Source of the DNA: Rhodopseudomonas palustris | GTDB taxonomy: Bacteria; Pseudomonadota; Alphaproteobacteria; Rhizobiales; Xanthobacteraceae | Length of the DNA stretch: 64,000 nucleotides | Assembly (NCBI RefSeq): GCF_034479375.1 | Contig: NZ_CP140155.1 | Span: forward strand, 5,060,501-5,124,500 | Direction: 5' to 3' | Shown: positions 1 to 64,000 of the stretch, piece by piece | Layout of the letters: each line of letters opens with the position of its first letter | Position numbering within the stretch: the first letter of the stretch is position 1 | Notes under the pieces: model-generated | What the model was told of the DNA's origin: nothing | Databases searched by the model: none | The model's input: the letters and a program-made list of their open reading frames with translations, nothing else | Position numbers and translations under genes: made by a program

Positions 1-213
1 TGCAGCGACCACGGCCGCGCCGTCAACGCGCCCGACCCGGAATGGCCGTCGACGTTGCGCGGCATGGCGGCGGACATCTATCTGCGCTGGAAGGCGGAGC
101 TGCGGCCGCACGGCTTCACGCTGAACGCCCGCGTGGTGGATTTCCCCGACGGCCTCCCCGGCGATATCGGCCTGTATCTGAGCTGGGGCAAGCACGACGA
201 CGTCGCCCACTGA
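1..213 (+). CDS. C-terminal fragment of an unidentified protein
   Basis: Reading frame 1 is open from the first base of the window to a TGA at 211-213 and gives 70 residues with no start, so the gene begins upstream. The visible tail is Trp- and Asp-rich (it contains the stretches EWPSTLRGMAADIYLRW and LYLSWGKHDDVAH) and looks like ordinary coding sequence, not a shadow frame. No motif identifies a family. It is convergent with the membrane protein gene that follows on the other strand. The frame is well supported; the function is unknown. Confidence 0.6.
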   Translation, partial: CSDHGRAVNAPDPEWPSTLRGMAADIYLRWKAELRPHGFTLNARVVDFPDGLPGDIGLYLSWGKHDDVAH

Positions 214-277
214 CCCCCGGCATCGTGCATCGAGGCTGCTTGCGCGAAGGCGAGGGGGCGGACGCGCGTGACGGCGC

Positions 278-1087
278 TCAGATCTTCAGATTGCGATACA
301 CCGAGACTTCGCGCTCGCGCGCCAGCCGCGCGTCGTCGCCGGCGCGGATGCCGCGCCAGCCGTCGAAGAATACCACCAGCGTGGTGATCAATCCGGTGAT
401 CTTGCCGACCAGGAAACCGAACGGAAAGATCAGCCGCTCCGGCGGCAGAAGGAATTGCGAGCCGAGGAAGATCGTCGCGGCGTTGAAGAAGTACGCGCTG
501 CGGTACAGCGTCTGTTCCTTCCAGGCGCTGCGGGCATAGGGCTTCGAGCTCTTCTTCACCGCCTTGTTGTAGCGCGGGTTCGACAGCAGGCCCCAGAGCC
601 GCCGCTTCTTCGGCAGCGCGCGCGGGCCGGCGAGCAGGCTGCGAAAATTCTCGCGCATCTGCAGATGCGCCACCAGCGCCAGCAGCAGGTTGAGCGCGAC
701 CAGCGCCAGCTTCAGTTCGGGCAGCGACAGCAGCAGTTGCGCGGCGAGATCGACGAACAGCAGATGCGTGACCGCGTTCAGCACGAAGGCGGAGCGATGA
801 AACGCGGCGCGGTTGATGTTGCCGACCTTCTCGTCGATGAACGCCGCGCCCGGCTTGGTGGCGCCGAGCTGCAGCAGCGCCGCGCGCTGTTCGGCGCTCA
901 GCTCCCAGCTCTTGCCGAGTTCATCGATCGTCAGCGCCGGCGGTCCGCGCTTGATCCGGAACGTCGCCTTGGCCGACCAGCCGGAGATCCGCGCCAGCCA
1001 CCGCCGCGTGACGGCGAAACGCGAATGCGTGGCGGCGTCGACGAGAGGGTGCGGGTCTGGCTGCATCGGGTCCATCAGCGTGGTCAC
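278..1087 (-). CDS. Hypothetical membrane protein downstream of CHAD gene
   Basis: A 269-residue protein read from a GTG at 1087; an ATG at 1075 is an equally possible start. The first ~90 residues are soluble and charged. Two closely spaced hydrophobic segments follow (about residues 100-145), then a basic loop rich in Lys and Arg, then a second pair of hydrophobic segments (about 195-240) before a charged tail. This suggests four membrane helices with basic cytoplasmic loops. It starts 8 bases after the CHAD gene stops on the same strand, so the two are almost certainly cotranscribed. I do not recognise the family. Coding confidence is good; no function is assigned. Confidence 0.7.
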   Translation of the reverse strand: MTTLMDPMQPDPHPLVDAATHSRFAVTRRWLARISGWSAKATFRIKRGPPALTIDELGKSWELSAEQRAALLQLGATKPGAAFIDEKVGNINRAAFHRSAFVLNAVTHLLFVDLAAQLLLSLPELKLALVALNLLLALVAHLQMRENFRSLLAGPRALPKKRRLWGLLSNPRYNKAVKKSSKPYARSAWKEQTLYRSAYFFNAATIFLGSQFLLPPERLIFPFGFLVGKITGLITTLVVFFDGWRGIRAGDDARLAREREVSVYRNLKI

Positions 1088-1094
1088 CGGCTGC

Positions 1095-2081
1095 TCAATC
1101 AGCGAAAAGCGGCGAGTCCGCGAGCTTGGTCGCGGCCTTGACCGCAGCCTTCATCTGCTTGCGTGCGGCCTCGTCGTCGGCAGCCGCCAGATCCGGCGCC
1201 GCCGTGGCATCGGCCGTCGGGGTGCGCCGCGGCTGGTTCGCGGGGCGGCTCGCCAGCTCACGCTGCACCGCCGCATCGTTGAGGGCGCCGAGCGCGTCGA
1301 GCAGCTTTTTCAGGTGCTTGCGGAAGCGGGCGAGCCGCTTGCCGCTGTGGGGGCCGGTGAACAGGCTCTCGAAGAAGCCGGTTGCGTAGTAGAGCTTCTT
1401 GGCCGCGATCCGGACCCGGTGGCGCTGCTCGTCGTCCAGTTGGTCGAGCCGGTCGAGTTTCCGGATCAGCCGGTCGGCGCGGTGCGACAACACGTGCCTG
1501 GCGAATTTCTTCGCGGACTCCGGAACGTCCTTCGAAGCCTGGGCCCAGTTGCCGGCGTCGATCCAGGATTGCAGATCGTCGAGCAGCTTGTCGAAGCGCT
1601 TGCTGACGACCGTCCGGCTCGCGGTGTCGAACGCGCTGGTGCGGTCCGCAGCCACCCGCTTTCTGAACGCCGCGGATCCGACATCGCTGATGTCTCGCAG
1701 TTTCAGGTCCATCAGATGCAGGTCGCGCGCCGGTCCGAGCCGTCCGGTGAGCCACTTCATCTCGGTCTTGAGCCGTTCGGCCTCGGGGCCGTGGACGAGA
1801 TCGGCGAAGATCGCGATCGCGGCGCGCATCCGGCGCAGCGCGATCCGCATCTGATGCACGCCGACGGGATCGCGGTCCGACACCGGGGGCTGTTGCGCCG
1901 CCATCAACCCGACCAGCGTGCGGGCAACCGCCTTGAACGCATCGGTTGTACTGCTGTGCGACGCCAGAATGATCTCGTCCGACGATGCGCCCTTGCGCGC
2001 CGGCGTGAACGCGCGCTTCACGACCGCCTTGCGTCCCGCAACTCGCGGGGCGGTCACAACTTTTTTGGAAACTCGAGGCAT
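1095..2081 (-). CDS. CHAD domain-containing protein
   Basis: A 328-residue protein with a basic N-terminal tail (MPRVSKK...) followed by a CHAD domain, the conserved-histidine alpha-helical fold known to bind polyphosphate. Two histidine-bearing helices rich in Arg and Lys are visible: one around VHQMRIALRRMRAA and one around HRVRIAAKKLYYATGFF. There is no CYTH triphosphatase domain, so this is the stand-alone CHAD type; a polyphosphate-granule role is inference from the family. The frame stays open upstream to 2360, but that extension would overlap the small membrane gene next door and has low-complexity composition, so the ATG at 2081 is preferred. It is followed directly by a membrane protein gene. 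Confidence 0.82.
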   Translation of the reverse strand: MPRVSKKVVTAPRVAGRKAVVKRAFTPARKGASSDEIILASHSSTTDAFKAVARTLVGLMAAQQPPVSDRDPVGVHQMRIALRRMRAAIAIFADLVHGPEAERLKTEMKWLTGRLGPARDLHLMDLKLRDISDVGSAAFRKRVAADRTSAFDTASRTVVSKRFDKLLDDLQSWIDAGNWAQASKDVPESAKKFARHVLSHRADRLIRKLDRLDQLDDEQRHRVRIAAKKLYYATGFFESLFTGPHSGKRLARFRKHLKKLLDALGALNDAAVQRELASRPANQPRRTPTADATAAPDLAAADDEAARKQMKAAVKAATKLADSPLFAD

Positions 2082-2203
2082 TGCGTCCCGCAGCGGCGTC
2101 CATCCGCCGACGACACTGTAGCAGCTTTCAGGCCGAAATGGGCCCCGCTGCCGATGCGGCGCTGCCGTGAAAAAACGTCGCGCGGGCGCGCCGCACGTCG
2201 GGG

Positions 2204-2470
2204 TCACGCGCGCTTCAGAACCTCCAGCGGATAGCCGATCAGCTTCGCCACGGCGAAGGCGATCGCCATGCCGATCAGCGCGCCGACCGCCTGCCCGCCG
2301 TAGAACCACGCGAGCGAATCCGGATCGGGATTGATCCGCACGGCAAAATCGAGACACCACAGGATGGCGACGATGCCGACCACCATCACGATGAAGAGCT
2401 GCATGCGTTGCACCGCGGCCTCGATCCGGGCCATCCGCGCTTCGACATGCTTGTCCGGGACCGTCGTCAT
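2204..2470 (-). CDS. Small two-helix membrane protein
   Basis: An 88-residue protein from the ATG at 2470, which has a GAGGA-type ribosome site about six bases upstream; a TTG at 2491 would add seven residues. A short charged amphipathic N-terminus (VEARMARIEAAVQRM) is followed by two hydrophobic helices (about residues 25-45 and 57-80) separated by an acidic loop. The family is not recognised. It lies 122 bases upstream of the CHAD gene on the same strand and could share its transcript. Its upstream side faces the divergent oxidoreductase operon across a 260-base regulatory gap. Confidence 0.6.
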   Translation of the reverse strand: MTTVPDKHVEARMARIEAAVQRMQLFIVMVVGIVAILWCLDFAVRINPDPDSLAWFYGGQAVGALIGMAIAFAVAKLIGYPLEVLKRA

Positions 2471-2563
2471 TCCGTCCTCACTGTCAGTCAAGACTGCAAC
2501 CGATTAGCAGTCGTATTGCGATTTGTTCTTGCGTAGCTGTAGTTCTCGTTGCGCCGCACCGAA

Positions 2564-2651
2564 TTGACTCAGCACAAAATTTCGCACTGCGATGATTAGT
2601 GTGCGGACTTAGTGATGATCATGATCGCGACCTCCGTTGACTTAGCGCAAA
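2564..2651. promoter_or_regulatory. Pair of near-identical 15-base repeats upstream of ior operon
   Basis: TTGACTCAGCACAAA at 2564-2578 and TTGACTTAGCGCAAA at 2637-2651 differ at two positions and lie 73 bases apart, close to seven helical turns. Each has the TTG-N8-CAA outline of a degenerate CRP/FNR-family site. Both lie in the gap between the divergent membrane-protein gene and the oxidoreductase operon, so they may bind an activator of that operon. The second copy also supplies a TTGACT hexamer that could serve as a -35 box. This is inference from position and repetition only. Confidence 0.35.
2617..2626. promoter_or_regulatory. 10-base perfect palindrome GATCATGATC
   Basis: A perfect inverted repeat, flanked by TGAT on the left, lies between the two TTGACT repeats and about 105 bases before the iorA start. 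It could be a short operator core; its length makes chance occurrence possible. Confidence 0.25.
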
Positions 2652-2730
2652 TACGAAGGAAGGTAAATTTGGGAAACAGACCCCCTTAAAGCTGATCGCC
2701 GGCACGGCGTGCGCTTGGGGGGAGCTGGTT

Positions 2731-4554
2731 ATGCACACACCTTGGCAAGCCGCGACGGCGCTGAAAAGCGACGCCAAAGAGCTGCGTCCGCTGACCGGCA
2801 ACGAAGCGATCGCGCGCGCCGCCTGGGAGGCGGGGGTGCGTGTCGCCGCCGCCTATCCCGGCACGCCGAGCACCGAAATTCTCGAAAGCCTCGGGACCTA
2901 TCCGGCCGAGGATCTGCACGCGCAATGGTCGACCAACGAGAAGGTCGCGCTCGACGTCGCGATCGGCGCGTCGTTCACGGGCAGTCGCGCGCTGTGCGCG
3001 ATGAAGCATGTCGGCCTCAACGTCGCCGCCGACGCGCTGATGTCGTTCGCCTATATCGGCGTCAATGGCGGACTGGTGCTGATCGTCTGCGACGATCCGG
3101 GCATCCATTCGTCGCAGAACGAGCAGGACAGCCGGATCTACGCGCAGCTTGCGACCCTGCCGGTGCTGGAGCCGAGCGACGCGCAGGAGGCCTACGAATT
3201 CACCAAGCTGGCCTTCGACATTTCCGAAGAGTTCGACACGCCGGTGATCGTGCGCAGCACCACGCGGCTGTCGCATACCCGCAGCACCGTGTCGGTCGGC
3301 CTGCGCTGCGAAATGCCACCGCGCGTTTTCCTCGACCAGCCGTCGAAGAACGTGATGATCCCGGCCCACGCCCGCGCCCGCCATCTGGTGGTGCTGGAGC
3401 GCGAGGCCAAGCTGAAGGACTACTTCGCGGCCTCGGCGATCACCCAATGGGAGGCCGGCGACCGCAGTTTCGGCATCGTCACCGCCGGCACCTGCTATCC
3501 CTATGTGCGCGAGGTGCTGCCCAGCGCCACCGTGCTGAAGCTCGGCGCGTCCTGGCCGCTGCCGGAACAATTGCTGCGCGACTTCTGCGCCTCGGTCGAC
3601 CGCGTTTTCGTGGTCGAGGAGCTGGAGCCGGTGATCGAAAAGGAGATCGCCGCGCTCGGCATCAAGGTCGAGGGCAAGCGCTTCTTCCCGCGCGCCGGCG
3701 AGTTCTCGCCCGAAGTGGTGCGCGGCGGACTGGTGCAGGCCGGCATCCTGCCGGCGCCGCCGTCGCTCAATGCCTGGGTGCCTGAGCCGATCGTGCGCCC
3801 GCCGGTGCTGTGCGCCGGCTGCCCGCACACGTCGAGCTTCATGGCGGTGCGCGCCTCCGGCGCCCGCGTCGCCGGCGACATCGGCTGCTACACGCTGGCG
3901 GTGCTCGATCCCTTGCGCGGCATCGACACCTGCGTGTCGATGGGCTCGTCGATCGGCAATGCCGTCGGCATGGCCAAGGCCGGCGAGGCCAAGCCGATCG
4001 TCGCCACCATCGGCGACTCGACGTTCCTGCATGCCGGCATTCCGGCGCTGATCGACGCGGTCTACAATCAGGCCAATATCGCCGTGATGCTGCTCGACAA
4101 CCACATCACGGCGATGACCGGCGGCCAGGAGCATCCCGGCACGGGCAAGACCCTGCGCGGGGATCCGGCGCCGCAGATCAACTACGAGGCGCTGATCCGC
4201 GCCTGCGGCGTGCAATGGGTCAAGACGGTCGACAGCTACGATCTCGCCGCGACGCATCAGGCGCTGCGCGAGGCGATCAACTACCGCGGCGTCGCGGTGC
4301 TGATCTCGAACCGGCCCTGCGTGCTCGATCCGATCAAGATCAAGGGCCCGCCGCTGGAGATCAATGCCAGCGAGTGCACCGCCTGCCAGTCCTGCATGAA
4401 TCTCGGCTGCCCGGCGCTGACCTGGAGCGACGAATGGTTCGAGGGCCGGCACCGGGTCAAGATCGATCCGGCGCTGTGCATCGGCTGCACGCTGTGCGCC
4501 CAGGTCTGCACCATCGACTGCATCAAGATCGCGAGCCCGGCGGTGACGTCATGA
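2731..4554 (+). CDS. iorA: Indolepyruvate (arylpyruvate) ferredoxin oxidoreductase, alpha subunit
   Basis: A 607-residue protein of normal IorA length. It should decarboxylate arylpyruvates with CoA and ferredoxin to give arylacetyl-CoA. The N-terminal pyrimidine-binding domain carries AAYPGTPSTEILE (about residues 39-51). A CAGCPHTSSF motif (about 363-372) opens the thiamine-diphosphate domain, which has GDST...N (about 428-455). The C-terminus has two cysteine clusters (CTACQSC... and CIGCTLCAQVC) for two [4Fe-4S] centres. A strong GGGGGGAG ribosome site precedes the ATG. Its stop overlaps the iorB start by four bases (ATGA), implying translational coupling. Aromatic 2-oxoacids are the expected substrates by family and by the neighbouring paaK; the exact substrate is not proven. 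Confidence 0.9.
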   Translation: MHTPWQAATALKSDAKELRPLTGNEAIARAAWEAGVRVAAAYPGTPSTEILESLGTYPAEDLHAQWSTNEKVALDVAIGASFTGSRALCAMKHVGLNVAADALMSFAYIGVNGGLVLIVCDDPGIHSSQNEQDSRIYAQLATLPVLEPSDAQEAYEFTKLAFDISEEFDTPVIVRSTTRLSHTRSTVSVGLRCEMPPRVFLDQPSKNVMIPAHARARHLVVLEREAKLKDYFAASAITQWEAGDRSFGIVTAGTCYPYVREVLPSATVLKLGASWPLPEQLLRDFCASVDRVFVVEELEPVIEKEIAALGIKVEGKRFFPRAGEFSPEVVRGGLVQAGILPAPPSLNAWVPEPIVRPPVLCAGCPHTSSFMAVRASGARVAGDIGCYTLAVLDPLRGIDTCVSMGSSIGNAVGMAKAGEAKPIVATIGDSTFLHAGIPALIDAVYNQANIAVMLLDNHITAMTGGQEHPGTGKTLRGDPAPQINYEALIRACGVQWVKTVDSYDLAATHQALREAINYRGVAVLISNRPCVLDPIKIKGPPLEINASECTACQSCMNLGCPALTWSDEWFEGRHRVKIDPALCIGCTLCAQVCTIDCIKIASPAVTS

Positions 4555-5495
4555 ACGAGCAGAGCAAGGTCGCCGTGAATGCGGACAGCGAGCCGGTCGC
4601 GTTCAACGCGGCGCTGGCCGAGCCGTTCAACGTGCTGATCGTCGGTGTCGGCGGGCAGGGCGTGATCATGGTGTCGAAGGTGCTGGCCGCGTTGGCGCAG
4701 GCGCACGGCTTCGAGGTCAAGCAGAGCGAAGTGCACGGCATGGCCAAGCGCGGCGGCGCGGTGTTCAGCCACGTCCGCTTCGGGCCGAAAGTGTGGTCGC
4801 CGACGATCGCCAAAGGCGAGGCCGACGTGCTGATCGCGCTGGAGTGGGCCGAGGGCCTGCGCTGGCTGCCGCATCTGAAGCGCGAGACCGGCGTGTTCAT
4901 CTGCGACACCAAGCGCATCGTGCCGCCCTTCGCCTGCCTCAACCGCCGGCTGGGCGCGCCGCTGCGTTACTCCACCGAGACCGCCGAGCAGGTCTCGGCC
5001 TATGTCTCCGAGGCCTATGCGATCGACGCGACCCGGATGGCCGAAGAGCTCGGTAACGACCGCGCCGCCAATGTCGTGTTGCTCGGCGCGCTGTCGACCG
5101 TGCTCGAATTCGCGCTGCCCGAGTGGGAGAAGACGGTCACCAGCTTCGTGCCGAAGAAGACCATCGCGGTGAACAGCGCCGCGTTCGAACTCGGCCGCAA
5201 CTGGATCGCCGAGGCCAAGACCGCGCCGCCGGCCGGCGATGACGCGACGAGGCCTGCGCCTGTGCACGCGCATTATGCGGCGCGGCTCGAGATCACCGAC
5301 GCGTGGTGCAAGAGCTGCGAGATCTGCGTCAAGCTCTGCCCCGAGCGGTGTCTGACGCTGAACGCCGACCGCATCGTTGAAATGACCGCGCCGGAAAAAT
5401 GCACCGGGTGTCGTCTCTGTGAATGGCTGTGCCCGGATTTTGCCATCCGCGTCCATCTCGACACCGAAGCTGCCGTGATGGAGGCCGCGCGATGA
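4551..5495 (+). CDS. iorB: IorB-type gamma domain fused to a 2[4Fe-4S] ferredoxin domain
   Basis: A 314-residue protein. Residues ~25-215 are the 2-oxoacid:acceptor oxidoreductase gamma fold (VGVGGQGVIMVSKVLA near the start, then EVHGMAKRGGAV), the partner of IorA. A short Pro/Ala linker leads to a C-terminal ferredoxin domain (~245-305) with two CxxCxxC clusters, WCKSCEICVKLCP and CTGCRLCEWLCP, very like the separate delta (PorD/KorD) subunit of other oxidoreductases. Ordinary IorB is about 200 residues and lacks this domain. The operon has no separate ferredoxin subunit, so this fusion may serve both IorAB and the KorABC set that follows. Its stop overlaps the next start (GATGA). Confidence 0.88.
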   Translation: MNEQSKVAVNADSEPVAFNAALAEPFNVLIVGVGGQGVIMVSKVLAALAQAHGFEVKQSEVHGMAKRGGAVFSHVRFGPKVWSPTIAKGEADVLIALEWAEGLRWLPHLKRETGVFICDTKRIVPPFACLNRRLGAPLRYSTETAEQVSAYVSEAYAIDATRMAEELGNDRAANVVLLGALSTVLEFALPEWEKTVTSFVPKKTIAVNSAAFELGRNWIAEAKTAPPAGDDATRPAPVHAHYAARLEITDAWCKSCEICVKLCPERCLTLNADRIVEMTAPEKCTGCRLCEWLCPDFAIRVHLDTEAAVMEAAR

Positions 5496-6652
5496 ACGCG
5501 ATCGATCGCTCGCACGCCAGGTCCGCCGCCAAGCTGCTGTCCGGCAACGCCGCCTGTGCCCAGGGCGCGATCGACGCCGGCTGCAGCTTCTTCGCCGGCT
5601 ATCCGATCACGCCGTCCTCCGAGATCGCCGAGCGGCTGTCGGTGCTGCTGCCGAAGGCCGGCGGCGTGTTCGTGCAGATGGAAGACGAGATCGCCGCGAT
5701 GGCCGCGGTGATCGGCGCCTCGATGGGCGGCGTCAAGGCGCTGACCGCGACCTCGGGCCCCGGCTTCTCGCTGAAGCAGGAGAACATCGGCTACGCGGCC
5801 GGCGCGGAAATTCCCTGCGTCATCGTCAACGTGATGCGCGGCGGCCCCTCGACCGGCATGCCGACGCGGCCATCGCAGGCCGATATCTTCCAGACCCGCT
5901 ACGGCAGCCATGGCGACTATCCGATCATCGTGCTGGCGCCGGCCTCGGCGCGTGAGATCTACGACGAGACCATCCGCGCCTTCGACCTCGCCGAGATCTG
6001 CCGCACGCCAGTCGTGCTGCTGTACGACCAGGTGATCGCGCAGTCGTCGGAAACGGTGGCGCTCGGCGGCCGTCCGCCGGTGCACGCCACGCGCAAATGG
6101 GCGAGCGGCCCGCGCGACAGCTACAAGCCCTACGCGGCCGGCGACGATGGGGTGCCGCCGATGCCGCGCCCCGGCGACGGCTATCGCACGCACACGACGG
6201 GCCTGACGCACAGCGAGAGCGGCTTTCCGAGCCAGGACCCGGAAACGGTGACGCGCAATCTCGGCCGGCTGTATGCCAAGCTCGAGAAGCATCGCGACCT
6301 GATCGACAGTTATGAGGCGGTGCGCTGCGAGGATGCGGACGTGGTGATCGTCGCGATCGGCATCAGCGCCCGCGCCGCGCGCCGCGCGGTCGATGCCTGC
6401 CGCGCTGACGGCCACAAGGTCGGTCTGTTCCGCCCGATCACGCTGTGGCCGTTCCCGGAGATCGCGCTGCGCGAGGCGACCAAGACCGCCAAGGCGATCC
6501 TGGTGCCCGAGCTCAACATCGGCCAGCTCCGGCTCGAAATCGAACGCCAGCTCCGCGATCGCCGCGTCGAAGGCCTGCATCTGATCAGCGGCGAGCCGAT
6601 CACGCCGGCGCAGATCGCAGCCGCCGCCACCAAACTCGCCACGGGGGTCTGA
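5492..6652 (+). CDS. korA: 2-oxoacid:ferredoxin oxidoreductase alpha subunit (KorA/PorA type)
   Basis: A 386-residue subunit from the ATG at 5492, which overlaps the iorB stop; the open frame runs further upstream but only inside iorB. It carries the pyrimidine-binding domain signature AGYPITPSSEIAE and the downstream EDEIAAMAAVIGASMGG and SGPGFSLKQENIG motifs, then a C-terminal transketolase-like domain with FRPITLWPFP. With KorB and KorC it should oxidise a 2-oxoacid to acyl-CoA. 2-Oxoglutarate is the default family substrate. In this aromatic context phenylglyoxylate to benzoyl-CoA, as in the Azoarcus Pad system, is an attractive alternative but is inference. Confidence 0.85.
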   Translation: MNAIDRSHARSAAKLLSGNAACAQGAIDAGCSFFAGYPITPSSEIAERLSVLLPKAGGVFVQMEDEIAAMAAVIGASMGGVKALTATSGPGFSLKQENIGYAAGAEIPCVIVNVMRGGPSTGMPTRPSQADIFQTRYGSHGDYPIIVLAPASAREIYDETIRAFDLAEICRTPVVLLYDQVIAQSSETVALGGRPPVHATRKWASGPRDSYKPYAAGDDGVPPMPRPGDGYRTHTTGLTHSESGFPSQDPETVTRNLGRLYAKLEKHRDLIDSYEAVRCEDADVVIVAIGISARAARRAVDACRADGHKVGLFRPITLWPFPEIALREATKTAKAILVPELNIGQLRLEIERQLRDRRVEGLHLISGEPITPAQIAAAATKLATGV

Positions 6653-6653
6653 A

Positions 6654-7484
6654 ATGTTCCGCGACGCGCCGCATTTCGACGTCCGCGATTATCTCCGCAA
6701 GGAGATGATGCCGCATTTCCTCTGCCCCGGCTGCGGCCACGGCATGGCGCTGCGCGCGCTGCTCTGGGCGCTGCACGAATTGAAGATCGACCGCGACAGA
6801 CTCGCGGTGGTGTCGGGCATCGGCTGCGCCGGGCGGCTGTCGGCCTACATCGACGCCAACACGTTTCACACCACCCACGGCCGGCCGTTGGCCTACGCCA
6901 CCGGCCTCGCGCTGGCGCGGCCGGACCTGCATGTCGTGGTGATCACCGGCGACGGCGATTGCCTGGCGATCGGCGGCAATCATCTGATCCACGCCTGCCG
7001 GCGCAATCTCAAGCTGACCTGCCTGATGCTCAACAACGAGATCTACGGCATGACCGGCGGCCAGGTGTCGCCGACGACGTCGGAGACGCGGCTCACCACC
7101 ACCACGCCGCACGGCAACAGCGAGCCGAATTTCGATGCCTGCGCGCTGGCGACCGCCGCCGGCGCCGGCTTCGTCGGCCGCGAAGTGACGCGCCACGTGC
7201 CGAAGCTGAAGGAACTGATCAAAGACGGGCTGCAGCATCCCGGCTTCGCCTTCATCGAGGTGCTGTCGGATTGCACCGAAGTCTACGGACGCAAGAACGA
7301 CATGGGCTCGTCGTCCGAAATGGTGCTGCGGCAGAAGAGCGAGATGCGCCCCTCGGCCTATCGCGACAGCGTCGACGAACCGTTCCGCTCGACCGATCTG
7401 CCGACCGGCATTCTCACCCGCAACACCCGGCCGGAATACGGCGCGGCGTTGCGCGCCGCCGCCGCCGCGCGTGCGGCCAAGTAA
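6654..7484 (+). CDS. korB: 2-oxoacid:ferredoxin oxidoreductase beta subunit (KorB type)
   Basis: A 276-residue thiamine-diphosphate-binding subunit. It shows the CPGCGHG motif (about residues 24-30), SGIGCAGR (about 55-62), and the TDP/Mg motif GDGDCLAIGGNHL with the downstream NN (about 100-130), then EIYGMTGGQVSPTT. Family members of this size take up the cofactor and hand electrons to a ferredoxin-type subunit. It starts one base after the korA stop, so the three subunits are made stoichiometrically. No iron-sulfur cluster motif of the PorB C-terminal type is present; electron exit probably depends on the ferredoxin domain fused to IorB. Confidence 0.87.
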   Translation: MFRDAPHFDVRDYLRKEMMPHFLCPGCGHGMALRALLWALHELKIDRDRLAVVSGIGCAGRLSAYIDANTFHTTHGRPLAYATGLALARPDLHVVVITGDGDCLAIGGNHLIHACRRNLKLTCLMLNNEIYGMTGGQVSPTTSETRLTTTTPHGNSEPNFDACALATAAGAGFVGREVTRHVPKLKELIKDGLQHPGFAFIEVLSDCTEVYGRKNDMGSSSEMVLRQKSEMRPSAYRDSVDEPFRSTDLPTGILTRNTRPEYGAALRAAAAARAAK

Positions 7485-7497
7485 CAGGAGCGAGACG

Positions 7498-8055
7498 ATG
7501 CCGAAATCCCGGATCGAACTGCGCTTCGGTGGCACCGGTGGGCAGGGGCTGGTGCTCAGCGCCAAGCTGTTGGCCGACGCGCTGGCGCTGGAAGGCCGCC
7601 ACGTCGCGCAGTCGCAGACCTACGAGCCGACCTCGCGCGGCGGCTTCTGCAACGCCGACCTGGTCGTCGCCCACGGCGAGGTCGACTATCCGCTGCCGAT
7701 CGCCTTCGATTATCTGGTGCTGCTCGACAAGATCGCCATCAAGCCGTCCTGGCCGCGGCTGAAAGCCGGCGCGCTGGTGATCGCCGATACGAGGCTGTGC
7801 CCGGAGCTGCCGGACGGCGACGTCCAGCCGCATCGCCTGCCGCTCAGCCGCACTGCGATCGAACTCGGCAGCGAACGCGTCACCAACATCGTCGCGCTCG
7901 GCGTGCTGATCGAACTGACCGGGCTGTGCAAGCACAAATCGGTCGAGCAGGTGGTGCGCGCGAGTTCGCCCCGCGGCTTTCTCGATCTCAACATGGACGC
8001 GCTGGCAGCCGGCTACGACCTCGCCAAGGCGCCGGTGGTCGCGGCGGCCTCCTGA
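7498..8055 (+). CDS. korC: 2-oxoacid:ferredoxin oxidoreductase gamma subunit (KorC type)
   Basis: A 185-residue subunit starting at the ATG at 7498 with AGGAG eight bases upstream. It has the gamma-fold nucleotide-like loop [16 protein letters not shown] at residues ~10-25 and the [11 protein letters not shown] motif that corresponds to the EVHGMAKRGG stretch of IorB. It completes a KorABC set with the two preceding genes. The product is soluble and expected to sit in the cytoplasmic oxidoreductase complex. The gap to paaK is 23 bases, so it remains in the same operon. Confidence 0.85.
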
Positions 8056-8078
8056 TTTTCAGACAAAGGATCGTTTTG

Positions 8079-9413
8079 ATGAGCGCTCAGCCCGCATTGC
8101 GTGAACCCGCCGTCTACATGCACGACCGCGCGATCGAGACGATGCCGCGGTCGCAGCTCGCGGCGCTGCAGTTCGAGCGGCTGCGCCGAATCGTCGAGCG
8201 GGCCTATCGCGACGTGCCGCATTATCGCCGGACGTTCGACGAAGCCGGCGTGAAGCCGGCGGACCTGGCTTCGCTCGCGGATATCGCCAAGTTTCCGTTC
8301 ACCAAGAAGACCGACCTGCGCGACAACTATCCGTTCGGGATGTTCGCGGTGCCGCGCAATCAATTGCCGCGGATCCACGCCTCGTCGGGCACCACCGGCA
8401 AGCCAACCGTGGTCGGCTACACCCGGACCGACCTCGACAATTGGGCCGACCTGATGGCGCGGTCGCTGGTCGGCGCCGGGGTTTCGCCCGACGACATCGT
8501 CCACAACGCCTATGGCTACGGCCTGTTCACCGGCGGCTTAGGGGCGCATTACGGCGCCGAGCGGCTCGGCTGCACCGTGGTGCCGATCTCCGGCGGCGGC
8601 ACCGAGCGGCAGGTCACGCTGATGACCGATTTCGGCGCCAACGTGCTGTGCTGCACGCCGTCCTATGCGCTCAACATCGCCGAAGTCGCCGAGCAGATGG
8701 GCGTCGATCTGCGCGCTGCGCCGCTGCGGATCGGCGTGTTCGGCGCCGAGCCGTGGTCCGACGCGATGCGGCGCGACCTCGAAGCCCGGCTCGGCATCAA
8801 GGCGATCGACGTCTACGGCCTGTCGGAAATCATGGGCCCCGGCGTCGCCTGCGAATGCGCGGTGGCGCAGAACGGTCTGCACGGCTGGGAGGATCACTTC
8901 CTGTTCGAGACCATCGATCCGGAAACGCTCGAGGTGCTGCCGATGGGGTCGGTCGGCGAATTGGTGATCACCACGCTGACCAAGGAAGCGCTGCCGATGA
9001 TCCGGTATCGCACCCGCGACATCACCAGCCTGTCGACCGAGCCTTGCGCCTGCGGCCGCACCCACGTCCGCATCATGCGCGTCACCGGCCGCGACGACGA
9101 CATGCTGATCATCCGCGGCGTCAACGTCTATCCGTCGCAGGTGGAGGCCGTGCTGGTGGGCTTCCCCGGCATCGCGCCGCACTACCAGATCGTGCTGACC
9201 CGCGACAAGGCGCTCGACGCCATGACGGTCGAAGTCGAGATCGCCCCCGACGCCCCGCGCGACGAGGCGGCACTCGCCAAGAAGGCGGCCGAGGTGACGC
9301 ATCACATCAAGTCGCTGATCGGCGTGACCTGCAAGGTGGTGGTGAAGTCCCCGGGCGACGTCCCGCGCTCGCAGGGCAAGGCGGTGCGGGTCAAGGATCA
9401 GCGGAATATTTGA
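8079..9413 (+). CDS. paaK: Phenylacetate-CoA ligase
   Basis: A 444-residue AMP-forming ligase of the PaaK subfamily. The P-loop reads [15 protein letters not shown] (about residues 103-117), as expected for Paa[16 protein letters not shown] follows, then RYRTRDI and the C-terminal [20 protein letters not shown] motifs. It should activate phenylacetate or a related arylacetate to the CoA thioester with ATP. The ATG at 8079 has AAAGGA nearby; the open frame upstream lies inside korC. Last gene of the six-gene operon: IorAB gives arylacetyl-CoA from arylpyruvate, PaaK gives it from the free acid, and KorABC may act on a later 2-oxoacid. Confidence 0.92.
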
Positions 9414-9478
9414 GCCAGAAGTAGCTGTGCTTTTGGCCGACCAGATTCAAAGATCCGGAGCCTGTGCCACCTGCAAGA

Positions 9479-9593
9479 CCTCATGGTGAGGAGGCGCGCA
9501 GCGCCGTCTCGAACCATGGGCCGCAGGCACCCGTGGCCTCATCCTTCGAGACGCCCGGCTGCGCCGGGCTCCTCAGGATGAGGGTGCAGTGCC
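9479..9593. repeat. Palindromic intergenic repeat, CTCATCCTTCGAGACGC family
   Basis: Two related inverted-repeat units lie back to back. One runs from CCTCATGGTGAGGAGG to GTCTCGAACCATGGG; the second runs from CTCATCCTTCGAGACGC to GCTCCTCAGGATGAGG around a CCCGGCTGCGCCGGG stem. Relatives occur at 15418, 21787 and 50721 in this window. It lies between the convergent paaK and acyl-CoA dehydrogenase genes and would fold strongly in RNA, so it may also stop transcription. Confidence 0.8.
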
Positions 9594-9648
9594 TCCGGAA
9601 AGGTCGCATCGAATCGATCAATCGAGGAGGCATTCCAAGGCGCTGAAT

Positions 9649-9741
9649 CCGTCATGGCCGGGCTCGTCCCGGCCATCCACGTCTTGCTGCGGTTGCGACG
9701 GCCCATTCGTGGATGGCCGGGACGAAGCCCGGCCATGACGG
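9649..9741. repeat. Palindromic intergenic repeat, CCGTCATGGCCGGGCTCGTC family
   Basis: The ends CCGTCATGGCCGGGCTCGTC and GACGAAGCCCGGCCATGACGG form a near-perfect inverted repeat with an inner ATCCACG/CGTGGAT pair and a short variable loop. The same element occurs at 33635 and, shortened, at 61551. The long stem ending in GTCAT/ATGAC is typical of short non-coding mobile palindromes in this family of bacteria. Confidence 0.8.
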
Positions 9742-9759
9742 ATGGGGAGTGATTGCTGC

Positions 9760-10956
9760 CTACAGCCCCAGCACCAGCTTGCTGATGATGTCGCGCTGGA
9801 TCTCGGAGGTGCCGCCGAAGATGGTGTAGGCGCGGCCGTTGAGGTGTGTCGGCATCACGGCGAGTTCGTCCTCGGGAATCGCCGGCGGCGCGTTGAGCCG
9901 GTGCAGCGGGCGGGTCGGTTCGACATAGAGGCCGTCGGTGCCGATCACGTCGACGCCGAGCCGGCTCACCGCCTGGTAGATCTCGCTGGTGCGCAGCTTG
10001 AGGATCGACGACACCGCGCCGGGGTTCTGGCCGTTCTGCAGCGCCGAGAGCACCCGCAGCTCGGTCATTTCCAGCGCGTCGATATCGACCTCGGCCTCCG
10101 ACATCCGGATCGCGATGTCCTGGTCCTCGATCGCCCGGCCGGTCGCCTCCGACTCGGCGAGCGCTGCCGTCCGGTGCAGCGCTTTGCGGAGCTTCGCCGA
10201 GGCGATGCCGGAGCCGCGCTCGAATTCGAGCAGATACTTGCCGTAGGTCCAGCCCTTGCCTTCCTCGCCGACGAGGTTCGACGCCGGAATCCGGACTTCG
10301 TCGAAGAACACCTGGTTGACCTCGTGATCGCCGCCGATCGTCAGGATCGGCCGGATGGTGATGCCGGGGCTCTTCATGTCGATCAGCACGAAGCTGATGC
10401 CGTCCTGCTGCCGCGGCTCGTCGCTGGTGCGCACCAGCGCGAACATCATGTTGGCGTTGTGGGCGTGGGTGGTCCAGATCTTGGTGCCGTTGATGACGTA
10501 TTCGTCGCCGTCGCGGACCGCGCGGGTCTTCAGCGACGACAGGTCGGAGCCCGAGCCGGGCTCCGAATAGCCCTGGCACCAGTAATCCTCGCAGGACAGA
10601 ATCCGCGGCAGAAAGTAGTTCTTCTGTTCCGGCGAGCCGAAGCCGATGATGACAGGGCCGACCATCTTGACGCCCATCGGCGTTGGCGACGGCACGCCCG
10701 CATGGGCGCATTCGGTCTCGAAAATCCAGCGCTGCGCCGGCGTCCAGCCGGTGCCGCCATGTTCGACCGGCCAGCCGGGCGCGCCCCAGCCCTTGGCGTT
10801 GAGGGCGCGCTGCCACGGCACGCCGGTCTCGGGTTCCGAGAACACCGAGGCGTTGAGCGACTCCGCGCGCTTCATGTCGGGGGTGAGATTGGCGGCGATG
10901 AAGTCGCGGACTTCCTGCTGAAAGGCGAGCTCGGAATCGCCGAAGGTCATGTCCAT
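9760..10956 (-). CDS. Acyl-CoA dehydrogenase, large (catalytic) subunit
   Basis: A 398-residue FAD flavoprotein that should oxidise an acyl-CoA to the 2-enoyl-CoA. It has the N-terminal helical domain, the FAD/substrate motif GYSEPGSGSDLSS (about residues 129-141), NGTKIWTTHAH (156-166) and the C-terminal FGGTSEIQRDIISKLVLG signature. The residue where medium-chain enzymes keep their catalytic Glu is Gly here (FGGT); Glu246 in EFERGSG sits where isovaleryl- and long-chain-type enzymes keep theirs. It pairs with the smaller subunit 18 bases upstream, like the PimC/PimD dicarboxylyl-CoA pair. The substrate is unknown. Confidence 0.88.
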   Translation of the reverse strand: MDMTFGDSELAFQQEVRDFIAANLTPDMKRAESLNASVFSEPETGVPWQRALNAKGWGAPGWPVEHGGTGWTPAQRWIFETECAHAGVPSPTPMGVKMVGPVIIGFGSPEQKNYFLPRILSCEDYWCQGYSEPGSGSDLSSLKTRAVRDGDEYVINGTKIWTTHAHNANMMFALVRTSDEPRQQDGISFVLIDMKSPGITIRPILTIGGDHEVNQVFFDEVRIPASNLVGEEGKGWTYGKYLLEFERGSGIASAKLRKALHRTAALAESEATGRAIEDQDIAIRMSEAEVDIDALEMTELRVLSALQNGQNPGAVSSILKLRTSEIYQAVSRLGVDVIGTDGLYVEPTRPLHRLNAPPAIPEDELAVMPTHLNGRAYTIFGGTSEIQRDIISKLVLGL

Positions 10957-10974
10957 GTCGATGCCTCGCTTGCG

Positions 10975-12111
10975 TTAGAGGGAGCGGCCGCTGAGCGCGG
11001 CGTGGCGGCGATAATGATACGTGCTGCCGCCGAACAGCGTCTCGAACGCCAACAGTCGTTTGAAATAGCCGCCGACGTCGAGCTCCTCGGTGACCCCCAT
11101 GCCGCCGTGGAGTTGCACCGACTGCTCGGCGACGAAGCGCGCGCCCTTACCGATCTTGGCCTTGGCGCCCGAAGCGGCGCGGCCGCGCTCGGCGGCGTCC
11201 GCTTCCGCCTTCAGCGCCGCGCGCAGCGCCATCGAGCGGGCTTCATCCACCTGCACCGACATGTCGGTGAGGCGATGGCGGATCACCTGGTTGGCCGCGA
11301 GCGGCCGGCCGAACTGTTTTCGAACTTTGGTGTAGTCGAGGGTCTTGTCGGTGAGCGTCTGCATCATCCCGACGGCTTCGGCGGACATCGCGGCGAGAGC
11401 GCGATCCACGACGGTCTCGACCGCCGGATAGGCATCGCCGTCAGCGCCGAGCATCGCGTCGGCTGGGACGCGGACGCCTTGCAGCGTCAGATTGCACGCC
11501 CGGCCGCCGCCGAGTCGCGGATAGTCGGCGAGCGCCAGTCCCGGCGCGTCGCGCGGCACCAGGAACAGCCGCAGCGAACCGCTGCCGTTGTTCGCCAGCC
11601 GCGCCGAGACGATCAGCTGATCGGCGGCCGCGCCGTCCAGCACCGCGACCTTGGCGCCATCGAGGACGTAGTTGTCGCCGTCCTTGCGGGCGGTGGTGTC
11701 GACGCGCGACAGGTTTGCGCGCGCGGCGCGTTCGGCATGCGCGAAGGCGAGCCGCAGCGTGCCCTCGGCGACCTGCGGCAGCAGCGCCGCCTTCTGTTCG
11801 GCGCGGCCGTGCGCGGCGACGAGGCCTGCGCCGAGCACCACGGTCGACAGATAGGGTTCGCTGACGAGACCGCGGCCGAACGCTTCCATCAGGATGCCGA
11901 CCTCGATCGCGCCGCCGCCGATGCCGCCGTGTTCCTCGGCGATCGGCAGCGCCAGCCAGCCGAGATCCGCGAACTGCTTCCAGATCGCTTCGCTGAAGCC
12001 GAACGGCTCCCTGGCGTTCTGCTCGCGCAGCTTCGTCGTGTAGGTCTCATTGATGAAACGGTCGGCGCTTTCGCGCAGCAGCCGCTGTTCGTCACTGGGC
12101 GTGAGATCCAT
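10975..12111 (-). CDS. Acyl-CoA dehydrogenase, small (non-catalytic) subunit
   Basis: A 378-residue acyl-CoA dehydrogenase-fold protein from the ATG at 12111; the open frame continues upstream only through the crotonase gene. The family signatures are worn: there is no GSGSD FAD motif, the region around residue 240 reads VVDRALAA with no Glu, and the C-terminal motif is LHGGMGVTEELDVGGYFKR followed by LFGGST. This matches partner subunits of heteromeric dehydrogenases that shape the substrate pocket without the catalytic base. It begins two bases after the crotonase stop and precedes the catalytic subunit, so the three genes form one operon. Confidence 0.85.
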   Translation of the reverse strand: MDLTPSDEQRLLRESADRFINETYTTKLREQNAREPFGFSEAIWKQFADLGWLALPIAEEHGGIGGGAIEVGILMEAFGRGLVSEPYLSTVVLGAGLVAAHGRAEQKAALLPQVAEGTLRLAFAHAERAARANLSRVDTTARKDGDNYVLDGAKVAVLDGAAADQLIVSARLANNGSGSLRLFLVPRDAPGLALADYPRLGGGRACNLTLQGVRVPADAMLGADGDAYPAVETVVDRALAAMSAEAVGMMQTLTDKTLDYTKVRKQFGRPLAANQVIRHRLTDMSVQVDEARSMALRAALKAEADAAERGRAASGAKAKIGKGARFVAEQSVQLHGGMGVTEELDVGGYFKRLLAFETLFGGSTYHYRRHAALSGRSL

Positions 12112-12113
12112 CG

Positions 12114-12962
12114 CTACACCTTCACTTGGTTGCGCACCGACGGATGCAGTCCCATTGGGTCGACGATCATTCCGAACTCCTGCAGATTGTGAGCGTGACA
12201 AAGCTGATGCAGCGCGAACGCCTGATCGATCGCGGCCGGCTGGCCTTGAATATCGACCGAGCGGTTGACCGCTTCCTTGGTCATCTTCAGCGCGAAGGCG
12301 GGCTTGGCGGCTATGCGCTGGGCGAGCGCCAGGGTGAAGGCGGATAGTTCGGCGGCCGGCACCACATGATTGACCATGCCGAGCTGATAGCCGTCTTGCG
12401 CGCTCCAGCTGTCGGCGGTGAACAGCAGCTCCTTGGCCTTGCGCGGGCCGAGCTCCCAGGGATGCACGAACCATTCGACGCCGCACACGCCCATCGTTAC
12501 CACCGGATCGCAGAACTCGGCCGAGTCGGCGGCGACGATCAGGTCGCAGGCCCAGGCCAGCATCAGCCCGCCGGCGATGCACTTGCCGTGCACTTCGGCG
12601 ATCATCGGCTTGGCGAGATTGCGCCAGCGCCTTGTGATCTGCAGATAGATCTCCTGCTCGCGCGCCATTCGCCCATGCGCGCCCGGCTCTCGGAAGCCGC
12701 CCCAGCTCCCGATCGGCGGAAAGTCGACGCCGGCTTCGTTCCTGGTATGCGCGCGCAGATCGTGGCCGGCGGAGAAATGCGGGCCGGCGCCTGCGAGGAT
12801 GATGACCTTCACAGAATCGTCCTGCACCGCGTCGTCGAACGCGGCGTTGAGGTCGTAGGTCATCTGCAGGTTCTGCGCGTTGCGCGCCTCGGGGCGGTTC
12901 ATCACGATTCGCGCGACCGCCGGATCCGGCCGCTCGACCAGGATCGTCTCGAAGCCGCCCAT
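12114..12962 (-). CDS. Crotonase-fold (enoyl-CoA hydratase/isomerase-like) protein lacking both catalytic glutamates
   Basis: A 282-residue crotonase-superfamily protein. The oxyanion-hole segments are present: HFSAGHDL (about residues 62-69) and the stretch KPMIAEVHGKCIAGG (118-132). At the two positions where enoyl-CoA hydratase keeps its catalytic glutamates, this protein has Met134 (GGLMLAW) and Val154 (CDPVVTMG). Water addition by the usual mechanism is therefore unlikely; another CoA-ester reaction is more plausible. It is the first gene of an operon with the two acyl-CoA dehydrogenase subunits, so it still belongs to a beta-oxidation-like or ring-processing route. Confidence 0.83.
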   Translation of the reverse strand: MGGFETILVERPDPAVARIVMNRPEARNAQNLQMTYDLNAAFDDAVQDDSVKVIILAGAGPHFSAGHDLRAHTRNEAGVDFPPIGSWGGFREPGAHGRMAREQEIYLQITRRWRNLAKPMIAEVHGKCIAGGLMLAWACDLIVAADSAEFCDPVVTMGVCGVEWFVHPWELGPRKAKELLFTADSWSAQDGYQLGMVNHVVPAAELSAFTLALAQRIAAKPAFALKMTKEAVNRSVDIQGQPAAIDQAFALHQLCHAHNLQEFGMIVDPMGLHPSVRNQVKV

Positions 12963-13285
12963 GCGTCCTCCCTTTTCTTGTTGTGCCGGCGTTGGTGCCG
13001 GTGCTGTTGACGCTTAGTCTGGCAGCTCGCTGCGGCGACCGCAAACATCATCTGGCGCGGTGGAGCGCGCATATTCCGCGACGCGGCGTCTGCGGACGGC
13101 CGCTGGGCGGATTTTCGACGGCTTCCGGCCGGCTGCGCGGCTTTGAGGCAGAACAAACCGCGCGCCGCGTGATTGTGCGAAGGGCGTTGGGCGCGCCGGC
13201 AAGCGCCGGCCAGATTTGATTTTTTCGCCATGGCGATCCGTGCGATAGGTCGCGCGTCCAGAGCGTTTCCCAGCCGAAAGTGGAT
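12963..13285. other. Divergent intergenic region between crotonase operon and exbB
   Basis: These 323 bases separate two divergent operons and must hold promoters for both. I found no convincing sigma-70 pair, palindrome, Fur or Irr box, repeat element or small gene. The most AT-rich part is around 13214-13230, close to exbB. Confidence 0.4.
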
Positions 13286-14083
13286 ATGCCGCAGTTCCAC
13301 GTTCCCCCGATGATCCGCCGCTCCGCATCGCTCGGCATTGTGGCCGGGGCGGTGCTGCTGATCGTGCCCGCAGGGGCCGAGGCGGCGGATGCGCTGGCGA
13401 ACCTGCCGCGCGACCTGTCGCCCTGGGGCATGTTCACGAACGCCGACATCGTCGTGCAAGTGGTGATGGCCGGCCTCGTGGTCGCTTCGCTCGCGACCTG
13501 GACGGTGTGGCTGTCGAAGACGCTCGAACTGCGCCGCGAGACGGCGCGCGCCCGCGATGGGCTGGCGAAGCTCGAAGCCGACGTCACGCTGGCCGAACTG
13601 CGCAGCCCGGAGGAGGCACGCGACGCGGTGGCGCAACTGGTGCAGAGCGCGGCGCGCGAGGCGAGCCTGTCCGGCTGGACCTTCGACGATGATTTCAAGG
13701 AACGCGTGGCGCTGCGGCTGGAGCGGGTCGAGGCTGCGATGTCGCGCAAGATCACGCGCGGAACCGGCATTCTCGCGACCATCGGCGCGGTGGCGCCGTT
13801 CGTCGGCCTGTTCGGCACGGTGTGGGGCATCATGAATGCCTTCATCGGCATCTCGGAAGCGCACACCACCAATCTGGCGGTGGTGGCGCCGGGCATCGCC
13901 GAGGCGCTGCTCGCCACCGCGCTCGGCCTCGTCGCCGCGGTGCCGGCGGTGGTGATCTACAACTATCTGGTCCGCGGAATCGCCAATTATCGCGCGCTGC
14001 TCGGCGACGCCTCGGCGCAGGTGCTGCTGCTGGTCAGCCGCGATCGCGGCCGCTCGGCGCGGCTGATGGCGCGCGGAGGCTAG
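13286..14083 (+). CDS. exbB: TonB-system proton channel subunit ExbB
   Basis: A 265-residue MotA/TolQ/ExbB-family protein. It has a signal-peptide-like N-terminus (ends near AEAAD), as in the longer alphaproteobacterial ExbB, then one membrane helix (about residues 55-75), a large cytoplasmic loop with coiled charged helices, and two helices (about 160-220) containing the family pattern GLFGTVWGIMNAFIGI and ...APGIAEALLATALGLVAAVPAV. With ExbD it converts proton flow into energy for TonB in the inner membrane. The start is uncertain among GTG 13280, ATG 13286 and ATG 13310. exbD follows after three bases. Confidence 0.88.
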   Translation: MPQFHVPPMIRRSASLGIVAGAVLLIVPAGAEAADALANLPRDLSPWGMFTNADIVVQVVMAGLVVASLATWTVWLSKTLELRRETARARDGLAKLEADVTLAELRSPEEARDAVAQLVQSAAREASLSGWTFDDDFKERVALRLERVEAAMSRKITRGTGILATIGAVAPFVGLFGTVWGIMNAFIGISEAHTTNLAVVAPGIAEALLATALGLVAAVPAVVIYNYLVRGIANYRALLGDASAQVLLLVSRDRGRSARLMARGG

Positions 14084-14086
14084 ACG

Positions 14087-14527
14087 ATGGGCGTGCGGCT
14101 CGGCGCGAGGCGGCGGCAGGGCGCCGAGGACGATCTCGCCGTCGCGCACGAGATCAACGTCACGCCGTTCATCGACGTGATGCTGGTGCTGCTGATCATC
14201 TTCATGGTCGCAGCGCCGCTCGCCACCGTCGATCTCGGCGTCGATCTGCCTGCCTCGACGGCTGCGCCGCAGCCGCGTCCGGACAAGCCGGTGTATCTCA
14301 CGGTGCAATCCGACCTGACGCTGGCGATCGGCGAAACGATCATCGCCCGCGACGCGCTCGACGGCGCGCTGCACAGCGCGACGAACAACAACAAGGACGA
14401 GCGCATCTTTCTGCGCGCCGACAAGGCGGTGAGCTACGGCGAGCTGATGGCGGTGATGAATCTGCTGCGCAACGCCGGCTATCTCAAGATCGCGCTGGTC
14501 GGCCTCGACGGCCGGGACGCGCCATGA
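14087..14527 (+). CDS. exbD: TonB-system subunit ExbD
   Basis: A 146-residue single-pass inner-membrane protein. A basic cytoplasmic N-terminus leads to INVTPFIDVMLVLLIIFMVA, which carries the conserved membrane aspartate (Asp30) used in proton transfer. The periplasmic domain contains the usual ...RADKAVSYGELMAVMNLLRNAG... helix. Length and order match ExbD. Its TGA stop overlaps the tonB ATG (ATGA), so exbB, exbD and tonB form one translationally coupled operon powering uptake by TonB-dependent outer-membrane receptors, none of which lies in this window. Confidence 0.9.
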   Translation: MGVRLGARRRQGAEDDLAVAHEINVTPFIDVMLVLLIIFMVAAPLATVDLGVDLPASTAAPQPRPDKPVYLTVQSDLTLAIGETIIARDALDGALHSATNNNKDERIFLRADKAVSYGELMAVMNLLRNAGYLKIALVGLDGRDAP

Positions 14528-15396
14528 ACGCGTTCGCGCTCCACGAGCCGACCGACAAGGGCCGCGCCTCGCAATGGGCGCTGTCGGCCGCCGCCATCGT
14601 CGCCGCACATCTGGGGCTGATCGTCGCCGCGGTCGCCTGGTATCAGCAGGCGTCGCCGCCCGGCGTCGAGATTCCGGCGATCATGGTCGACATGGCGCCG
14701 GCGCCGTCTGCGCCCGCCGTGCAGCCGCAGGATCTCGCGCCGGGTCCGCAGATGCAGCAGGCGAAGGCTGCGCCGGAGCCGGTCGCGCAGGATCAGCCGA
14801 AGCCCGAGCCGTCGCCGCCGGAGCCGGTGAAGCCGATCGCCGCGCAGCAGGCCGAGCCGTTGCCTGTCGCGCCGACGCCCGACGTCGTGCTGCCGCCGCC
14901 GGCCGAGACGCCGCCGGTCGCCGCCAAGGCGGAGCCGCAGACAAGCGAGCCGGTAAAGCGCGCTCAGCCGAAGCGCAAGCCGGAGCGCACCGAGCCGAAG
15001 CGGGCCACGCGCGAGCCGCCGGCGCCGCGCACCACGGCCGCGCCAAAAGCCGAGCGTCAGGCCGCGTTGCAATCGTCGCCGAACGCCGGCCGCGCCGCGG
15101 CGGCCGCCGCGCTGCCGTCCTATCGCGATCGGCTGGCCGCGCATCTGGCGCGCTTCAAGCAATATCCGTCGTCGTCGAAGGCCGCGGGCGAGACCGGCAC
15201 CGCGATGCTGAAATTCACTGTGGGCCGCCACGGCGAGGTGCTCGGCAGCCGGCTGGCGCGTTCCTCTGGCCACACCGCGCTCGACGCCGAAACGCTGGCG
15301 ATGATCCGCCGCGCCCAGCCGCTGCCGTCGTTCCCGCCGGAGATGACGCAGCCCTCGGCCAGTTTCACCGTGCCGGTGAATTTCTCGCTGCGGTGA
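14524..15396 (+). CDS. tonB: Energy transducer TonB
   Basis: A 290-residue protein. One N-terminal membrane anchor (about residues 18-40) is followed by a long Pro/Ala/Glu/Lys-rich spacer (about 50-195) made of many PEP, PKP and PPP units that can span the periplasm, then a compact C-terminal TonB domain (about 200-290) with YPSSSKAAGETGTAMLKFTV and the typical final FTVPVNFSLR strand. The start is fixed by the overlap with exbD. The open frame extends upstream only through exbB/exbD. Likely role: iron-siderophore, haem or cobalamin uptake across the outer membrane. Confidence 0.9.
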   Translation: MNAFALHEPTDKGRASQWALSAAAIVAAHLGLIVAAVAWYQQASPPGVEIPAIMVDMAPAPSAPAVQPQDLAPGPQMQQAKAAPEPVAQDQPKPEPSPPEPVKPIAAQQAEPLPVAPTPDVVLPPPAETPPVAAKAEPQTSEPVKRAQPKRKPERTEPKRATREPPAPRTTAAPKAERQAALQSSPNAGRAAAAAALPSYRDRLAAHLARFKQYPSSSKAAGETGTAMLKFTVGRHGEVLGSRLARSSGHTALDAETLAMIRRAQPLPSFPPEMTQPSASFTVPVNFSLR

Positions 15397-15417
15397 CTCT
15401 CGCGCGACGACACGTCA

Positions 15418-15517
15418 CCTCATCCTGAGGTGGCCGCGTAGCGGCCGTCTCGAAGGATGAGATGGTGTCGCCCGTCCTTCGAGACGCGCGCCGGACGGCG
15501 CGCTCCTCAGGACGAGG
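15418..15517. repeat. Palindromic intergenic repeat, CTCATCCTGAGG family
   Basis: Two inverted-repeat halves: CCTCATCCTGAGG...GTCTCGAAGGATGAG around a GGCCGCGTAGCGGCC stem, then GTCCTTCGAGACGC...GCTCCTCAGGACGAGG around CGCCGGACGGCG. Same family as 9479, 21787 and 50721. It fills the gap between convergent tonB and the acyl-CoA synthetase gene. Confidence 0.8.
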
Positions 15518-15538
15518 TCGTGCGGAGATTAGTGGCTG

Positions 15539-17047
15539 CTACGTGCCGCCGTGCGCGGCCTTCACCGCAGCGCGGTCGATCGCGCCCTTGGCGTCTTTCG
15601 GCAGCGCGTCGACGAACACCACGTGCTTGGGCTTCTTGTAGCGCGCGATCAGCGAGCCGACGAAATCGGCGAGCGTCGCGGCGTCGATGCTCTGGCCGGG
15701 TTTGCAGACGCACACCGCCTTGATCGCCTCGCTCCATTGCGGATCGGGCACGCCGATCACCACGGCGTCGGCGATCGCCGGATGCTGCTTCAGCGCGCCT
15801 TCGACCTCGGCCGGATAGACGTTCTCGCCGCCGGTCTTGATCAGTTCCTTCTCGGGCGCGCGGCCGGCGTAGAACAGATAGCCGTCGGCGTCGAACTTCC
15901 CCATGTCGCCGGTATGGTGCCAGCCGTTGCGGAAGGCGTGCTGGGTCGCCGCCTCGTTGTTCCAGTAGCCTTTGAACACGGTCGGGCCGCGCAGCACGAT
16001 CTCGCCGACCTCGCCCGCGGGCAGCGGCCGGTCCTCGGCATCCACCACCGCGACGCTGCGCCAGAACAGCGGCCGGCCCGCCGATCCCGGCCGGTCGCGA
16101 TACGGCGCGAAGGTCGACAGGCCGGAGGTTTCGGACTGGCCGAAGGTCGCCCAGAACGTCGCATTGGGGCAGGTGGCTTCGAACCGCTCGATCGTCTGCG
16201 GCGTGTCGAGGCCGGTCACCGCGCGCAGGCTGTGCAATTGCTCCGGTTGCGCCTGGTCGAGAATGTTGCCGAGCATCGGCGCGAACTCGGCCATTATCGT
16301 CACCCGGTGCGCCTCGACGTCGCGCGCCGCCTGCGCCGGATCGAACTTCTCCGAAATCACGCTGGCGCCGCCGGCCTGCTGCAGCGTCAGCATTAGGCCG
16401 AGGCCGGTGACGTGGAACAGCGGCAGCATGCCGAGATTGACGTCGGCTTCGGTCAGCCGCCATGCGTCGATCAGCGAGCTCTGCGCGATCAAGAGATTGC
16501 CCTGCGAGATCAGCGCGCCGCGCGGTTTGCCGCCGACCGCGGCGGTGTGGATGATGACGAAGCCGTCGGCGGCGGCGACATCCGGCGGCACGAAGGCGTC
16601 GTCCGACGCGAGCTCGGCGAACGGCGCGAACGGGCCGGGATCGGCGCCGATCGCGAAGCTGCGCCTAACGCTTGCCAGCGACGGCTGCAGCCCGGCGACG
16701 ATGTCGCGATAGTCGGCGCCCGCGATCAGTACGGTCGGCGCGCCGTCGCCGAGCACGAAGGCGATCTCGTCGGCGTTGAGCCGATAGTTCACCGGCAGTA
16801 GGATCGCGCCGATCAGCGCCACCGCGCCGATCAGCTCGACCATCTCCGGGCAGTTTTGCGACAGGATTGCAACACGGTCGCCGGGCTGGACGCCTGCGTG
16901 CAGCAGGCCGGCGGCCAGCCGCTCGATCCGGGCGAGGTAATCGCGGTGGGTGATGTGGACGCCATCGAAGATGAAGGCGGTTCGGTCCGGAAACAGCGCC
17001 GCGTTGCGGCGATAGACGTCGCCCAGGGTGAAGTCGTGAAGCGCCAT
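15539..17047 (-). CDS. Acyl-CoA synthetase-like AMP-binding protein with altered active-site motifs
   Basis: A 502-residue member of the AMP-forming ligase family with both N- and C-terminal domains. Family landmarks are clear: FGQSETSGLSTF (about residue 305), GEVGEIVLRGPTVFKGYWNN, HTGDMGKFDADGYLFYAGR and TGGENVYPAEVE. Two catalytic motifs depart from consensus. The P-loop reads HTAAVGGKPRGA (167-178) instead of TSGTTGxPKG. The A10 segment reads LPKDAKGAIDR, placing Ala489 where the adenylating lysine belongs. It may be a low-activity or repurposed ligase. It is a stand-alone gene, convergent with tonB; the substrate is unknown. Confidence 0.82.
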   Translation of the reverse strand: MALHDFTLGDVYRRNAALFPDRTAFIFDGVHITHRDYLARIERLAAGLLHAGVQPGDRVAILSQNCPEMVELIGAVALIGAILLPVNYRLNADEIAFVLGDGAPTVLIAGADYRDIVAGLQPSLASVRRSFAIGADPGPFAPFAELASDDAFVPPDVAAADGFVIIHTAAVGGKPRGALISQGNLLIAQSSLIDAWRLTEADVNLGMLPLFHVTGLGLMLTLQQAGGASVISEKFDPAQAARDVEAHRVTIMAEFAPMLGNILDQAQPEQLHSLRAVTGLDTPQTIERFEATCPNATFWATFGQSETSGLSTFAPYRDRPGSAGRPLFWRSVAVVDAEDRPLPAGEVGEIVLRGPTVFKGYWNNEAATQHAFRNGWHHTGDMGKFDADGYLFYAGRAPEKELIKTGGENVYPAEVEGALKQHPAIADAVVIGVPDPQWSEAIKAVCVCKPGQSIDAATLADFVGSLIARYKKPKHVVFVDALPKDAKGAIDRAAVKAAHGGT

Positions 17048-17324
17048 GCATTTCCCCCTTATTTGGCTTCAGCCGGGGTCGCCCGGTCGGCCCGATTGAT
17101 GTGCCCGATCGCCGAGTCGGCGGTCAGGACCATCAACCTTGTAGCGAAGTTCGGCCCCGGAGGGACATCGAAACCTCGGGCGGGTCGCGGGAGCGCGCTA
17201 CGCCCTGCGGGGTTGCCGGACGGAGCGGAGAGGATAGGAGATATTTCGTCGCACCAGCCGAGGGCGGCGTCTTCCGCTTCCGGCCGCGGGGGGCCATTTG
17301 AAGTGATGAATGTACCGCGACTGA
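17048..17324. other. Intergenic region upstream of the stress operon
   Basis: With the promoter that follows, this gap of about 330 bases separates the divergent acyl-CoA synthetase and DUF3618 genes. Short open frames here lack coding character and ribosome sites. No repeat element or RNA gene was seen. Confidence 0.4.
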
Positions 17325-17349
17325 GGAACATCGCCAGCTCTATCGAGTT
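17325..17349 (+). promoter_or_regulatory. Probable EcfG (general stress sigma factor) promoter
   Basis: GGAAC at 17325-17329 and GTT at 17347-17349 are separated by 17 bases, close to the alphaproteobacterial EcfG consensus GGAAC-N16/17-cGTT (the C is A here). The -10 element lies 27 bases before the DUF3618 start, leaving room for a short leader with CTGGAGG as ribosome site. The operon it precedes has general-stress-type content. Confidence 0.55.
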
Positions 17350-17376
17350 GGACGCTCACAACTTCTGGAGGAACCG

Positions 17377-18600
17377 ATGGCGCACGACGCTCGAACCCTG
17401 GACGAGATCCGACGCGATACCGAACGCGCCCGGGCTGGATTGACGGAAACCGTCGGCGAATTGCGGGCGACCGTGGCCGACACCGCGACCGATCTGCGCG
17501 AGCGCTACTCGCCGCAGGCGATCAAGGACGACGTCACCAGCTACATCAAGACCCGCGGCGAGGATCTGGCCGACAAGGTCAGCTACAGCATCCGCAACAA
17601 TCCGGTGCAGGCCGTGGCGGTCGGCGCGACGCTGGCCTATCCGCTGTGGAAGATCGTTCGCGCGATTCCGACCCCGGTGCTGATGGTCGGCGCCGGCCTG
17701 TATCTCGCCGGCACCAAGTCGGGCCAGCAATTGACGCAGCGCGCGTCTGACGCGGCGGTCGATCTCGCCGGTGACGTCGAACGCCAGGCCCGTGCCTTCG
17801 GCGCCGATGCGGCCGACACCGTCGAGGCCGCCAGAGATTACGCGACCGGCGCGCTGCAGGCCGCGGGCGAAGCGGCCAGCAGCCGGGCCAATGAATTTCG
17901 GCGGGCCGCGTCGACAACGGCCGCAGAGCTGAAGCACAAGGGCGAGGAATTCGGCCGCACCGTCTCGTCGCAGACCGACGAACTCGGCCGAACCGCGGCG
18001 GCAGCCGGCGGGGCTTTCGCGGGCGAGGTGGACGACGTCGCCAACCGCGGGGCCGGGATCGCGGGCGCCGTGACGGATACGCTGCGCGACACTGCCGCCT
18101 CGGTCCGGGACACCGCCACATCGATGCGCGAGAGCGCGACGGATGCGGCCGTCCGGCTCCGCGACAAAGTCGGTGAGACTGCCGATGCGGGATTGCACGC
18201 CGCCGCGCGCGCGCGTGATCGCGCTGCCGACATGGGCCAGCGCGCCGGAAAGACCTTTACCGAAACTGTCAGCGCCCATCCGTTGCTCGTCGCCGGCGCC
18301 GGCCTCATCATCGGCGGCCTGATCGCCAGTGCGATCCCGCGACTGCGCGCCGAGAAGCAGATGTTCGGCGGCGCCAGCCGTCGGATGCGCGAGCAGGCCG
18401 AGGAAACGGCGACGCGCGCCGTCGGCGCGGTGAAGCAGAAGGGCCGCGAGGTCTATGAGAGCGCGGTCAATGCCGCCGAAGACGAGGGGCTGACGCGCGA
18501 GAATATCGGCGGACAGGTTCACGATCTCGGCGACCGCGCCCGCAAGGTTGCCGATGCCGCGGTCTCGACCTTCGAGGCACCATCGCAGAACAAGCATTGA
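17377..18600 (+). CDS. DUF3618 domain-containing, apolipoprotein-like membrane-associated protein
   Basis: A 407-residue protein opening with a DUF3618 domain (LDEIRRDTERARAGLTETVGELR, residues ~8-30). Two short hydrophobic segments lie near residues 70-110. A long Ala-rich amphipathic heptad region follows (about 125-300; repeated AADTVEAARD-, TLRDTAASVRD-like units), resembling apolipoprotein or LEA helices. A glycine-rich membrane segment around LLVAGAGLIIGGLIASAIPR (about 305-325) precedes the tail with LTRENIGGQ. It probably coats or bridges membranes under stress; this is inference. It is first in the operon, preceded by an EcfG-like promoter and CTGGAGG. The C-terminal part resembles the fourth gene of the operon. 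Confidence 0.78.
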   Translation: MAHDARTLDEIRRDTERARAGLTETVGELRATVADTATDLRERYSPQAIKDDVTSYIKTRGEDLADKVSYSIRNNPVQAVAVGATLAYPLWKIVRAIPTPVLMVGAGLYLAGTKSGQQLTQRASDAAVDLAGDVERQARAFGADAADTVEAARDYATGALQAAGEAASSRANEFRRAASTTAAELKHKGEEFGRTVSSQTDELGRTAAAAGGAFAGEVDDVANRGAGIAGAVTDTLRDTAASVRDTATSMRESATDAAVRLRDKVGETADAGLHAAARARDRAADMGQRAGKTFTETVSAHPLLVAGAGLIIGGLIASAIPRLRAEKQMFGGASRRMREQAEETATRAVGAVKQKGREVYESAVNAAEDEGLTRENIGGQVHDLGDRARKVADAAVSTFEAPSQNKH

Positions 18601-18623
18601 GAGACAGGGACGGAGATCCAATC

Positions 18624-19235
18624 ATGGCCGAACAGTTCGAGAAGACAGGGAATGGCGCTGGCGGCACGCGGTCGCAGCCGGTGAAGGCGGTAAAGAAGGA
18701 AGCAGAGACCATGGCGGGTCAGGCAACGGACGCGGGGCGCGGCATCAAGGACCGGGTCGTGGGTCTTGCTGAAGAATCGGTCGACGCCGCGCGCGCCAAG
18801 GCCGAAGATCTGGCCGGCGCCGCCAGGGAGTTCGCCTCCGAAGCCGGCGAGACGATCAAGGAACGCGCCAACGCACAGCGCGAGGCCGGGGCCGATTACA
18901 TCGGCGGCATCGCCGACGCCATCCGGCGTGCGTCGCGGGAGTTCGACAACGACATGCCGATCGCCGGCGTCTACATGCGCAAGGCGGCCAGCAAGGTCGA
19001 GGAGATTTCCGATACCGTGCAGCGCGGAGATATTTCCGATCTGGTGCAAGGTGTGCAGGATTTCGCCCGCCGGCAGCCCACCGCGTTTCTCGGCATTGCG
19101 GTGCTCGCGGGGTTCGGCGCGGTGCGCTTCCTGAAGAGTTCGTCGTCGGACGCGGAGCCGTCCTATCGTGCGACCTCGGCCGACGCCGCCGCGGACGACG
19201 ACAACCGGAGATATCGTGATGACTTCACCAAATAA
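18624..19235 (+). CDS. Stress-operon membrane-associated protein with CsbD/LEA-like N-terminus
   Basis: A 203-residue protein from the ATG at 18624, which has CGGAG upstream; an in-frame ATG at 18597 overlapping the previous stop lacks one. Residues ~15-100 are Ala/Glu/Lys-rich amphipathic helices (GQATDAGRGIKDRVVGLAEE, AREFASEAGETIKERANAQ). An ADYIGGIADAIRRASREFD segment follows, and a single membrane helix near 160-180 (AFLGIAVLAGFGAVRFL) sits before an acidic tail. No named family is certain. The reading frame overlaps the holin-like gene by 17 bases, so the two are coupled. Function is inferred from the operon: envelope protection under general stress. Confidence 0.72.
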   Translation: MAEQFEKTGNGAGGTRSQPVKAVKKEAETMAGQATDAGRGIKDRVVGLAEESVDAARAKAEDLAGAAREFASEAGETIKERANAQREAGADYIGGIADAIRRASREFDNDMPIAGVYMRKAASKVEEISDTVQRGDISDLVQGVQDFARRQPTAFLGIAVLAGFGAVRFLKSSSSDAEPSYRATSADAAADDDNRRYRDDFTK

Positions 19236-19611
19236 TCGATCGATTCCCGAGCTGTTCGGCGATGCGTTCAATCAGTTCGCCAAGCTGATCAGCAACGAGT
19301 TCGATCTCGCCCGCGCCGAGATGGCCGACAAGGTCGGCCAGGTCGGGCGAGCAGCGGCGATGATGGGGGCGGGGGCGGTGATCCTGATCCCCGGTCTTGT
19401 CGTGCTGCTGTTCGCGCTCGCCGCGCTGCTGGTCGAGAACGGATTTTCGCAGTCGGTCGCTTTTCTGATCACGGGCGGCGGCACCATCGTGGTCGCCGCG
19501 GCGCTGATCGGCATCGGTTTCAGCCGGTTGTCGCCCGATTCGCTGAAGCCGAACATGACGATCGAGCAATTGCAGCGCGACAAGGTCGCGGCGAAGGAGA
19601 TGGTCCAGTGA
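19219..19611 (+). CDS. Phage-holin-like superfamily (DUF1469/PF07332) membrane protein
   Basis: A 130-residue protein with the architecture of the Actinobacteriophage-holin-like superfamily III. A short N-terminal amphipathic part (LISNEFDLARAEMADKVGQVG) is followed by two long membrane helices (about residues 48-72 and 80-103) and a charged tail. These proteins are common chromosomal genes; despite the family name there is no phage context here. The ATG at 19219 has CCGGAG upstream and lies inside the end of the previous gene. Its stop overlaps the GTG of the next gene, supporting coupled translation in the stress operon. Confidence 0.78.
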   Translation: MTSPNNRSIPELFGDAFNQFAKLISNEFDLARAEMADKVGQVGRAAAMMGAGAVILIPGLVVLLFALAALLVENGFSQSVAFLITGGGTIVVAAALIGIGFSRLSPDSLKPNMTIEQLQRDKVAAKEMVQ

Positions 19612-20333
19612 ACGATCGATCCGATCAGGGCAAAGTGATGCCCTTCATTCACGATCTCGGCGACGCCATGCGTCGCAACCCGGTGTCGACGGCGCTGATC
19701 GGCATGGGTGTGCTGTGGCTGTTCACCGGCGGCAAAGCCAAAGAGCGCGCCGCGAGCTTGGCGCACAGCACCGGGCTCGATCGTGTCCCCGACGCGGCGT
19801 CGGGTGTGATCGATGCCGGACGTGCAGCGATGCACGACGTCAGGGATCGCGTCAGCGAAACCGTCGCCGATGTCGGCGAGCGCGCCGCCAGTGCGATGCA
19901 TAGTGTCCAAGACAGCGGCGCTGCCGCACTCGACCGCGCCAGCGATTTCGGACGGCAGATTCCGGAAACCGGGGCCGAGCTGTTCGGCGCGGCGCGAACC
20001 CGTATGACCGATCTGTTCAACGAGCAGCCGCTGATGCTCGGCGCGCTGGGCGTGGCGATCGGCGCGGGGATCGCGGCGTCGCTGCCGTCCACCAAGGTCG
20101 AGGCGGAGCTGTTCGGCGAAACCAGCGACGAGTTCAAGGCGCAGGCGCGCGGCTACGTGGATCACGCCCAGGAGCGGGTCAGCGCCGCGGCGCGCGATGC
20201 GGTCGATGCCGCGACCGAGGAAGCGCGGCGACAGGGTCTGACGCCCGAGGGCGTGATGTCCGCCGCCGGCGAGGTCGGCCAGAAAGCCAAGCGCGTGGCG
20301 GATGCGGCCGAAGACAATCTGCGTCTGGAATGA
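19608..20333 (+). CDS. Second apolipoprotein-like stress protein, paralogous to the operon's first gene
   Basis: A 241-residue protein from a GTG at 19608 that overlaps the previous stop (GTGA). It has an early hydrophobic stretch (TALIGMGVLWLFTGG, residues ~28-42), Ala-rich amphipathic helices (about 45-130), a glycine-rich membrane segment (LMLGALGVAIGAGIAASLP), then a C-terminal region with LFGETSDEFKAQARGYVDHAQERV and LTPEGVMSAAGEVGQKAKRVADAA. The last part aligns by eye with the end of the DUF3618 protein (LFGGASRRMREQAEE..., LTRENIG...DRARKVADAA). The two are probably descendants of one gene and may act together at the membrane. Confidence 0.75.
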   Translation: MNDRSDQGKVMPFIHDLGDAMRRNPVSTALIGMGVLWLFTGGKAKERAASLAHSTGLDRVPDAASGVIDAGRAAMHDVRDRVSETVADVGERAASAMHSVQDSGAAALDRASDFGRQIPETGAELFGAARTRMTDLFNEQPLMLGALGVAIGAGIAASLPSTKVEAELFGETSDEFKAQARGYVDHAQERVSAAARDAVDAATEEARRQGLTPEGVMSAAGEVGQKAKRVADAAEDNLRLE

Positions 20334-20335
20334 TC

Positions 20336-20500
20336 ATGGCAGATACCGACGACAAGGCGCCCTCGGACCGACCCGGCGACGCGATGAAGAGCGGCACCAA
20401 GGAGCCCTGGAACAAGCCGAACCAGAGTTCGCAGACCACCTCCCAGCCGTCGCCCGACAAGCCGGACCTGGAGCGTTGGCAGGACAGCAAGACGCACTGA
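20336..20500 (+). CDS. Small hydrophilic stress protein, 54 residues
   Basis: An ORF of 54 residues starting two bases after the preceding stop. It begins MADTDDKAPSDRPGD and ends DLERWQDSKTH, with a central SGTKEPWNKPNQSSQ. It is charged, Pro/Ser/Gln-rich, has no hydrophobic segment and is probably disordered. The tight spacing, codon use like its neighbours and the hairpin just after it support a real last gene of the stress operon. I know similar short proteins in related genomes only vaguely, so the family is left unnamed. Confidence 0.6.
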   Translation: MADTDDKAPSDRPGDAMKSGTKEPWNKPNQSSQTTSQPSPDKPDLERWQDSKTH

Positions 20501-20512
20501 GCTGCACGGCAG

Positions 20513-20535
20513 GCGGCCGGAGAGACCCCGGCCGC
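20513..20535 (+). terminator. GC-rich hairpin after the stress operon
   Basis: GCGGCCGG and CCGGCCGC form a perfect 8-base-pair stem with a 7-base loop, 13 bases after the last stop of the operon. There is no T-run, so it is at best a weak or factor-assisted terminator. Confidence 0.4.
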
Positions 20536-20625
20536 TCATCGCCGTTCGACAGCCGCCGCCGGCCGCGAACCGTCGGGATGGAGCGAACTCGTCACGAGTG
20601 AGCTGCTACGGGTGAGTGACAACCA

Positions 20626-21714
20626 ATGACGACAACGCGGTCTGGATTTTTCGCTTCACTGGCGTTGGTCGCGGCCGCAGGCGCTGTTCGCGGAGTCGTC
20701 GGCGGCGACGCCCGCTCCGAAACTCGCACATCCGGTTTGAAGCACGGGTCCCGGCTGCCTCCGGCGGGGTCCGAACCACCTCGCGGCGCTGACGGATCGC
20801 CGGCAGAGACACCCGATCCTTCGGCGCCGCCAATTCGCGGGGCGTCTCCGCTTTCGATCCTGCGCCTGCAGTGGAAGGGCTTCTTGCGCGGCACCTATGA
20901 GCGCATCAACGACGACCGGCTGCTGCTGGTGGCCGCGGGCGTGGTGTTCTACGGGCTGCTGGCGCTGTTTCCCGGCATCACCGCACTGGTGTCGTCCTAC
21001 GCGCTGTTCACCAACGGCGAAACCATCAGGGCGCATCTTCAGCAACTCGCCGCCGTCGTGCCGGAGGGGACCTATTCGGTGATCGAGGATCAGGTCAGCC
21101 GCGTCCTCGCCAATGGCGAAACCAGGCTCGGAGTGGCGTTCCTGTCCAGCCTCGCGCTGGCGCTGTGGAGCGTCAATGGCGGCGTCAAGGCGGTGATCGA
21201 CGCGCTGAACGTGGTCTACGACAAGCAGGAGAGCCGCAGCTTCATCAAGCTCAACGCGGTGTCGCTGGGCTTCACCATCGGTGCCCTCGTGGCGGTGCTG
21301 TCGGCGATCGGCCTGGTGATCGCGACTCCGATCGCGCTGTCGATGATCGGGATGGAGGGCCAGGGCGCGGTGCTGATCGGCTACGGTCGCTGGCCGCTGC
21401 TGGCGCTGCTCACCTTCGCCGGGCTGGCGGTGCTGTATCGCCACGCGCCCGATCGCGACACGCCGCGATGGCGCTGGGTGCTGCCGGGCTGTGTGTTCGC
21501 GACGATCACCTGGATCGTCGGTTCGGCGCTGCTGTCTTATTACCTCGGCAATTTCGCCAATTACGACGCCACCTACGGCTCGCTCGGCGCCGCCATCGGC
21601 TTGATGATCTGGATGTGGATGACCGCGATCGTGGTGCTGGTGGGCGGCGAACTCAACGCCGAGATCGAAACGCAGGCCGGCGGCCGCCGCAGGCTGCGGT
21701 CGGCCACGCGCTAA
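20626..21714 (+). CDS. YihY/virulence factor BrkB family inner-membrane protein
   Basis: A 362-residue protein. The first ~85 residues are a low-complexity Pro/Ser/Gly-rich cytoplasmic extension. Then comes the YihY/UPF0761 core with DDRLLLVAAGVVFYGLLALFP, the family's first membrane helix (about residues 100-120), and five further helices, including WSVNGGVKAVIDALNVVYD and the ending YGSLGAAIGLMIWMWMTAIVVLVGGELNAEIE. Once thought to be ribonuclease BN, the family is a membrane protein of unsettled function. It lies after the stress operon on the same strand and may be partly cotranscribed; the tail ends in an Arg-rich stretch. The ATG at 20626 is the first in frame but a later start is possible. 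Confidence 0.83.
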   Translation: MTTTRSGFFASLALVAAAGAVRGVVGGDARSETRTSGLKHGSRLPPAGSEPPRGADGSPAETPDPSAPPIRGASPLSILRLQWKGFLRGTYERINDDRLLLVAAGVVFYGLLALFPGITALVSSYALFTNGETIRAHLQQLAAVVPEGTYSVIEDQVSRVLANGETRLGVAFLSSLALALWSVNGGVKAVIDALNVVYDKQESRSFIKLNAVSLGFTIGALVAVLSAIGLVIATPIALSMIGMEGQGAVLIGYGRWPLLALLTFAGLAVLYRHAPDRDTPRWRWVLPGCVFATITWIVGSALLSYYLGNFANYDATYGSLGAAIGLMIWMWMTAIVVLVGGELNAEIETQAGGRRRLRSATR

Positions 21715-21786
21715 TCGGCACGTCATTCTGCCAGAGCGTTTCATCGATTGATTGAAGCGGTATGGCCCTTGCCAGATGCACTGCCC

Positions 21787-21896
21787 CCTCATCCTGAGGA
21801 GCCCGGCGAAGCCGGGCGTCTCGAAGGATGGGGCGACAGATGATGGCCGGCGGCGTATGGATCGAGACGGCGCTTTCGCGCCTCCTCACCATGAGG
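21787..21896. repeat. Palindromic intergenic repeat, CTCATCCTGAGGAGC family
   Basis: CCTCATCCTGAGGAGCCCGG...CCGGGCGTCTCGAAGGATG forms one stem; a second, looser half ends in CGCGCCTCCTCACCATGAGG. This is the same composite as at 9479 in the opposite orientation. It fills the convergent gap between the YihY gene and the response regulator. Confidence 0.75.
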
Positions 21897-21989
21897 TTGT
21901 GCCTGCGGCGAGTATCCCTGAACGCCAATCTGATTCCATCGGAGACAGAACGGCTCTGGTCCGTCGGCGGCGCAGCGTGTCGCGTTGGG

Positions 21990-22908
<919 letters not shown>

Positions 22909-22919
<11 letters not shown>

Positions 22920-25900
22920 GGCGATACAGCGTGTTCAGGGTCTTCATGTACTGGTCGAGGTCGAATTGCTCGACCAGCGCGCGCATCTGCGACACGAACG
23001 TCCCCGATTCCGGATAGTCGTTGTCGATCTGATCGAGCTTGGATTCGATGCCGCGGATGTAGCCGATCTTGCCGAGCTCGATCAATTCCTCGACGTGCTG
23101 CATCGGCGGACTCTGCATATCGCCGCTCGCCGCCGGCGTCTCGGGCGTCTGGCCTTTGTAGATCCATTCTATCTTGAGCAACTGGCCGATCTGTTCGAGC
23201 AGCCGCGGGATGTCGACCGGCTTCATCAGATAGCCGTCGTGGAACGGCTGCGCCAGCGGCGCGCCGTGCGCCTCGATCGCGCTCGCCGACACCATCAGGA
23301 TGCGGGCGTGGTGATGGCCGTTGGTGCGCAACGTCTCGGCCACCGTCCAGCCGTCCATCCCGGCCATCGAGATGTCGAGCAGGAACAGATCGGGCTGGCA
23401 GTGCTCGGCGAGACTGACGCAGGTGTAGCCGTCCGGCGCGCTGAGCACGATGAAGCCGAGCGGCGCCAGCAATTCCTGCAGCAGATTGCGCTGGGCCGGG
23501 TCGTCGTCGGTGATCAGGATGGTCTTGCGCGGGCCGTGATAGCCGAGGATCGGCGCCCGGATGGCGCGGGTGCGGGTCGGATTGGTGACCTCCGACAACA
23601 GCAGCTTGACGCGGAAGGTCGAACCCTGGCCGAGCGTGCTGGTGACGCTGAGATCGCCGCCCATCACGCCGGCCAGCAGCTTGCTGATCGTCAGCCCGAG
23701 CCCGGTGCCGGTGTGCGGCTGCGACACGCCGAGCGCGCCGCGCTCGAACGGCGCGAAGATCCGCTCGAGGTCGTCGGCGTGGATGCCCGGCCCGGTGTCG
23801 CGTACTTCGAGCTCGGCCACCGGGTTGCGATAATGCACGATGAAATGCACGCTGCCTTCTTGCGTGAACTTGATCGCGTTGGACAGCAGGTTGATCAGCA
23901 CCTGGCGCAGCCGCTTTTCGTCGGCATAGACCACCGGCGGCAGATATTGCGGGCGCTTGAACACGAAGTCGACGTCCTTGGCGGCCGCCTGCAGCCGGAA
24001 CATGCCGACGAGCTGATCCAGGAACTCGCCGAACCGCACCTCGTCGCGCGACAGATACAGCCGGCCGGCCTCGATCTTGGAAATATCCAGCAGCCCGTCG
24101 ATCAGCCCGGAGAGGTGATCGGCGCTGCGCCGCATCAGCCGAATCTGGTCGCGCGGGCGCGGCGGCAGGCTGGCGTCCTGTTCGAGCAATTGCGCGTAGC
24201 CGCTGATGGCGTTGAGCGGCGAGCGCAGCTCGTGGCTGAGGCCGACGACGTAGCGGCTCTTGGCGAGATTGGCCGATTCGGCGACCTCCTTGGCGCGCTG
24301 CAGCTCGGCGTCGGTCTGGCGATGCGCGTCGATCTCCTGCATCAGCAGCGTGGTCTGCCACCGCGTCTCCGCCTCGGCGGCCTGCCGGCTCTGCCGCGCC
24401 AGCACGAACAGCCAGGTCACCACGCCGATGATGATCGTCAGTGCGAAGAACAGCTTCCAGAGAATTTCCGCCAGCAGGATCTGCTGCGCGTCGGTGGCGG
24501 GTGCGGCCTGCAGATAGATCATCATCAGCGTCAGGCCGACCAGCCCCGCCGACACCATGAAGACGCTGAGATAGTGCCCAACCTGCGAATTGAGCAGCGC
24601 ATGGACGCGCTGCGGCAGCAGCTTGCCGAGCGTGTCGGCGAACTGCGCGTCGAACCGCGCGTGCGGCTTGCACAGATCGTGGCAGCGGGCGTCGAGCGAG
24701 CAGCACAGCGAGCAGATCGGCCCCGCATAGGCCGGGCAATGCGCCATGTCCTCGGGCTCGAACGAATGCTCGCAGATGCAACACTTGATCGCCGGCAGGT
24801 TCTGCCACGAACGCTTCGGCTTGCGCGCGATATAGAACCGGCCGCGGGTGAGGATCGCGATCGCCGGCGCGGTGACGAACGCCACCAGCAACGCCACGAA
24901 CGGCGCCAGCGCCTTCGCGGTCGGCCCGAACACGCCGTAGAACGCGGTGATCGACATCACCGTGGCGATCGCCATCGAGCCGACGCCGACCGGGTTGATG
25001 TCGTAGAGATGCGCGCGCTTGAATTCCATCTGCCGCGGCCGCAGGCCCAGCGGCCGGTTGATGACCAGATCCGCCACCAGGGCGCCGACCCAGGCGATCG
25101 CGACGTTGGAATACAGCGCCAGCGTCTGTTCCAGCGCCTTGTAGACGCCGATCTCCATCAGCAGCAGCGCCACCAGCACGTTGAACACCAGCCAGACGAC
25201 GCGGCCGGGATGGCTGTGGGTCAGCCGCGAGAAGAAGTTCGACCAGGCGATCGAGCCCGCATAGGCATTGGTGACGTTGATCTTGATCTGCGACAGCATC
25301 ACGAACGCGCCGGTCAGCGCCAGAGCGAGTTCCGGCTGCGCCAGCACGTAGCGGAACGCCTCGCGATACATATGCGACGGCTCCGCCGCATCCTCCATGT
25401 CGAGGCCGTGGCTCAGCGCGAAATAGGCCAGGAACGAGCCGGCCAGCAGCTTGATCGCGCCCGGCACGATCCAGCCCGGCCCGGCGCTGATCATCGCCGT
25501 CCACCACGCCGCCTTGGAGGTGCGGCGGTCGCGCGGCAGGAAGCGCAGGAAATCGACCTGCTCGCCGATCTGCGCCACCAGCGCGAACACCACCGAGGCG
25601 GCGGTGCCGAACAGCAGCAGGTCGAGATGCCCGTCGGGGCTGCCGTGCGCGCCGGCGAATTCGGTCCAGCCCGCGAAGGATTCCGGACTCTTGATCGCGA
25701 TCGCCGCGAACGGCAGGATGTGCAGCAGGATCCAGAACGGCTGGGTCCAGAGCTGAAACCGGCTGATCAGCGTGATGCCGTGCGTCACCAGTGGAATGAT
25801 CACCACGGCGCTGAACAGATAGCCCAATGCCAGCGGCAGGCCGAAGCATAGCTCCAGCGCCTTGGCGAGAATAACAGCCTCGATCGCGAAGAAGATGAAC

Positions 25901-26277
25901 GTAAATGAGGCATAGATCAGCGACGTGATCGTCGATCCGATATAGCCGAATCCGGCGCCACGCGTGAGCAAGTCTATATCGACGCCACACCTGGCTGCAT
26001 GATAGGCAATCGGCAGGCCGCAGCAGAAGATGATCACGCTGACGACGAGGATCGCCGCGGTGGCGTTGGTGACGCCGTAATTCAGCGTGATGGTGCCGCC
26101 GATCGCTTCCAGCGCGAGGAACGAGATGGCGCCGAGCGCGGTGTTGGCGACCCGCAGCGCCGACCAGCGTCGCGCGCTCTTGGCGGTGAAGCGCAGCGCA
26201 TAGTCCTCGAGCGTCTGGTTGGCGACCCATTGATTGTACTGGCGCCGAACGCGGTCTATGCGCTGCCGCCCAACCAC
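22909..26277 (-). CDS. NCS1-permease-fused hybrid sensor histidine kinase
   Basis: A 1122-residue protein. Residues ~30-485 form a twelve-helix purine-cytosine/hydantoin permease (NCS1) domain, e.g. GGTITLNYGVTNATAAILV. A cysteine-rich segment follows (about 499-536, CCIC...C...CSLCC...C...C), then two more membrane helices (about 570-625) and a coiled linker. The kinase core has phospho-acceptor His682 (SHELRSPLNAISGY), an N-box (INLLSNAIKF) and DTGPGI plus GTGLGL ATP-lid motifs. A receiver domain with Asp968 and a ~95-residue tail complete it. The start is placed at a GTG at 26277 behind AAGGAG; ATGs further upstream would run into the divergent operon. Probably a transporter-like receptor for a nitrogen compound. 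Confidence 0.87.
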
Positions 26278-26330
26278 GCGCTTCTCCTTGTTGTTCGTCT
26301 CGCTTTGTTGCGTGGAAAAATCTACGTCGC

Positions 26331-26364
26331 GATCTTGCGATGCAACATACGTGATCTTGCGTAT
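26331..26364. promoter_or_regulatory. Repeated 9-mer and inverted repeat in the kinase/urtA divergent gap
   Basis: GATCTTGCG occurs at 26331-26339 and again at 26353-26361, 22 bases apart (about two helical turns). The second copy is embedded in an inverted repeat ATACG-N8-CGTAT (26347-26364). The gap between the divergent kinase and urtA genes is only 160 bases, so this is a natural candidate operator for the LuxR-type regulator. Confidence 0.45.
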
Positions 26365-26437
26365 CGGTACAGCCGAAAATTTCGCCGATCGTTTGCCCCG
26401 ACTGCACACGCGTCCAAACAACACGAAGGGGTAGTTC

Positions 26438-27700
26438 ATGGCAGACGACAAAGACCAGGGCCTTCACTCGCCGTTCCGGCGCAAGCTTCTGATGGGGATG
26501 GCGGCCATTCCGGCGATGACGATGCTGCCGCGCACGTCGTTCGCCCAGGCGCCGGCGACCTCGGTCGTCAACACCACCGGCCTCGCCGTGACCGATACCG
26601 AGGTCACCGTCGGCATCCTGCACTCGGTGACGGGCACGATGGCGATCTCCGAGACCGGCTCGGTGCAGGCCGAGAAGCTCGCGATCGAGCAGATCAACGC
26701 CGCCGGCGGCGTGCTCGGCCGCAAGATCAAGTACATCCAGGAAGACGGCGCCTCCGACTGGCCGAACTTCGCCGAGAAGGCCAAGAAGCTTCTCGTCAAC
26801 GACAAATGCGCCGCCGTGATGGGCTGCTGGACCTCGGCCTCGCGCAAGGCGGTGCTGCCGGTGTTCGAGCAGTACAACGGCATGCTGTACTACCCGACCT
26901 TCTACGAAGGCCTCGAGCAATCCAAGAACGTCATCTACACCGGCCAGGAAGCCACCCAGCAGATCATCGCCGGCCTCGATTGGGTCAACAAGACCAAGAA
27001 CGCCAAGAGCTTCTATCTGCTCGGCTCCGACTACATCTGGCCGCGCACCTCCAACAAGATCGCGCGCAAGCACATCGAGAACCATCTGAAGGGCTGCAAG
27101 GTCGTCGGCGAAGAGTACTTCCCGCTCGGGCACACCCAGTTCAACTCGGTGATCAACAAGATCAAGCTGACCAAGCCGGATGTGATCTACGCGATCATCG
27201 TCGGCGGCTCCAACGTCGCGTTCTACAAGCAGCTCAAGGCGGCCGGCATCGACCTGTCGAAGCAGACGCTGTTGACGATCTCGGTGACCGAGGACGAAAT
27301 CGACGGCATCGGCGGCGAGAACATCGCGGGCGCGTTCGCCTGCATGAAGTACTTCCAGTCGCTCGACAATCCGAACAACAAGGAATTCGTCGCCGCGTTC
27401 AAGAAGATGTGGGGCGAGAAGACGGTGATCGGAGACGTCACCCAGGCTGCCTATCTCGGCCCGTGGCTGTGGAAATTGACCGTCGAGAAGGCCGGCTCGT
27501 TCGACATCGACAAGGTGGCGGCGGCCTCGCCCGGCGTGGAATTCAAGGGCGCGCCGGAAGGCTACGTTCGCGTCCACGAAAACCACCATCTTTGGTCGAA
27601 AACCCGCGTCGGCAAAGCCAAGCTCGATGGCCAGTACGAGCTGGTCTACGAGACCGCCGACCTGGTCGAGCCCGATCCGTTCCCGAAGGGCTATCAGTAA
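26438..27700 (+). CDS. urtA: Urea/short-chain amide ABC transporter substrate-binding protein
   Basis: A 420-residue periplasmic binding protein of the UrtA/FmdD group. The N-terminus has a twin-arginine-like signal (FRRKLLMGMAAIPAMTML... ending near AQA, residues ~13-37). Mature features include VGILHSVTGTMAISE and the family hallmark GCWTSASRKAVLPVFEQYNG. Urea binders usually continue with YPVQYEG; here it reads YPTFYEG, which may mean a different small amide such as formamide. The context (permeases, two ATPases, formamidase and FmdB) mirrors the Methylophilus fmd genes. It is the first gene of the operon, divergent from the sensor kinase. Confidence 0.88.
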   Translation: MADDKDQGLHSPFRRKLLMGMAAIPAMTMLPRTSFAQAPATSVVNTTGLAVTDTEVTVGILHSVTGTMAISETGSVQAEKLAIEQINAAGGVLGRKIKYIQEDGASDWPNFAEKAKKLLVNDKCAAVMGCWTSASRKAVLPVFEQYNGMLYYPTFYEGLEQSKNVIYTGQEATQQIIAGLDWVNKTKNAKSFYLLGSDYIWPRTSNKIARKHIENHLKGCKVVGEEYFPLGHTQFNSVINKIKLTKPDVIYAIIVGGSNVAFYKQLKAAGIDLSKQTLLTISVTEDEIDGIGGENIAGAFACMKYFQSLDNPNNKEFVAAFKKMWGEKTVIGDVTQAAYLGPWLWKLTVEKAGSFDIDKVAAASPGVEFKGAPEGYVRVHENHHLWSKTRVGKAKLDGQYELVYETADLVEPDPFPKGYQ

Positions 27701-27730
27701 GCGTCGGCAGACGCTTCCACACACACTCCG

Positions 27731-27835
27731 CGTCATGCGCGGGCAATAGCGCGAAGCGCGTCTTCGCAAAGCTGCCCGCGCATCCATCACTCTTCGCGGA
27801 AGATGGATCGCCGGGTCGAGCCCGGCGATGACGGC
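27731..27835. repeat. Palindromic element between urtA and urtB, CGTCATGCGCGGGC family
   Basis: The outer ends CGTCATGCGCGGGC and CCGGGTCGAGCCCGGCGATGACGG frame a region with internal stems (GAAGCGCGTCTTCGC; GCCCGCGCATCCATC/GATGGATCGCCGGG). It sits inside an otherwise continuous operon and could set the higher level of binding protein relative to the membrane components by halting transcription or protecting the upstream mRNA. Confidence 0.65.
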
Positions 27836-27904
27836 CGGAATGTGTGGCGGCGGCGCCGGCAAACACCGCGTCCGGATCACTTCAACTAGCAGGGGCCAGC
27901 CTCC

Positions 27905-28831
27905 ATGTTCGGCGATTATTCCATTGGCGATCTCGGCGCGATCTTCGCGATGCAGGGCTTCGCGGGTCTGATCCTGTTCTCGGTCTATGTGCTGATGGCG
28001 CTCGGGCTGGCGATCATCTTCGGCCAGATGGGCGTCATCAACATGGCGCATGGCGAGTTCATGATCCTCGGCGCCTACGTCACCTGGATGACGTCGAACG
28101 CCTTCCAGGCCTATCTGCCGTCGCTGTTCCCCGGCTACTTCTTCGTCGCCATGATCTTGGCCTTCATCGCCGCAGGCGCGCTCGGCATGCTGGTCGAATG
28201 GGGACTGATACGCCATCTCTACAAGCGCCCGCTGGATACGCTGCTGGCGACCTGGGGCCTCAGCCTGATCCTGCAGCAGGCCTATCGGTCGATCTTCGGC
28301 GCGCGCGAGGTCGGCGTCGAGCTGCCGCAATGGATGCTCGGCTCCAAGCAGATCACCGACACAATCGAGGTGCCGATCAACGGCATCTTCGTGATGTGCC
28401 TGACCTTCCTGATCACCGCGGCCGTCGCCTATGTGATGTACAAATCGCGCTGGGGCCGCCAGGTCCGCGCCGTGGTGCAGAACCGGGTGATGGCCGGCGC
28501 CGTCGGCATCAACACCGAGAAGGTCGACCGCTACACCTTCGGGCTCGGCTGCGGCATCGCCGGCATCGCCGGCAGCGCCTTCACCATGATCGGCTCGACC
28601 GGGCCGACCTCGGGCCAGCTCTACATCGTCGACACCTTCCTGGTCGTGGTGTTCGGCGGCGCGGCGAGCCTGTTCGGCACCATCGCATCGGCCTTCAGCA
28701 TCTCGCAGGCGCAGTCGACCATGGAGTTCTTCATGTCCGGCTCGATGGCCAAGGTGCTGACCCTGCTCGCCATCGTCGCGATCCTGATGATGCGTCCGCA
28801 AGGCCTGTTCGCCCTCAAGGTTCGCAAATAG
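27905..28831 (+). CDS. urtB: Urea/amide ABC transporter permease UrtB
   Basis: A 308-residue branched-chain-type permease (LivH/UrtB family) with about eight membrane helices. Visible landmarks are the early GLALIFGQMGVINMAHGEFMILGAY-like stretch (about residues 37-60), the helical LIRHLYKRPLDTLLATWGLSL segment, and the cytoplasmic EAA-like loop around NRVMAGAVGINTEKVDRYTF. It pairs with UrtC in the inner membrane to form the translocation path; in amide-specific systems the equivalent is FmdE. Preceded by the palindromic element after urtA, with AGGGGCC as a poor ribosome site. Confidence 0.88.
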   Translation: MFGDYSIGDLGAIFAMQGFAGLILFSVYVLMALGLAIIFGQMGVINMAHGEFMILGAYVTWMTSNAFQAYLPSLFPGYFFVAMILAFIAAGALGMLVEWGLIRHLYKRPLDTLLATWGLSLILQQAYRSIFGAREVGVELPQWMLGSKQITDTIEVPINGIFVMCLTFLITAAVAYVMYKSRWGRQVRAVVQNRVMAGAVGINTEKVDRYTFGLGCGIAGIAGSAFTMIGSTGPTSGQLYIVDTFLVVVFGGAASLFGTIASAFSISQAQSTMEFFMSGSMAKVLTLLAIVAILMMRPQGLFALKVRK

Positions 28832-28842
28832 GAGTCATCGAC

Positions 28843-29994
28843 ATGGAAAGCCCGCGCTTTCTCAGCCGCTCCGACCTGATCGGTCTCGCCGCGCTCGCTC
28901 TGCTCCTGGTCGTCATCCTGCCGCTGTCGCTGGATGTCTTCCGCCTGAACCTGGTCGCGAAATATCTGACTTACTCGTTCGTGGCACTCGGTCTGGTGCT
29001 GTGCTGGGGGTTCGGCGGCATCCTCAGCCTCGGGCAGGGGGTTTTCTTCGGCCTCGGCGGCTACGGCATGGCGATGTATCTGAAGTTGGAGGCGTCCAGC
29101 GTCGCCAACACCAAGATCCAGTCCACGCCCGGCATCCCGGATTTCATGGACTGGAACCAGATCACGCAACTGCCGCTGTTCTGGCAACCGTTCCACAGCC
29201 TGACGCTGACGATCCTCGCGATCCTGATCGTGCCGACGGTGTTCGCCTATCTGATCGGCGCGGCGATGTTCAAGCGGCGCGTCGGTGGCGTCTATTTCGC
29301 GATCATCACCCAGGCGATCGCCGCGATCCTGACCATCCTGATCATCGGCCAGCAGGGCTACACCGGCGGCATCAACGGCATCACCGATCTGCGCACCCTC
29401 AAGGGCTGGGACATCCGTCCCGACCACGCCAAGGTGGTGCTGTACTTCGTCGAGGTCGCGTTCCTGTTCGGCTGCATTCTGCTGGCGCTGTTCGTCCGCC
29501 ACGCCAAGCTCGGCCGCATCCTGGTGGCGATGCGCGAGAAGGAGGACCGGGTGCGGTTCTCCGGCTACAGCGTCGCCAATTTCAAGATCTTCGCGTTCTG
29601 CCTCGCGGCGATGTTCGCGGCGATCGGCGGCGCGATGTTCACCCTCAATGTCGGGTTCATGTCGCCGTCCTTCGTCGGCATCGTGCCGTCGATCGAGATG
29701 GTGATCTACACCGCGGTCGGCGGCCGGCTGTCGATCTTCGGCGCGGTCTACGGAACGCTGCTGGTCAATTTCGCCAAGACCAGCCTGTCGGAATCGTTTC
29801 CGCAGCTCTGGCTGTTCGGGCTCGGCGCGCTGTTCATCGCGGTGGTGCTGATTTTCCCGAACGGTCTCGCCGGAATCTGGCGCGATCACGTCCAGCCGCT
29901 GATCGACAGGCTGATCAGCAAACGCAAATCCGGATCGGATCACAGCAACGGCAAATCGTTCGGCCCGATCGCCGACGGCACACCGGCGGAATGA
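28843..29994 (+). CDS. urtC: Urea/amide ABC transporter permease UrtC
   Basis: A 383-residue LivM/UrtC-type permease. The ATG at 28843 has GGAG nine bases upstream and lies 11 bases after the urtB stop; the open frame upstream is urtB shadow. About ten membrane helices include CWGFGGILSLGQGVFFGLGGY (residues ~50-70, a LivM signature) and GGRLSIFGAVYGTLLVNFAKTSLSE near the end. An extra soluble loop (about 85-115) is typical of UrtC. The C-terminus ends with a Ser/Lys-rich cytoplasmic tail. It forms the permease pair with UrtB. Confidence 0.88.
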   Translation: MESPRFLSRSDLIGLAALALLLVVILPLSLDVFRLNLVAKYLTYSFVALGLVLCWGFGGILSLGQGVFFGLGGYGMAMYLKLEASSVANTKIQSTPGIPDFMDWNQITQLPLFWQPFHSLTLTILAILIVPTVFAYLIGAAMFKRRVGGVYFAIITQAIAAILTILIIGQQGYTGGINGITDLRTLKGWDIRPDHAKVVLYFVEVAFLFGCILLALFVRHAKLGRILVAMREKEDRVRFSGYSVANFKIFAFCLAAMFAAIGGAMFTLNVGFMSPSFVGIVPSIEMVIYTAVGGRLSIFGAVYGTLLVNFAKTSLSESFPQLWLFGLGALFIAVVLIFPNGLAGIWRDHVQPLIDRLISKRKSGSDHSNGKSFGPIADGTPAE

Positions 29995-30004
29995 GGAGGT
30001 GACC

Positions 30005-30760
<756 letters not shown>

Positions 30761-30789
30761 GAGGTTGCTGATGCCCACCGCCTCTCCCC

Positions 30790-30908
30790 CGTCATTGCGA
30801 GCGAAGCGAAGCAATCCAGCTCCGAGCACGGAGCCTCTGGATTGCTTCGTCGCTGAGCCTGTACTCGGACGACGCGAAGCGTCGATCCGGGTGCTCCTCG
30901 CAATGACG
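30790..30908. repeat. Palindromic element, CGTCATTGCGAGCGAAGCGAAGCAATCC family
   Basis: The outer ends CGTCATTGCGAG and CTCGCAATGACG are inverted repeats. Inside, GAAGCAATCCAG and CTGGATTGCTTCGTCG pair with each other, and a GACGCGAAGCGTC stem lies on the right. Relatives: 33084-33165 (compact, near perfect) and a worn copy at 56673-56752. It lies inside the urt operon. Confidence 0.8.
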
Positions 30909-30933
30909 AAAGCGTTTCGACGAAGCGCAGCTT

Positions 30934-31078
30934 CACCTCTCCCCGCGTGCGGGGAGAGGTCGACCGGCGGCGCGCAGCGCGGCCGGTCGGGTGAGGGGGC
31001 GTCTCGCCACGGCCGAGCCTCTGCGACTCGCGGAGGCGCCCCCTCACCCCGACCCTCTCCCCGCGCGCGGGGAGAGGG
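30934..31078. repeat. Palindromic element, CCTCTCCCCGCGTGCGGGGAGAGG family
   Basis: Two copies of a short hairpin (CCTCTCCCCGCG...GGGGAGAGG) bound a larger inverted repeat, GTGAGGGGGCGTCTCGC versus CGGAGGCGCCCCCTCAC. A second copy of this composite lies at 61621-61783. It directly follows the CGTCATTGCGAG element, so about 290 bases of repeats separate urtD from urtE. Confidence 0.8.
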
Positions 31079-31108
31079 AGCCCGCCGTCACGGCTAGAGG
31101 AGATCCCG

Positions 31109-31798
31109 ATGCTCGCTATCAACGATCTGCACGTCGCCTACGGCCAGAGCGAGGTGCTGCACGGGCTCAACATCGACGTCGCGCCGAACGAGATCGTCGC
31201 GATCATGGGCCGCAACGGCATGGGCAAGACCACGCTGATGAAATCGCTGATGGGCATCATCCCGCAGCGCTCGGGCTCGATCTCGATGGAGGGCGCCGAG
31301 CTCGGCGGCCTCAAGAGCTACGAGCGCGTCGCCAAGGGGCTGGCTTACGTGCCGCAGGGCCGGATGATCTTCTCGACCATGACGGTGAAGGAGAACATCG
31401 AGACCGGCCTCGTCGTGTCCGGCGAAAAGGATGTGCCGGGCGATCTCTACGAGCTATTTCCGGTGCTGCTGGAGATGAAGAGCCGCCGCGGCGGCAACCT
31501 CTCCGGCGGCCAGCAACAGCAGCTCGCGATCGCCCGCGCGCTCGCCACCAAGCCGAAAGTGCTGCTGCTCGACGAGCCGACCGAAGGCATCCAGCCGTCC
31601 ATCATCAAGGACATGGCCCGCACCCTGAAGCGAATCCGCGACACCAAGGGCCTGTCGATCATCGTCTCCGAGCAGGTGCTGAGCTTCGCGCTCGACGTCG
31701 CCGACCGGGTGCTGGTGATCGAGAACGGCGAGATCGTCCGCGACGAGGCGCGCGACAGCGTCGATGAGGCGCAGGTCGCGAAATATCTGTCCGTCTGA
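31109..31798 (+). CDS. urtE: Urea/amide ABC transporter ATP-binding protein UrtE
   Basis: A 229-residue ABC ATPase of the LivF/UrtE type: short, with Walker A GRNGMGKT (residues ~36-43), signature NLSGGQQQQLAIARAL, Walker B VLLLDEPTEGIQPSI, and the UrtE-typical EGIQPSII sequence. GAGGAG precedes the ATG. It is the second ATPase of the transporter. A 45-base gap leads to formamidase, so transport and hydrolysis of the amide are coexpressed despite the repeats upstream. Confidence 0.9.
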   Translation: MLAINDLHVAYGQSEVLHGLNIDVAPNEIVAIMGRNGMGKTTLMKSLMGIIPQRSGSISMEGAELGGLKSYERVAKGLAYVPQGRMIFSTMTVKENIETGLVVSGEKDVPGDLYELFPVLLEMKSRRGGNLSGGQQQQLAIARALATKPKVLLLDEPTEGIQPSIIKDMARTLKRIRDTKGLSIIVSEQVLSFALDVADRVLVIENGEIVRDEARDSVDEAQVAKYLSV

Positions 31799-31843
31799 GT
31801 CCGTCTATCCAACCAAGTCCACTGGTCACAAGGGGAGCATCCG

Positions 31844-33073
31844 ATGCCAGAGACACTGATCAAGGTCGATCTCACGCAGTCCGCTTACGACAACGAGATG
31901 GTCCACAACCGCTGGCACCCGGACATTCCGATGGCGGCGTGGGTCAATCCCGGCGACGATTTCATCGTCGAGACCTACGACTGGACCGGCGGCTTCATCA
32001 AGAACAACGATTCCGCCGACGACGTCCGCGACATCGATTTGTCGATCGTGCACTTCCTGTCCGGTCCGATCGGCGTCAAGGGCGCCGAGCCCGGCGATCT
32101 TCTCGTCGTCGACCTGCTCGACGTCGGCCCGATGAAGGAGAGCCTGTGGGGCTTCAACGGCTTCTTCTCCAAGCAGAACGGCGGCGGCTTCCTCACCGAT
32201 CACTTCCCGCTGGCGCAGAAGTCGATCTGGGACTTCAAGGGCATGTACACCTCGTCGCGCCACATCCCGGGCGTGAACTTCGCCGGCCTGATCCATCCCG
32301 GCCTGATCGGCTGTCTGCCCGATCCGAAGCTGCTGGCCACCTGGAACGAGCGCGAGACCGCGTTGATCGCCACCAACCCGACCCGCGTGCCCGGCCTCGC
32401 CAATCCGCCGTTCGGGCCGACCGCGCATATGGGCAAGCTCACCGGCGACGACAAGGCGAAAGCGGGAGCGGAAGGCGCCCGCACCGTGCCGCCGCGCGAA
32501 CACGGCGGCAATTGCGACATCAAGGATCTGTCGCGCGGCTCCAAGATCTACTTCCCGGTCTATGTGCCGGGCGGCGGCCTGTCGATGGGCGACCTGCATT
32601 TCAGCCAGGGCGACGGCGAGATCACCTTCTGCGGCGCCATCGAGATGGCCGGCTGGCTGCACATCAAGGTCGACATCATCAAGGACGGCGTGTCGAAATA
32701 CGGCGTCAAGAATCCGATCTTCAAGCCGTCGCCGGTGACGCCGAACTACAAGGATTATCTGATCTTCGAGGGCATCTCGGTCGACGAGCAAGGCCAGCAG
32801 CATTATCTCGACGTCACCGTCGCGTATCGCCAGGCTTGTCTCAATGCCATCGAGTATCTGAAGAAGTTCGGCTACTCCGGCGCCCAGGCCTATTCGATCC
32901 TCGGCACCGCGCCGGTGCAGGGCCACATCTCCGGCGTCGTCGACGTCCCCAACGCCTGCGCCACGCTGTGGCTGCCGACCGAGATCTTCGACTTCGACAT
33001 GATGCCGTCGTCGGCCGGGCCGGTCAAACACATCAAGGGCGACATCCAGATGCCGATCTCGCAGGACAAGTAA
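31844..33073 (+). CDS. fmdA: Formamidase
   Basis: A 409-residue protein of the acetamidase/formamidase (FmdA/AmdA) family, which hydrolyses formamide to formate and ammonia. Typical stretches are GWVNPGDDFIVETYDWTGG-like near residue 35 (here AAWVNPGDDFIVET), NVKGAEPGDLLVVDLLD-like (GVKGAEPGDLL), the GGNCDIKDLSRGSKIYFPV segment (about 224-242), and GGLSMGDLHFSQGDGEITF (about 245-263). Length equals the Methylophilus FmdA. AAGGGG precedes the ATG. Its position after an UrtA-E transporter and before fmdB suggests the operon imports formamide or related amides for nitrogen. Confidence 0.92.
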   Translation: MPETLIKVDLTQSAYDNEMVHNRWHPDIPMAAWVNPGDDFIVETYDWTGGFIKNNDSADDVRDIDLSIVHFLSGPIGVKGAEPGDLLVVDLLDVGPMKESLWGFNGFFSKQNGGGFLTDHFPLAQKSIWDFKGMYTSSRHIPGVNFAGLIHPGLIGCLPDPKLLATWNERETALIATNPTRVPGLANPPFGPTAHMGKLTGDDKAKAGAEGARTVPPREHGGNCDIKDLSRGSKIYFPVYVPGGGLSMGDLHFSQGDGEITFCGAIEMAGWLHIKVDIIKDGVSKYGVKNPIFKPSPVTPNYKDYLIFEGISVDEQGQQHYLDVTVAYRQACLNAIEYLKKFGYSGAQAYSILGTAPVQGHISGVVDVPNACATLWLPTEIFDFDMMPSSAGPVKHIKGDIQMPISQDK

Positions 33074-33083
33074 CGAGAAAGTT

Positions 33084-33165
33084 CGTCATTGCGAGCGAAG
33101 CGAAGCAATCCAGAGCGCCGTGCACTGAGCTGGATTGCTTCGTCGCTTCGCTCCTCGCAATGACG
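33084..33165. repeat. Compact CGTCATTGCGAG palindrome between fmdA and fmdB
   Basis: CGTCATTGCGAGCGAAGCGA...TCGCTTCGCTCCTCGCAATGACG is an almost perfect inverted repeat with inner GCAATCCAG/CTGGATTGC arms. It starts ten bases after the fmdA stop. Same family as 30790. In this position it may terminate or attenuate the transcript before fmdB. Confidence 0.85.
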
Positions 33166-33258
33166 GCGGTGTTCCCTGCGCGAAGGGAGCGGGACGGTGC
33201 GGTTCATCTGCCCCGCTTCCATCGCCGGGACCAAATCGTCAGCGCAAGGGAAACGACG

Positions 33259-33603
33259 ATGCCAGTTTATGAATACATGTGCGACGCCTGCGGGCCGTTC
33301 ACCGACATGCGGCCGATGTCGGAATACGAGGAGCCGCAGCCGTGCCCGGTGTGCGAGACCTCGTCGCCGCGGGTGATTCTCACCGCGCCGAATTTTTCCT
33401 GCATGCCGGCGTCGCAGCGCAATGCGCACGCCACCAACGAGAAGAGCAGGAACGCGCCGATGAGCGTCGGCGAATACAAGGCCAAGCACGCGCCGGGCTG
33501 CGGCTGCTGCTCCGGCCTGAAGAAGCCGGCGCGGCTGCAGACCCGCACCAGGAGCGGCGCCAAGGGCTTTCCGACGGCGCGGCCGTGGATGATCAGCCAC
33601 TGA
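33259..33603 (+). CDS. fmdB: FmdB family zinc-ribbon protein
   Basis: A 114-residue protein with the N-terminal FmdB zinc ribbon: MPVYEYMCDACGPF...PCPVCE, i.e. two CxxC pairs (about residues 8-11 and 33-36). The rest is basic and contains a second small cysteine motif, GCGCC (about 86-90). In Methylophilus FmdB was proposed to regulate the formamidase genes, and its presence next to fmdA here supports the substrate assignment of the operon. The start ATG at 33259 has only a weak AAGGGAAA ribosome site. Confidence 0.87.
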   Translation: MPVYEYMCDACGPFTDMRPMSEYEEPQPCPVCETSSPRVILTAPNFSCMPASQRNAHATNEKSRNAPMSVGEYKAKHAPGCGCCSGLKKPARLQTRTRSGAKGFPTARPWMISH

Positions 33604-33634
33604 TCAGCGCGCGGCCCGTCAGCGGCCCACGACT

Positions 33635-33725
33635 CCGTCATGGCCGGGCTCGTCCCGGCCATCCACGTTCTCGGGCGCCGCGAGGCCGCATTCGTGGATG
33701 CCCGGGACGAGCCCGGGCATGACGG
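33635..33725. repeat. Palindromic element, CCGTCATGGCCGGGCTCGTC family
   Basis: CCGTCATGGCCGGGCTCGTC and GACGAGCCCGGGCATGACGG are inverted, with inner ATCCACG and CGTGGAT. It is nearly identical in plan to the copy at 9649-9741. It occupies the gap between convergent fmdB and cobS. Confidence 0.82.
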
Positions 33726-33767
33726 CGGGGTGGAGACGGAGCGGGCGGACTAATCTCAGGGAACTAA

Positions 33768-34568
33768 CTAATTCCCCGCCAGCACCGCGGCCACCCCCAG
33801 CAGAAACCCGATCTCGAACATCTGCTCGGTGGCGCCGAGAACGTCGCCGGTGTAGCCGCCGAGCAGCCGCTTCGCCCATGAGGCGATCGTCGCGGCCAGC
33901 GCCGCGCCGAAGCCGAGGCCGGTGATCAGCGCCAGCGGCGACACCAGCAGCAGCGGCAATGCGGCCAGGGCGACGGTGACCAGCACCAGCACCCACTCGT
34001 CCTTGCGCATCGGCTCTTCGGCGTAGCTGACCTTCATGCCGCTGACGTCGCCGGCGTAGGACAGCTTGCGCTTGACGAATCCGGGCGTCGCGCGCGCGGC
34101 GGCGTGGCAGGCGACCAGGGTGGCGAGCGCGGCCCACAGCGGCAGTTGCGCCAGCGCCATGGCGCGCAGCGCGACGTCGAGGCCGAGCGCCAGGCCGCCA
34201 TAGGTGCCGAGCCTCGAGTCCTTCATGATCTCCAGCCGCTTCGCCACCGACCAGCCGCCGCCGAAACTGTCGAAGGTGTCGGCGAGGCCGTCCTCGTGCA
34301 TCGCGCCGGTGACGATGACCGAGGCGGCGACCGCCAGCAGCGCGGCGAGTCCGGGGCCGAACAGCGAATTGCCGATCAGGAACACCAGCGCGGAGATCAC
34401 ACCGATGCCGACGCCGGTGATCGGAAAGAACGTCATCGCGCGCGTCAGCCAGTCCGGTTCCGGTGCGCGGTCGGAATCCGGCACCGGCAGGATGGTCAGG
34501 AAGCGAATCGCGTCGAGCAGTTGCGCGAGGGTCGGCGTTCGCCGGGCGGGCTGGGAATCGTCGGACAT
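33768..34568 (-). CDS. cobS: Adenosylcobinamide-GDP ribazoletransferase
   Basis: A 266-residue CobS, the inner-membrane enzyme that joins adenosylcobinamide-GDP to alpha-ribazole at the end of the nucleotide-loop pathway of cobalamin synthesis. Landmarks are DAIRFLTILPVP (about residues 19-30), the conserved acidic GAMHEDGLADTFDSFGGG (about 88-105), and MKDSRLGTYGG (about 115-125), followed by several membrane helices. The ATG at 34568 has AAAGGA upstream; the open frame upstream to 34802 has no coding character. No other cobalamin gene and no cobalamin riboswitch lies nearby, so it is a stand-alone gene here. Confidence 0.92.
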   Translation of the reverse strand: MSDDSQPARRTPTLAQLLDAIRFLTILPVPDSDRAPEPDWLTRAMTFFPITGVGIGVISALVFLIGNSLFGPGLAALLAVAASVIVTGAMHEDGLADTFDSFGGGWSVAKRLEIMKDSRLGTYGGLALGLDVALRAMALAQLPLWAALATLVACHAAARATPGFVKRKLSYAGDVSGMKVSYAEEPMRKDEWVLVLVTVALAALPLLLVSPLALITGLGFGAALAATIASWAKRLLGGYTGDVLGATEQMFEIGFLLGVAAVLAGN

Positions 34569-34631
34569 GGCGGTCCTTTGCGGGGAGAGCTTTACTGCGC
34601 GCCGCAACCCGCCGTGGTCAACCGCGACCTT

Positions 34632-34659
34632 GGCCATTGTCTTCGGGCCATTGTCTTCG
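34632..34659. repeat. Tandem duplication of a 14-base unit
   Basis: GGCCATTGTCTTCG occurs twice head to tail and is followed by a third partial unit (GGCCATG). It sits about 65 bases upstream of cobS. No function is apparent. Confidence 0.5.
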
Positions 34660-34784
34660 GGCCATGGGCGCTCAGGCGGTGCCGAGCGGCGCGAGGCCAC
34701 GCCATGCGAGGGAACTCGAGCCGGGATAAACCCGGATCGAGGCAGGTGGCGGAGTCGGCGAGACCCGAATGGGTCATGCAGATA

Positions 34785-34803
34785 TGATGTTTGAAACATC
34801 ATT
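34785..34803. promoter_or_regulatory. 19-base perfect palindrome, probable operator
   Basis: ATGATGTTTGAAACATCAT has 9-base arms around a single central G and is followed after one base by TATGCATA. It lies in the AT-rich centre of the cobS/hyfB divergent gap, 277 bases before hyfB. The symmetry is that expected for a dimeric winged-helix or homeodomain-like regulator. Confidence 0.5.
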
Positions 34804-35079
34804 TATGCATATCAAAAATAGATGATTGATAGACCTGCTGCAGTTCGGGTAACTAGATCGTCATGCGCTGCGGCCGCTCCGGACCGCGGCGAACCCACGA
34901 CTTGCCGAACGCGCGAGGCGGTGCTTCGCTTCGCCTATCGCGTCGGCGCAGCGGCCATGATGAAATGAGGTCGAACCCGATGCGAATGGGGCACGATCGC
35001 GGATGATGTCTCCGGCGCCCAATCGCGTGCCGACTTCGGTCGCGCGTCGCCTTGCGCGCGCGGTGCGGGTGCGCGGCTG

Positions 35080-37098
35080 ATGGTCGAGCTCGCCGTCCAG
35101 CTCTGGTGCGTCGCTGCGCTGCTCGCGATCGCGGTCGCCGCCGTGCCGCTGAGCCGCAAGCCCCGCCTCGCCACCGCGATCATCTATTCGGCGACGCTGG
35201 TCGCCTGCGCGATCGCCACCGCCAGCGCGCTGACCTGGCTGCTGCTGCATGCGGACGCCGCCGCCGAGCGCACGCTGCCGATCGGGCTGCCCTGGCTCGG
35301 CGCGCATCTGCGGCTCGATGCGCTGGCGGCGTTCTTTCTCGTCGTGGTCAATCTCGGCGGCACGCTGGCGAGCCTGTATGCGCTCGGCTATGGCCGCCAC
35401 GAACACGCGCCGCATCGGGTGCTGCCGTTCTATCCGGCGTTTCTCGCCGGCATGAACATGGTGGTGCTTGCCGCCGACGCGTTCTCCTATCTGCTGAGCT
35501 GGGAGTTCATGTCGCTGGCGTCGTGGGCGCTGGTGATGACGCATCATCGCGATCCCGCCAATCGCCGCGCCGGCTATGTCTATCTGCTGATGGCGAGCTT
35601 CGGCACGCTGGCGCTGCTGCTCGCCTTCGGCCTGCTCGCGGGCGCCGCCGGAAACTACGATTTCGCCGCGATCCGCGCCGCGCAGCACGCGCCGTGGATC
35701 GCGACGCTGGTGCTGATCCTGCTGCTGTTCGGCGCCGGCTCCAAGGCCGGACTGGTGCCGTTGCACGTCTGGCTGCCGCTGGCGCATCCGGCGGCGCCGA
35801 GCCACGTCTCGGCGCTGATGAGCGGCGTGATGACCAAGGTCGCGGTCTACGGCTTCATCCGCGTGGTGTTCGATCTGCTCGGCACGCCGGACTGGTCGAC
35901 CTCCGGGATCGTGCTGGCGCTCGGCGGCATCACGGCGGCGCTCGGCATTCTTTATGCGCTGATGGAGAAGGACCTGAAGCGGCTGCTGGCCTATTCGACG
36001 ATCGAGAATGTCGGCATCATCTTCGTCAGCCTCGGCCTGGCGCTGGCGTTCCAGGCCAATCATCAGCCGCTGCCGGCGGCGCTGGCCTTCACCGCGGCGC
36101 TGTTCCACGTGCTCAACCATTCGCTGTTCAAGAGCCTGCTGTTCTTCGGCGCCGGCGCGGTGCTGAGTGCCACCGGCGAGCGCGACATGGACAAGCTCGG
36201 CGGACTGATCCACCGCATGCCGTTCACCAGCGTGGTGTTCCTGATCGGCTCGATCGCGATCTCGGCGCTGCCGCCGTTCAACGGCTTCGTCTCCGAATGG
36301 CTGATCTTCCAGGCGGTGCTGCAGAGCCCGCAACTGCCGCAATGGGGCCTGAAAATTCTGGTGCCGGCGGTCGGCGGCTTGATGGCGCTGGCCGCGGCTC
36401 TGGCGGCGGCGTGTTTCGTCAAGGCCTATGGCGTGACGTTCCTCGGCCGGCCGCGCGGCCCGGCGACGCTGGCTGCGAAAGAGGTCGATCGCTTCTCGCT
36501 CGCCGCGATGGCGATCCTCGCCGCGTTGTGCCTGCTCGCCGGCGTGCTGCCCGGCATGGTGATGGACGCTTTGGCGCCGATCGCTACCGAGATCCTCGGC
36601 AGCCGGCTCGCGCCGCAGAGCGGAATGGCGTGGCTGTCGATCGTGCCGATCGCGCAGAGCCACAGCTCCTATAACGGCCTCCTGGTCGCGGTGTTCATCG
36701 CGGTGTCGGCGTCGCTGTCGTTCGTGGCGATCCGGCTGTTCTCCTCCGGCGCGGTGCGGCGCGGGCCGGCCTGGGGCTGCGGCTTCACCGATCCGGCGCC
36801 GCTGGCGCAATATTCGGCGGCCGGCTTCGCGCAGCCGATCCGCCGGGTGTTCGGCACGCTGATCTTCCGCGCCCGCGATCACGTCACCATGCCGCCGCCC
36901 GGCGACACCGCCCCGGCGCGGCTGCGGATCGAACTGCACGACCAGATCTGGGAGCGGATCTATGCGCCGCTCGCCGGCGGCATCATGGCGGCGTCGGTGC
37001 GTCTCGACAGGATGCAGCTCCTCACCATCCGCGGCTATCTCAGCCTGGTGTTCGCCACCCTCGTCACGCTGCTGCTGGTGCTCGCGATATGGACCTGA
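35080..37098 (+). CDS. hyfB: Hydrogenase-4-like membrane subunit HyfB (antiporter-like)
   Basis: A 672-residue protein with about sixteen membrane helices of the NuoL/MrpA antiporter-like family. Family features include LLSWEFMSLASWALVMTHH (about residues 130-148), the lysine-bearing GAGSKAGLVPLHVWLPLAHP (about 222-241), ALMEKDLKRLLAYSTIENVGI (about 295-315) and ALFHVLNHSLFKSLLFFGAGAV. These hold the Lys/Glu/His residues of the proton path. The C-terminal ~130 residues are a HyfB/HycC-type extension. It should carry ion translocation in the complex. First gene of a six-gene operon; hyfC overlaps its end by 10 bases. Confidence 0.88.
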   Translation: MVELAVQLWCVAALLAIAVAAVPLSRKPRLATAIIYSATLVACAIATASALTWLLLHADAAAERTLPIGLPWLGAHLRLDALAAFFLVVVNLGGTLASLYALGYGRHEHAPHRVLPFYPAFLAGMNMVVLAADAFSYLLSWEFMSLASWALVMTHHRDPANRRAGYVYLLMASFGTLALLLAFGLLAGAAGNYDFAAIRAAQHAPWIATLVLILLLFGAGSKAGLVPLHVWLPLAHPAAPSHVSALMSGVMTKVAVYGFIRVVFDLLGTPDWSTSGIVLALGGITAALGILYALMEKDLKRLLAYSTIENVGIIFVSLGLALAFQANHQPLPAALAFTAALFHVLNHSLFKSLLFFGAGAVLSATGERDMDKLGGLIHRMPFTSVVFLIGSIAISALPPFNGFVSEWLIFQAVLQSPQLPQWGLKILVPAVGGLMALAAALAAACFVKAYGVTFLGRPRGPATLAAKEVDRFSLAAMAILAALCLLAGVLPGMVMDALAPIATEILGSRLAPQSGMAWLSIVPIAQSHSSYNGLLVAVFIAVSASLSFVAIRLFSSGAVRRGPAWGCGFTDPAPLAQYSAAGFAQPIRRVFGTLIFRARDHVTMPPPGDTAPARLRIELHDQIWERIYAPLAGGIMAASVRLDRMQLLTIRGYLSLVFATLVTLLLVLAIWT

Positions 37099-38045
37099 TC
37101 GCCGACATCGCCGTGCAGGGCGTGCAGATGCTGCTGGTGTTCCTGCTGGCGCCGCTGCTCACCGGCTTCATCCGCAAGGTCAAGGCGCGGCTGCAGCGCC
37201 GCCGCGGCCCGTCGCTGCTGCAGCCCTATCGCGATCTGGTCCGGCTGCTGCGCAAGGAAGTCGTGCTCGCCGACAACGCCTCCTGGCTGTTCCGCGCCGT
37301 GCCCTACGTCACCTTCGCGGCGATCTGGGTCGCCGCCGCGCTGGTGCCGACCTTCGCCACCGGGCTGTTGTTCAACTGGACCGCGGATCTGATCGTGATC
37401 GTCGCGCTGCTCGGCACCGCGCGGTTCTTCCTCGCGCTCGCCGGCATGGATGTCGGCACCTCGTTCGGCGGCATCGGCTCGTCGCGCGAGGTGATGATCG
37501 CCGCATTGGCCGAGCCGGCGATGCTGATGATCGTGTTCTGCGTTGCGCTGGTCGCGGGCACCACGCATCTGTCGACCGTTGCCAATTACATCGCCTCGAC
37601 CGCGGTCGGCCTGCGCGTCTCGCTCGGCCTCGCCATGATCGCGCTGGTGATGGTGGCGCTCGCCGAGAACGCCCGCATTCCGATCGACAATCCCTCGACC
37701 CACCTCGAACTCACCATGGTGCACGAGGCGATGATCCTGGAATATTCCGGCCGGCATCTGGCGCTGATCGAATACGGCGCGCAGCTCAAGCTGCTGCTCT
37801 ACGTCTCGCTGATCGTCTGCCTGTTCTATCCCTGGGGCATCGGCGTGTTCGGCGCCGGCCCCGTGGCCTATCTGGCCGGCGCGGCGCTGTATCTGTTCAA
37901 GATCACCGTCGCCGGTTTCCTGCTCGCGGTGTTCGAGACCGCCACCGCCAAGATGCGGGTGTTCCGCGTGCCGCAATTCCTCGGCGCCGCCCTGATGCTC
38001 GGTCTGCTCGGCACGCTTCTTCTCTTTGTCTCGAAGGGGCTGTAG
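37089..38045 (+). CDS. hyfC: Hydrogenase-4-like membrane subunit HyfC (NuoH-like)
   Basis: A 318-residue protein of the HycD/HyfC/NuoH family with about eight helices. The N-terminal loop RKVKARLQRRRGPSLLQPY (about residues 29-47) and the acidic cytoplasmic loop ALAENARIPIDNPSTHLELTM (about 191-211), with HEAMILEYSGRHLALIE after it, are conserved features that couple the quinone- or hydrogenase-site arm to the membrane arm. It anchors the HyfG/HyfI peripheral module. Overlap with hyfB and only two bases to hyfE show tight coupling. Confidence 0.9.
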   Translation: MDLIADIAVQGVQMLLVFLLAPLLTGFIRKVKARLQRRRGPSLLQPYRDLVRLLRKEVVLADNASWLFRAVPYVTFAAIWVAAALVPTFATGLLFNWTADLIVIVALLGTARFFLALAGMDVGTSFGGIGSSREVMIAALAEPAMLMIVFCVALVAGTTHLSTVANYIASTAVGLRVSLGLAMIALVMVALAENARIPIDNPSTHLELTMVHEAMILEYSGRHLALIEYGAQLKLLLYVSLIVCLFYPWGIGVFGAGPVAYLAGAALYLFKITVAGFLLAVFETATAKMRVFRVPQFLGAALMLGLLGTLLLFVSKGL

Positions 38046-38047
38046 CG

Positions 38048-38710
38048 ATGCACGGGCTCGCCTTCGACATCTCGCATTCGCTGGCCGGCGGCCTGGTGCT
38101 GGTGTCGTTCATGATGCTGTATCAGGACCGGCTGACCTCGCTGCTCAACGTGTTCGCGCTGCACGCGATCATGCTGTCGCTGGCGGTGGGATGGCAGGCG
38201 CTGATCCAGGACGCGCCGCATCTCTACGTCACCGCCCTGATCGCGCTGCTGTTCAAGGCGATCATCATTCCGGTGGCGCTGCGCCGGATCGTCTACAAGC
38301 TCGGCATCCACCGCGACATCGAAACCGTGGTCGGGATCGGCCCGACCATGCTCGCCGGGATGGGGCTGGTAGCGCTGTCGCTGGCCCTGATGCTGCGCGT
38401 CACCGCGGATGCCGACGCGCTGGCGCGCGAGGACCTCGCGTTTGCGCTGTCGGTGGTGCTGCTCGGGCTGCTGTTCATGGTGACGCGGCGTAACGCGGTC
38501 AGCCAGGTGATAGGCTTCATGTCGCTGGAGAACGGGCTGATCCTCGCCGCGGCCGGCGCCAAGGGGATGCCGCTGGTGGTCGAGATCAGCGTCGCGTTCT
38601 CGGTGCTGATCGCCTTCATCGTCATCGGCATCGTGCTGTTCCGGATCCGCGAACGCTTCGACTCGGTCGACGTCTCGCAGCTCGACGTCTCGCGCGGAGA
38701 GCAGCGATGA
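38048..38710 (+). CDS. hyfE: Hydrogenase-4-like membrane subunit HyfE (NuoK-like)
   Basis: A 220-residue, six- to seven-helix protein of the HyfE family. It ends in a NuoK-like part (MSLENGLILAAAGAKGMPLVVEISVAFSVL-type sequence, about residues 158-185) with the membrane glutamates expected in ion-translocating subunits. The ATG at 38048 lies two bases after the hyfC stop; the long upstream extension of the frame is shadow inside hyfC. The stop overlaps hyfF (ATGA). No separate HyfD gene exists in the operon. Confidence 0.85.
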   Translation: MHGLAFDISHSLAGGLVLVSFMMLYQDRLTSLLNVFALHAIMLSLAVGWQALIQDAPHLYVTALIALLFKAIIIPVALRRIVYKLGIHRDIETVVGIGPTMLAGMGLVALSLALMLRVTADADALAREDLAFALSVVLLGLLFMVTRRNAVSQVIGFMSLENGLILAAAGAKGMPLVVEISVAFSVLIAFIVIGIVLFRIRERFDSVDVSQLDVSRGEQR

Positions 38711-40158
38711 GTTTGTCCGGCCTCGATCCGGTGGTGGGCGTGCTGCTGATCCCGGTCTGCGCCGCCATCGTGCTGGCGCTGCTGCCGGGCTACAAATTGA
38801 CCGCGCGGCTCAACGTCGTCGCGAGTCTGGGCAGCTTTCTCTGCGCGGCCTCGCTGCTGGTGCTGCCGCGCCCGCAGCCTGGGCCGTACATTTTGGTCGA
38901 CGATCTCAACATCGTCTTCATCGTGCTGAACACCTTCGTCGGCTTCACCACCAGCCTGTTCAGCGCCAGCTACATCGCCCACGAACTCGAGACCGGCAAG
39001 CTGACGCCGACCTATCTGCGATTCTACCACGCGATGTACCAGATCATGATGTTCGGCATGAATCTGGCGTTCGTGTCGAACAATATCGGCCTGATGTGGG
39101 TGGCGGTGGAATTGGCGACGCTGACCACGGTGCTGATGGTCGGCATCTATCGGACGCCGGCGGCGCTGGAAGCGGCGTGGAAGTATTTCATCCTCGGCAG
39201 CGTCGGCATCGCGCTGGCGCTGTTCGGCACAATCCTCGTCTACATGGCGGCGCGGCCGGTGGTCGGCGAGGGCCAGGACGGCATGATCTGGACCGTGCTG
39301 GTGGCGCGCGCCGCCGGCTTCGACGCGCCGCTGCTGAACGTCGCCTTCGTGTTCCTGTTCCTCGGCTACGGCACCAAGGTCGGCCTCGCGCCGCTGCACG
39401 CCTGGCTGCCCGACGCCCACGCCGAAGGCCCGACGCCGATCTCGGCGGTGCTGTCCGGCCTGCTGCTCAACGTCGCGCTGTATGCGCTGCTGCGCTTCAA
39501 GATGCTGCTCGCCGCCAATGGCGAGGCGATGCCGCCCGGCGTGCTGATGATCGTGATGGGGCTGGCGTCGCTGTTGTTCGCCGCCTTCATGCTGTATCGG
39601 CGGCGCGACATCAAACGGCTGTTCGCCTATTCGTCGATCGAGCACATGGGCATCATCGTGTTCGCCTTCGGCATGGGCGGCCCGCTGGCGAATTTCGCCG
39701 GGCTGCTGCACATGGTGATGCACAGCCTGACCAAATCGGCGATCTTCTTTGCGGTCGGCCACATCACCCAGGTCAAGGGCACGCAGTCGCTGGCGAAGAT
39801 CCGCGGCATCACCGAGACCCACCCGGTGCTCGGCTGGGGCCTCGTCGTCGGCGTGGCGGCGATCGCCGGGCTGCCGCCGCTCGGCATCTTCATGAGCGAA
39901 TTCCTGCTGGTGTCGTCGACCTTCGCGCGCGCGCCGTGGCTGGCGCTGCTGCTGGTGTTCGGCATTCTGGTGGCGTTCGGCGCGCTGATGCTGCGGCTGA
40001 CCGGCATCGCCTTCGGTCGGCCGCGCGGCAGCCGCGAGCCGGTGCAGGCGTCCTACGTGCCGATGTTCGCGCATCTGGCGCTGGTGCTGATCGCCGGCGT
40101 GTATCTGCCGGCGCCGGTGGTGGCGTGGTTCCAGCACGTCGCCAAGCTGCTGGGCTAG
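38707..40158 (+). CDS. hyfF: Hydrogenase-4-like membrane subunit HyfF (antiporter-like)
   Basis: A 483-residue NuoM/NuoN-like antiporter-type subunit with about fourteen helices. Features: MWVAVELATLTTVLMVGIYR (the conserved Glu in helix 5), LFLGYGTKVGLAPLHAWLPDAHAEGPTP (conserved Lys and loop), RRRDIKRLFAYSSIEHMGII, and MHSLTKSAIFFAVGHI. With HyfB this gives two antiporter-like channels, enough for a genuine energy-coupling complex. hyfG follows after 15 bases. Confidence 0.9.
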   Translation: MSLSGLDPVVGVLLIPVCAAIVLALLPGYKLTARLNVVASLGSFLCAASLLVLPRPQPGPYILVDDLNIVFIVLNTFVGFTTSLFSASYIAHELETGKLTPTYLRFYHAMYQIMMFGMNLAFVSNNIGLMWVAVELATLTTVLMVGIYRTPAALEAAWKYFILGSVGIALALFGTILVYMAARPVVGEGQDGMIWTVLVARAAGFDAPLLNVAFVFLFLGYGTKVGLAPLHAWLPDAHAEGPTPISAVLSGLLLNVALYALLRFKMLLAANGEAMPPGVLMIVMGLASLLFAAFMLYRRRDIKRLFAYSSIEHMGIIVFAFGMGGPLANFAGLLHMVMHSLTKSAIFFAVGHITQVKGTQSLAKIRGITETHPVLGWGLVVGVAAIAGLPPLGIFMSEFLLVSSTFARAPWLALLLVFGILVAFGALMLRLTGIAFGRPRGSREPVQASYVPMFAHLALVLIAGVYLPAPVVAWFQHVAKLLG

Positions 40159-40173
40159 GGAGCAACAGATCCG

Positions 40174-41685
40174 ATGCCGTCGCTGATCGATCTCAACCTC
40201 GAAGGCCTGCAGGTGGCGCGGCATCGGCCGTGGACCCGCACAGTGGTCGACAGCGCGGTGTGGAGTTTCGCGGTGCGCATGCTCGCCGAGCGGCAGTGGC
40301 AATTGCTGTCGCTGTGGGGCGAGCCAATGAGCGTGCACATGGCGCTGTTCGATCCGCGCACCGCGGAGATCGGAATCGTCAGCCTCGACTGTCCGCACGG
40401 CTCGTTTCCCTCGGTCGCCGCCAGGCATCTGCCGGCGCTGCGGCTGGAACGCACGATCACCGATCTGTTCGGCCTGAAGCCCGAGGGAGCGATCGACGAT
40501 CGGCCCTGGCTCGATCACGGCCAATGGGGCGTCCACGCGCCGCTCGGCGCGCGGAGCGAAGCGCTCACGCCGACGCCGGCCTATCGCTTCCTGCCGGTCG
40601 AGGGCGACGGGACCCATCAGGTCGCGGTCGGCCCGGTGCATGCCGGCATCATCGAGCCAGGGCACTTCCGCTTCACCGTCAGCGGCGAGACCGTGGTGCG
40701 GCTGGAGCAGCGGCTCGGCTACGTCCACAAGGGCATCGACGGGCTGATCGCCGGCGCGGATTTGCCGCGTGCCGCGCGGCTGGCCGGCCGCGTCTCCGGC
40801 GACAGCACGGTGGCCTATGCGCTGGCGTTTTCGCGCGCGGTCGAGACCGCGGCGGAGATCGCGGTGCCGGCGCGCGCGGTGTGGCTGCGGGCGCTCGTCG
40901 CCGAGCTGGAGCGTCTCGCCAATCATCTCGGCGACATCGGCGCGATCTGCAACGACGCGGCGTTCGCCATCATGCTGGCTCAGTTCGGCGTGCTACGCGA
41001 AAACGTGCTGCGTGCCGCCGACACCGCGTTCGGCCATCGCCTGATGCGCGACGTAGTGACGCCCGGCGGAGTGGCGCGCGATCTCGACGACGCCGGCAAG
41101 GCCGCGATCCGCGCCGCGCTGGCCGCCGTGCGCGCCAAGCTGCCGGCGCTGATCGAGCTGTACGACAGCACGGCGTCGCTGCAGGACCGCACCGTGTCGA
41201 CCGGCATCCTCAAGCCCGCGCTCGCCGATCAATACGCCGCCGGCGGCTATGTCGGCCGCGCCTCCGGCCGCGGCTTCGATGCCCGGCGCACGCTGGCTTA
41301 CGCGCCCTATGACGAGCTGCGCTTCGACGTCCCGGTGCTGACCGAGGGCGACGTCGACGCGCGGGTCTGGATCCGGATTCGCGAGGTCGAGCAGAGTCTG
41401 TCGCTGGTCGACCAGATCCTCGACCGGCTGCCGCGCGGCGAGATCCGCGTCGCGCCGAATCTGCCGGAGGAGGTCTGCGAAGGGCTGGCGCTGGTCGAAG
41501 GGTTTCGCGGCGATATCCTCGTCTGGCTGCGGCTACACAATGGTGTCGTCGAGCGCTGCCATCTGCGCGACCCGTCGTGGTTTCAATGGCCGCTGCTGGA
41601 AGCCGTGATCGAAGGCAACATCGTCGCCGACTTCCCGCTGTGCAACAAATCGTTCAACTGCTCCTACTCCGGCGTGGATCTGTAG
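40174..41685 (+). CDS. hyfG: HyfG-like large subunit without the NiFe-site cysteines (Ehr-type)
   Basis: A 503-residue fusion of a NuoC-like 30-kDa domain (about residues 1-130) and a NuoD/NiFe-large-subunit domain (about 150-503). The fold markers are intact: GYVHKGIDGL, ELERLANHLGDIGAICNDAAF, GGYVGRASGRGFDARR and DFPLCNKSFNCSYSG. The four NiFe ligands are not. The N-terminal CxxC is RVSGDST (Ser208, Ser211). The C-terminal CxxC keeps Cys496 but has Ser499. The protein cannot hold a standard NiFe centre. It resembles large subunits of energy-converting hydrogenase-related (Ehr) complexes, evolutionarily between complex I and group 4 hydrogenases. Confidence 0.88.
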   Translation: MPSLIDLNLEGLQVARHRPWTRTVVDSAVWSFAVRMLAERQWQLLSLWGEPMSVHMALFDPRTAEIGIVSLDCPHGSFPSVAARHLPALRLERTITDLFGLKPEGAIDDRPWLDHGQWGVHAPLGARSEALTPTPAYRFLPVEGDGTHQVAVGPVHAGIIEPGHFRFTVSGETVVRLEQRLGYVHKGIDGLIAGADLPRAARLAGRVSGDSTVAYALAFSRAVETAAEIAVPARAVWLRALVAELERLANHLGDIGAICNDAAFAIMLAQFGVLRENVLRAADTAFGHRLMRDVVTPGGVARDLDDAGKAAIRAALAAVRAKLPALIELYDSTASLQDRTVSTGILKPALADQYAAGGYVGRASGRGFDARRTLAYAPYDELRFDVPVLTEGDVDARVWIRIREVEQSLSLVDQILDRLPRGEIRVAPNLPEEVCEGLALVEGFRGDILVWLRLHNGVVERCHLRDPSWFQWPLLEAVIEGNIVADFPLCNKSFNCSYSGVDL

Positions 41686-41687
41686 CG

Positions 41688-42221
41688 ATGCGCAAGCTGC
41701 TGTTCGAGAGCCTGTTCGCCAGACCGCTGACCGAACCTGCCCCGGCGCCGGGCGAGGCCGGCGTCGCCGAACTCGCGGCGCTGGTCGAGGCCACCGCGCG
41801 GCGCACGCTCGGCCGCAGCCTTGCGATCCGCGAGGTCGACGCCGGCTCCTGCAACGGCTGCGAGCTGGAAATCCACGCGCTGAGCAACGCGTATTACGAC
41901 GTCGAACGCTTCGGCCTGCGTTTCGTCGCTTCGCCGCGCCACGCCGATGTGCTGATGGTCACCGGGCCGGTGACGCACAATATGCGCGAGGCGCTGCGGC
42001 TCACTTACGACGCGGTGCCGGGGCCGAAATGGGTGGTCGCGGTCGGCGATTGCGCCAAGGACGGCGGCTGCTTCGCCGGCAGCTACGCGGTCGCCGGCGG
42101 CGTCTCCGCAGTGATCCCGGTCGATCTGCACATCCCCGGCTGTCCGCCGAAGCCGGTGGAGATCCTGCGCGGTCTGCTGGCGCTTCTTGATCGCGTTGCC
42201 ACGCGCGAAACGCCGCGTTGA
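41688..42221 (+). CDS. hyfI: HyfI-like small subunit (NuoB-like) with intact [4Fe-4S] ligands
   Basis: A 177-residue NuoB/HycG/HyfI-family protein. The ligands of the proximal (N2-type) cluster are all visible: SCNGCELE (about residues 53-60), GDCAKDGGCF (about 117-126) and PGCPP (about 147-151). So electron transfer to the HyfG site is still possible, although that site lacks NiFe ligands. It is the last gene of the operon. No HyfA or HyfH ferredoxin subunit and no hydrogenase maturation gene lies in the operon or nearby, so the electron donor or acceptor is unknown. Confidence 0.9.
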   Translation: MRKLLFESLFARPLTEPAPAPGEAGVAELAALVEATARRTLGRSLAIREVDAGSCNGCELEIHALSNAYYDVERFGLRFVASPRHADVLMVTGPVTHNMREALRLTYDAVPGPKWVVAVGDCAKDGGCFAGSYAVAGGVSAVIPVDLHIPGCPPKPVEILRGLLALLDRVATRETPR

Positions 42222-42367
42222 CATAAACTGATACCGCGACGCAGCCGTCGCTCGGCGCAGTGTCTGCGGCACACGACTAATGACCCGTGCGTTTCGTATT
42301 TCTATCAGTTGCTGCCGCCCCTGGACCGCCGCACCGATGATGATCGGCGGGCAAGGGGTGATTCGTG

Positions 42368-44410
42368 ATGTTCGGTATTTCAGGCGACGGCGCGCGGAGT
42401 CGCGCACCGATGTTGTTCTCACGTGCCCGCCGGGCGATCTTCTCGATCGCCGTGATAGCGGCCGCTTCCGGCATCATGCCGACTCCGGCGCAGGCGCAGT
42501 TCACAAGGTTGTTCGGCTTCGGCGACAGCTATGCGGATACCGGTTCGGCGCCCGGCGGCGCATACCGGCTGATCGGCGCGAACGGGACCGGCACGGTCAG
42601 CATCCCGTATTTTCCGTTCACGCTGACTCCATCCGACTTCTGGCCGTGTCCCAGCCCGACTTACACGAGCTGCCGCTTTACCGGCAGCACCAATTTTGTC
42701 GACTCGCTGCAGTCGATCTACGGACTGTCGGGGCTGACGAACTACTCGATCGGCGGTGCGCGGACCGACAATACCAACACCATGCCGTTTCTATCCAGCA
42801 GCTACGGATTGCCTTACGAGCTGCAGCAATTCGTCGCCAGCGGAACCCGTTTCACCGACAGTGACCTGATCGCGCTGTCGATCGGCGGCAACGACCTGTC
42901 CGGCATCAACGTCTCGGGTGCGGCCGACGTCAATGCGGTGATTTCGACCAGCGCGACCGTCTCCGCCGTCAACGCCGTCGCAGGCGTGCAGCAGTTGGTC
43001 GCCGCCGGTGCGCGCAATATCGCTTGGCTCGGCACCGGAAGTTCGAAGTGGTTTCCGGAGGCGACGCTCGGCAAGGACGGAACCAATCCCTACAATTTCA
43101 GCGCCCCGCAGCGTGACCTCTGGGCCGACACCTATTACTTGCAGACCCAGCAATTGCTGGCGCCGCTCGCGCAGGCCGGCGTGCGCATCTTCCTGCTCAA
43201 TTTCGGCATCCTGCAGCAGCGCGTCGCCGAGAATCCGGCGATGTACGGGTTTGCCGGCATTCCCGCGGGCTTCACCGGTTGCGAGGCGGGGCCCGGCACC
43301 GGATCGACGCCGGGGACAGTCGCGGTGAATGTCGCAGGTTGCTTCTATGAGAATTCGGTGCATCCGACCGGCGCCGCGATGGCGCTGATCGCCAGCTACA
43401 TGGCCAACCAGATCGATGCGCCGAGCACAGTGACGCCGCAGGCCGGCGTCGCGACCAGCCTGCTCGGCGGTTTCTCGAATTCGGTGTTCGATCGCCTCGA
43501 GGCTGGCCGACGCTTCCAGCCCTCCGGCGTCCATGCAGCGATGGCCGCGATCCCCGGTAAGGCGCTTGCGCCGCCGGCACCGGTGGATCGCTGGTCGGTC
43601 TACGGCGCGGCCAGCTACGCCGGCGGCAGCCGCGACCGGCAATTCTACGCCACCGGCTACGATTACGATGCGGCGGGCGGCTATCTCGGGCTGGAATATC
43701 GGCTCGATGCCAATTGGCGCGTCGGCGGCGTGTTCGGCTATTCGCAGCCGGACGTGAAGCTCGCGGTGCAGGATGCGCGGAATCGCATCGATGCGTTCCA
43801 GTTCGCGGGCTACGGCTCCTACACGGATGCGCATTGGTTCGCCGACGGGTTGGTCGCTTATGGCCGCCAGAATTTCGCGCTGGAGCGCCGCGGCGTCATC
43901 GACATCATCCGCGCCAGCACCAAGGCCGACGTGGTCACGGTCGCCGCCCGCGGTGGCTATCTGTTCGACGCCGGCCGGCTGCGCGTCGGGCCGATCGCGG
44001 CGTTGAACTACACCAACGCCACGATCCGGGGCTACACCGAGACCGGCGATGTCCTGCTCGCCATGATGGTGGACCGCCAGACGCTGGACACGCTCACCGG
44101 CGATGCGGGCGTGCAGCTCCGCTATCCCTTGCAACTCGGCGACGGCAGCTACACGCCGTTCCTCAATCTGACCGCCGCGCATGATTTCCTGGGCTCCGGC
44201 CACACCGTCACCACTACGCTGGTGTCGGCGCCGCTGCTGCCGATTCTGACGCCGGTGTCGGCTGATGGCGGCACCTATGGCAGGGTCGCTGGCGGCATTT
44301 CGGCGCTGGTGGCAAGCAATGTCGCCGCCACCCTGACGGGCACCACCAGCTTCGCCCGCCGAGGCGGTAACGACGCCGGCGTCACCGGAGGTGTCAGGCT
44401 CTCATTCTAG
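42368..44410 (+). CDS. GDSL-type autotransporter esterase/lipase
   Basis: A 680-residue type V-secreted enzyme. A signal peptide ends near PTPAQAQF (about residue 45; an ATG at 42410 would give a conventional short signal). The passenger (about 45-350) is a GDSL/SGNH hydrolase with FGDSYADTG (nucleophile Ser), GGND and the block V motif NSVHPTGAA, where the usual Asp three residues before His is Asn. From about 400 to the end is an autotransporter beta-barrel (alternating aromatic strands, ending GGVRLSF with terminal Phe). It should display an esterase on the cell surface. Stand-alone gene; a GTG one codon earlier is also possible. Confidence 0.87.
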   Translation: MFGISGDGARSRAPMLFSRARRAIFSIAVIAAASGIMPTPAQAQFTRLFGFGDSYADTGSAPGGAYRLIGANGTGTVSIPYFPFTLTPSDFWPCPSPTYTSCRFTGSTNFVDSLQSIYGLSGLTNYSIGGARTDNTNTMPFLSSSYGLPYELQQFVASGTRFTDSDLIALSIGGNDLSGINVSGAADVNAVISTSATVSAVNAVAGVQQLVAAGARNIAWLGTGSSKWFPEATLGKDGTNPYNFSAPQRDLWADTYYLQTQQLLAPLAQAGVRIFLLNFGILQQRVAENPAMYGFAGIPAGFTGCEAGPGTGSTPGTVAVNVAGCFYENSVHPTGAAMALIASYMANQIDAPSTVTPQAGVATSLLGGFSNSVFDRLEAGRRFQPSGVHAAMAAIPGKALAPPAPVDRWSVYGAASYAGGSRDRQFYATGYDYDAAGGYLGLEYRLDANWRVGGVFGYSQPDVKLAVQDARNRIDAFQFAGYGSYTDAHWFADGLVAYGRQNFALERRGVIDIIRASTKADVVTVAARGGYLFDAGRLRVGPIAALNYTNATIRGYTETGDVLLAMMVDRQTLDTLTGDAGVQLRYPLQLGDGSYTPFLNLTAAHDFLGSGHTVTTTLVSAPLLPILTPVSADGGTYGRVAGGISALVASNVAATLTGTTSFARRGGNDAGVTGGVRLSF

Positions 44411-44553
44411 CGAGGCTGGCGCGACGACCACGCGACGCTGACATTTCGATCGAATTGTTCCGATCACTCGTGCGGGCGCGGCGTGATGATCGACGATGAT
44501 GTGACATCCATCGCGTATTGCGACGAGTGGCCGCAGTTGCTCGCTTACCCGCG

Positions 44554-44567
44554 TTGAGCAAGATCAA
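44554..44567. promoter_or_regulatory. FixK/FNR-type box
   Basis: TTGAGCAAGATCAA fits the TTGA-N6-TCAA core of FNR and FixK sites exactly. It lies 79 bases before the small secreted-protein gene and about 670 bases before the P-type ATPase. The spacing suits activation of a promoter just downstream, so this group may respond to low oxygen. Confidence 0.5.
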
Positions 44568-44645
44568 GGTTGGACGATCGGCGTACGGCTTAGGTTCAGT
44601 CGGCCCTTGTCGGGCCCTGTCAAAAGCGAATGATGTCGGGAGACG

Positions 44646-45005
44646 ATGCGATCTGATCGAGACGGCGAGTTCCGGATAGTTCCTGCTGCATTGCGCCTCT
44701 GGCTCAAAGCGGCGATTTGTCTGTGTGCGCTGGCCGTCGTCATCGTCGCCACCGGCCCCGTCGCATCGGCGCATGACGCGCCGCGCGGCCTGCTCGAATT
44801 CGTCAAGACGCCACCTCCTTGTCCAACTCCGCATGGTGGCGACGAACCCGAAGTGTTTGCGCCCGAAGCGGGGGCTCACCTTCTCGCTCCTGCCGCGTTG
44901 AGGAGTGGCGTCCGCGATCGATCGACCCGGCTGCGCCTGCCATTGGCCGGGGTGATGCTCGATCGCAGCGAGCGCCCGCTGCTGCGTCCGCCGATCGCGT
45001 CCTAG
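44646..45005 (+). CDS. Hypothetical small exported protein
   Basis: A 119-residue ORF. A basic N-terminus precedes a hydrophobic helix (LWLKAAICLCALAVVIVATG, about residues 19-38) that ends in VASAHD, a plausible signal-peptidase site, then a Pro/Arg-rich mature part with one Cys. The family is unknown. Overlapping frames on the other strand look less protein-like. It follows a FixK/FNR-type box. This is a tentative gene; the signal-like N-terminus is the main support. Confidence 0.4.
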   Translation: MRSDRDGEFRIVPAALRLWLKAAICLCALAVVIVATGPVASAHDAPRGLLEFVKTPPPCPTPHGGDEPEVFAPEAGAHLLAPAALRSGVRDRSTRLRLPLAGVMLDRSERPLLRPPIAS

Positions 45006-45236
45006 CCCCCATCCGCTGCCGCCCCATCAGGTCGATCAATTCCGCCGTTTCGTGACGGCGGAAGCCGGCGTCCCGTAGCGCGGGACCGGCGCGCGCGTCG
45101 GGTGAGGGCTCCTTGACGCTTCACAGCGCCTTGCGGTCGATCCGTCGGGATCGAGCGGATGCAATGCCGTTACGGACAGCTCGCATCCCACCCCGCCAGG
45201 CGCGCGATATTCATTCTCAACATGTCGAGACAACGC

Positions 45237-47978
45237 ATGAGCATGCCGATGGACGCCGCGATCAAGGGCCCGAACGACCAGGCGTCGGACGAGATGTGGC
45301 ACGCGGTCGATGCCGAGCGGGTTCTCGCGAATCTGTCGACCGACCGCGGCGGCTTGAGCAGCGCCGAGGCGGCGAAGCGTTTGGCAACCTATGGGCCGAA
45401 TGCGCTTCCCGAAGCGTCCCGGCGGAATCCGCTGTTGCGCTTCCTCGCGCAGTTCAACAACACGCTGATCTACTTCCTGTTGGCCGCGGCGGTCGCGGCC
45501 GCCATCCTCGGCCATCATATCGATGCCGCGGTGATCGTGGCCGTGGTGACCATCAATGCGATCGTCGGCTTCATTCAGGAAGACAAGGCCGAGAAGGCGC
45601 TGAGCGCGATCCGCAAGATGATCTCGCCGCGCGCCCATGCCTGGCGCGACGGCCACCGCATCAGCATTCCGGCCGCCGATCTCGTGCCCGGCGACGTGGT
45701 GATGATCGAGGCCGGCGATCGGGTCCCCGCCGACCTGCGGCTTACCCGCGCCCGCGGTCTTCTGATCGACGAGGCGATGCTGACCGGTGAATCGGTCGCT
45801 TCCGAAAAGCACGACCAGCCCGCCGCGGCGGATGCGCCGCTGGGCGACCGGCTGTGCATGGCGTTCTCGGGGACGCTGGTGTCCGCCGGGCAGGGCTTCG
45901 GCGTCGTGGTCGCGACCGGCGAGGGCACCGAGATCGGCCGCATCAGCACGCTGATCCAGGGCGTCGAACAGCTCACCACGCCGCTGCTCGGGCAGATCAA
46001 CCGGTTCGGCCAGCGCTTCACCTGGGTGGCGATCTCGGCGGCCGCCGCGATCTTCGCGTTCGCCACGCTGGTGCGCGGCTATGAGTGGCCGGACGCGCTG
46101 ATCGTGGTGGTGGCGATGGCGGTCGGCGTCGTGCCGGAAGGCCTGCCCGCGGTGATCACCATCACGTTGGCGATCGGCGTGCAGCGCATGGCCAAGCGCA
46201 ACGCCATCATCCGCAGCCTTCCTGCGGTCGAGACGCTCGGCGCCACCTCGGTGATCTGCTCCGACAAGACCGGCACGCTCACCCGCAACGAGATGACCGC
46301 ACGGCGCATCATGACCGCCGATCACACCATTCTGGTCAGCGGCTCGGGCTACATCCCGCAGGGCGAACTGACCGTCGACGGCCGCAAGGATGCCGAGGCC
46401 GACGCTGCGGCGATCAAGCTGATCCGCTCGGCGCTGCTGTGCAACGACGCGCAATTGCGCGAGGTCAAGGGGCACTATGTCGTCGATGGCGATCCGATGG
46501 AGGGCGCCCTGGTCGCGCTCGCGATCAAGGCCGGCCTCGACCCCGCCAGGGAACGTTCGGAGTGGAAGCGCTCGGATGAAATTCCATTCGACGCCCAGCA
46601 TCGCTTCATGGCGACGCGACACGCGGCAGCCTCGGGCGGGCAGGTGATCTTCGTCAAGGGCGCGCCCGAGCGGCTGCTGGCGATGTGCCAGACGCAACTG
46701 GGCCGCGACGGCTTGCAGCCGCTCGACGCGGCATTCTGGACCGAGCAGATTTCGCGGGCGGCGGCGGAGGGCGAACGGGTGCTCGGCTTTGCGGTGCGAT
46801 CGCCGGCGCGTGCGAGCGATCGACTGGTCCTCGCCGATCTCGACGAGGGCCTGGCCTTCATGGGGCTGGTCGGGTTCATCGATCCGCCGCGCGCGGAGGT
46901 GATCCAGGCGATCGCCGAATGCCGCTCGGCCGGCATCGTGGTCAAGATGATCACCGGCGACCACGCCGCCACCGCCGACGCGATCGCGCGGCAATTGAAG
47001 CTGACCGACAGTCCCGACGTCGTCAGCGGCGCCGATCTCGACCGCACCCCCGATGCGGCCTTCACAGGCATCGCCACGCATACCGACGTGTTTGCGCGCA
47101 CCAATCCCGAGCACAAGCTGCGCATCGTCCAGGCGCTGCAATCGACCGGCGCGGTGGTGGCGATGACCGGCGACGGCGTCAACGACGCGCCGGCGCTGAA
47201 GCAGGCCGATGTCGGCATCGCGATGGGGCACAAGGGCACCGAGACCGCGAAGGAAGCCTCCGAGGTCGTGCTGCTCGACGACAATTTCGTCTCGATCGTG
47301 GCGGCGGTGCAGGAAGGCCGCACCGTCTACGACAACATCCGCAAGGTGATCGCCTGGACGATTCCGACCAATGGCGGCGAGGTGCTCGCCGTCATCCTCG
47401 CCATTCTGTTCGGCTTCACCCTGCCGATGACGCCGGTGCAGATCCTGTGGATCAATCTGATTCTCACCGTCACGCTCGGCCTGGTGCTGGCGTTCGAGCC
47501 GCCGGAGCCCGGAGTGATGAAGCGGCCGCCGCGCCCGGCGCACGAGCCGCTGCTGTCGCCGTTCCTGGTCTGGCGCATCTTCTTCGTGTCGGTGCTGTTC
47601 ACCGCCGGCACGCTGGGGATCTTCTTCTACGCGCTCGGGAAGGGGCTGCCGTTGGAGACGGCGCGGACGATGGTGGTCAATGCGCTGGTGGTGTTCGAGA
47701 TCTTCTATCTGTTCAACGTCCGCTATCTGCACATGTCCTCGTTCTCCTTCCGCGGCGCGCTCGGCACCCCGGCGGTGCTGCTGGCGCTGATCGCCGTGAT
47801 CGCGGCGCAGCTCGCCTTCACCTACGCACCGGTGATGCACGCGCTGTTCGAGACCACGCCGATCGCGCTGGCCGACGGCCTGGTCATCATCGGCGCCGGC
47901 GTCGTGCTGATGATCGTGCTCGAAACGGAAAAGCTGCTGATGCGCCGCATCGGCGCGCTGCGCAGCCTCGAACCGTAG
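45237..47978 (+). CDS. Cation-transporting P-type ATPase (P2-type, CtpF-like)
   Basis: A 913-residue P2-type ATPase. Order: N-terminal cation-ATPase domain (SSAEAAKRLATYGPNAL), an actuator domain with MLTGESVASEK, PEGLP in helix 4, phosphorylation site Asp343 in SDKTGTLT, the KGAPERLL nucleotide motif, MITGDHAATA, and the MTGDGVNDAPALKQADVGIAMG hinge, then six C-terminal helices. The helix 6 segment WINLILTVTLGLVLAFEP lacks the aspartate that binds calcium in SERCA-type pumps. That, and a following universal stress gene, recall mycobacterial CtpF. The transported ion is uncertain. The start could be any of the ATGs at 45222, 45237, 45243 or 45249. Confidence 0.88.
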   Translation: MSMPMDAAIKGPNDQASDEMWHAVDAERVLANLSTDRGGLSSAEAAKRLATYGPNALPEASRRNPLLRFLAQFNNTLIYFLLAAAVAAAILGHHIDAAVIVAVVTINAIVGFIQEDKAEKALSAIRKMISPRAHAWRDGHRISIPAADLVPGDVVMIEAGDRVPADLRLTRARGLLIDEAMLTGESVASEKHDQPAAADAPLGDRLCMAFSGTLVSAGQGFGVVVATGEGTEIGRISTLIQGVEQLTTPLLGQINRFGQRFTWVAISAAAAIFAFATLVRGYEWPDALIVVVAMAVGVVPEGLPAVITITLAIGVQRMAKRNAIIRSLPAVETLGATSVICSDKTGTLTRNEMTARRIMTADHTILVSGSGYIPQGELTVDGRKDAEADAAAIKLIRSALLCNDAQLREVKGHYVVDGDPMEGALVALAIKAGLDPARERSEWKRSDEIPFDAQHRFMATRHAAASGGQVIFVKGAPERLLAMCQTQLGRDGLQPLDAAFWTEQISRAAAEGERVLGFAVRSPARASDRLVLADLDEGLAFMGLVGFIDPPRAEVIQAIAECRSAGIVVKMITGDHAATADAIARQLKLTDSPDVVSGADLDRTPDAAFTGIATHTDVFARTNPEHKLRIVQALQSTGAVVAMTGDGVNDAPALKQADVGIAMGHKGTETAKEASEVVLLDDNFVSIVAAVQEGRTVYDNIRKVIAWTIPTNGGEVLAVILAILFGFTLPMTPVQILWINLILTVTLGLVLAFEPPEPGVMKRPPRPAHEPLLSPFLVWRIFFVSVLFTAGTLGIFFYALGKGLPLETARTMVVNALVVFEIFYLFNVRYLHMSSFSFRGALGTPAVLLALIAVIAAQLAFTYAPVMHALFETTPIALADGLVIIGAGVVLMIVLETEKLLMRRIGALRSLEP

Positions 47979-47986
47979 CGAACAAT

Positions 47987-48021
47987 GCTCGGCGCGGCCG
48001 CTTCCGGCCGCCGCGCCGAGC
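47987..48021 (+). terminator. Strong GC-rich hairpin between P-type ATPase and usp genes
   Basis: GCTCGGCGCGG and CCGCGCCGAGC pair over 11 bases, with an inner CCG-CTTC-CGG cap and a small bulge. It begins eight bases after the ATPase stop. There is no T-run, so it may attenuate rather than end the transcript before the stress-protein gene. Confidence 0.45.
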
Positions 48022-48067
48022 GATACAGCCGCGTTAACGACGACAAGCAAGCATGCAGAGGGTGATC

Positions 48068-48964
48068 ATGGATCAGATGCCGCGCCAGTCAACGAAATCC
48101 GGTTTGCAACTGGTCGCCGTCGCCACGGACTTCTCGGCGCGTTCGGATCGTGCCGTGCGCCGCGCCGCGCTGATCGCCAGAGACGCGGGCGCGCGCCTGG
48201 TGCTGGTTCATGTCGTCGACGACGATCAGCCGGAGCGCATCGTCGCTGCGGAATGCGACCTCGCCGAGACCGCGCTCGCCGACGCGATCCGCGAGCACGC
48301 TTATCTCTCCGACCTGCGCTGCAGCCCGCTGGTGGTGCGCGGCACGCCGTTCGACGGCATCGTCAGGGCCGCGCAGCAGATGGGCGCGGATCTGTGCGTG
48401 ATCGGCAGCCATCGTCGCGCCTTCCTGAGGGATATTTTCGTCGGCACCACCGCCGAGCGGGTGATTCGCAATAGTTCGATCCCGGTGCTGATGGCCAACA
48501 TCGATCCGGCGCTGCGCTACACGTCGTGCCTAGCGCCAGTCGAATTGTCGGACTGCTCGGGGCGCGCCCTCACCGTCGCCCGCAGTCTCGGCCTGATGCC
48601 CCGCACGCGGTTCGCGATCCTGCACGTCTACGACGCCGCTGCAGCGGGCATGCTGAGCTATGCGGGCGTCCACAAGGGCAATGTCGACGACTATCTGGCC
48701 CAGTCGCGCGTCGAAGCGGTGCGGGATCTGGTGCGTTTCCTGGAGCCGCTCGATCTCGGTGATATCGACTACACCACCCTGGTCAAGGAGGGGCTCGCCC
48801 CCTCGACGATCGTCGATGTCGCGACCGAGATGCGGCCCGATCTGGTGGTGATCGGCACCCACGGTCGGCAGGGCACGATCAGGATGCTGCTCGGCAGCGT
48901 CACCGAGGAGCTGTTGCGGCGGCTGCGTCAGGACATTCTGGTCGTTCCGGTGCGCGACGCATAA
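48068..48964 (+). CDS. Tandem-domain universal stress protein
   Basis: A 298-residue protein with two UspA domains (about residues 12-140 and 150-297). The second has the complete ATP-binding pattern GTHGRQGTIRMLLGSV (G-2-G-9-GS). The first has GSHRRAFLRDIFVGT, in which the second glycine is Arg, so it probably does not bind ATP in the usual way. The ATG at 48068 has AGAGGG at the right distance; the ATG at 48053 does not. It lies 89 bases after the P-type ATPase. Pairing with a CtpF-like pump parallels Rv1996-ctpF of the mycobacterial hypoxia regulon. Confidence 0.85.
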   Translation: MDQMPRQSTKSGLQLVAVATDFSARSDRAVRRAALIARDAGARLVLVHVVDDDQPERIVAAECDLAETALADAIREHAYLSDLRCSPLVVRGTPFDGIVRAAQQMGADLCVIGSHRRAFLRDIFVGTTAERVIRNSSIPVLMANIDPALRYTSCLAPVELSDCSGRALTVARSLGLMPRTRFAILHVYDAAAAGMLSYAGVHKGNVDDYLAQSRVEAVRDLVRFLEPLDLGDIDYTTLVKEGLAPSTIVDVATEMRPDLVVIGTHGRQGTIRMLLGSVTEELLRRLRQDILVVPVRDA

Positions 48965-49075
48965 CGAGCTGCGCTGCAGCACGCGAACGCGCTTGCGGGC
49001 GTCGCCGTCCCGTTTCAGACTGAGCGTCGCAATCGGCGCGCCGTCAATCGTCGCCGAACCGAACGGGAGGTCACG

Positions 49076-50674
49076 ATGGGCAGCGCGCGGCTGAAGCATT
49101 ACGGCTGGGGACGGGAAGGCGAGGGCATGAGCGAGGCCGAGCAGGCCTTCGTGCTCGGCCGCTATCGGGAGAAGTTCGGCCGTGACAGCTTCGACACCAT
49201 CGCGGTGCCGAAGCTCGACGAATTGAAGCTGCACGAGCCGCGGATCGTGCCGCCGCGCTCGCTCGCTGAGATCTGTTCGATCGACGTCTACAATCGCGCC
49301 GCTCACGCCTACGGCAAGTCCTATCCCGACTACGTCCGCGGCATGATCGGCGACTACGAGGCCGCCCCCGATATCGTCGCCTATCCGCGCAACGAGGCCG
49401 AGATCGCCGCGGTGATGGACTGGGCCGGCGGCGCAGGTGCGGCGCTGACGCCGTTCGGCGGCGGCTCCTCGGTGTGCGGCGGCGTCGAGTGCCGCGTCGA
49501 CGGCGGTCGTTACAAGGCCGCGGTGTCGCTCGACATGCGCCATCTCGGCCGGGTGATCGAAGTCGACGCCACCTCGCGCGCCGCGTTGATCGAAGGCGGC
49601 GCCTATGGTCCGGCGCTGGAAGCGCAGCTCAAGCCGCACGGCGTGACGCTGCGGCATTTTCCGCAGAGCTTCGAATATTCCACGCTCGGCGGCTGGATCG
49701 CGACCCGCTCCGGCGGTCACTTCGCCAGCCTCTACACGCACATCGACGATTTCGTCGAAAGCCTGCGCGTGGTGACGCCGCGCGGCGTGATGGAGACGCG
49801 GCGGCTGCCGGGATCGGGCGCGGGCCCCAGCCCGGACCGGATGTTCATCGGCTCCGAAGGCATTCTCGGCGTGATCTCGCGGGCCTGGATGCGGCTGCAG
49901 GCGCGGCCGACGTTCCGCGCCGGCGCGTCGGTGCGCTTCGCGGATTTCTTTTCTGCAGCGCGTGCCGTGCGCGCGGTGGCCCAGGCCGGTCTGTATCCGT
50001 CGAACTGCCGCATCCTCGATCCCCGGGAAGCGTTCAACACCGGCGCCGCCGGCGGCAGCGTCGCCATCATGGTGCTGGCGTTCGAATCGGGTGACCATCC
50101 GGTGGACGCATGGATGGCGCGGGCGCTCGAATGCTGCGCCGATCACGGCGGCACGCCGGAGACGGCCGATGCCGCCGAGGGACATCTCGAAGGCGCCGCC
50201 GGCCTGTGGCGCAACGCCTTCATCCGGATGCCCTATGCGCGCGAATTCCTGACGCCGGCGGCGTTGATCAACGACACGTTCGAAACCGCGATCACCTGGG
50301 ATCGCTTCGAATCGTTCCACGACAGCGTGAAGGCCGCGACCGAACGCGCGATCCTCGAGGCGACTGGTATCAAGGGCGAAGTCACCTGCCGCTTCACCCA
50401 TGTCTATCCGGACGGGCCGGCGCCGTACTTCTCGTTTCACGCGCTCGGCCGCCACGGCGCGCTGCTCGAACAATGGCAGGCGATCAAGGACGCCGCGAGC
50501 GACGCGCTGATCGACGCCGGCGGCACCATCACGCATCACCACGCCGTCGGCCGCGATCACCGCAAGTGGTACGACCGCCAGCGCCCCGAACTGTTCGCCG
50601 CCGCGCTACGCGCCGCCAAGCGCGAACTCGACCCGCAGGCCATGCTCAATCCCGGCGTGCTGATCGATCCGTAG
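49076..50674 (+). CDS. FAD-binding oxidoreductase, alkyldihydroxyacetonephosphate synthase-like
   Basis: A 532-residue protein of the VAO/PCMH flavoprotein family, AGPS-like group. The FAD domain has TPFGGGSSVCGGVE (about residues 121-134), PQSFEYSTLGGWIATRSGGHFAS (about 196-218; split here as PQSFEYSTLGG and ATRSGGHFAS) and IGSEGILGVISRAW. The C-terminus has the histidine-rich ITHHHAVGRDHRKWY motif found in alkyl-DHAP synthases. A peroxisomal-type ether-lipid role is unlikely in this bacterium, so a D-2-hydroxyacid or glycerol-phosphate-like substrate is possible. GGGAGGT gives a good ribosome site. Stand-alone gene. Confidence 0.83.
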   Translation: MGSARLKHYGWGREGEGMSEAEQAFVLGRYREKFGRDSFDTIAVPKLDELKLHEPRIVPPRSLAEICSIDVYNRAAHAYGKSYPDYVRGMIGDYEAAPDIVAYPRNEAEIAAVMDWAGGAGAALTPFGGGSSVCGGVECRVDGGRYKAAVSLDMRHLGRVIEVDATSRAALIEGGAYGPALEAQLKPHGVTLRHFPQSFEYSTLGGWIATRSGGHFASLYTHIDDFVESLRVVTPRGVMETRRLPGSGAGPSPDRMFIGSEGILGVISRAWMRLQARPTFRAGASVRFADFFSAARAVRAVAQAGLYPSNCRILDPREAFNTGAAGGSVAIMVLAFESGDHPVDAWMARALECCADHGGTPETADAAEGHLEGAAGLWRNAFIRMPYAREFLTPAALINDTFETAITWDRFESFHDSVKAATERAILEATGIKGEVTCRFTHVYPDGPAPYFSFHALGRHGALLEQWQAIKDAASDALIDAGGTITHHHAVGRDHRKWYDRQRPELFAAALRAAKRELDPQAMLNPGVLIDP

Positions 50675-50720
50675 AGCGGTTCTGCTTTTGATGGAATCAG
50701 AGCTCCCGATCCGGCTGCCG

Positions 50721-50788
50721 CCGTCATCCTTCGAGGCGCGCTACGCGCACACCCCGGATCAAGTCCGGGGCAGGCTCTCAGGATGACG
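50721..50788. repeat. Short palindromic repeat, CCGTCATCCTTCGAGGCGCGC variant
   Basis: CCGTCATCCTTCGAGGCGCG at the left and CTCTCAGGATGACG at the right are inverted ends; CCCCGGATCAAGTCCGGGG forms an internal stem. It is a shortened relative of the elements at 9479, 15418 and 21787. Confidence 0.7.
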
Positions 50789-51022
50789 ACTCTGCACGCG
50801 AGAAGGCGGCAGTGCTTCAATCAGTCGATGTAGCGTCGTCGCGCCGATCACGCGCGATCAACTCCGTTCACCAGTGAAGACCGCCCCGTCGGCGAGCGTG
50901 CGCGAAGCGCTCGAATCCCGGCGTTCGCGGCCGTGTATGCGGCCCCCGAGGGGGGAGCGCAGGATCCCGGTTACCAATCTTACGACTTTACTAATTTCGT
51001 CCATCACATTGCCTCGCTTGGC

Positions 51023-51037
51023 TTAGTCAAATTTTAA
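51023..51037. promoter_or_regulatory. CtrA-like box upstream of sciP
   Basis: TTAG-N7-TTAA matches the CtrA recognition pattern TTAA-N7-TTAA with one mismatch. It lies 62 bases before the sciP start, in a suitable promoter position. Confidence 0.4.
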
Positions 51038-51098
51038 GCCGGCCGGCCTACGTTCACATCACACAGTATGTTGAGTGCTTGAGAGTTGTGAGTACGCC

Positions 51099-51374
51099 AT
51101 GACAGAGCCCCACCGTCCGCGGGTCAAATACGTCATCGGGCCCGACGGGAGTCCGTTAACGATTGCGGACCTGCCCGCCCCGGGGACCAAGCGCTGGGTG
51201 ATCCGCCGCAAGGCCGAGGTGGTCGCGGCGGTCCGCGGCGGCCTTCTCTCGCTGGAAGAGGCCTGCAGCCGCTACACGCTGACCGTGGACGAGTTCCTGT
51301 CCTGGCAGTTCTCCATCGACCAGCACGGGCTGGCAGGGCTCCGGACCACCCGAATCCAGCAATATCGCCAGTAA
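51099..51374 (+). CDS. sciP: CtrA inhibitor SciP (DUF1153)
   Basis: A 91-residue DUF1153 protein from the ATG at 51099; an upstream in-frame start at 51075 would add eight residues. It shows the family sequence VKYVIGPDGSPLTIADLP and KRWVIRRKAEVVAAVRGGLLSLEEACSRYTL, followed by VDEFLSWQ, forming a Trp-repressor-like helix-turn-helix. In Caulobacter SciP binds CtrA and blocks activation of CtrA-dependent promoters in swarmer cells. It sits just before the fliF cluster, with CtrA-like boxes on both sides, suggesting a local feedback circuit. Confidence 0.88.
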   Translation: MTEPHRPRVKYVIGPDGSPLTIADLPAPGTKRWVIRRKAEVVAAVRGGLLSLEEACSRYTLTVDEFLSWQFSIDQHGLAGLRTTRIQQYRQ

Positions 51375-51380
51375 TCTTCG

Positions 51381-51396
51381 TTACCGAAACCTTAAC
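51381..51396. promoter_or_regulatory. CtrA-like box between sciP and fliF
   Basis: TTAC-N7-TTAAC departs from the CtrA consensus TTAA-N7-TTAAC at one base. It begins seven bases after the sciP stop, 154 bases before the fliF start. Confidence 0.4.
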
Positions 51397-51405
51397 GAAC
51401 TCGCG

Positions 51406-51436
51406 AAAGCCGGCCCCGTTTCGGGAAGCCGGCTTT
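51406..51436 (+). terminator. Hairpin after sciP
   Basis: AAAGCCGGC and GCCGGCTTT form a perfect 9-base-pair stem, with CCCG/CGGG able to extend the pairing in the loop. The A-run on one side and T-run on the other give a bidirectional terminator shape, 32 bases after the sciP stop. Confidence 0.55.
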
Positions 51437-51464
51437 CAGCACATCTGCAGCAATTCGCCTCCGG

Positions 51465-51479
51465 TTAAGATTCGTTAAC
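51465..51479. promoter_or_regulatory. CtrA-like half-sites before fliF
   Basis: TTAA and TTAAC are separated by six bases, one fewer than the CtrA consensus. The position, about 70 bases before the fliF start, fits a CtrA-dependent class II flagellar promoter, but the spacing lowers confidence. Confidence 0.35.
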
Positions 51480-51497
51480 CTTATGGAAACCATCCCA

Positions 51498-51514
51498 TAG
51501 GCAAGATTTGCCTA
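51498..51514. promoter_or_regulatory. 17-base inverted repeat just before fliF
   Basis: TAGGCAA and TTGCCTA form perfect 7-base arms around GAT, 36 bases before the fliF start. It may be an operator or a leader hairpin. Confidence 0.35.
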
Positions 51515-51549
51515 GTCGGCTTTGTCGTGCCGAATCCGAGGGGCTGGTC

Positions 51550-53151
51550 TTGCAGAGTTTGATGGGTTTCCTGAAAGGCTTGGGCGCCGCCCGGGTGATG
51601 GCCATGATTGCCGTCACCGTGGCGCTGCTCGGGTTTTTTGCCTTCGTCATCATGCGCGTCTCGCAGCCGCAGATGACCACCCTCTATACCGACCTCAGCG
51701 TCGAGGACTCCTCCAGCATCATCAAGGAGCTGGAGCGCCAGGCGATCCCGTTCGAAATGCGCAATGACGGCGCCATTCTGATGGTGCCGAAGGACAAGGT
51801 CACGCGGCTGCGGATGAAGCTGGCCGAAGGCGGCCTGCCGAAGGGCGGCGGCGTCGGCTACGAGATCTTCGACAAATCCGACGCTCTCGGCACCACCAGC
51901 TTCGTCCAGAACATCAATCATCTGCGCGCGCTGGAGGGCGAACTGTCCCGCACCATCCGGGCGATCGATCGCGTCCAGGCGGCGCGGGTGCATCTGGTGC
52001 TGCCGGAGCGGCCGCTGTTCTCGCGCGAAACGCCGGAGCCCTCGGCCTCGATCGTGCTGCGGGTGCGCGGCGCGCTGGAGCCGCAGCAGGTTCGCGCCAT
52101 CCGCCATCTGGTCGCCTCGGCGGTGAACGGCCTGAAGCCGCAGCGGGTGTCGATCGTCGACGAAGGCGGCCAATTGCTCGCCGACGGATCGGCCAGCGCC
52201 AATTCCGCCGACAGCGCCGCCGGCGACGAACGCCGCACCAGCTTCGAGAAGCGGATGCGCAACGAGATCGAGGCGATCGTGTCGTCGGTGGTCGGCTCCG
52301 GCCGCGCTCGCGTCCAGGTCACCGCCGATTTCGATTACAACAAGATCACCCAGACCTCGGATAAGTTCGACCCCGAAGGCCGGGTGCTGCGCTCCAGCCA
52401 GACCCGGGAGGAGCAGTCCCAGACCTCGGCGGCCGACGGTCAGGTCACCGTCAACAACGAGCTGCCGGGCAATCAGGCCCCGGGCGGCGCCGGCGCGCGG
52501 GACCAGAGCAAGAAGTCCGAGGAAACCAACAATTACGAGATCTCCCGCGTCACCAAGACCGAGGTGACCGAGGCCGGCCGGGTCAACCGGCTGTCGGTCG
52601 CGGTGCTGGTCGACGGCAGCTACACCAAGAACGAGAAGGGCGAGCTGGTCTATGCCGAGCGGCCCAAGGAGCAGCTCGACCGCATCGCGGCGCTGGTGCG
52701 CTCGGCGATCGGCTTCGACCAGAAGCGCGGCGACCAGATCGAGGTCGTCAATCTGAAATTCGCCGAGGCGCCGCAGGTCGAGAAGCTGCCGGAGCCGGCA
52801 GGGCTGCTCGGGATGCTGCAATTCACCAAGGACGACATTATGAACATGATTCAGCTCGGCGTGATGTTCGTGCTCGGCCTGGTGGTGCTGTTCATGGTGA
52901 TCCGGCCGCTGGTGAAGCGCGTGCTCGCTTCCGACCCGGCGTCCGAGGCGGCCGGCCTGCCGGCGCTGACCGACGGCAGCCTGCCGCAGATCGGCACCGA
53001 CGGGCAGCCGGCCGGGACCAGCATGATCGACATCGCCCAGGTGCAGGGTCAGGTCCACGCCCAGTCGGTCCATCGCGTCGGCGAACTCGCCGAGCGCAAT
53101 CCCAACGAAACCGCAGCCATTGTCCGTCAATGGCTGGCCGAGCCGGCGTAA
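51550..53151 (+). CDS. fliF: Flagellar MS-ring protein FliF
   Basis: A 533-residue MS-ring protein. A TTG at 51550 is preferred because GAGGGG lies six bases upstream; an ATG at 51562 is the alternative. It has an N-terminal membrane helix (about residues 18-38), the FliF ring domains with EGGLPKGGGVGYEIFD and RALEGELSRTIRAIDRVQAARVHL, a large periplasmic region with a long Gln/Asp/Ser-rich linker, a second helix (about 435-455), and a short cytoplasmic tail that binds FliG. It is the base on which the rotor and export apparatus assemble. First of five flagellar genes in the fliF-G-H-N-flbD order known from Caulobacter. Confidence 0.93.
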   Translation: MQSLMGFLKGLGAARVMAMIAVTVALLGFFAFVIMRVSQPQMTTLYTDLSVEDSSSIIKELERQAIPFEMRNDGAILMVPKDKVTRLRMKLAEGGLPKGGGVGYEIFDKSDALGTTSFVQNINHLRALEGELSRTIRAIDRVQAARVHLVLPERPLFSRETPEPSASIVLRVRGALEPQQVRAIRHLVASAVNGLKPQRVSIVDEGGQLLADGSASANSADSAAGDERRTSFEKRMRNEIEAIVSSVVGSGRARVQVTADFDYNKITQTSDKFDPEGRVLRSSQTREEQSQTSAADGQVTVNNELPGNQAPGGAGARDQSKKSEETNNYEISRVTKTEVTEAGRVNRLSVAVLVDGSYTKNEKGELVYAERPKEQLDRIAALVRSAIGFDQKRGDQIEVVNLKFAEAPQVEKLPEPAGLLGMLQFTKDDIMNMIQLGVMFVLGLVVLFMVIRPLVKRVLASDPASEAAGLPALTDGSLPQIGTDGQPAGTSMIDIAQVQGQVHAQSVHRVGELAERNPNETAAIVRQWLAEPA

Positions 53152-53154
53152 TCC

Positions 53155-54243
53155 ATGGCCGAAGCTCCCGCCACAACCAGCGGCACCGAAGATATCGCCA
53201 GCGTCGTCGCGACGCTCGCGCAGCGTCAGAACGGCCGCCCCGCCTCGAAGCCGCTGCCGGGCCCGAAGCGCGCGGCGATCCTGATGCTGGCGCTCGGCGA
53301 ACAATATGGCGGCAAGATCTGGAGCCTGCTCGACGACGACGAGGTGCGCGAACTGTCCTCGGTGATGTCGACGCTAGGCACCATCGAGCCGGAAACGGTC
53401 GAGGATCTGCTGCTCGAATTCGTGTCGCGGATGTCGGCGTCCGGTGCGCTGATGGGCAATTACGACGCCACCGAGCGGCTGCTGCAGCGCTATCTGCCGG
53501 CCGATCGCGTCTCCGGCATCATGGAGGAGATCCGCGGCCCCGCCGGCCGCAACATGTGGGAGAAGCTCTCCAACGTCCAGGAGGAGGTGCTCGCCAACTA
53601 CCTCAAGAACGAATATCCGCAAACCACCGCGGTGGTGCTGTCGAAGCTCAAGCCCGAACACGCCGCCAAGGTGCTGGCGATCCTGCCCGAGGACATGGCG
53701 CTCGACGTCATCAACCGCATGCTGCGGATGGAATCGGTGCAGAAGGAAGTGGTCGAAAGCCTGGAGCGGACGCTGCGCTCGGAATTCATGTCGAACCTGT
53801 CGCAGACCCGCCGCCGTGACGCCCACGAGGTGATGGCGGAAATCTTCAACAATTTCGACCGCCAGACCGAAACCCGCTTCATCACGTCGCTGGAAGAGGA
53901 CAACCGCGAGGCGGCCGAGCGCATCAAGGCGCTGATGTTCACCTTCGACGACCTGGTCAAGCTCGATGCGGGTTCGGCGCAGACGCTGATGCGCAACATC
54001 GACCGCGACAAGCTGGCGATCGCGCTGAAGAGCGCCAACGAGGACGTCCGCGGCTTCTTCCTCGGCAACATGTCGTCGCGCGCCGGCAAGATGCTGCTCG
54101 ACGACATGGGCGCGCTCGGGCCGGTGCGGCTGCGCGATGTCGACGAGGCGCAGGCGCTGCTCGTCAACCTCGCCAAGGATCTCGCCGCCAAGGGCGAGAT
54201 CGTTCTCACCAAAAACCGCGCCGACGACGAACTGGTGTATTGA
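53155..54243 (+). CDS. fliG: Flagellar motor switch protein FliG
   Basis: A 362-residue FliG of normal length. A ~40-residue Ala/Thr-rich N-terminal extension precedes the FliF-binding domain ([19 protein letters not shown]). The middle domain has the [23 protein letters not shown] helix, and the C-terminal motor domain has [22 protein letters not shown] with the charged helix that meets the stator. It starts three bases after the fliF stop and ends overlapping fliH by one base. It transmits stator force to the rotor and switches rotation. Confidence 0.94.
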
Positions 54244-54860
54244 TGGCTTCTCCCGCGCAGAAATTCCTGTTCGACAACGATTTCGGGGCGCCCGACAAGG
54301 CCCGCGAAAAAGCCGCCGCCGCCGCCGAACTCGCGCGCGAGGTCGCCGCCGCCGAGCAGCGCGGCTATCAGACGGGTTTCGCCCAGGCCCAGCGCGAGAT
54401 CCAGGCCGAGGCCGAACGCCGCACCGCCGCGGCGCTGGAGCAGATCTCCGAGGCGGTCCGGACCATCGCCGTCGGCATCGGCGCGGTCGAGACGCGGATG
54501 GAGACCGAGGCGGTCGAAGTCGCGGTGGCCGTGGCGCGCAAACTGTGCGCCGAGCTGGTCGCCGCCGAGCCGCTGGCGGAGATCACCTCGCTGGTCGGCG
54601 AATGTTTCCATCAACTGGTCTCGACGCCGCATCTGGTGGTGCGCATCAGCGACTCGCTCTACGAGGCGGCGCGCGAACGCATCGAACTGCTCGCCAAGCA
54701 GAGCGGCTTCGCCGGGCGGCTGGTGCTGTTGTCCGATCCGGAGATCGCCGGCGGCGACTGCAGAATCGAATGGGCCGACGGCGGCGTGGTGCTGGAGCGC
54801 GCCGCGATCGAAGCCAAGATCGGTGAATTGGTCGGGCGCTACATGGCGTCGCGCCGCTAA
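54243..54860 (+). CDS. fliH: Flagellar assembly protein FliH (FlbE-like)
   Basis: A 205-residue protein in the FliH/FlbE position. An N-terminal Phe-Asp motif (QKFLFDNDFG) is followed by an Ala/Glu/Arg-rich coiled coil (about residues 20-80, with EQRGYQTGFAQAQREIQAEA) and a C-terminal FliH/HrpE-like domain with VAVAVARKLCAELVAAEPLAEI and the acidic DPEIAGGDCRIEWADGGVV strand. FliH tethers the export ATPase FliI. The ATG at 54243 overlaps the fliG stop by one base. Confidence 0.87.
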   Translation: MASPAQKFLFDNDFGAPDKAREKAAAAAELAREVAAAEQRGYQTGFAQAQREIQAEAERRTAAALEQISEAVRTIAVGIGAVETRMETEAVEVAVAVARKLCAELVAAEPLAEITSLVGECFHQLVSTPHLVVRISDSLYEAARERIELLAKQSGFAGRLVLLSDPEIAGGDCRIEWADGGVVLERAAIEAKIGELVGRYMASRR

Positions 54861-54878
54861 CGGGGTCGAGGACTGAAA

Positions 54879-55229
54879 ATGGGCGACAATGACGGCCAAG
54901 TGCCGCTTCCCGATCTGAACGGCGCCGATGCGCCGCCGCTGGCGGATGTCGGCTACCACGAGGAAGAACAGACCTCGCGCGTCGCCGCCGATCTCGAAGC
55001 GGTGTTCGACGTGCCGGTGCAGGTCTCGGCCGTGCTCGGCCGCTCCAAGATGGACGTCGGCGAATTGCTCAAGCTCGGGCCCGGCGCGGTGCTGGAGCTC
55101 GACCGCCGGGTCGGCGAAGCGATCGACATTTACGTGAACAATCGCCTGGTGGCGCGCGGCGAAGTGGTGCTGGTCGAGGACAAGCTCGGCGTCACCATGA
55201 CCGAAATCATCAAGGCGGAACGCAGCTAA
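54879..55229 (+). CDS. fliN: Flagellar motor switch protein FliN
   Basis: A 116-residue FliN. An acidic ~35-residue N-terminus precedes the SpoA/FliN domain: LEAVFDVPVQVSAVLGRSKMDVGELLKLGPGAVLELDR and NNRLVARGEVVLVEDKLGVTMTEI, the expected double strand-swapped fold (quoted in parts). It forms the lower C-ring with FliM, which is not in this window, and contributes to export. It lies 18 bases after fliH. Confidence 0.93.
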   Translation: MGDNDGQVPLPDLNGADAPPLADVGYHEEEQTSRVAADLEAVFDVPVQVSAVLGRSKMDVGELLKLGPGAVLELDRRVGEAIDIYVNNRLVARGEVVLVEDKLGVTMTEIIKAERS

Positions 55230-55279
55230 TTCGACAGCCCGCGCGCGGCGCGGCAGATACGGGATCACAGGAGCGAACC

Positions 55280-56659
<1,380 letters not shown>

Positions 56660-56672
56660 GTCACCAGATCGG

Positions 56673-56752
56673 CGTCATTGCGAGGAGCGAAGCGACGAAG
56701 CAATCCAGCTCGGTGCATGAAGCTGGATTTCTTCGCCTTCGGCTGGCAAGGA
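56673..56752. repeat. Worn CGTCATTGCGAG palindrome after flbD
   Basis: CGTCATTGCGAGGAGCGAAG and GCAATCCAGCTCGG...AGCTGGATTTCTTCGCC match the element at 33084, but the right end has drifted (GGCAAGGATGAG instead of CTCGCAATGACG). It is a decayed member of that family. Confidence 0.6.
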
Positions 56753-56771
56753 TGAGCTTGGCGACCCTCCT

Positions 56772-56876
56772 CCGTCATTCCGGGGCGCGAGCGAAGCTCG
56801 CGAACCCGGAATCTGCCGCGCAAACCAACGTCGAGATTCCGGGTTCGCTCACTGCGTGAGCGCCCCGGAATGACGG
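56772..56876. repeat. Palindromic element, CCGTCATTCCGGGGCGCG family
   Basis: CCGTCATTCCGGGGCGC and GCGCCCCGGAATGACGG are perfect inverted ends; inside, GAACCCGGAATCT pairs with GAGATTCCGGGTTC. A second copy lies at 59897-59995. Confidence 0.85.
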
Positions 56877-56886
56877 TGCAGAAAGT

Positions 56887-57042
56887 TCACGAATATTTCG
56901 GCGCGTCCGGATTGCGGAAGATCTTGATCGGCTCGCCGGGGGTGAGCTTCGGCGTAGTCAGCGTCGTATAGGCGTAAAGCGCCAGATACGCGCAGGCGAG
57001 CGCGCCGATCGCATAGAACAGCCAGGTCGCCACGCGCCGCAT
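56887..57042 (-). CDS. Small membrane protein, 51 residues
   Basis: A short gene beginning MRRVATWLFYAIGAL, with one membrane helix (about residues 5-26) and a C-terminal tail containing LTPGEPIKIFRN and ending PKYS. AAGGA lies about nine bases upstream of the ATG. The protein-like composition (positive start, single helix, Pro/Lys tail) argues that it is real, and the overlapping longer frame in this stretch is Arg-rich and not credible. Family not recognised. It lies downstream of the two small minus-strand genes that follow and may share their transcript. Confidence 0.55.
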   Translation of the reverse strand: MRRVATWLFYAIGALACAYLALYAYTTLTTPKLTPGEPIKIFRNPDAPKYS

Positions 57043-57094
57043 TCCGCCGGTCCTTCATCCGCGACAGATGGCGACTCATAGCGGAAATCGAGGG

Positions 57095-57370
57095 CTAGCG
57101 AAAATCGATGCTGCGCAGGATGATCCCGGCCGGTTTGCCTTCGAGTTCCGCGTCCGCGAATTTGCGCTCGGCGCGCTGCTCGATGCTGGCGCGCAGCCGC
57201 AGGAATTGCTGTTCGCGCTGCGCCGGCGACGTCCGCTTCGCGCCGTCGAGAAAATCCATCGCGTCGGAACTGATCGCGCAGGGCACTTCGGTGTACCCGT
57301 TGATCATCGAGAACAGCACCACCGAACGGTCGGTGTCGTAGCCGCGATATTCGCCGCTTGAGAAGGTCAT
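57095..57370 (-). CDS. Small conserved protein, DUF1488-like
   Basis: A 91-residue protein from the ATG at 57370 (MTFSSGEYRGYDTDRSVVLF...). The N-terminal half resembles DUF1488 proteins, with a Phe/Ser-rich strand and EVPCAISSDAMDFL. The second half is an Arg/Glu-rich helix (AQREQQFLRLRASIEQRAERKF). The longer open frame upstream is shadow of the next gene. Function unknown; the family call is tentative. Confidence 0.6.
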   Translation of the reverse strand: MTFSSGEYRGYDTDRSVVLFSMINGYTEVPCAISSDAMDFLDGAKRTSPAQREQQFLRLRASIEQRAERKFADAELEGKPAGIILRSIDFR

Positions 57371-57410
57371 TGCGGTTGATCCTCGGGTTGGGCCGGCGCT
57401 GCGCCGTGGG

Positions 57411-57680
57411 TTACGGCAGGCTGGCGCTGGCGTCGGCATCTTGGGCGTTGCGCACCGCTTCGGGGTCGATCGCGACCATTTCAATCGCGGTCTGGTGCGG
57501 CGGCGCGCAGGGCAGGGTGATCAGGGTCGCGAGCCGGCGAAATACCGGGAACGACAGGCCTTCGATCAGTTCTTCGTCGGTGACGATGTCGTAGGAACCA
57601 GCCGGCAGTTCCCGATCGATGCCGCGGAGCCGGAACGGCTGATGAAACACGATGGTTTCGCGGCGCGTGCGCGTGGTCAT
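57411..57680 (-). CDS. Small hypothetical protein
   Basis: An 89-residue protein from the ATG at 57680 (MTTRTRRETIVFHQPFRLRG...). It contains LPAGSYDIVTDEELIEGLSF, which reads like a small beta-rich domain, then FRRLATLITLPCAPPHQTAIEMVAID. It lies 40 bases upstream of the DUF1488-like gene on the same strand, so they are likely cotranscribed. I do not recognise the family. Confidence 0.6.
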   Translation of the reverse strand: MTTRTRRETIVFHQPFRLRGIDRELPAGSYDIVTDEELIEGLSFPVFRRLATLITLPCAPPHQTAIEMVAIDPEAVRNAQDADASASLP

Positions 57681-57893
57681 GGATGAGTTCCTCCTGACCT
57701 GCGTCACCGTACTTGCGGCGCGATCATTACGGATGTTGCGCCTTTTCCCTTGCGATTGCCACCCAATTCAACCGCGGCTTCATCGCCGCCTCACGACATC
57801 TTGTTTTTCGAGGCCGCGATCGCCACCTATCACCGAGCGGCCGGCGATCACTTCCGATCAAGCCCTACGGCGCGATTGCGGAGAATCCACCTC

Positions 57894-58703
57894 ATGAAGC
57901 TGCGCGTCGGCTACGAAATGATCTACGACTTTCCGCAGCCGACGCCGATGCTGATCGTGCTGGGGACGCATTTCACGCGCGCCTCCGACGTCATCGTGCC
58001 TGACTATCTCACCGTCGATCCGCCGGTCGCGATCACGCCGTATCGCGACATGTTCGGCAACTGGTGCAGCCGCCTCGTGGCGCCCGCGGGCCGGGTGCGG
58101 CTCGCCGCCGACGGCGTCGTGCGCGATCTCGGCGTGCCCGATCCGGTGGTGCCGTCGGCGATGCAGCACGCGGTCGAGGATCTGCCCGCCGAGACCATCG
58201 TCTATCTGCTCGGCAGCCGCTATTGCGAGACCGATCTGTTGTCGGACACCGCCTGGAAGATGTTCGAGACCACGCCGCCGGGCTGGCCGCGCGTGCAGGC
58301 GATCTGCGACTTCGTCCACAACCACATCAAGTTCGATTATCAGCACGCCCGCGCCACCCGCACCGCGCATCAGGCGTTCGACGAAGGCCGTGGCGTCTGC
58401 CGCGACTACGCGCATCTGGCGATCGCGCTGTGCCGCTGCATGAATATCCCGGCGCGCTATTGCACCGGCTATCTCGGCGACATGGGCACCCCCAAGCCCT
58501 GGGCGGCCGGTGATTTCGCCGGCTGGTTCGAGGCCTATCTCGGCGGCCATTGGCACACTTTCGACCCGCGCAACAACGAGCCGCGGCTCGGCCGCGTGCT
58601 GATCGCGCAGGGCCGCGACGCCGCCGACGTGCCGATCACCCAGACGTTCGGCCCCAATACGCTGGTCAGTTTCAAGGTCTGGACCGACGAGATCGTCGAG
58701 TAG
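57894..58703 (+). CDS. Transglutaminase-like protein lacking the expected catalytic histidine
   Basis: A 269-residue protein of the bacterial transglutaminase-like family, from the ATG at 57894 with GGAGA upstream. An N-terminal beta domain (about residues 1-115) precedes the papain-like core: Cys169 in EGRGVCRDYAHLAIALCR and Asp224 in HTFDPRN. Relatives usually have DFHAWFE as the histidine motif; here the same place reads DFAGWFE (residues ~207-213). His221 in GGHWHTFD is nearby and might substitute. It may be a peptidase, or a binding protein without activity. It is divergent from the small genes before it. Confidence 0.82.
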   Translation: MKLRVGYEMIYDFPQPTPMLIVLGTHFTRASDVIVPDYLTVDPPVAITPYRDMFGNWCSRLVAPAGRVRLAADGVVRDLGVPDPVVPSAMQHAVEDLPAETIVYLLGSRYCETDLLSDTAWKMFETTPPGWPRVQAICDFVHNHIKFDYQHARATRTAHQAFDEGRGVCRDYAHLAIALCRCMNIPARYCTGYLGDMGTPKPWAAGDFAGWFEAYLGGHWHTFDPRNNEPRLGRVLIAQGRDAADVPITQTFGPNTLVSFKVWTDEIVE

Positions 58704-58768
58704 CCCACGCGGGTTGCACTGAGCGTGCAAAACGCTAGCTTGCCGGCATCGAGTCGCCGCGAGACCGC

Positions 58769-59878
58769 ATGACCACCTTCACCCCGCATCAGGACGACGC
58801 GCTGAAAGCCGTCGGCGCCTGGCTGAAAGCGAAGCCCGGCCGCAACGGTACGCCGCTGGTGTTCCGGCTGTTCGGCTACGCCGGCACCGGCAAGACCACG
58901 CTGGCGCGCGAAATCGCCGAGGGCGTGTCGGGCGAGGTGAAGTTCGCAGCCTTCACCGGCAAGGCCGCGCTGGTGATGCGCAACAAGGGCTGCGACGATG
59001 CCCAGACCATCCATTCGCTGATCTATCGCACCAAGGAAAGCGGCGTCGAGCAGCCGAGCTTCGAGCTGTGGGACGATGCGCCGGCCTCCAAGGCCAAGCT
59101 GATCGTGATCGACGAATGTTCCATGGTCGACGAGGAACTCGGCCGCGACCTGATGTCGTTCGATTGCCCGCTGCTGGTGCTCGGCGATCCGGCGCAATTG
59201 CCGCCGATCCAGGGCGGCGGCTATTTCACCGATTGCGAGCCCGACGTGATGCTGACCGAGGTGCATCGCCAGGCCCAGGACGATCCGATCGTGCGGCTGT
59301 CGATGGACGTGCGCGAGGGCCGCAGGCTCGAACTCGGCCGCTATGGCGAGACGGAAGTGGTGGCGCGCGACGGGCTCGATCCGCAACGGGTGATGGACGC
59401 CGACCAGGTGCTGGTCGGCCGCAACAACACGCGGCGCGCCTACAACGCCCGCTTCCGTCAGCGCCTGAATATCGAGGACCCGCTGCCGGTCGGCGGCGAC
59501 AAGCTGGTGTGCCTGCGCAACAACCGCAAGAAGGCGCTGTTCAACGGCGGCCTGTGGCGGGTGAAGTCGCGCTCCCCGACCAAGACCAAGATCATCACCA
59601 TGCGGGTGACGCCCGACGAGGATTTCGGCGGCCGGCTCACCAAGGTCTCGGTCCGCAACGAATGCTTCGCCGGCGGCATCGAGGACATCTCGTGGGACCA
59701 GCGCAAGCCCTACGACGAGTTCGACTACGGCTACGTGCTGACCGTGCACAAGTCGCAAGGCTCGCAATGGGACGACGTCGTGCTGTTCGACGAGAGCTTC
59801 GCGTTCCAGGACTCGCGCGCCCGCTGGCTCTACACCGGCATCACCCGGGCCGCGAAGCGGCTGAGCGTGGTGGTGTAG
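58769..59878 (+). CDS. Dda/RecD-like superfamily 1 DNA helicase
   Basis: A 369-residue protein, much shorter than RecD2 and close to phage T4 Dda. Motifs in order: Walker A GYAGTGKT (residues 36-43), GKAALVMRNKG (motif Ia), Walker B VIDECSMVD, GDPAQLPPI (motif III), TEVHRQ (motif IV), and the C-terminal VHKSQGSQWDDVVLFDE with YTGITRA (motifs V-VI). It should unwind DNA 5' to 3' using ATP. No nuclease domain is visible. It lies 65 bases after the transglutaminase-like gene; there is no phage context. Confidence 0.86.
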   Translation: MTTFTPHQDDALKAVGAWLKAKPGRNGTPLVFRLFGYAGTGKTTLAREIAEGVSGEVKFAAFTGKAALVMRNKGCDDAQTIHSLIYRTKESGVEQPSFELWDDAPASKAKLIVIDECSMVDEELGRDLMSFDCPLLVLGDPAQLPPIQGGGYFTDCEPDVMLTEVHRQAQDDPIVRLSMDVREGRRLELGRYGETEVVARDGLDPQRVMDADQVLVGRNNTRRAYNARFRQRLNIEDPLPVGGDKLVCLRNNRKKALFNGGLWRVKSRSPTKTKIITMRVTPDEDFGGRLTKVSVRNECFAGGIEDISWDQRKPYDEFDYGYVLTVHKSQGSQWDDVVLFDESFAFQDSRARWLYTGITRAAKRLSVVV

Positions 59879-59896
59879 CTCCCAGAATCTCAAAAG

Positions 59897-59995
59897 CCGT
59901 CATTCCGGGGCGCGCCGTCAGGCGCGAACCCGGAATCTGATACGCAGACAACCTCTGGATTCCGGGCTCGCGCTATGCGCGCCCCGGAATGACGG
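59897..59995. repeat. Palindromic element, CCGTCATTCCGGGGCGCG family
   Basis: CCGTCATTCCGGGGCGCG and CGCGCCCCGGAATGACGG are perfect inverted ends with inner GAACCCGGAATCT and GGATTCCGGGCTCG. Same element as 56772-56876. It separates convergent helicase and methyltransferase genes and could terminate both. Confidence 0.87.
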
Positions 59996-60005
59996 TGCCC
60001 GAAAG

Positions 60006-60701
60006 CTACCCCGCCGGCCGCGCCACGAAGGTCATGCGCCAGGGGTTGTGGCCGATATTGACGTCGGCTCGGATCGCTGAGAAGCCCGCGGCGGTGAGCT
60101 TGCCGAGCATCTCGGCCTCGCGGTAGCGCTGCAGGCCGATCTTGGTGCGGAGTTCGCGGTAGTCGGACAGGGCGGTGCGCGCCAGACCCCACAGCGCATC
60201 CTGCAGGAAGCCGTGCCGGGCCGCGAATTTCAGCAGCGCGGTGACGTCGCGGCCCATCCCGACCTCCGGCCGCAGGATGTCGCCGAGCACCAGTCTGCCC
60301 GAGCGCCGCAACAGCCGGCGGATCAGCGCCAGTGCGTGGTCGAGGGCGGCGGGCGTCATGTATTGCGCCACCGAATTGATCACCACGAGGTCGAGCGAGC
60401 CGTTCGGCATCGCCTCGAGGTCGTCCAGCGAGCGGACCTTGATGTTGCGGTGGTGGGCGAACCGCGCGCTCAGCCGGCCGCGCACGCCGGGCGCCGGCTC
60501 GGCGAGGATCAGGGTGCCGCATTTTTCCGCGACCTTGGGCGCGGACAGCGCCTCGCCGCAGGAATAATCCAGCACGACCGCGTCCGGGGCGCCGATATAG
60601 CCGACAATGTCCTTCGCGATCTCGTCGAAATGCACGTCGCGATGGAGCTTGCTGACATAGATCGTATGCGTCGAGTCGTAATAGTCGATCCAGTCGTCCA
60701 T
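60006..60701 (-). CDS. Class I SAM-dependent methyltransferase
   Basis: A 231-residue protein from the ATG at 60701; the frame extends to 60857, but the first 50 residues there lack family character. It has an N-terminal DDWIDYYDSTHTIYVSKLHRD helix, motif I VVLDYSCGEAL, motif II LILAEPAP, and a motif IV-like LDLVVINSVAQYM followed by LRRSGRLVLGDIL. The cofactor fold is clear; the substrate (lipid, small molecule or protein) is not. It is divergent from dps across a 291-base gap that holds an EcfG promoter reading towards dps. Confidence 0.78.
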   Translation of the reverse strand: MDDWIDYYDSTHTIYVSKLHRDVHFDEIAKDIVGYIGAPDAVVLDYSCGEALSAPKVAEKCGTLILAEPAPGVRGRLSARFAHHRNIKVRSLDDLEAMPNGSLDLVVINSVAQYMTPAALDHALALIRRLLRRSGRLVLGDILRPEVGMGRDVTALLKFAARHGFLQDALWGLARTALSDYRELRTKIGLQRYREAEMLGKLTAAGFSAIRADVNIGHNPWRMTFVARPAG

Positions 60702-60796
60702 CGATGCCTCGAAAATCGGCCGGAAGGGCGAACATCCGGCCGGGGGTGCTGAATCCGCCAGCGCGGGCGCTCGCGTCTCGAATTTGTTCCATACCT

Positions 60797-60821
60797 GGAA
60801 CTTGGCGGAATTTGGTGCGTT
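60797..60821 (+). promoter_or_regulatory. EcfG general-stress promoter upstream of dps
   Basis: GGAAC (60797-60801), sixteen bases, then CGTT (60818-60821): an exact match to the alphaproteobacterial EcfG consensus. It points towards dps, whose GTG start lies 172 bases downstream, implying a leader of about 160 bases. Dps is a classic general-stress target, which supports the call. Confidence 0.7.
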
Positions 60822-60992
60822 GAGCCGAGGTCTATCGCGTTTCGCGTGGCTGACCAACGAATACGGCCCGGACGTTCAAGAAATCGTCGTTACGATCTGC
60901 TTGGATGAGTCCGGATTCCGGCATCGACCCGGTCGTCCAGCCTGACCGATCTTTCGCCCTCCGGGCACATCCCCCACGACAGGACAACCGCC

Positions 60993-61520
60993 GTGACCAA
61001 AGCCAAATCCGCCTCCATCGCCCCCGACCTCGACACCCCGACCGACCTGCCGCAGCAGTCGGTCGAGAAGATCTCCGCCGCGCTGAACACGCTGCTGGCC
61101 GACGCCTTCGCGCTGTATCTGAAGACCAAGAATTTCCACTGGCACATCAGCGGCCGGCATTTCCGCGACTATCATCTGATGCTCGACGAGCAGTCCGACC
61201 AGATCTTCGCCACCACCGATGCGCTCGCCGAGCGGGTGCGCAAGGTCGGCGGCGTCACGCTGCGCTCGATCGGCCACATCGCCAAGCTGCAGACCATCGA
61301 GGACAATAACGAGGACTACGTCCCGCCGCGCGAGATGCTGCGTGAGCTGATGAACGACAACAAGAAGATGGCGGCCGCGATGCGCAAGGCGCACAAGATC
61401 GTCGACGATTGCGAGGACGCCGCCAGCGCCGGCCTGCTCGAGAATTTCATCGACGAGACCGAAAAGCGCACCTGGTTCCTGTTCGAAGCCAGCCGCCAGG
61501 AAGGCGCCAACGAAGAGTGA
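60993..61520 (+). CDS. dps: Dps family DNA-binding ferroxidase
   Basis: A 175-residue ferritin-like protein from a GTG at 60993. A ~20-residue Lys/Ala/Pro-rich N-terminal tail, which could bind DNA, precedes the four-helix bundle. The ferroxidase motif is KNFHWHISGRHFRDYHLMLDE (key residues His49, His51, His61, Asp65 and Glu66), with DALAERVRKVGG after it. Dodecamers oxidise and store iron with peroxide and protect DNA in stress. It is transcribed alone from an EcfG-type promoter. Confidence 0.92.
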   Translation: MTKAKSASIAPDLDTPTDLPQQSVEKISAALNTLLADAFALYLKTKNFHWHISGRHFRDYHLMLDEQSDQIFATTDALAERVRKVGGVTLRSIGHIAKLQTIEDNNEDYVPPREMLRELMNDNKKMAAAMRKAHKIVDDCEDAASAGLLENFIDETEKRTWFLFEASRQEGANEE

Positions 61521-61550
61521 GCCGAAACCGAGCTGTTCATTTCGCAACGA

Positions 61551-61581
61551 CATCATGGCCGGCTCGTCCCGGCCATGTGCG
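61551..61581. repeat. Truncated CCGTCATGGCCGGGCTCGTC-type element
   Basis: CATCATGGCCGGCTCGTCCCGGCCATGTGCG keeps only the left half of the elements at 9649 and 33635. It is a remnant and still forms a short GGCCGG/CCGGCC stem. Confidence 0.5.
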
Positions 61582-61620
61582 TCTTTGATGCAGTTTAGAC
61601 TCCGCCCCACGCACAGCGCG

Positions 61621-61783
61621 CTCCCTCGCCCCGCTCTTGCGGGGAGAGGGTTGGGGTGAGGGGAGGCCGCGAGTCGCTGAGTCATCAGTCGTGGTGAACT
61701 TCACTGACGCTCGGCCTCGCGGAGACGCCCCCTCACCCGGATCGCTGCCGCGATCCGACCTCTCCCCGCACGCGGGGAGAGGT
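61621..61783. repeat. Palindromic element, CCTCTCCCCGCACGCGGGGAGAGG family
   Basis: A left hairpin (CCCCGCTCTTGCGGGG) and a right hairpin (CCTCTCCCCGCACGCGGGGAGAGG) enclose inverted GGTGAGGGGAGGCCGCGAG and CTCGGCCTCGCGGAGACG segments around an AT-richer centre. Same composite as 30934-31078. It fills the gap between convergent dps and the cupin gene. Confidence 0.78.
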
Positions 61784-61838
61784 CAGGCCGCGCTCGCGGC
61801 CAAGACCAAGCGGCAACGCCTGCGTCTTCCTCAGCCGC

Positions 61839-62363
61839 CTACTTCCCCCACAGCCTCTTCAGCGGTCCGTCCCGGCCGGCGACCGGATCGGTCTCCGGCA
61901 GCGGCACCTGCGGGATGGTGTTCAGCGCGCGGCGATAATTGTCAGGGGTCGGCCGCATGATCTGCATCGCCGGGCCGGGCGGGTAGGCGCCGACGACCCG
62001 GAAATCATGCGTCGCGAACAGCCGCTTGTGGCCGGTGCCGGCCGGTAGCACCGCGACGTCGCCGGGATTCAGCTCGATCGCCTCGCCCTGGTCGCCGCCG
62101 AACAGCACCAGCGCATGCCCGCGCGCGACGCCGAGCGCCTCGTGCACCGTCGCGTGATAATGCGCGTAGTCGAAAATGCCGTTGCGCCACATCTGGCCCC
62201 AGCCGTTGCGGCCGAACAGCTCCTCGATCGCCTCCGCGGGGTCGTCGCGGGTGATATCGATCGCGCGCTTGTAGATCAGCAGCGGCATCGGATTGTTCGG
62301 GATCAGTCCGTCATCGTCGAAATGATAGGACTGCGGCTTGATCTGGTCGCGGGCGAGCGACAT
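61839..62363 (-). CDS. Cupin-fold protein
   Basis: A 174-residue small cupin. HYHATVHEALGVARGHA (about residues 67-83) is cupin motif 1 with its His and Glu ligands; motif 2 is LNPGDVAVLPAGTGHKRL (about 97-114) with the second His. Such proteins bind a metal and act as isomerases, dioxygenases or sensors; nothing here fixes the role. A separate gene, convergent with dps and 36 bases downstream of the thioesterase gene on the same strand, so possibly cotranscribed with it. Confidence 0.8.
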   Translation of the reverse strand: MSLARDQIKPQSYHFDDDGLIPNNPMPLLIYKRAIDITRDDPAEAIEELFGRNGWGQMWRNGIFDYAHYHATVHEALGVARGHALVLFGGDQGEAIELNPGDVAVLPAGTGHKRLFATHDFRVVGAYPPGPAMQIMRPTPDNYRRALNTIPQVPLPETDPVAGRDGPLKRLWGK

Positions 62364-62399
62364 GCGGTCTCCGGCTTTGTTGGTACGCCGGAAACAACG

Positions 62400-62909
62400 C
62401 TACACGGCCGGGCCGGTTCCTGTCGGCAGATCGAACACCAGGCAGGTGGTGGTGGCGTGCGACAGCAACCTTCCCTTGCCGTCGGTGATCTTCGCCTCCG
62501 CGGTCGCGGCGCGGCGACCGACATTGAAGATGCGGCCTTCGGTGCGGATCGTTCCGGTGTCGGCGTTCATGCCGCGGATGAAGCTGATCTTGAATTCCAG
62601 CGTGGTGTAGCCCTGGCCCGGCTGCAGCATGCTCTGCACGGCGAGGCCCATCGCCGAATCCAGCAGCGTCGCCGCATAGCCGCCGTGCACCGACCCGATC
62701 GGATTGTAGTGCCGCAGCGCCGGCACCGAATGCATCACGATCAGTCCGGGCTCGGCCGTGCAGTCGAACGGCGCGATGGTCTGCATGATCGGCGGCTGCG
62801 GCAGCCGGCCGTCGAAGATCGCGCGGACGAAATCCAGCCCCGCCATCGACGCCATCGTTTCGACCGGCGTCACGCCGTAGTCGGTCTGTTCTCCGGTCCG
62901 CGCATTCAT
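62400..62909 (-). CDS. PaaI-type hotdog-fold thioesterase
   Basis: A 169-residue hotdog protein from the ATG at 62909 (the longer frame upstream lacks family character). The hallmark is NPIGSVHGGYAATLLDSAMGLAV (quoted in two parts: PIGSVHGGY and LLDSAMGLAV, about residues 73-95), the active-site helix of the PaaI/YbgC-like group. TTLEFKISFIRGM and FNVGRRAATAEAKITD follow. It should hydrolyse an acyl- or aryl-CoA. No aromatic pathway genes are adjacent, though such a pathway exists elsewhere in the window. Confidence 0.85.
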   Translation of the reverse strand: MNARTGEQTDYGVTPVETMASMAGLDFVRAIFDGRLPQPPIMQTIAPFDCTAEPGLIVMHSVPALRHYNPIGSVHGGYAATLLDSAMGLAVQSMLQPGQGYTTLEFKISFIRGMNADTGTIRTEGRIFNVGRRAATAEAKITDGKGRLLSHATTTCLVFDLPTGTGPAV

Positions 62910-63029
62910 GCCGCTCTCCACTTTGAGATGATAAGCATCATACCAAAGTCGCGAGCGGGATGCCAGAGGGGGCGGACGCCGAAGGTGGTTGTGATGTCGC
63001 CGCACGCGGCGGCGCGAAGGGGAGCCGCC

Positions 63030-63716
63030 TCAGCCGAGCGCCGACGGCACGAACCGCCCGCGCTGGCGCAGCGTCGTCAGCACGGCGTGCAGATCGGGCA
63101 GCACCGCGGCGCATTTCTCCCGCGTGCCCTCGTCCGGCTGCAGCAGATCGGGCACCATCAGGGTGATCGTGCCGGCGGTGAAGGCGGCGGCGACGCCGAC
63201 GCTGGAATCCTCCACCGCGACGCAGTTCCTCGGCGCGCTGCCGATCCGCTCCGCGGCGAGCAGATACAGGTCGGGCGCCGGCTTGCCGCGATCGACGTCG
63301 TCGCGGGTGAAGATGGTGTCGAACCGGGCGCGGATGCCGGCCAGCGTCAGATGCAGGTCGGCAGTCTTGCGCGACGACGACGTCACCACCGCCACCTTGC
63401 AGCTGGCGTCGTGCAGCGTGTCGAGCAGCTCCAGCGTGCCGGCCTTCACCGGCAGGCCGCGCGCGAACCGGGCGTCGCGCTTGGCGGCGAAGGCCCGGTT
63501 GATATCGGCGAGCGGCAGCGCCTCGCCATAGCGCGCGACCAGCAGCGCCTGGCATTCCGCCCCGGGCAGGCCGATCATGCTGTGGCAGGTGGCGAGCGCG
63601 TCGGGCAGGCCCAGCTCGGTCAGCACCTCGGTCAGGCTCTCGATATAGACGCGCTCGGTGTCGACCAGCGTGCCGTCCATGTCGAGCAGCACCGCCTCGA
63701 TGAGCCAGTCGGTCAC
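63030..63716 (-). CDS. HAD-superfamily hydrolase (beta-phosphoglucomutase-like)
   Basis: A 228-residue HAD subfamily IA enzyme. Motif I is LLDMDGTLVDTE (Asp12, Asp14), the cap domain follows (about residues 20-90), motif II is VVTSSS, and motif III/IV are KPAPDLYLLAAERIG and CVAVEDSSVGVAAAFTAG. It matches phosphatases/phosphomutases acting on small sugar phosphates; specificity is unknown. The GTG at 63716 is chosen because it falls five bases after the upstream CWC gene's stop and begins just before motif I; the longer frame overlaps that gene. Confidence 0.85.
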   Translation of the reverse strand: MTDWLIEAVLLDMDGTLVDTERVYIESLTEVLTELGLPDALATCHSMIGLPGAECQALLVARYGEALPLADINRAFAAKRDARFARGLPVKAGTLELLDTLHDASCKVAVVTSSSRKTADLHLTLAGIRARFDTIFTRDDVDRGKPAPDLYLLAAERIGSAPRNCVAVEDSSVGVAAAFTAGTITLMVPDLLQPDEGTREKCAAVLPDLHAVLTTLRQRGRFVPSALG

Positions 63717-63720
63717 GCGC

Positions 63721-63930
63721 TCACGCCCTGTCTCCAGCCGGCCGGCTCGCCTCGGCGGCCTCGCGCAGGCACTCCGGGCAAAGACAGTCCACCGCATCCG
63801 ACGGCATCGGCAGCGCCACCGGCTCCGCCGCGCACCAGCAACCGCCGTCCATCGTGCACGCGAACTCGACGCCGCAGCCGGCGCAGATCAAGCGGCGGGG
63901 CTGGGGAGGGGGCGATGGCAGCGGGTTCAT
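63721..63930 (-). CDS. Cysteine-rich CWC family zinc-binding-like protein
   Basis: A 69-residue protein with a Pro-rich N-terminus and a cysteine array: CAGCGVEFACTMDGGCWCA, then a C-terminal CLCPECLREA. The central CWC motif names the family, which is thought to bind zinc; function is unknown. Its stop lies five bases before the HAD gene on the same strand, so the two are probably an operon. It is the last gene of the window; the 70 bases after it hold nothing I can identify. Confidence 0.8.
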   Translation of the reverse strand: MNPLPSPPPQPRRLICAGCGVEFACTMDGGCWCAAEPVALPMPSDAVDCLCPECLREAAEASRPAGDRA

Positions 63931-64000
63931 CGTGCCAGTTTAGCGCGGGGGATGCGGCAGGGTAAGGGCTTTCTGAGCGCTTCAGTTACTTAGACAACGC

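Follow-up and report, generated by a model that had tools for sequence, protein, structure and literature searches.

The window, a 64,000-nucleotide stretch of the Rhodopseudomonas palustris contig NZ_CP140155.1, contains at positions 35080-42221 six tightly packed open reading frames in the order hyfB-C-E-F-G-I. The genes and the two HyfG motifs discussed below are located as follows.

35080..37098, + strand: hyfB/hyqB, 672-aa antiporter-like subunit, NuoL-type core with a C-terminal extension
37089..38045, + strand: hyfC/hyqC, 318-aa NuoH-type membrane anchor (PF00146, 142 bits)
38048..38710, + strand: hyfE/hyqE, 220-aa small membrane subunit, ATG at 38048
38707..40158, + strand: hyfF/hyqF, 483-aa second antiporter-like subunit, NuoM-type (NF005043, 928 bits)
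40174..41685, + strand: hyfG/hyqG, 503-aa large subunit, a NuoC-like N-terminal part fused to a NuoD/NiFe-large-subunit fold without NiFe ligands
40789..40809, + strand: HyfG residues 206-212, RVSGDST, where RVCGICG stands in the E. coli enzymes (codon numbering begins at 40174)
41629..41682, + strand: HyfG residues 486-503, DFPLCNKSFNCSYSGVDL; the canopy Asp is Asn495 and the ligand positions are Ser497 and Gly500
41688..42221, + strand: hyfI/hyqI, 177-aa small subunit, predicted to bind one [4Fe-4S] cluster (Cys55, Cys58, Cys122, Cys152)

The gene order and the near-contact of the genes, as described in an earlier note on this DNA, were reproduced with junctions of -10 to +15 nt: HyfB and HyfC overlap by 10 nt and HyfE and HyfF by 4 nt, and gaps of 2, 15 and 2 nt separate HyfC from HyfE, HyfF from HyfG, and HyfG from HyfI. 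Pfam and NCBIfam identities agree with two antiporter-like subunits and HyfC (HyfB scores 191 bits for PF00361 and 914 bits for NF005086), and the pumping Lys, Glu and His residues are kept, being conserved in at least 97% of the sequences compared for HyfB (Glu142, Lys222, Lys253, His343/347, Lys351 and Glu406; 63 sequences, and also E. coli HyfB), HyfC (Glu134, 142, 193, 207, 213, 218 and Asp200; 68 sequences) and HyfF (Glu135, Lys224, His231, Lys265, His339, Lys343 and Glu398; 75 sequences). HyfE also fits its proposed identity and keeps its position within the gene order in relatives, but its profile scores, obtained on the frame from 38042, all fall below the curated cut-offs (NF008556, 79 against 136 bits; PF00420, 20 against 26 bits). 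HyfG is recognized by PF00346 (141 bits) and, below the cut-off, by PF00374 (24 bits), and HyfI by PF01058 (115 bits, scored on a longer frame from 41577), with MbhJ (6cfw, E=4e-38) and HycG (7z0s, E=2e-36) as its PDB relatives. The order B-C-E-F-G-I was found in the loci where all six genes were matched, and dN/dS values of 0.008-0.22 across the six genes (window versus three relatives) indicate that all of them are under purifying selection. Their products appear to make up the six-subunit core common to group 4 hydrogenases and complex I, bare of electron-input and maturation subunits.

The closest solved relative of HyfG is E. coli HycE (7z0s, E=5e-54), whose Glu193, His284, Arg395, Glu437 and Arg478 are kept as Glu161, His251, Arg362, Glu404 and Arg445, whereas Asp192 is replaced by Ile, Asp529 by Asn, and the ligands Cys241, Cys244, Cys531 and Cys534 by Ser, Ser, Ser and Gly. 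The first two replacements, Ser208 and Ser211 of RVSGDST, had been recognized correctly in the earlier note. Its C-terminal pair, a retained Cys496 with Ser499, was one residue out of register: Cys496 aligns with HycE Pro530, the proline of DPCxxC, Ser499 lies opposite an ordinary serine, and the true pair opposite Cys531 and Cys534 is Ser497 and Gly500. With the register corrected, none of the four NiFe ligands is kept instead of one.

This motif is common to 124 distinct HyfG sequences, of which the other 123 are 39-92% identical to that of the window, and so is not due to chance. Gly500 and Asp210 are invariant, Ser208 is found in 122 sequences (Cys in two), Ser211 in 112 (Cys in none) and Ser497 in 120 (Ala in four). 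The canopy position, an Asp in hydrogenases and complex I, is Asn in 124/124, and the headgroup His and Tyr of NuoD are replaced by Ile160 and Gly209, each in 123/124, which speaks against the quinone-like site suggested earlier, at least in the complex I sense. Glu161, the equivalent of the proton-relay Glu of true hydrogenases, is kept in 123/124. The chain stops three residues past Gly500 in all 124 sequences, whereas E. coli HyfG and HycE run on for 35, and none carries the tail removed by a maturation protease; both CxxC pairs and the tail are present in all controls, namely these two E. coli proteins and three genuine Hyf/Hyc loci. The pocket (Arg206, Ser208, Asp210, Ser211, Glu161, Arg445, Asn495, Ser497 and Gly500) is re-made and strongly conserved, and both canonical ubiquinone binding and NiFe chemistry in it are disfavoured. 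This residue set is absent from the hydrogenase and the complex I copies aligned here and is useful to the debate over how electron transfer drives the pumps.

In the small subunit, Cys55, Cys58, Cys122 and Cys152 correspond to the ligands of E. coli HyfI and are conserved in at least 97% of 74 sequences, with a CxxC of hydrogenase-type spacing; HyfI carries all four ligands of a single predicted [4Fe-4S] cluster, in agreement with the first reading.

Relative to E. coli hyf/hyc, the window lacks HyfA, HyfH, the third antiporter HyfD, HycI/HyfJ and the C-terminal tail. The reported absence of maturation and ferredoxin-subunit genes holds within the window, where tblastn (E<=1e-6) detected no relative of hyfA, hyfH, hyfJ, hycI, hypA or hypB; nor was any found in the 81 sources formed by the window and 80 hyq loci, many of them cut by contig ends, to which the search for the HycI protease was confined. 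Matches to hyfD occurred in 77 sources, every one of them inside hyqB or hyqF. The single-contig host genome was searched for hypD, the [NiFe] large subunit and the [FeFe] domain: it has no match to hypD or to the [FeFe] domain, and the sole PF00374 match is the sub-threshold one of HyfG, so that no [NiFe] large subunit exceeds the cut-off. With 0/4 ligands in the CxxC positions, no tail and no hypD, the complex departs from the [NiFe] enzymes of group 4. No recurrent partner gene was found around the 80 loci; apart from a short HTH regulator, present in 18, no flanking family occurs in more than six of them. Flanking genes were called with a home-made composition heuristic on contigs that often end near the operon, so small partners may be missed.

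The operon is the published hyq or "endo-hydrogenase" type of Azorhizobium caulinodans (PMC2650096, PMC2930871, PMC3357923), an identity absent from the earlier note together with the published H2 claim based on mutants. In A. caulinodans (hyqRBCEFGI, AZC_4361-4355) the six structural subunits, their order and the missing CxxC pairs of HyqG, already pointed out in 2012, are as in the window, and the alignment legend of the same paper lists orthologues in R. palustris HaA2, BisA53, BisB18 and BisB5 (PMC3357923). The window protein has the family trait of lacking both CxxC pairs and carrying cysteines at 259, 490 and 496 (near 258, 491 and 497 in the family); these three are completely conserved across the eight genera of PMC3357923 and incompletely in our set (121, 112 and 117 of 124). 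The two organisms differ in that A. caulinodans has hyqR and hup/hyp (PMC2930871), whereas in the host no hyqR lies directly upstream and hypD is missing. Neither a NifA box nor a sigma-54 site was found at the window locus, and the two site types never occur together in 61 regions upstream of hyq (sigma-54-like sites in 5 versus 5.4 expected, NifA-box-like sites in 7 versus 3.3); hyqR and NifA/sigma-54 control characterize the type member, not the Hyq family as a whole.

Both H2 uptake and H2 evolution were attributed to Hyq from mutant phenotypes. Deletion of hyq increased H2 loss at 20 uM O2 ten- to fifteenfold and reduced H2 evolution below 1 uM O2 by about 60% with Hup present and 77% with Hup absent (PMC3357923, Table 2). 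At low O2, H2 evolution continued at a high rate in the nifK hupSL double mutant, and the strain table holds no triple mutant with hyq also deleted (PMC3357923); this evolution is hard to square with a Hyq complex that does not touch H2. According to PMC2650096, hyq deletion causes a 21% deficit in diazotrophic growth that persists at saturating H2 with Hup present, so H2 recycling alone does not explain it, and the claimed activity survives deletion of the entire hup/hyp operon (PMC2930871). No later paper on Hyq than those of 2009-2012 was found in an open-access library.

The Hyq family is large: a protein search returned at least 8,000 candidates, and a scan of genome contigs confirmed at least 580 stretches. 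In an unrooted FastTree tree, HyqG stands apart from Hyf/Hyc and NuoD with support 1.0. Among 119 genomes of the host's family 56 carry hyq; 34 of these, four of them single-contig, have no hypD (26 of 48 when genomes below 90% completeness or above 5% contamination are set aside). Likewise, nifH above the cut-off is missing from 34 of the 56, or from 33 when a truncated copy is accepted. The genes hyq and nifH occur together in 22 genomes, nifH alone in 10, hyq alone in 34 and neither in 53 (Fisher p=0.0066; counting two truncated nifH matches as well gives 23 joint genomes and p=0.0077). Shuffling hyq within genera, however, gave a mean of 21.7 co-occurrences (p=0.61), and a genus-level test gave p=0.31; the dedication of hyq to Nif proposed for A. 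caulinodans was therefore rejected as a family trait, the association vanishing within genera. Of the 28 hypD genomes 22 have hyq, above expectation (Fisher p=1.7e-4), with an excess within genera that is not significant (permutation p=0.11). This co-occurrence, like the retention of Glu161, runs counter to the interpretation favoured below. In a phylum sample (n=299), nifH was found in 11 and hypD in 21 of 58 hyq genomes (p=0.13 and p=0.07). No significant link was detected with cbb3 oxidase (ccoN), form I RuBisCO or the CO dehydrogenase large subunit.

The complex is most likely a nickel-free, single-cluster, ion-pumping, Ehr-like electron-transfer unit rather than a [NiFe] hydrogenase, and we give a probability of about 0.6 to a Hyq-family core of the Ehr type whose six subunits would couple electron transfer between a carrier and the pocket to ion pumping. 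The earlier proposal of a lost NiFe site in an Ehr-like pump fits, with three lost ligands corrected to four. Ehr complexes, as described in PMC6349859, are group 4 relatives that lack Ni/Fe-binding residues and have antiporter-like subunits, and the same combination is predicted from the window genes; a formate dehydrogenase partner is proposed there, whereas hyq loci have no recurrent partner gene. The soluble one-electron carrier would be a ferredoxin or flavodoxin that docks directly at the HyfI cluster; the HyfG/HyfI/HyfC chamber would house the acceptor or donor with which it exchanges electrons. The chamber reaction would drive ions through HyfB and HyfF and, with the proton-motive force, would be reversible. 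In bacteria that fix nitrogen the complex may couple the membrane to the pool of low-potential electrons, and its loss would then have an indirect effect on H2 output and on growth by nitrogen fixation. Both the carrier and the substrate of the pocket are inferred, and the neighbourhood has given no partner.

A ferredoxin-fed complex working like complex I, with a quinone-like molecule reduced in the chamber, would account for the shared fold and pump subunits, the conserved E-channel and anchor residues, and the lack of the four ligand cysteines, which the genome's own nuoD copies (L001, L002) also lack. We consider it rather unlikely in view of the replaced headgroup residues and the canopy Asn; moreover, the window complex has no NADH or Fe-S input module, and HyfI has a CxxC where complex I, per PMC7684303, has an adjacent Cys pair. 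The same paper offers a solved group 4 precedent for a lost NiFe site without quinone residues, the MBS sulfane sulfur reductase of P. furiosus, and a similarly remodelled hydrogenase could be envisaged whose proximal [4Fe-4S] cluster itself acts on a small molecule, for instance a sulfur species. In MBS two of the NiFe cysteines remain, the proximal cluster has three Cys ligands and an extra subunit, MbsN, contributes two more clusters (PMC7684303), whereas HyfG retains none of the cysteines and HyfI would use four with CxxC spacing, so this assignment is highly improbable. A decaying former hydrogenase without present function, to which the lost ligands and the patchy presence in the family could point, is hardly credible: it is contradicted by the selection data, the near-constant pocket columns in divergent sequences and the maintained gene order.

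Distinctly unlikely is a nickel-free H2:quinone oxidoreductase of the kind proposed for A. caulinodans Hyq, in which H2 would be split or made at a new non-NiFe site of HyfG and the HyfI cluster would relay electrons to quinone. To our knowledge, H2 catalysis without a [NiFe], [FeFe] or [Fe] site has no precedent, and with nifH missing from 34 of the 56 hyq genomes nitrogenase-derived H2 cannot be the general substrate. The A. caulinodans H2 phenotypes, the hydrogenase-type Glu161 and the CxxC spacing of HyfI argue for it, as does the statement in PMC2930871 that a hyq-bearing species without hup/hyp recycles H2, for which data are not presented there; against it stand the growth deficit at saturating H2 and the fact that the authors of PMC3357923 had no cell-free H2 assay at hand. 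Taking the phenotypes at face value along with the occurrence of hyq in hypD-less genomes, one might regard Hyq as a fourth kind of hydrogenase, nickel-free and Hyp-independent on a NuoD fold, whose oxygen and single-cysteine ligands (Ser208, Asp210, Ser211, Ser497 and Cys496) would bind another metal or no metal at all; we regard this as improbable.

New here are the host genome without hypD, an above-threshold [NiFe] large subunit or an [FeFe] domain; the 34 of 56 hyq genomes lacking hypD and the 34 lacking nifH, with a nif association that disappears within genera; and the substitutions at the canopy and at both quinone-headgroup positions. The labels that these genes carry in databases, hydrogenase-4 and sometimes "hydrogenase expression protein HypE", misleadingly imply H2 metabolism, and the mutant data of 2009-2012 assign H2 handling to Hyq in conflict with a sequence that reveals no known H2 site. 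The host carries both nifH and hyq and, with no other hydrogenase found, offers a setting free of a confounding Hup enzyme and a good place to learn the function of the family. A second strain (G108) likewise carries hyq and nifH and lacks hypD. A link to formate through the nearby formamidase gene (31844-33073) was considered and rejected: the gene recurs only in two Rhodopseudomonas loci (L053, L054) among the 80 and thus looks like local synteny.

The host genome is a single contig of 5,305,909 bases, with the window at 5060501-5124500, and the closest named relatives of the window HyfG, among the matches listed in a protein search, are from Rhodopseudomonas. The operon is organized as follows:

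35080-42221, plus strand: hyfB-C-E-F-G-I, six ORFs, no overlap or gap exceeding 15 nt

These adjoining ORFs agree with the earlier note, in which the six genes were described as overlapping or nearly touching. Profile matches define HyfB and HyfF as antiporter-like, HyfC as NuoH-like, HyfG as a NuoC/NuoD-type large subunit and HyfI as NuoB-type; the match for HyfE falls below the cut-off. The operon is flanked by cobS upstream, transcribed away from it, and by a GDSL autotransporter gene downstream. After the formamidase gene fmdA (window 31844-33073, profile match of 762 bits) comes a small FmdB-like ORF, and ABC-transporter-ATPase-like ORFs lie before fmdA, as judged by eye from the ORF list; the group is probably an amide-uptake cluster with no relation to hyq. 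The same operon was described in Azorhizobium caulinodans as the endo-hydrogenase Hyq (PMC2650096, PMC2930871, PMC3357923), with R. palustris orthologues listed in an alignment legend of PMC3357923; no later Hyq paper was found in an open-access library.

The large-subunit site was analyzed in an alignment of 124 distinct HyfG proteins (127 found, 126 with a complete C-terminus), the window protein included, to which HyfG and HycE of E. coli and both NuoD copies of the host genome were added. The other 123 proteins share 39-92% identity with the window protein. The N-terminal ligands Cys241 and Cys244 of HycE align with Ser208 (122/124, Cys in two) and Ser211 (112/124, Cys in none), as previously proposed, and Asp210 stands between them in all 124 proteins, at a position occupied by Ile in the E. 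coli hydrogenases. The C-terminal register proposed with them was one residue off: Cys496 (117/124) aligns with the proline of DPCxxC, and the positions of Cys531 and Cys534 are occupied by Ser497 (120/124, Ala in four) and Gly500 (124/124). All 124 proteins end three residues past Gly500, and both NuoD copies end alike, whereas E. coli HyfG and HycE have 35 residues in this place, a tail that is cut off by maturation proteases. An outlier is HyqG of locus L042 (49% identity), which has GPVFGGVEASSQF in place of the otherwise fixed GPVHAGIIEPGHF loop and Pro at 496, and retains RISGDS. The two complex I NuoD copies, present besides HyfG, are found at G000:C1:1545109 (L001) and 5197932 (L002), the second, in a 724-codon open frame, being perhaps a fused NuoCD.

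Proton relay and canopy residues were identified in the FHL structure, where the canopy residue Asp529 of HycE is reported to show seemingly strict conservation that extends to complex I (PMC9474812). HycE Glu193, His284, Arg395, Glu437 and Arg478 are retained in HyfG as Glu161, His251, Arg362, Glu404 and Arg445, whereas Asp192 is replaced by Ile160, and Asp529 by Asn495 in 124/124 proteins. At the positions of the two NuoD residues at the quinone headgroup, His and Tyr, HyfG has Ile160 and Gly209 (each 123/124). With these replacements the pocket is not a NiFe site, nor is it a canonical quinone site, although it is nearly constant across the aligned proteins.

Earlier statements on HyfI, the antiporter-like subunits and HyfC were borne out. 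HyfI retains the [4Fe-4S] ligands Cys55, 58, 122 and 152 with hydrogenase-type CxxC spacing; the antiporter-like subunits and HyfC are intact, with the Lys, Glu and His of HyfB/HyfF and the Glu/Asp of HyfC conserved in at least 97% of the 63 to 75 sequences counted, and these residues are mostly common to E. coli Hyf. Since the subunits are intact and dN/dS against three relatives is purifying (0.008 to 0.22), the operon very likely encodes a working unit with one predicted Fe-S cluster, as far as can be judged from sequence. The composition of the complex, its missing sites and their conservation are read directly from the alignments and gene content, and their most economical reading would be an ion-pumping electron-transfer complex reacting in a re-made pocket. 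The HyfI cluster would serve as the sole relay, electrons would be taken from, or given to, a soluble carrier, and the reaction would take place in the re-made HyfG pocket; which carrier and substrate take part, and which way electrons flow, are inferences.

No hypD match and no [FeFe] domain (PF02906) were found in the host genome, where the [NiFe] large-subunit domain PF00374 matches HyfG alone (22 bits, below the cut-off); nifH is present (447.5 bits). The absence of maturation genes at the locus was confirmed, with no hycI, hypA, hypB or hyfJ relative in the window. No hyfA, hyfH, hyfJ, hycI, hypA or hypB relative was detected in 80 named hyq loci and the window, many loci being cut by contig ends. 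Hyp independence was reported by deletion in A. caulinodans (PMC2930871), and it has a natural counterpart in hyq hosts that lack hypD, the window's host among them. For co-occurrence counts, 119 genomes were drawn evenly from the larger number in the GTDB family, with one genome per species and fragmented and incomplete assemblies included. Among the 56 genomes with hyq, 34 lack hypD, 34 lack a nifH over the cut-off and 30 lack both; four of those without hypD are single contigs. At completeness of at least 90% and contamination of at most 5%, hypD and nifH are each missing in 26 of 48 hyq genomes.

Given the H2 data published for A. caulinodans, Hyq could still be a nickel-free H2 enzyme, which we regard as improbable; the authors of PMC3357923 state that they had no cell-free assay at hand. 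The growth deficit of the hyq deletion stays under saturating H2 (PMC2650096), which points to a Hyq function besides H2. The electron-transfer reading is itself partly countered by an association of hyq with hypD in the family (p=1.7e-4; p=0.11 within genera). Relatives of the product of window 40174-41685 are named, among the matches listed, hydrogenase expression protein HypE, NADH-quinone oxidoreductase subunit C and Ni,Fe-hydrogenase III large subunit; such database names could mislead surveys of H2 metabolism.

The proposal that hyq is generally missing from non-diazotrophs (PMC2930871) fails here because of the 34 hyq genomes without a nifH over the cut-off. A positive hyq-nifH association in the family (p=0.0066) is gone upon shuffling within genera (p=0.61), the one correction for phylogeny in the family tests, and is thus carried by genus-level relatedness. 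NifA/sigma-54 control has been seen for A. caulinodans hyq. None of 61 hyq upstream regions has both NifA-box-like and sigma-54-like elements; the latter occur at chance (5 vs 5.4 expected) and the former somewhat over chance (7 vs 3.3), so that control of this type is not evident from upstream motifs outside that species. In a neighbourhood search that used a heuristic gene finder, 18 of the 80 hyq loci (e.g. L055:3584-3904) were seen to encode a short helix-turn-helix protein, which is probably the HyqR known from A. caulinodans; its gene lies upstream of hyqB on the same strand in 16 of the 18, and none was seen in the window.

In a phylum sample of 299 genomes, 58 have hyq at at least 41% identity, 21 of them with hypD and 11 with nifH. 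As a positive control, hypD accompanies seven of nine more distant matches (27-33%), and the three of these seven that were retrieved are true Hyf/Hyc loci, where CxxC pairs occur along with relatives of hyfH, hyfJ and hycI. The other two matches, which lack hypD, are strongly altered six-gene Hyq forms in alphaproteobacterial genomes G156 and G407 (L136:7375-14155 and L137:6464-13253; minus strand), with apparently the same gene order. HyqI retains its four cysteines and the HyqG site motif is different again; Commensalibacter provides the closest named relatives of the L136 HyqG. B, C and F of L136 have no Pfam match. Almost all aligned pump residues are gone from B, C, E and F, which were assigned by position at 14-20% identity; if this assignment is right, the electron-transfer part persists where the pump has been lost.
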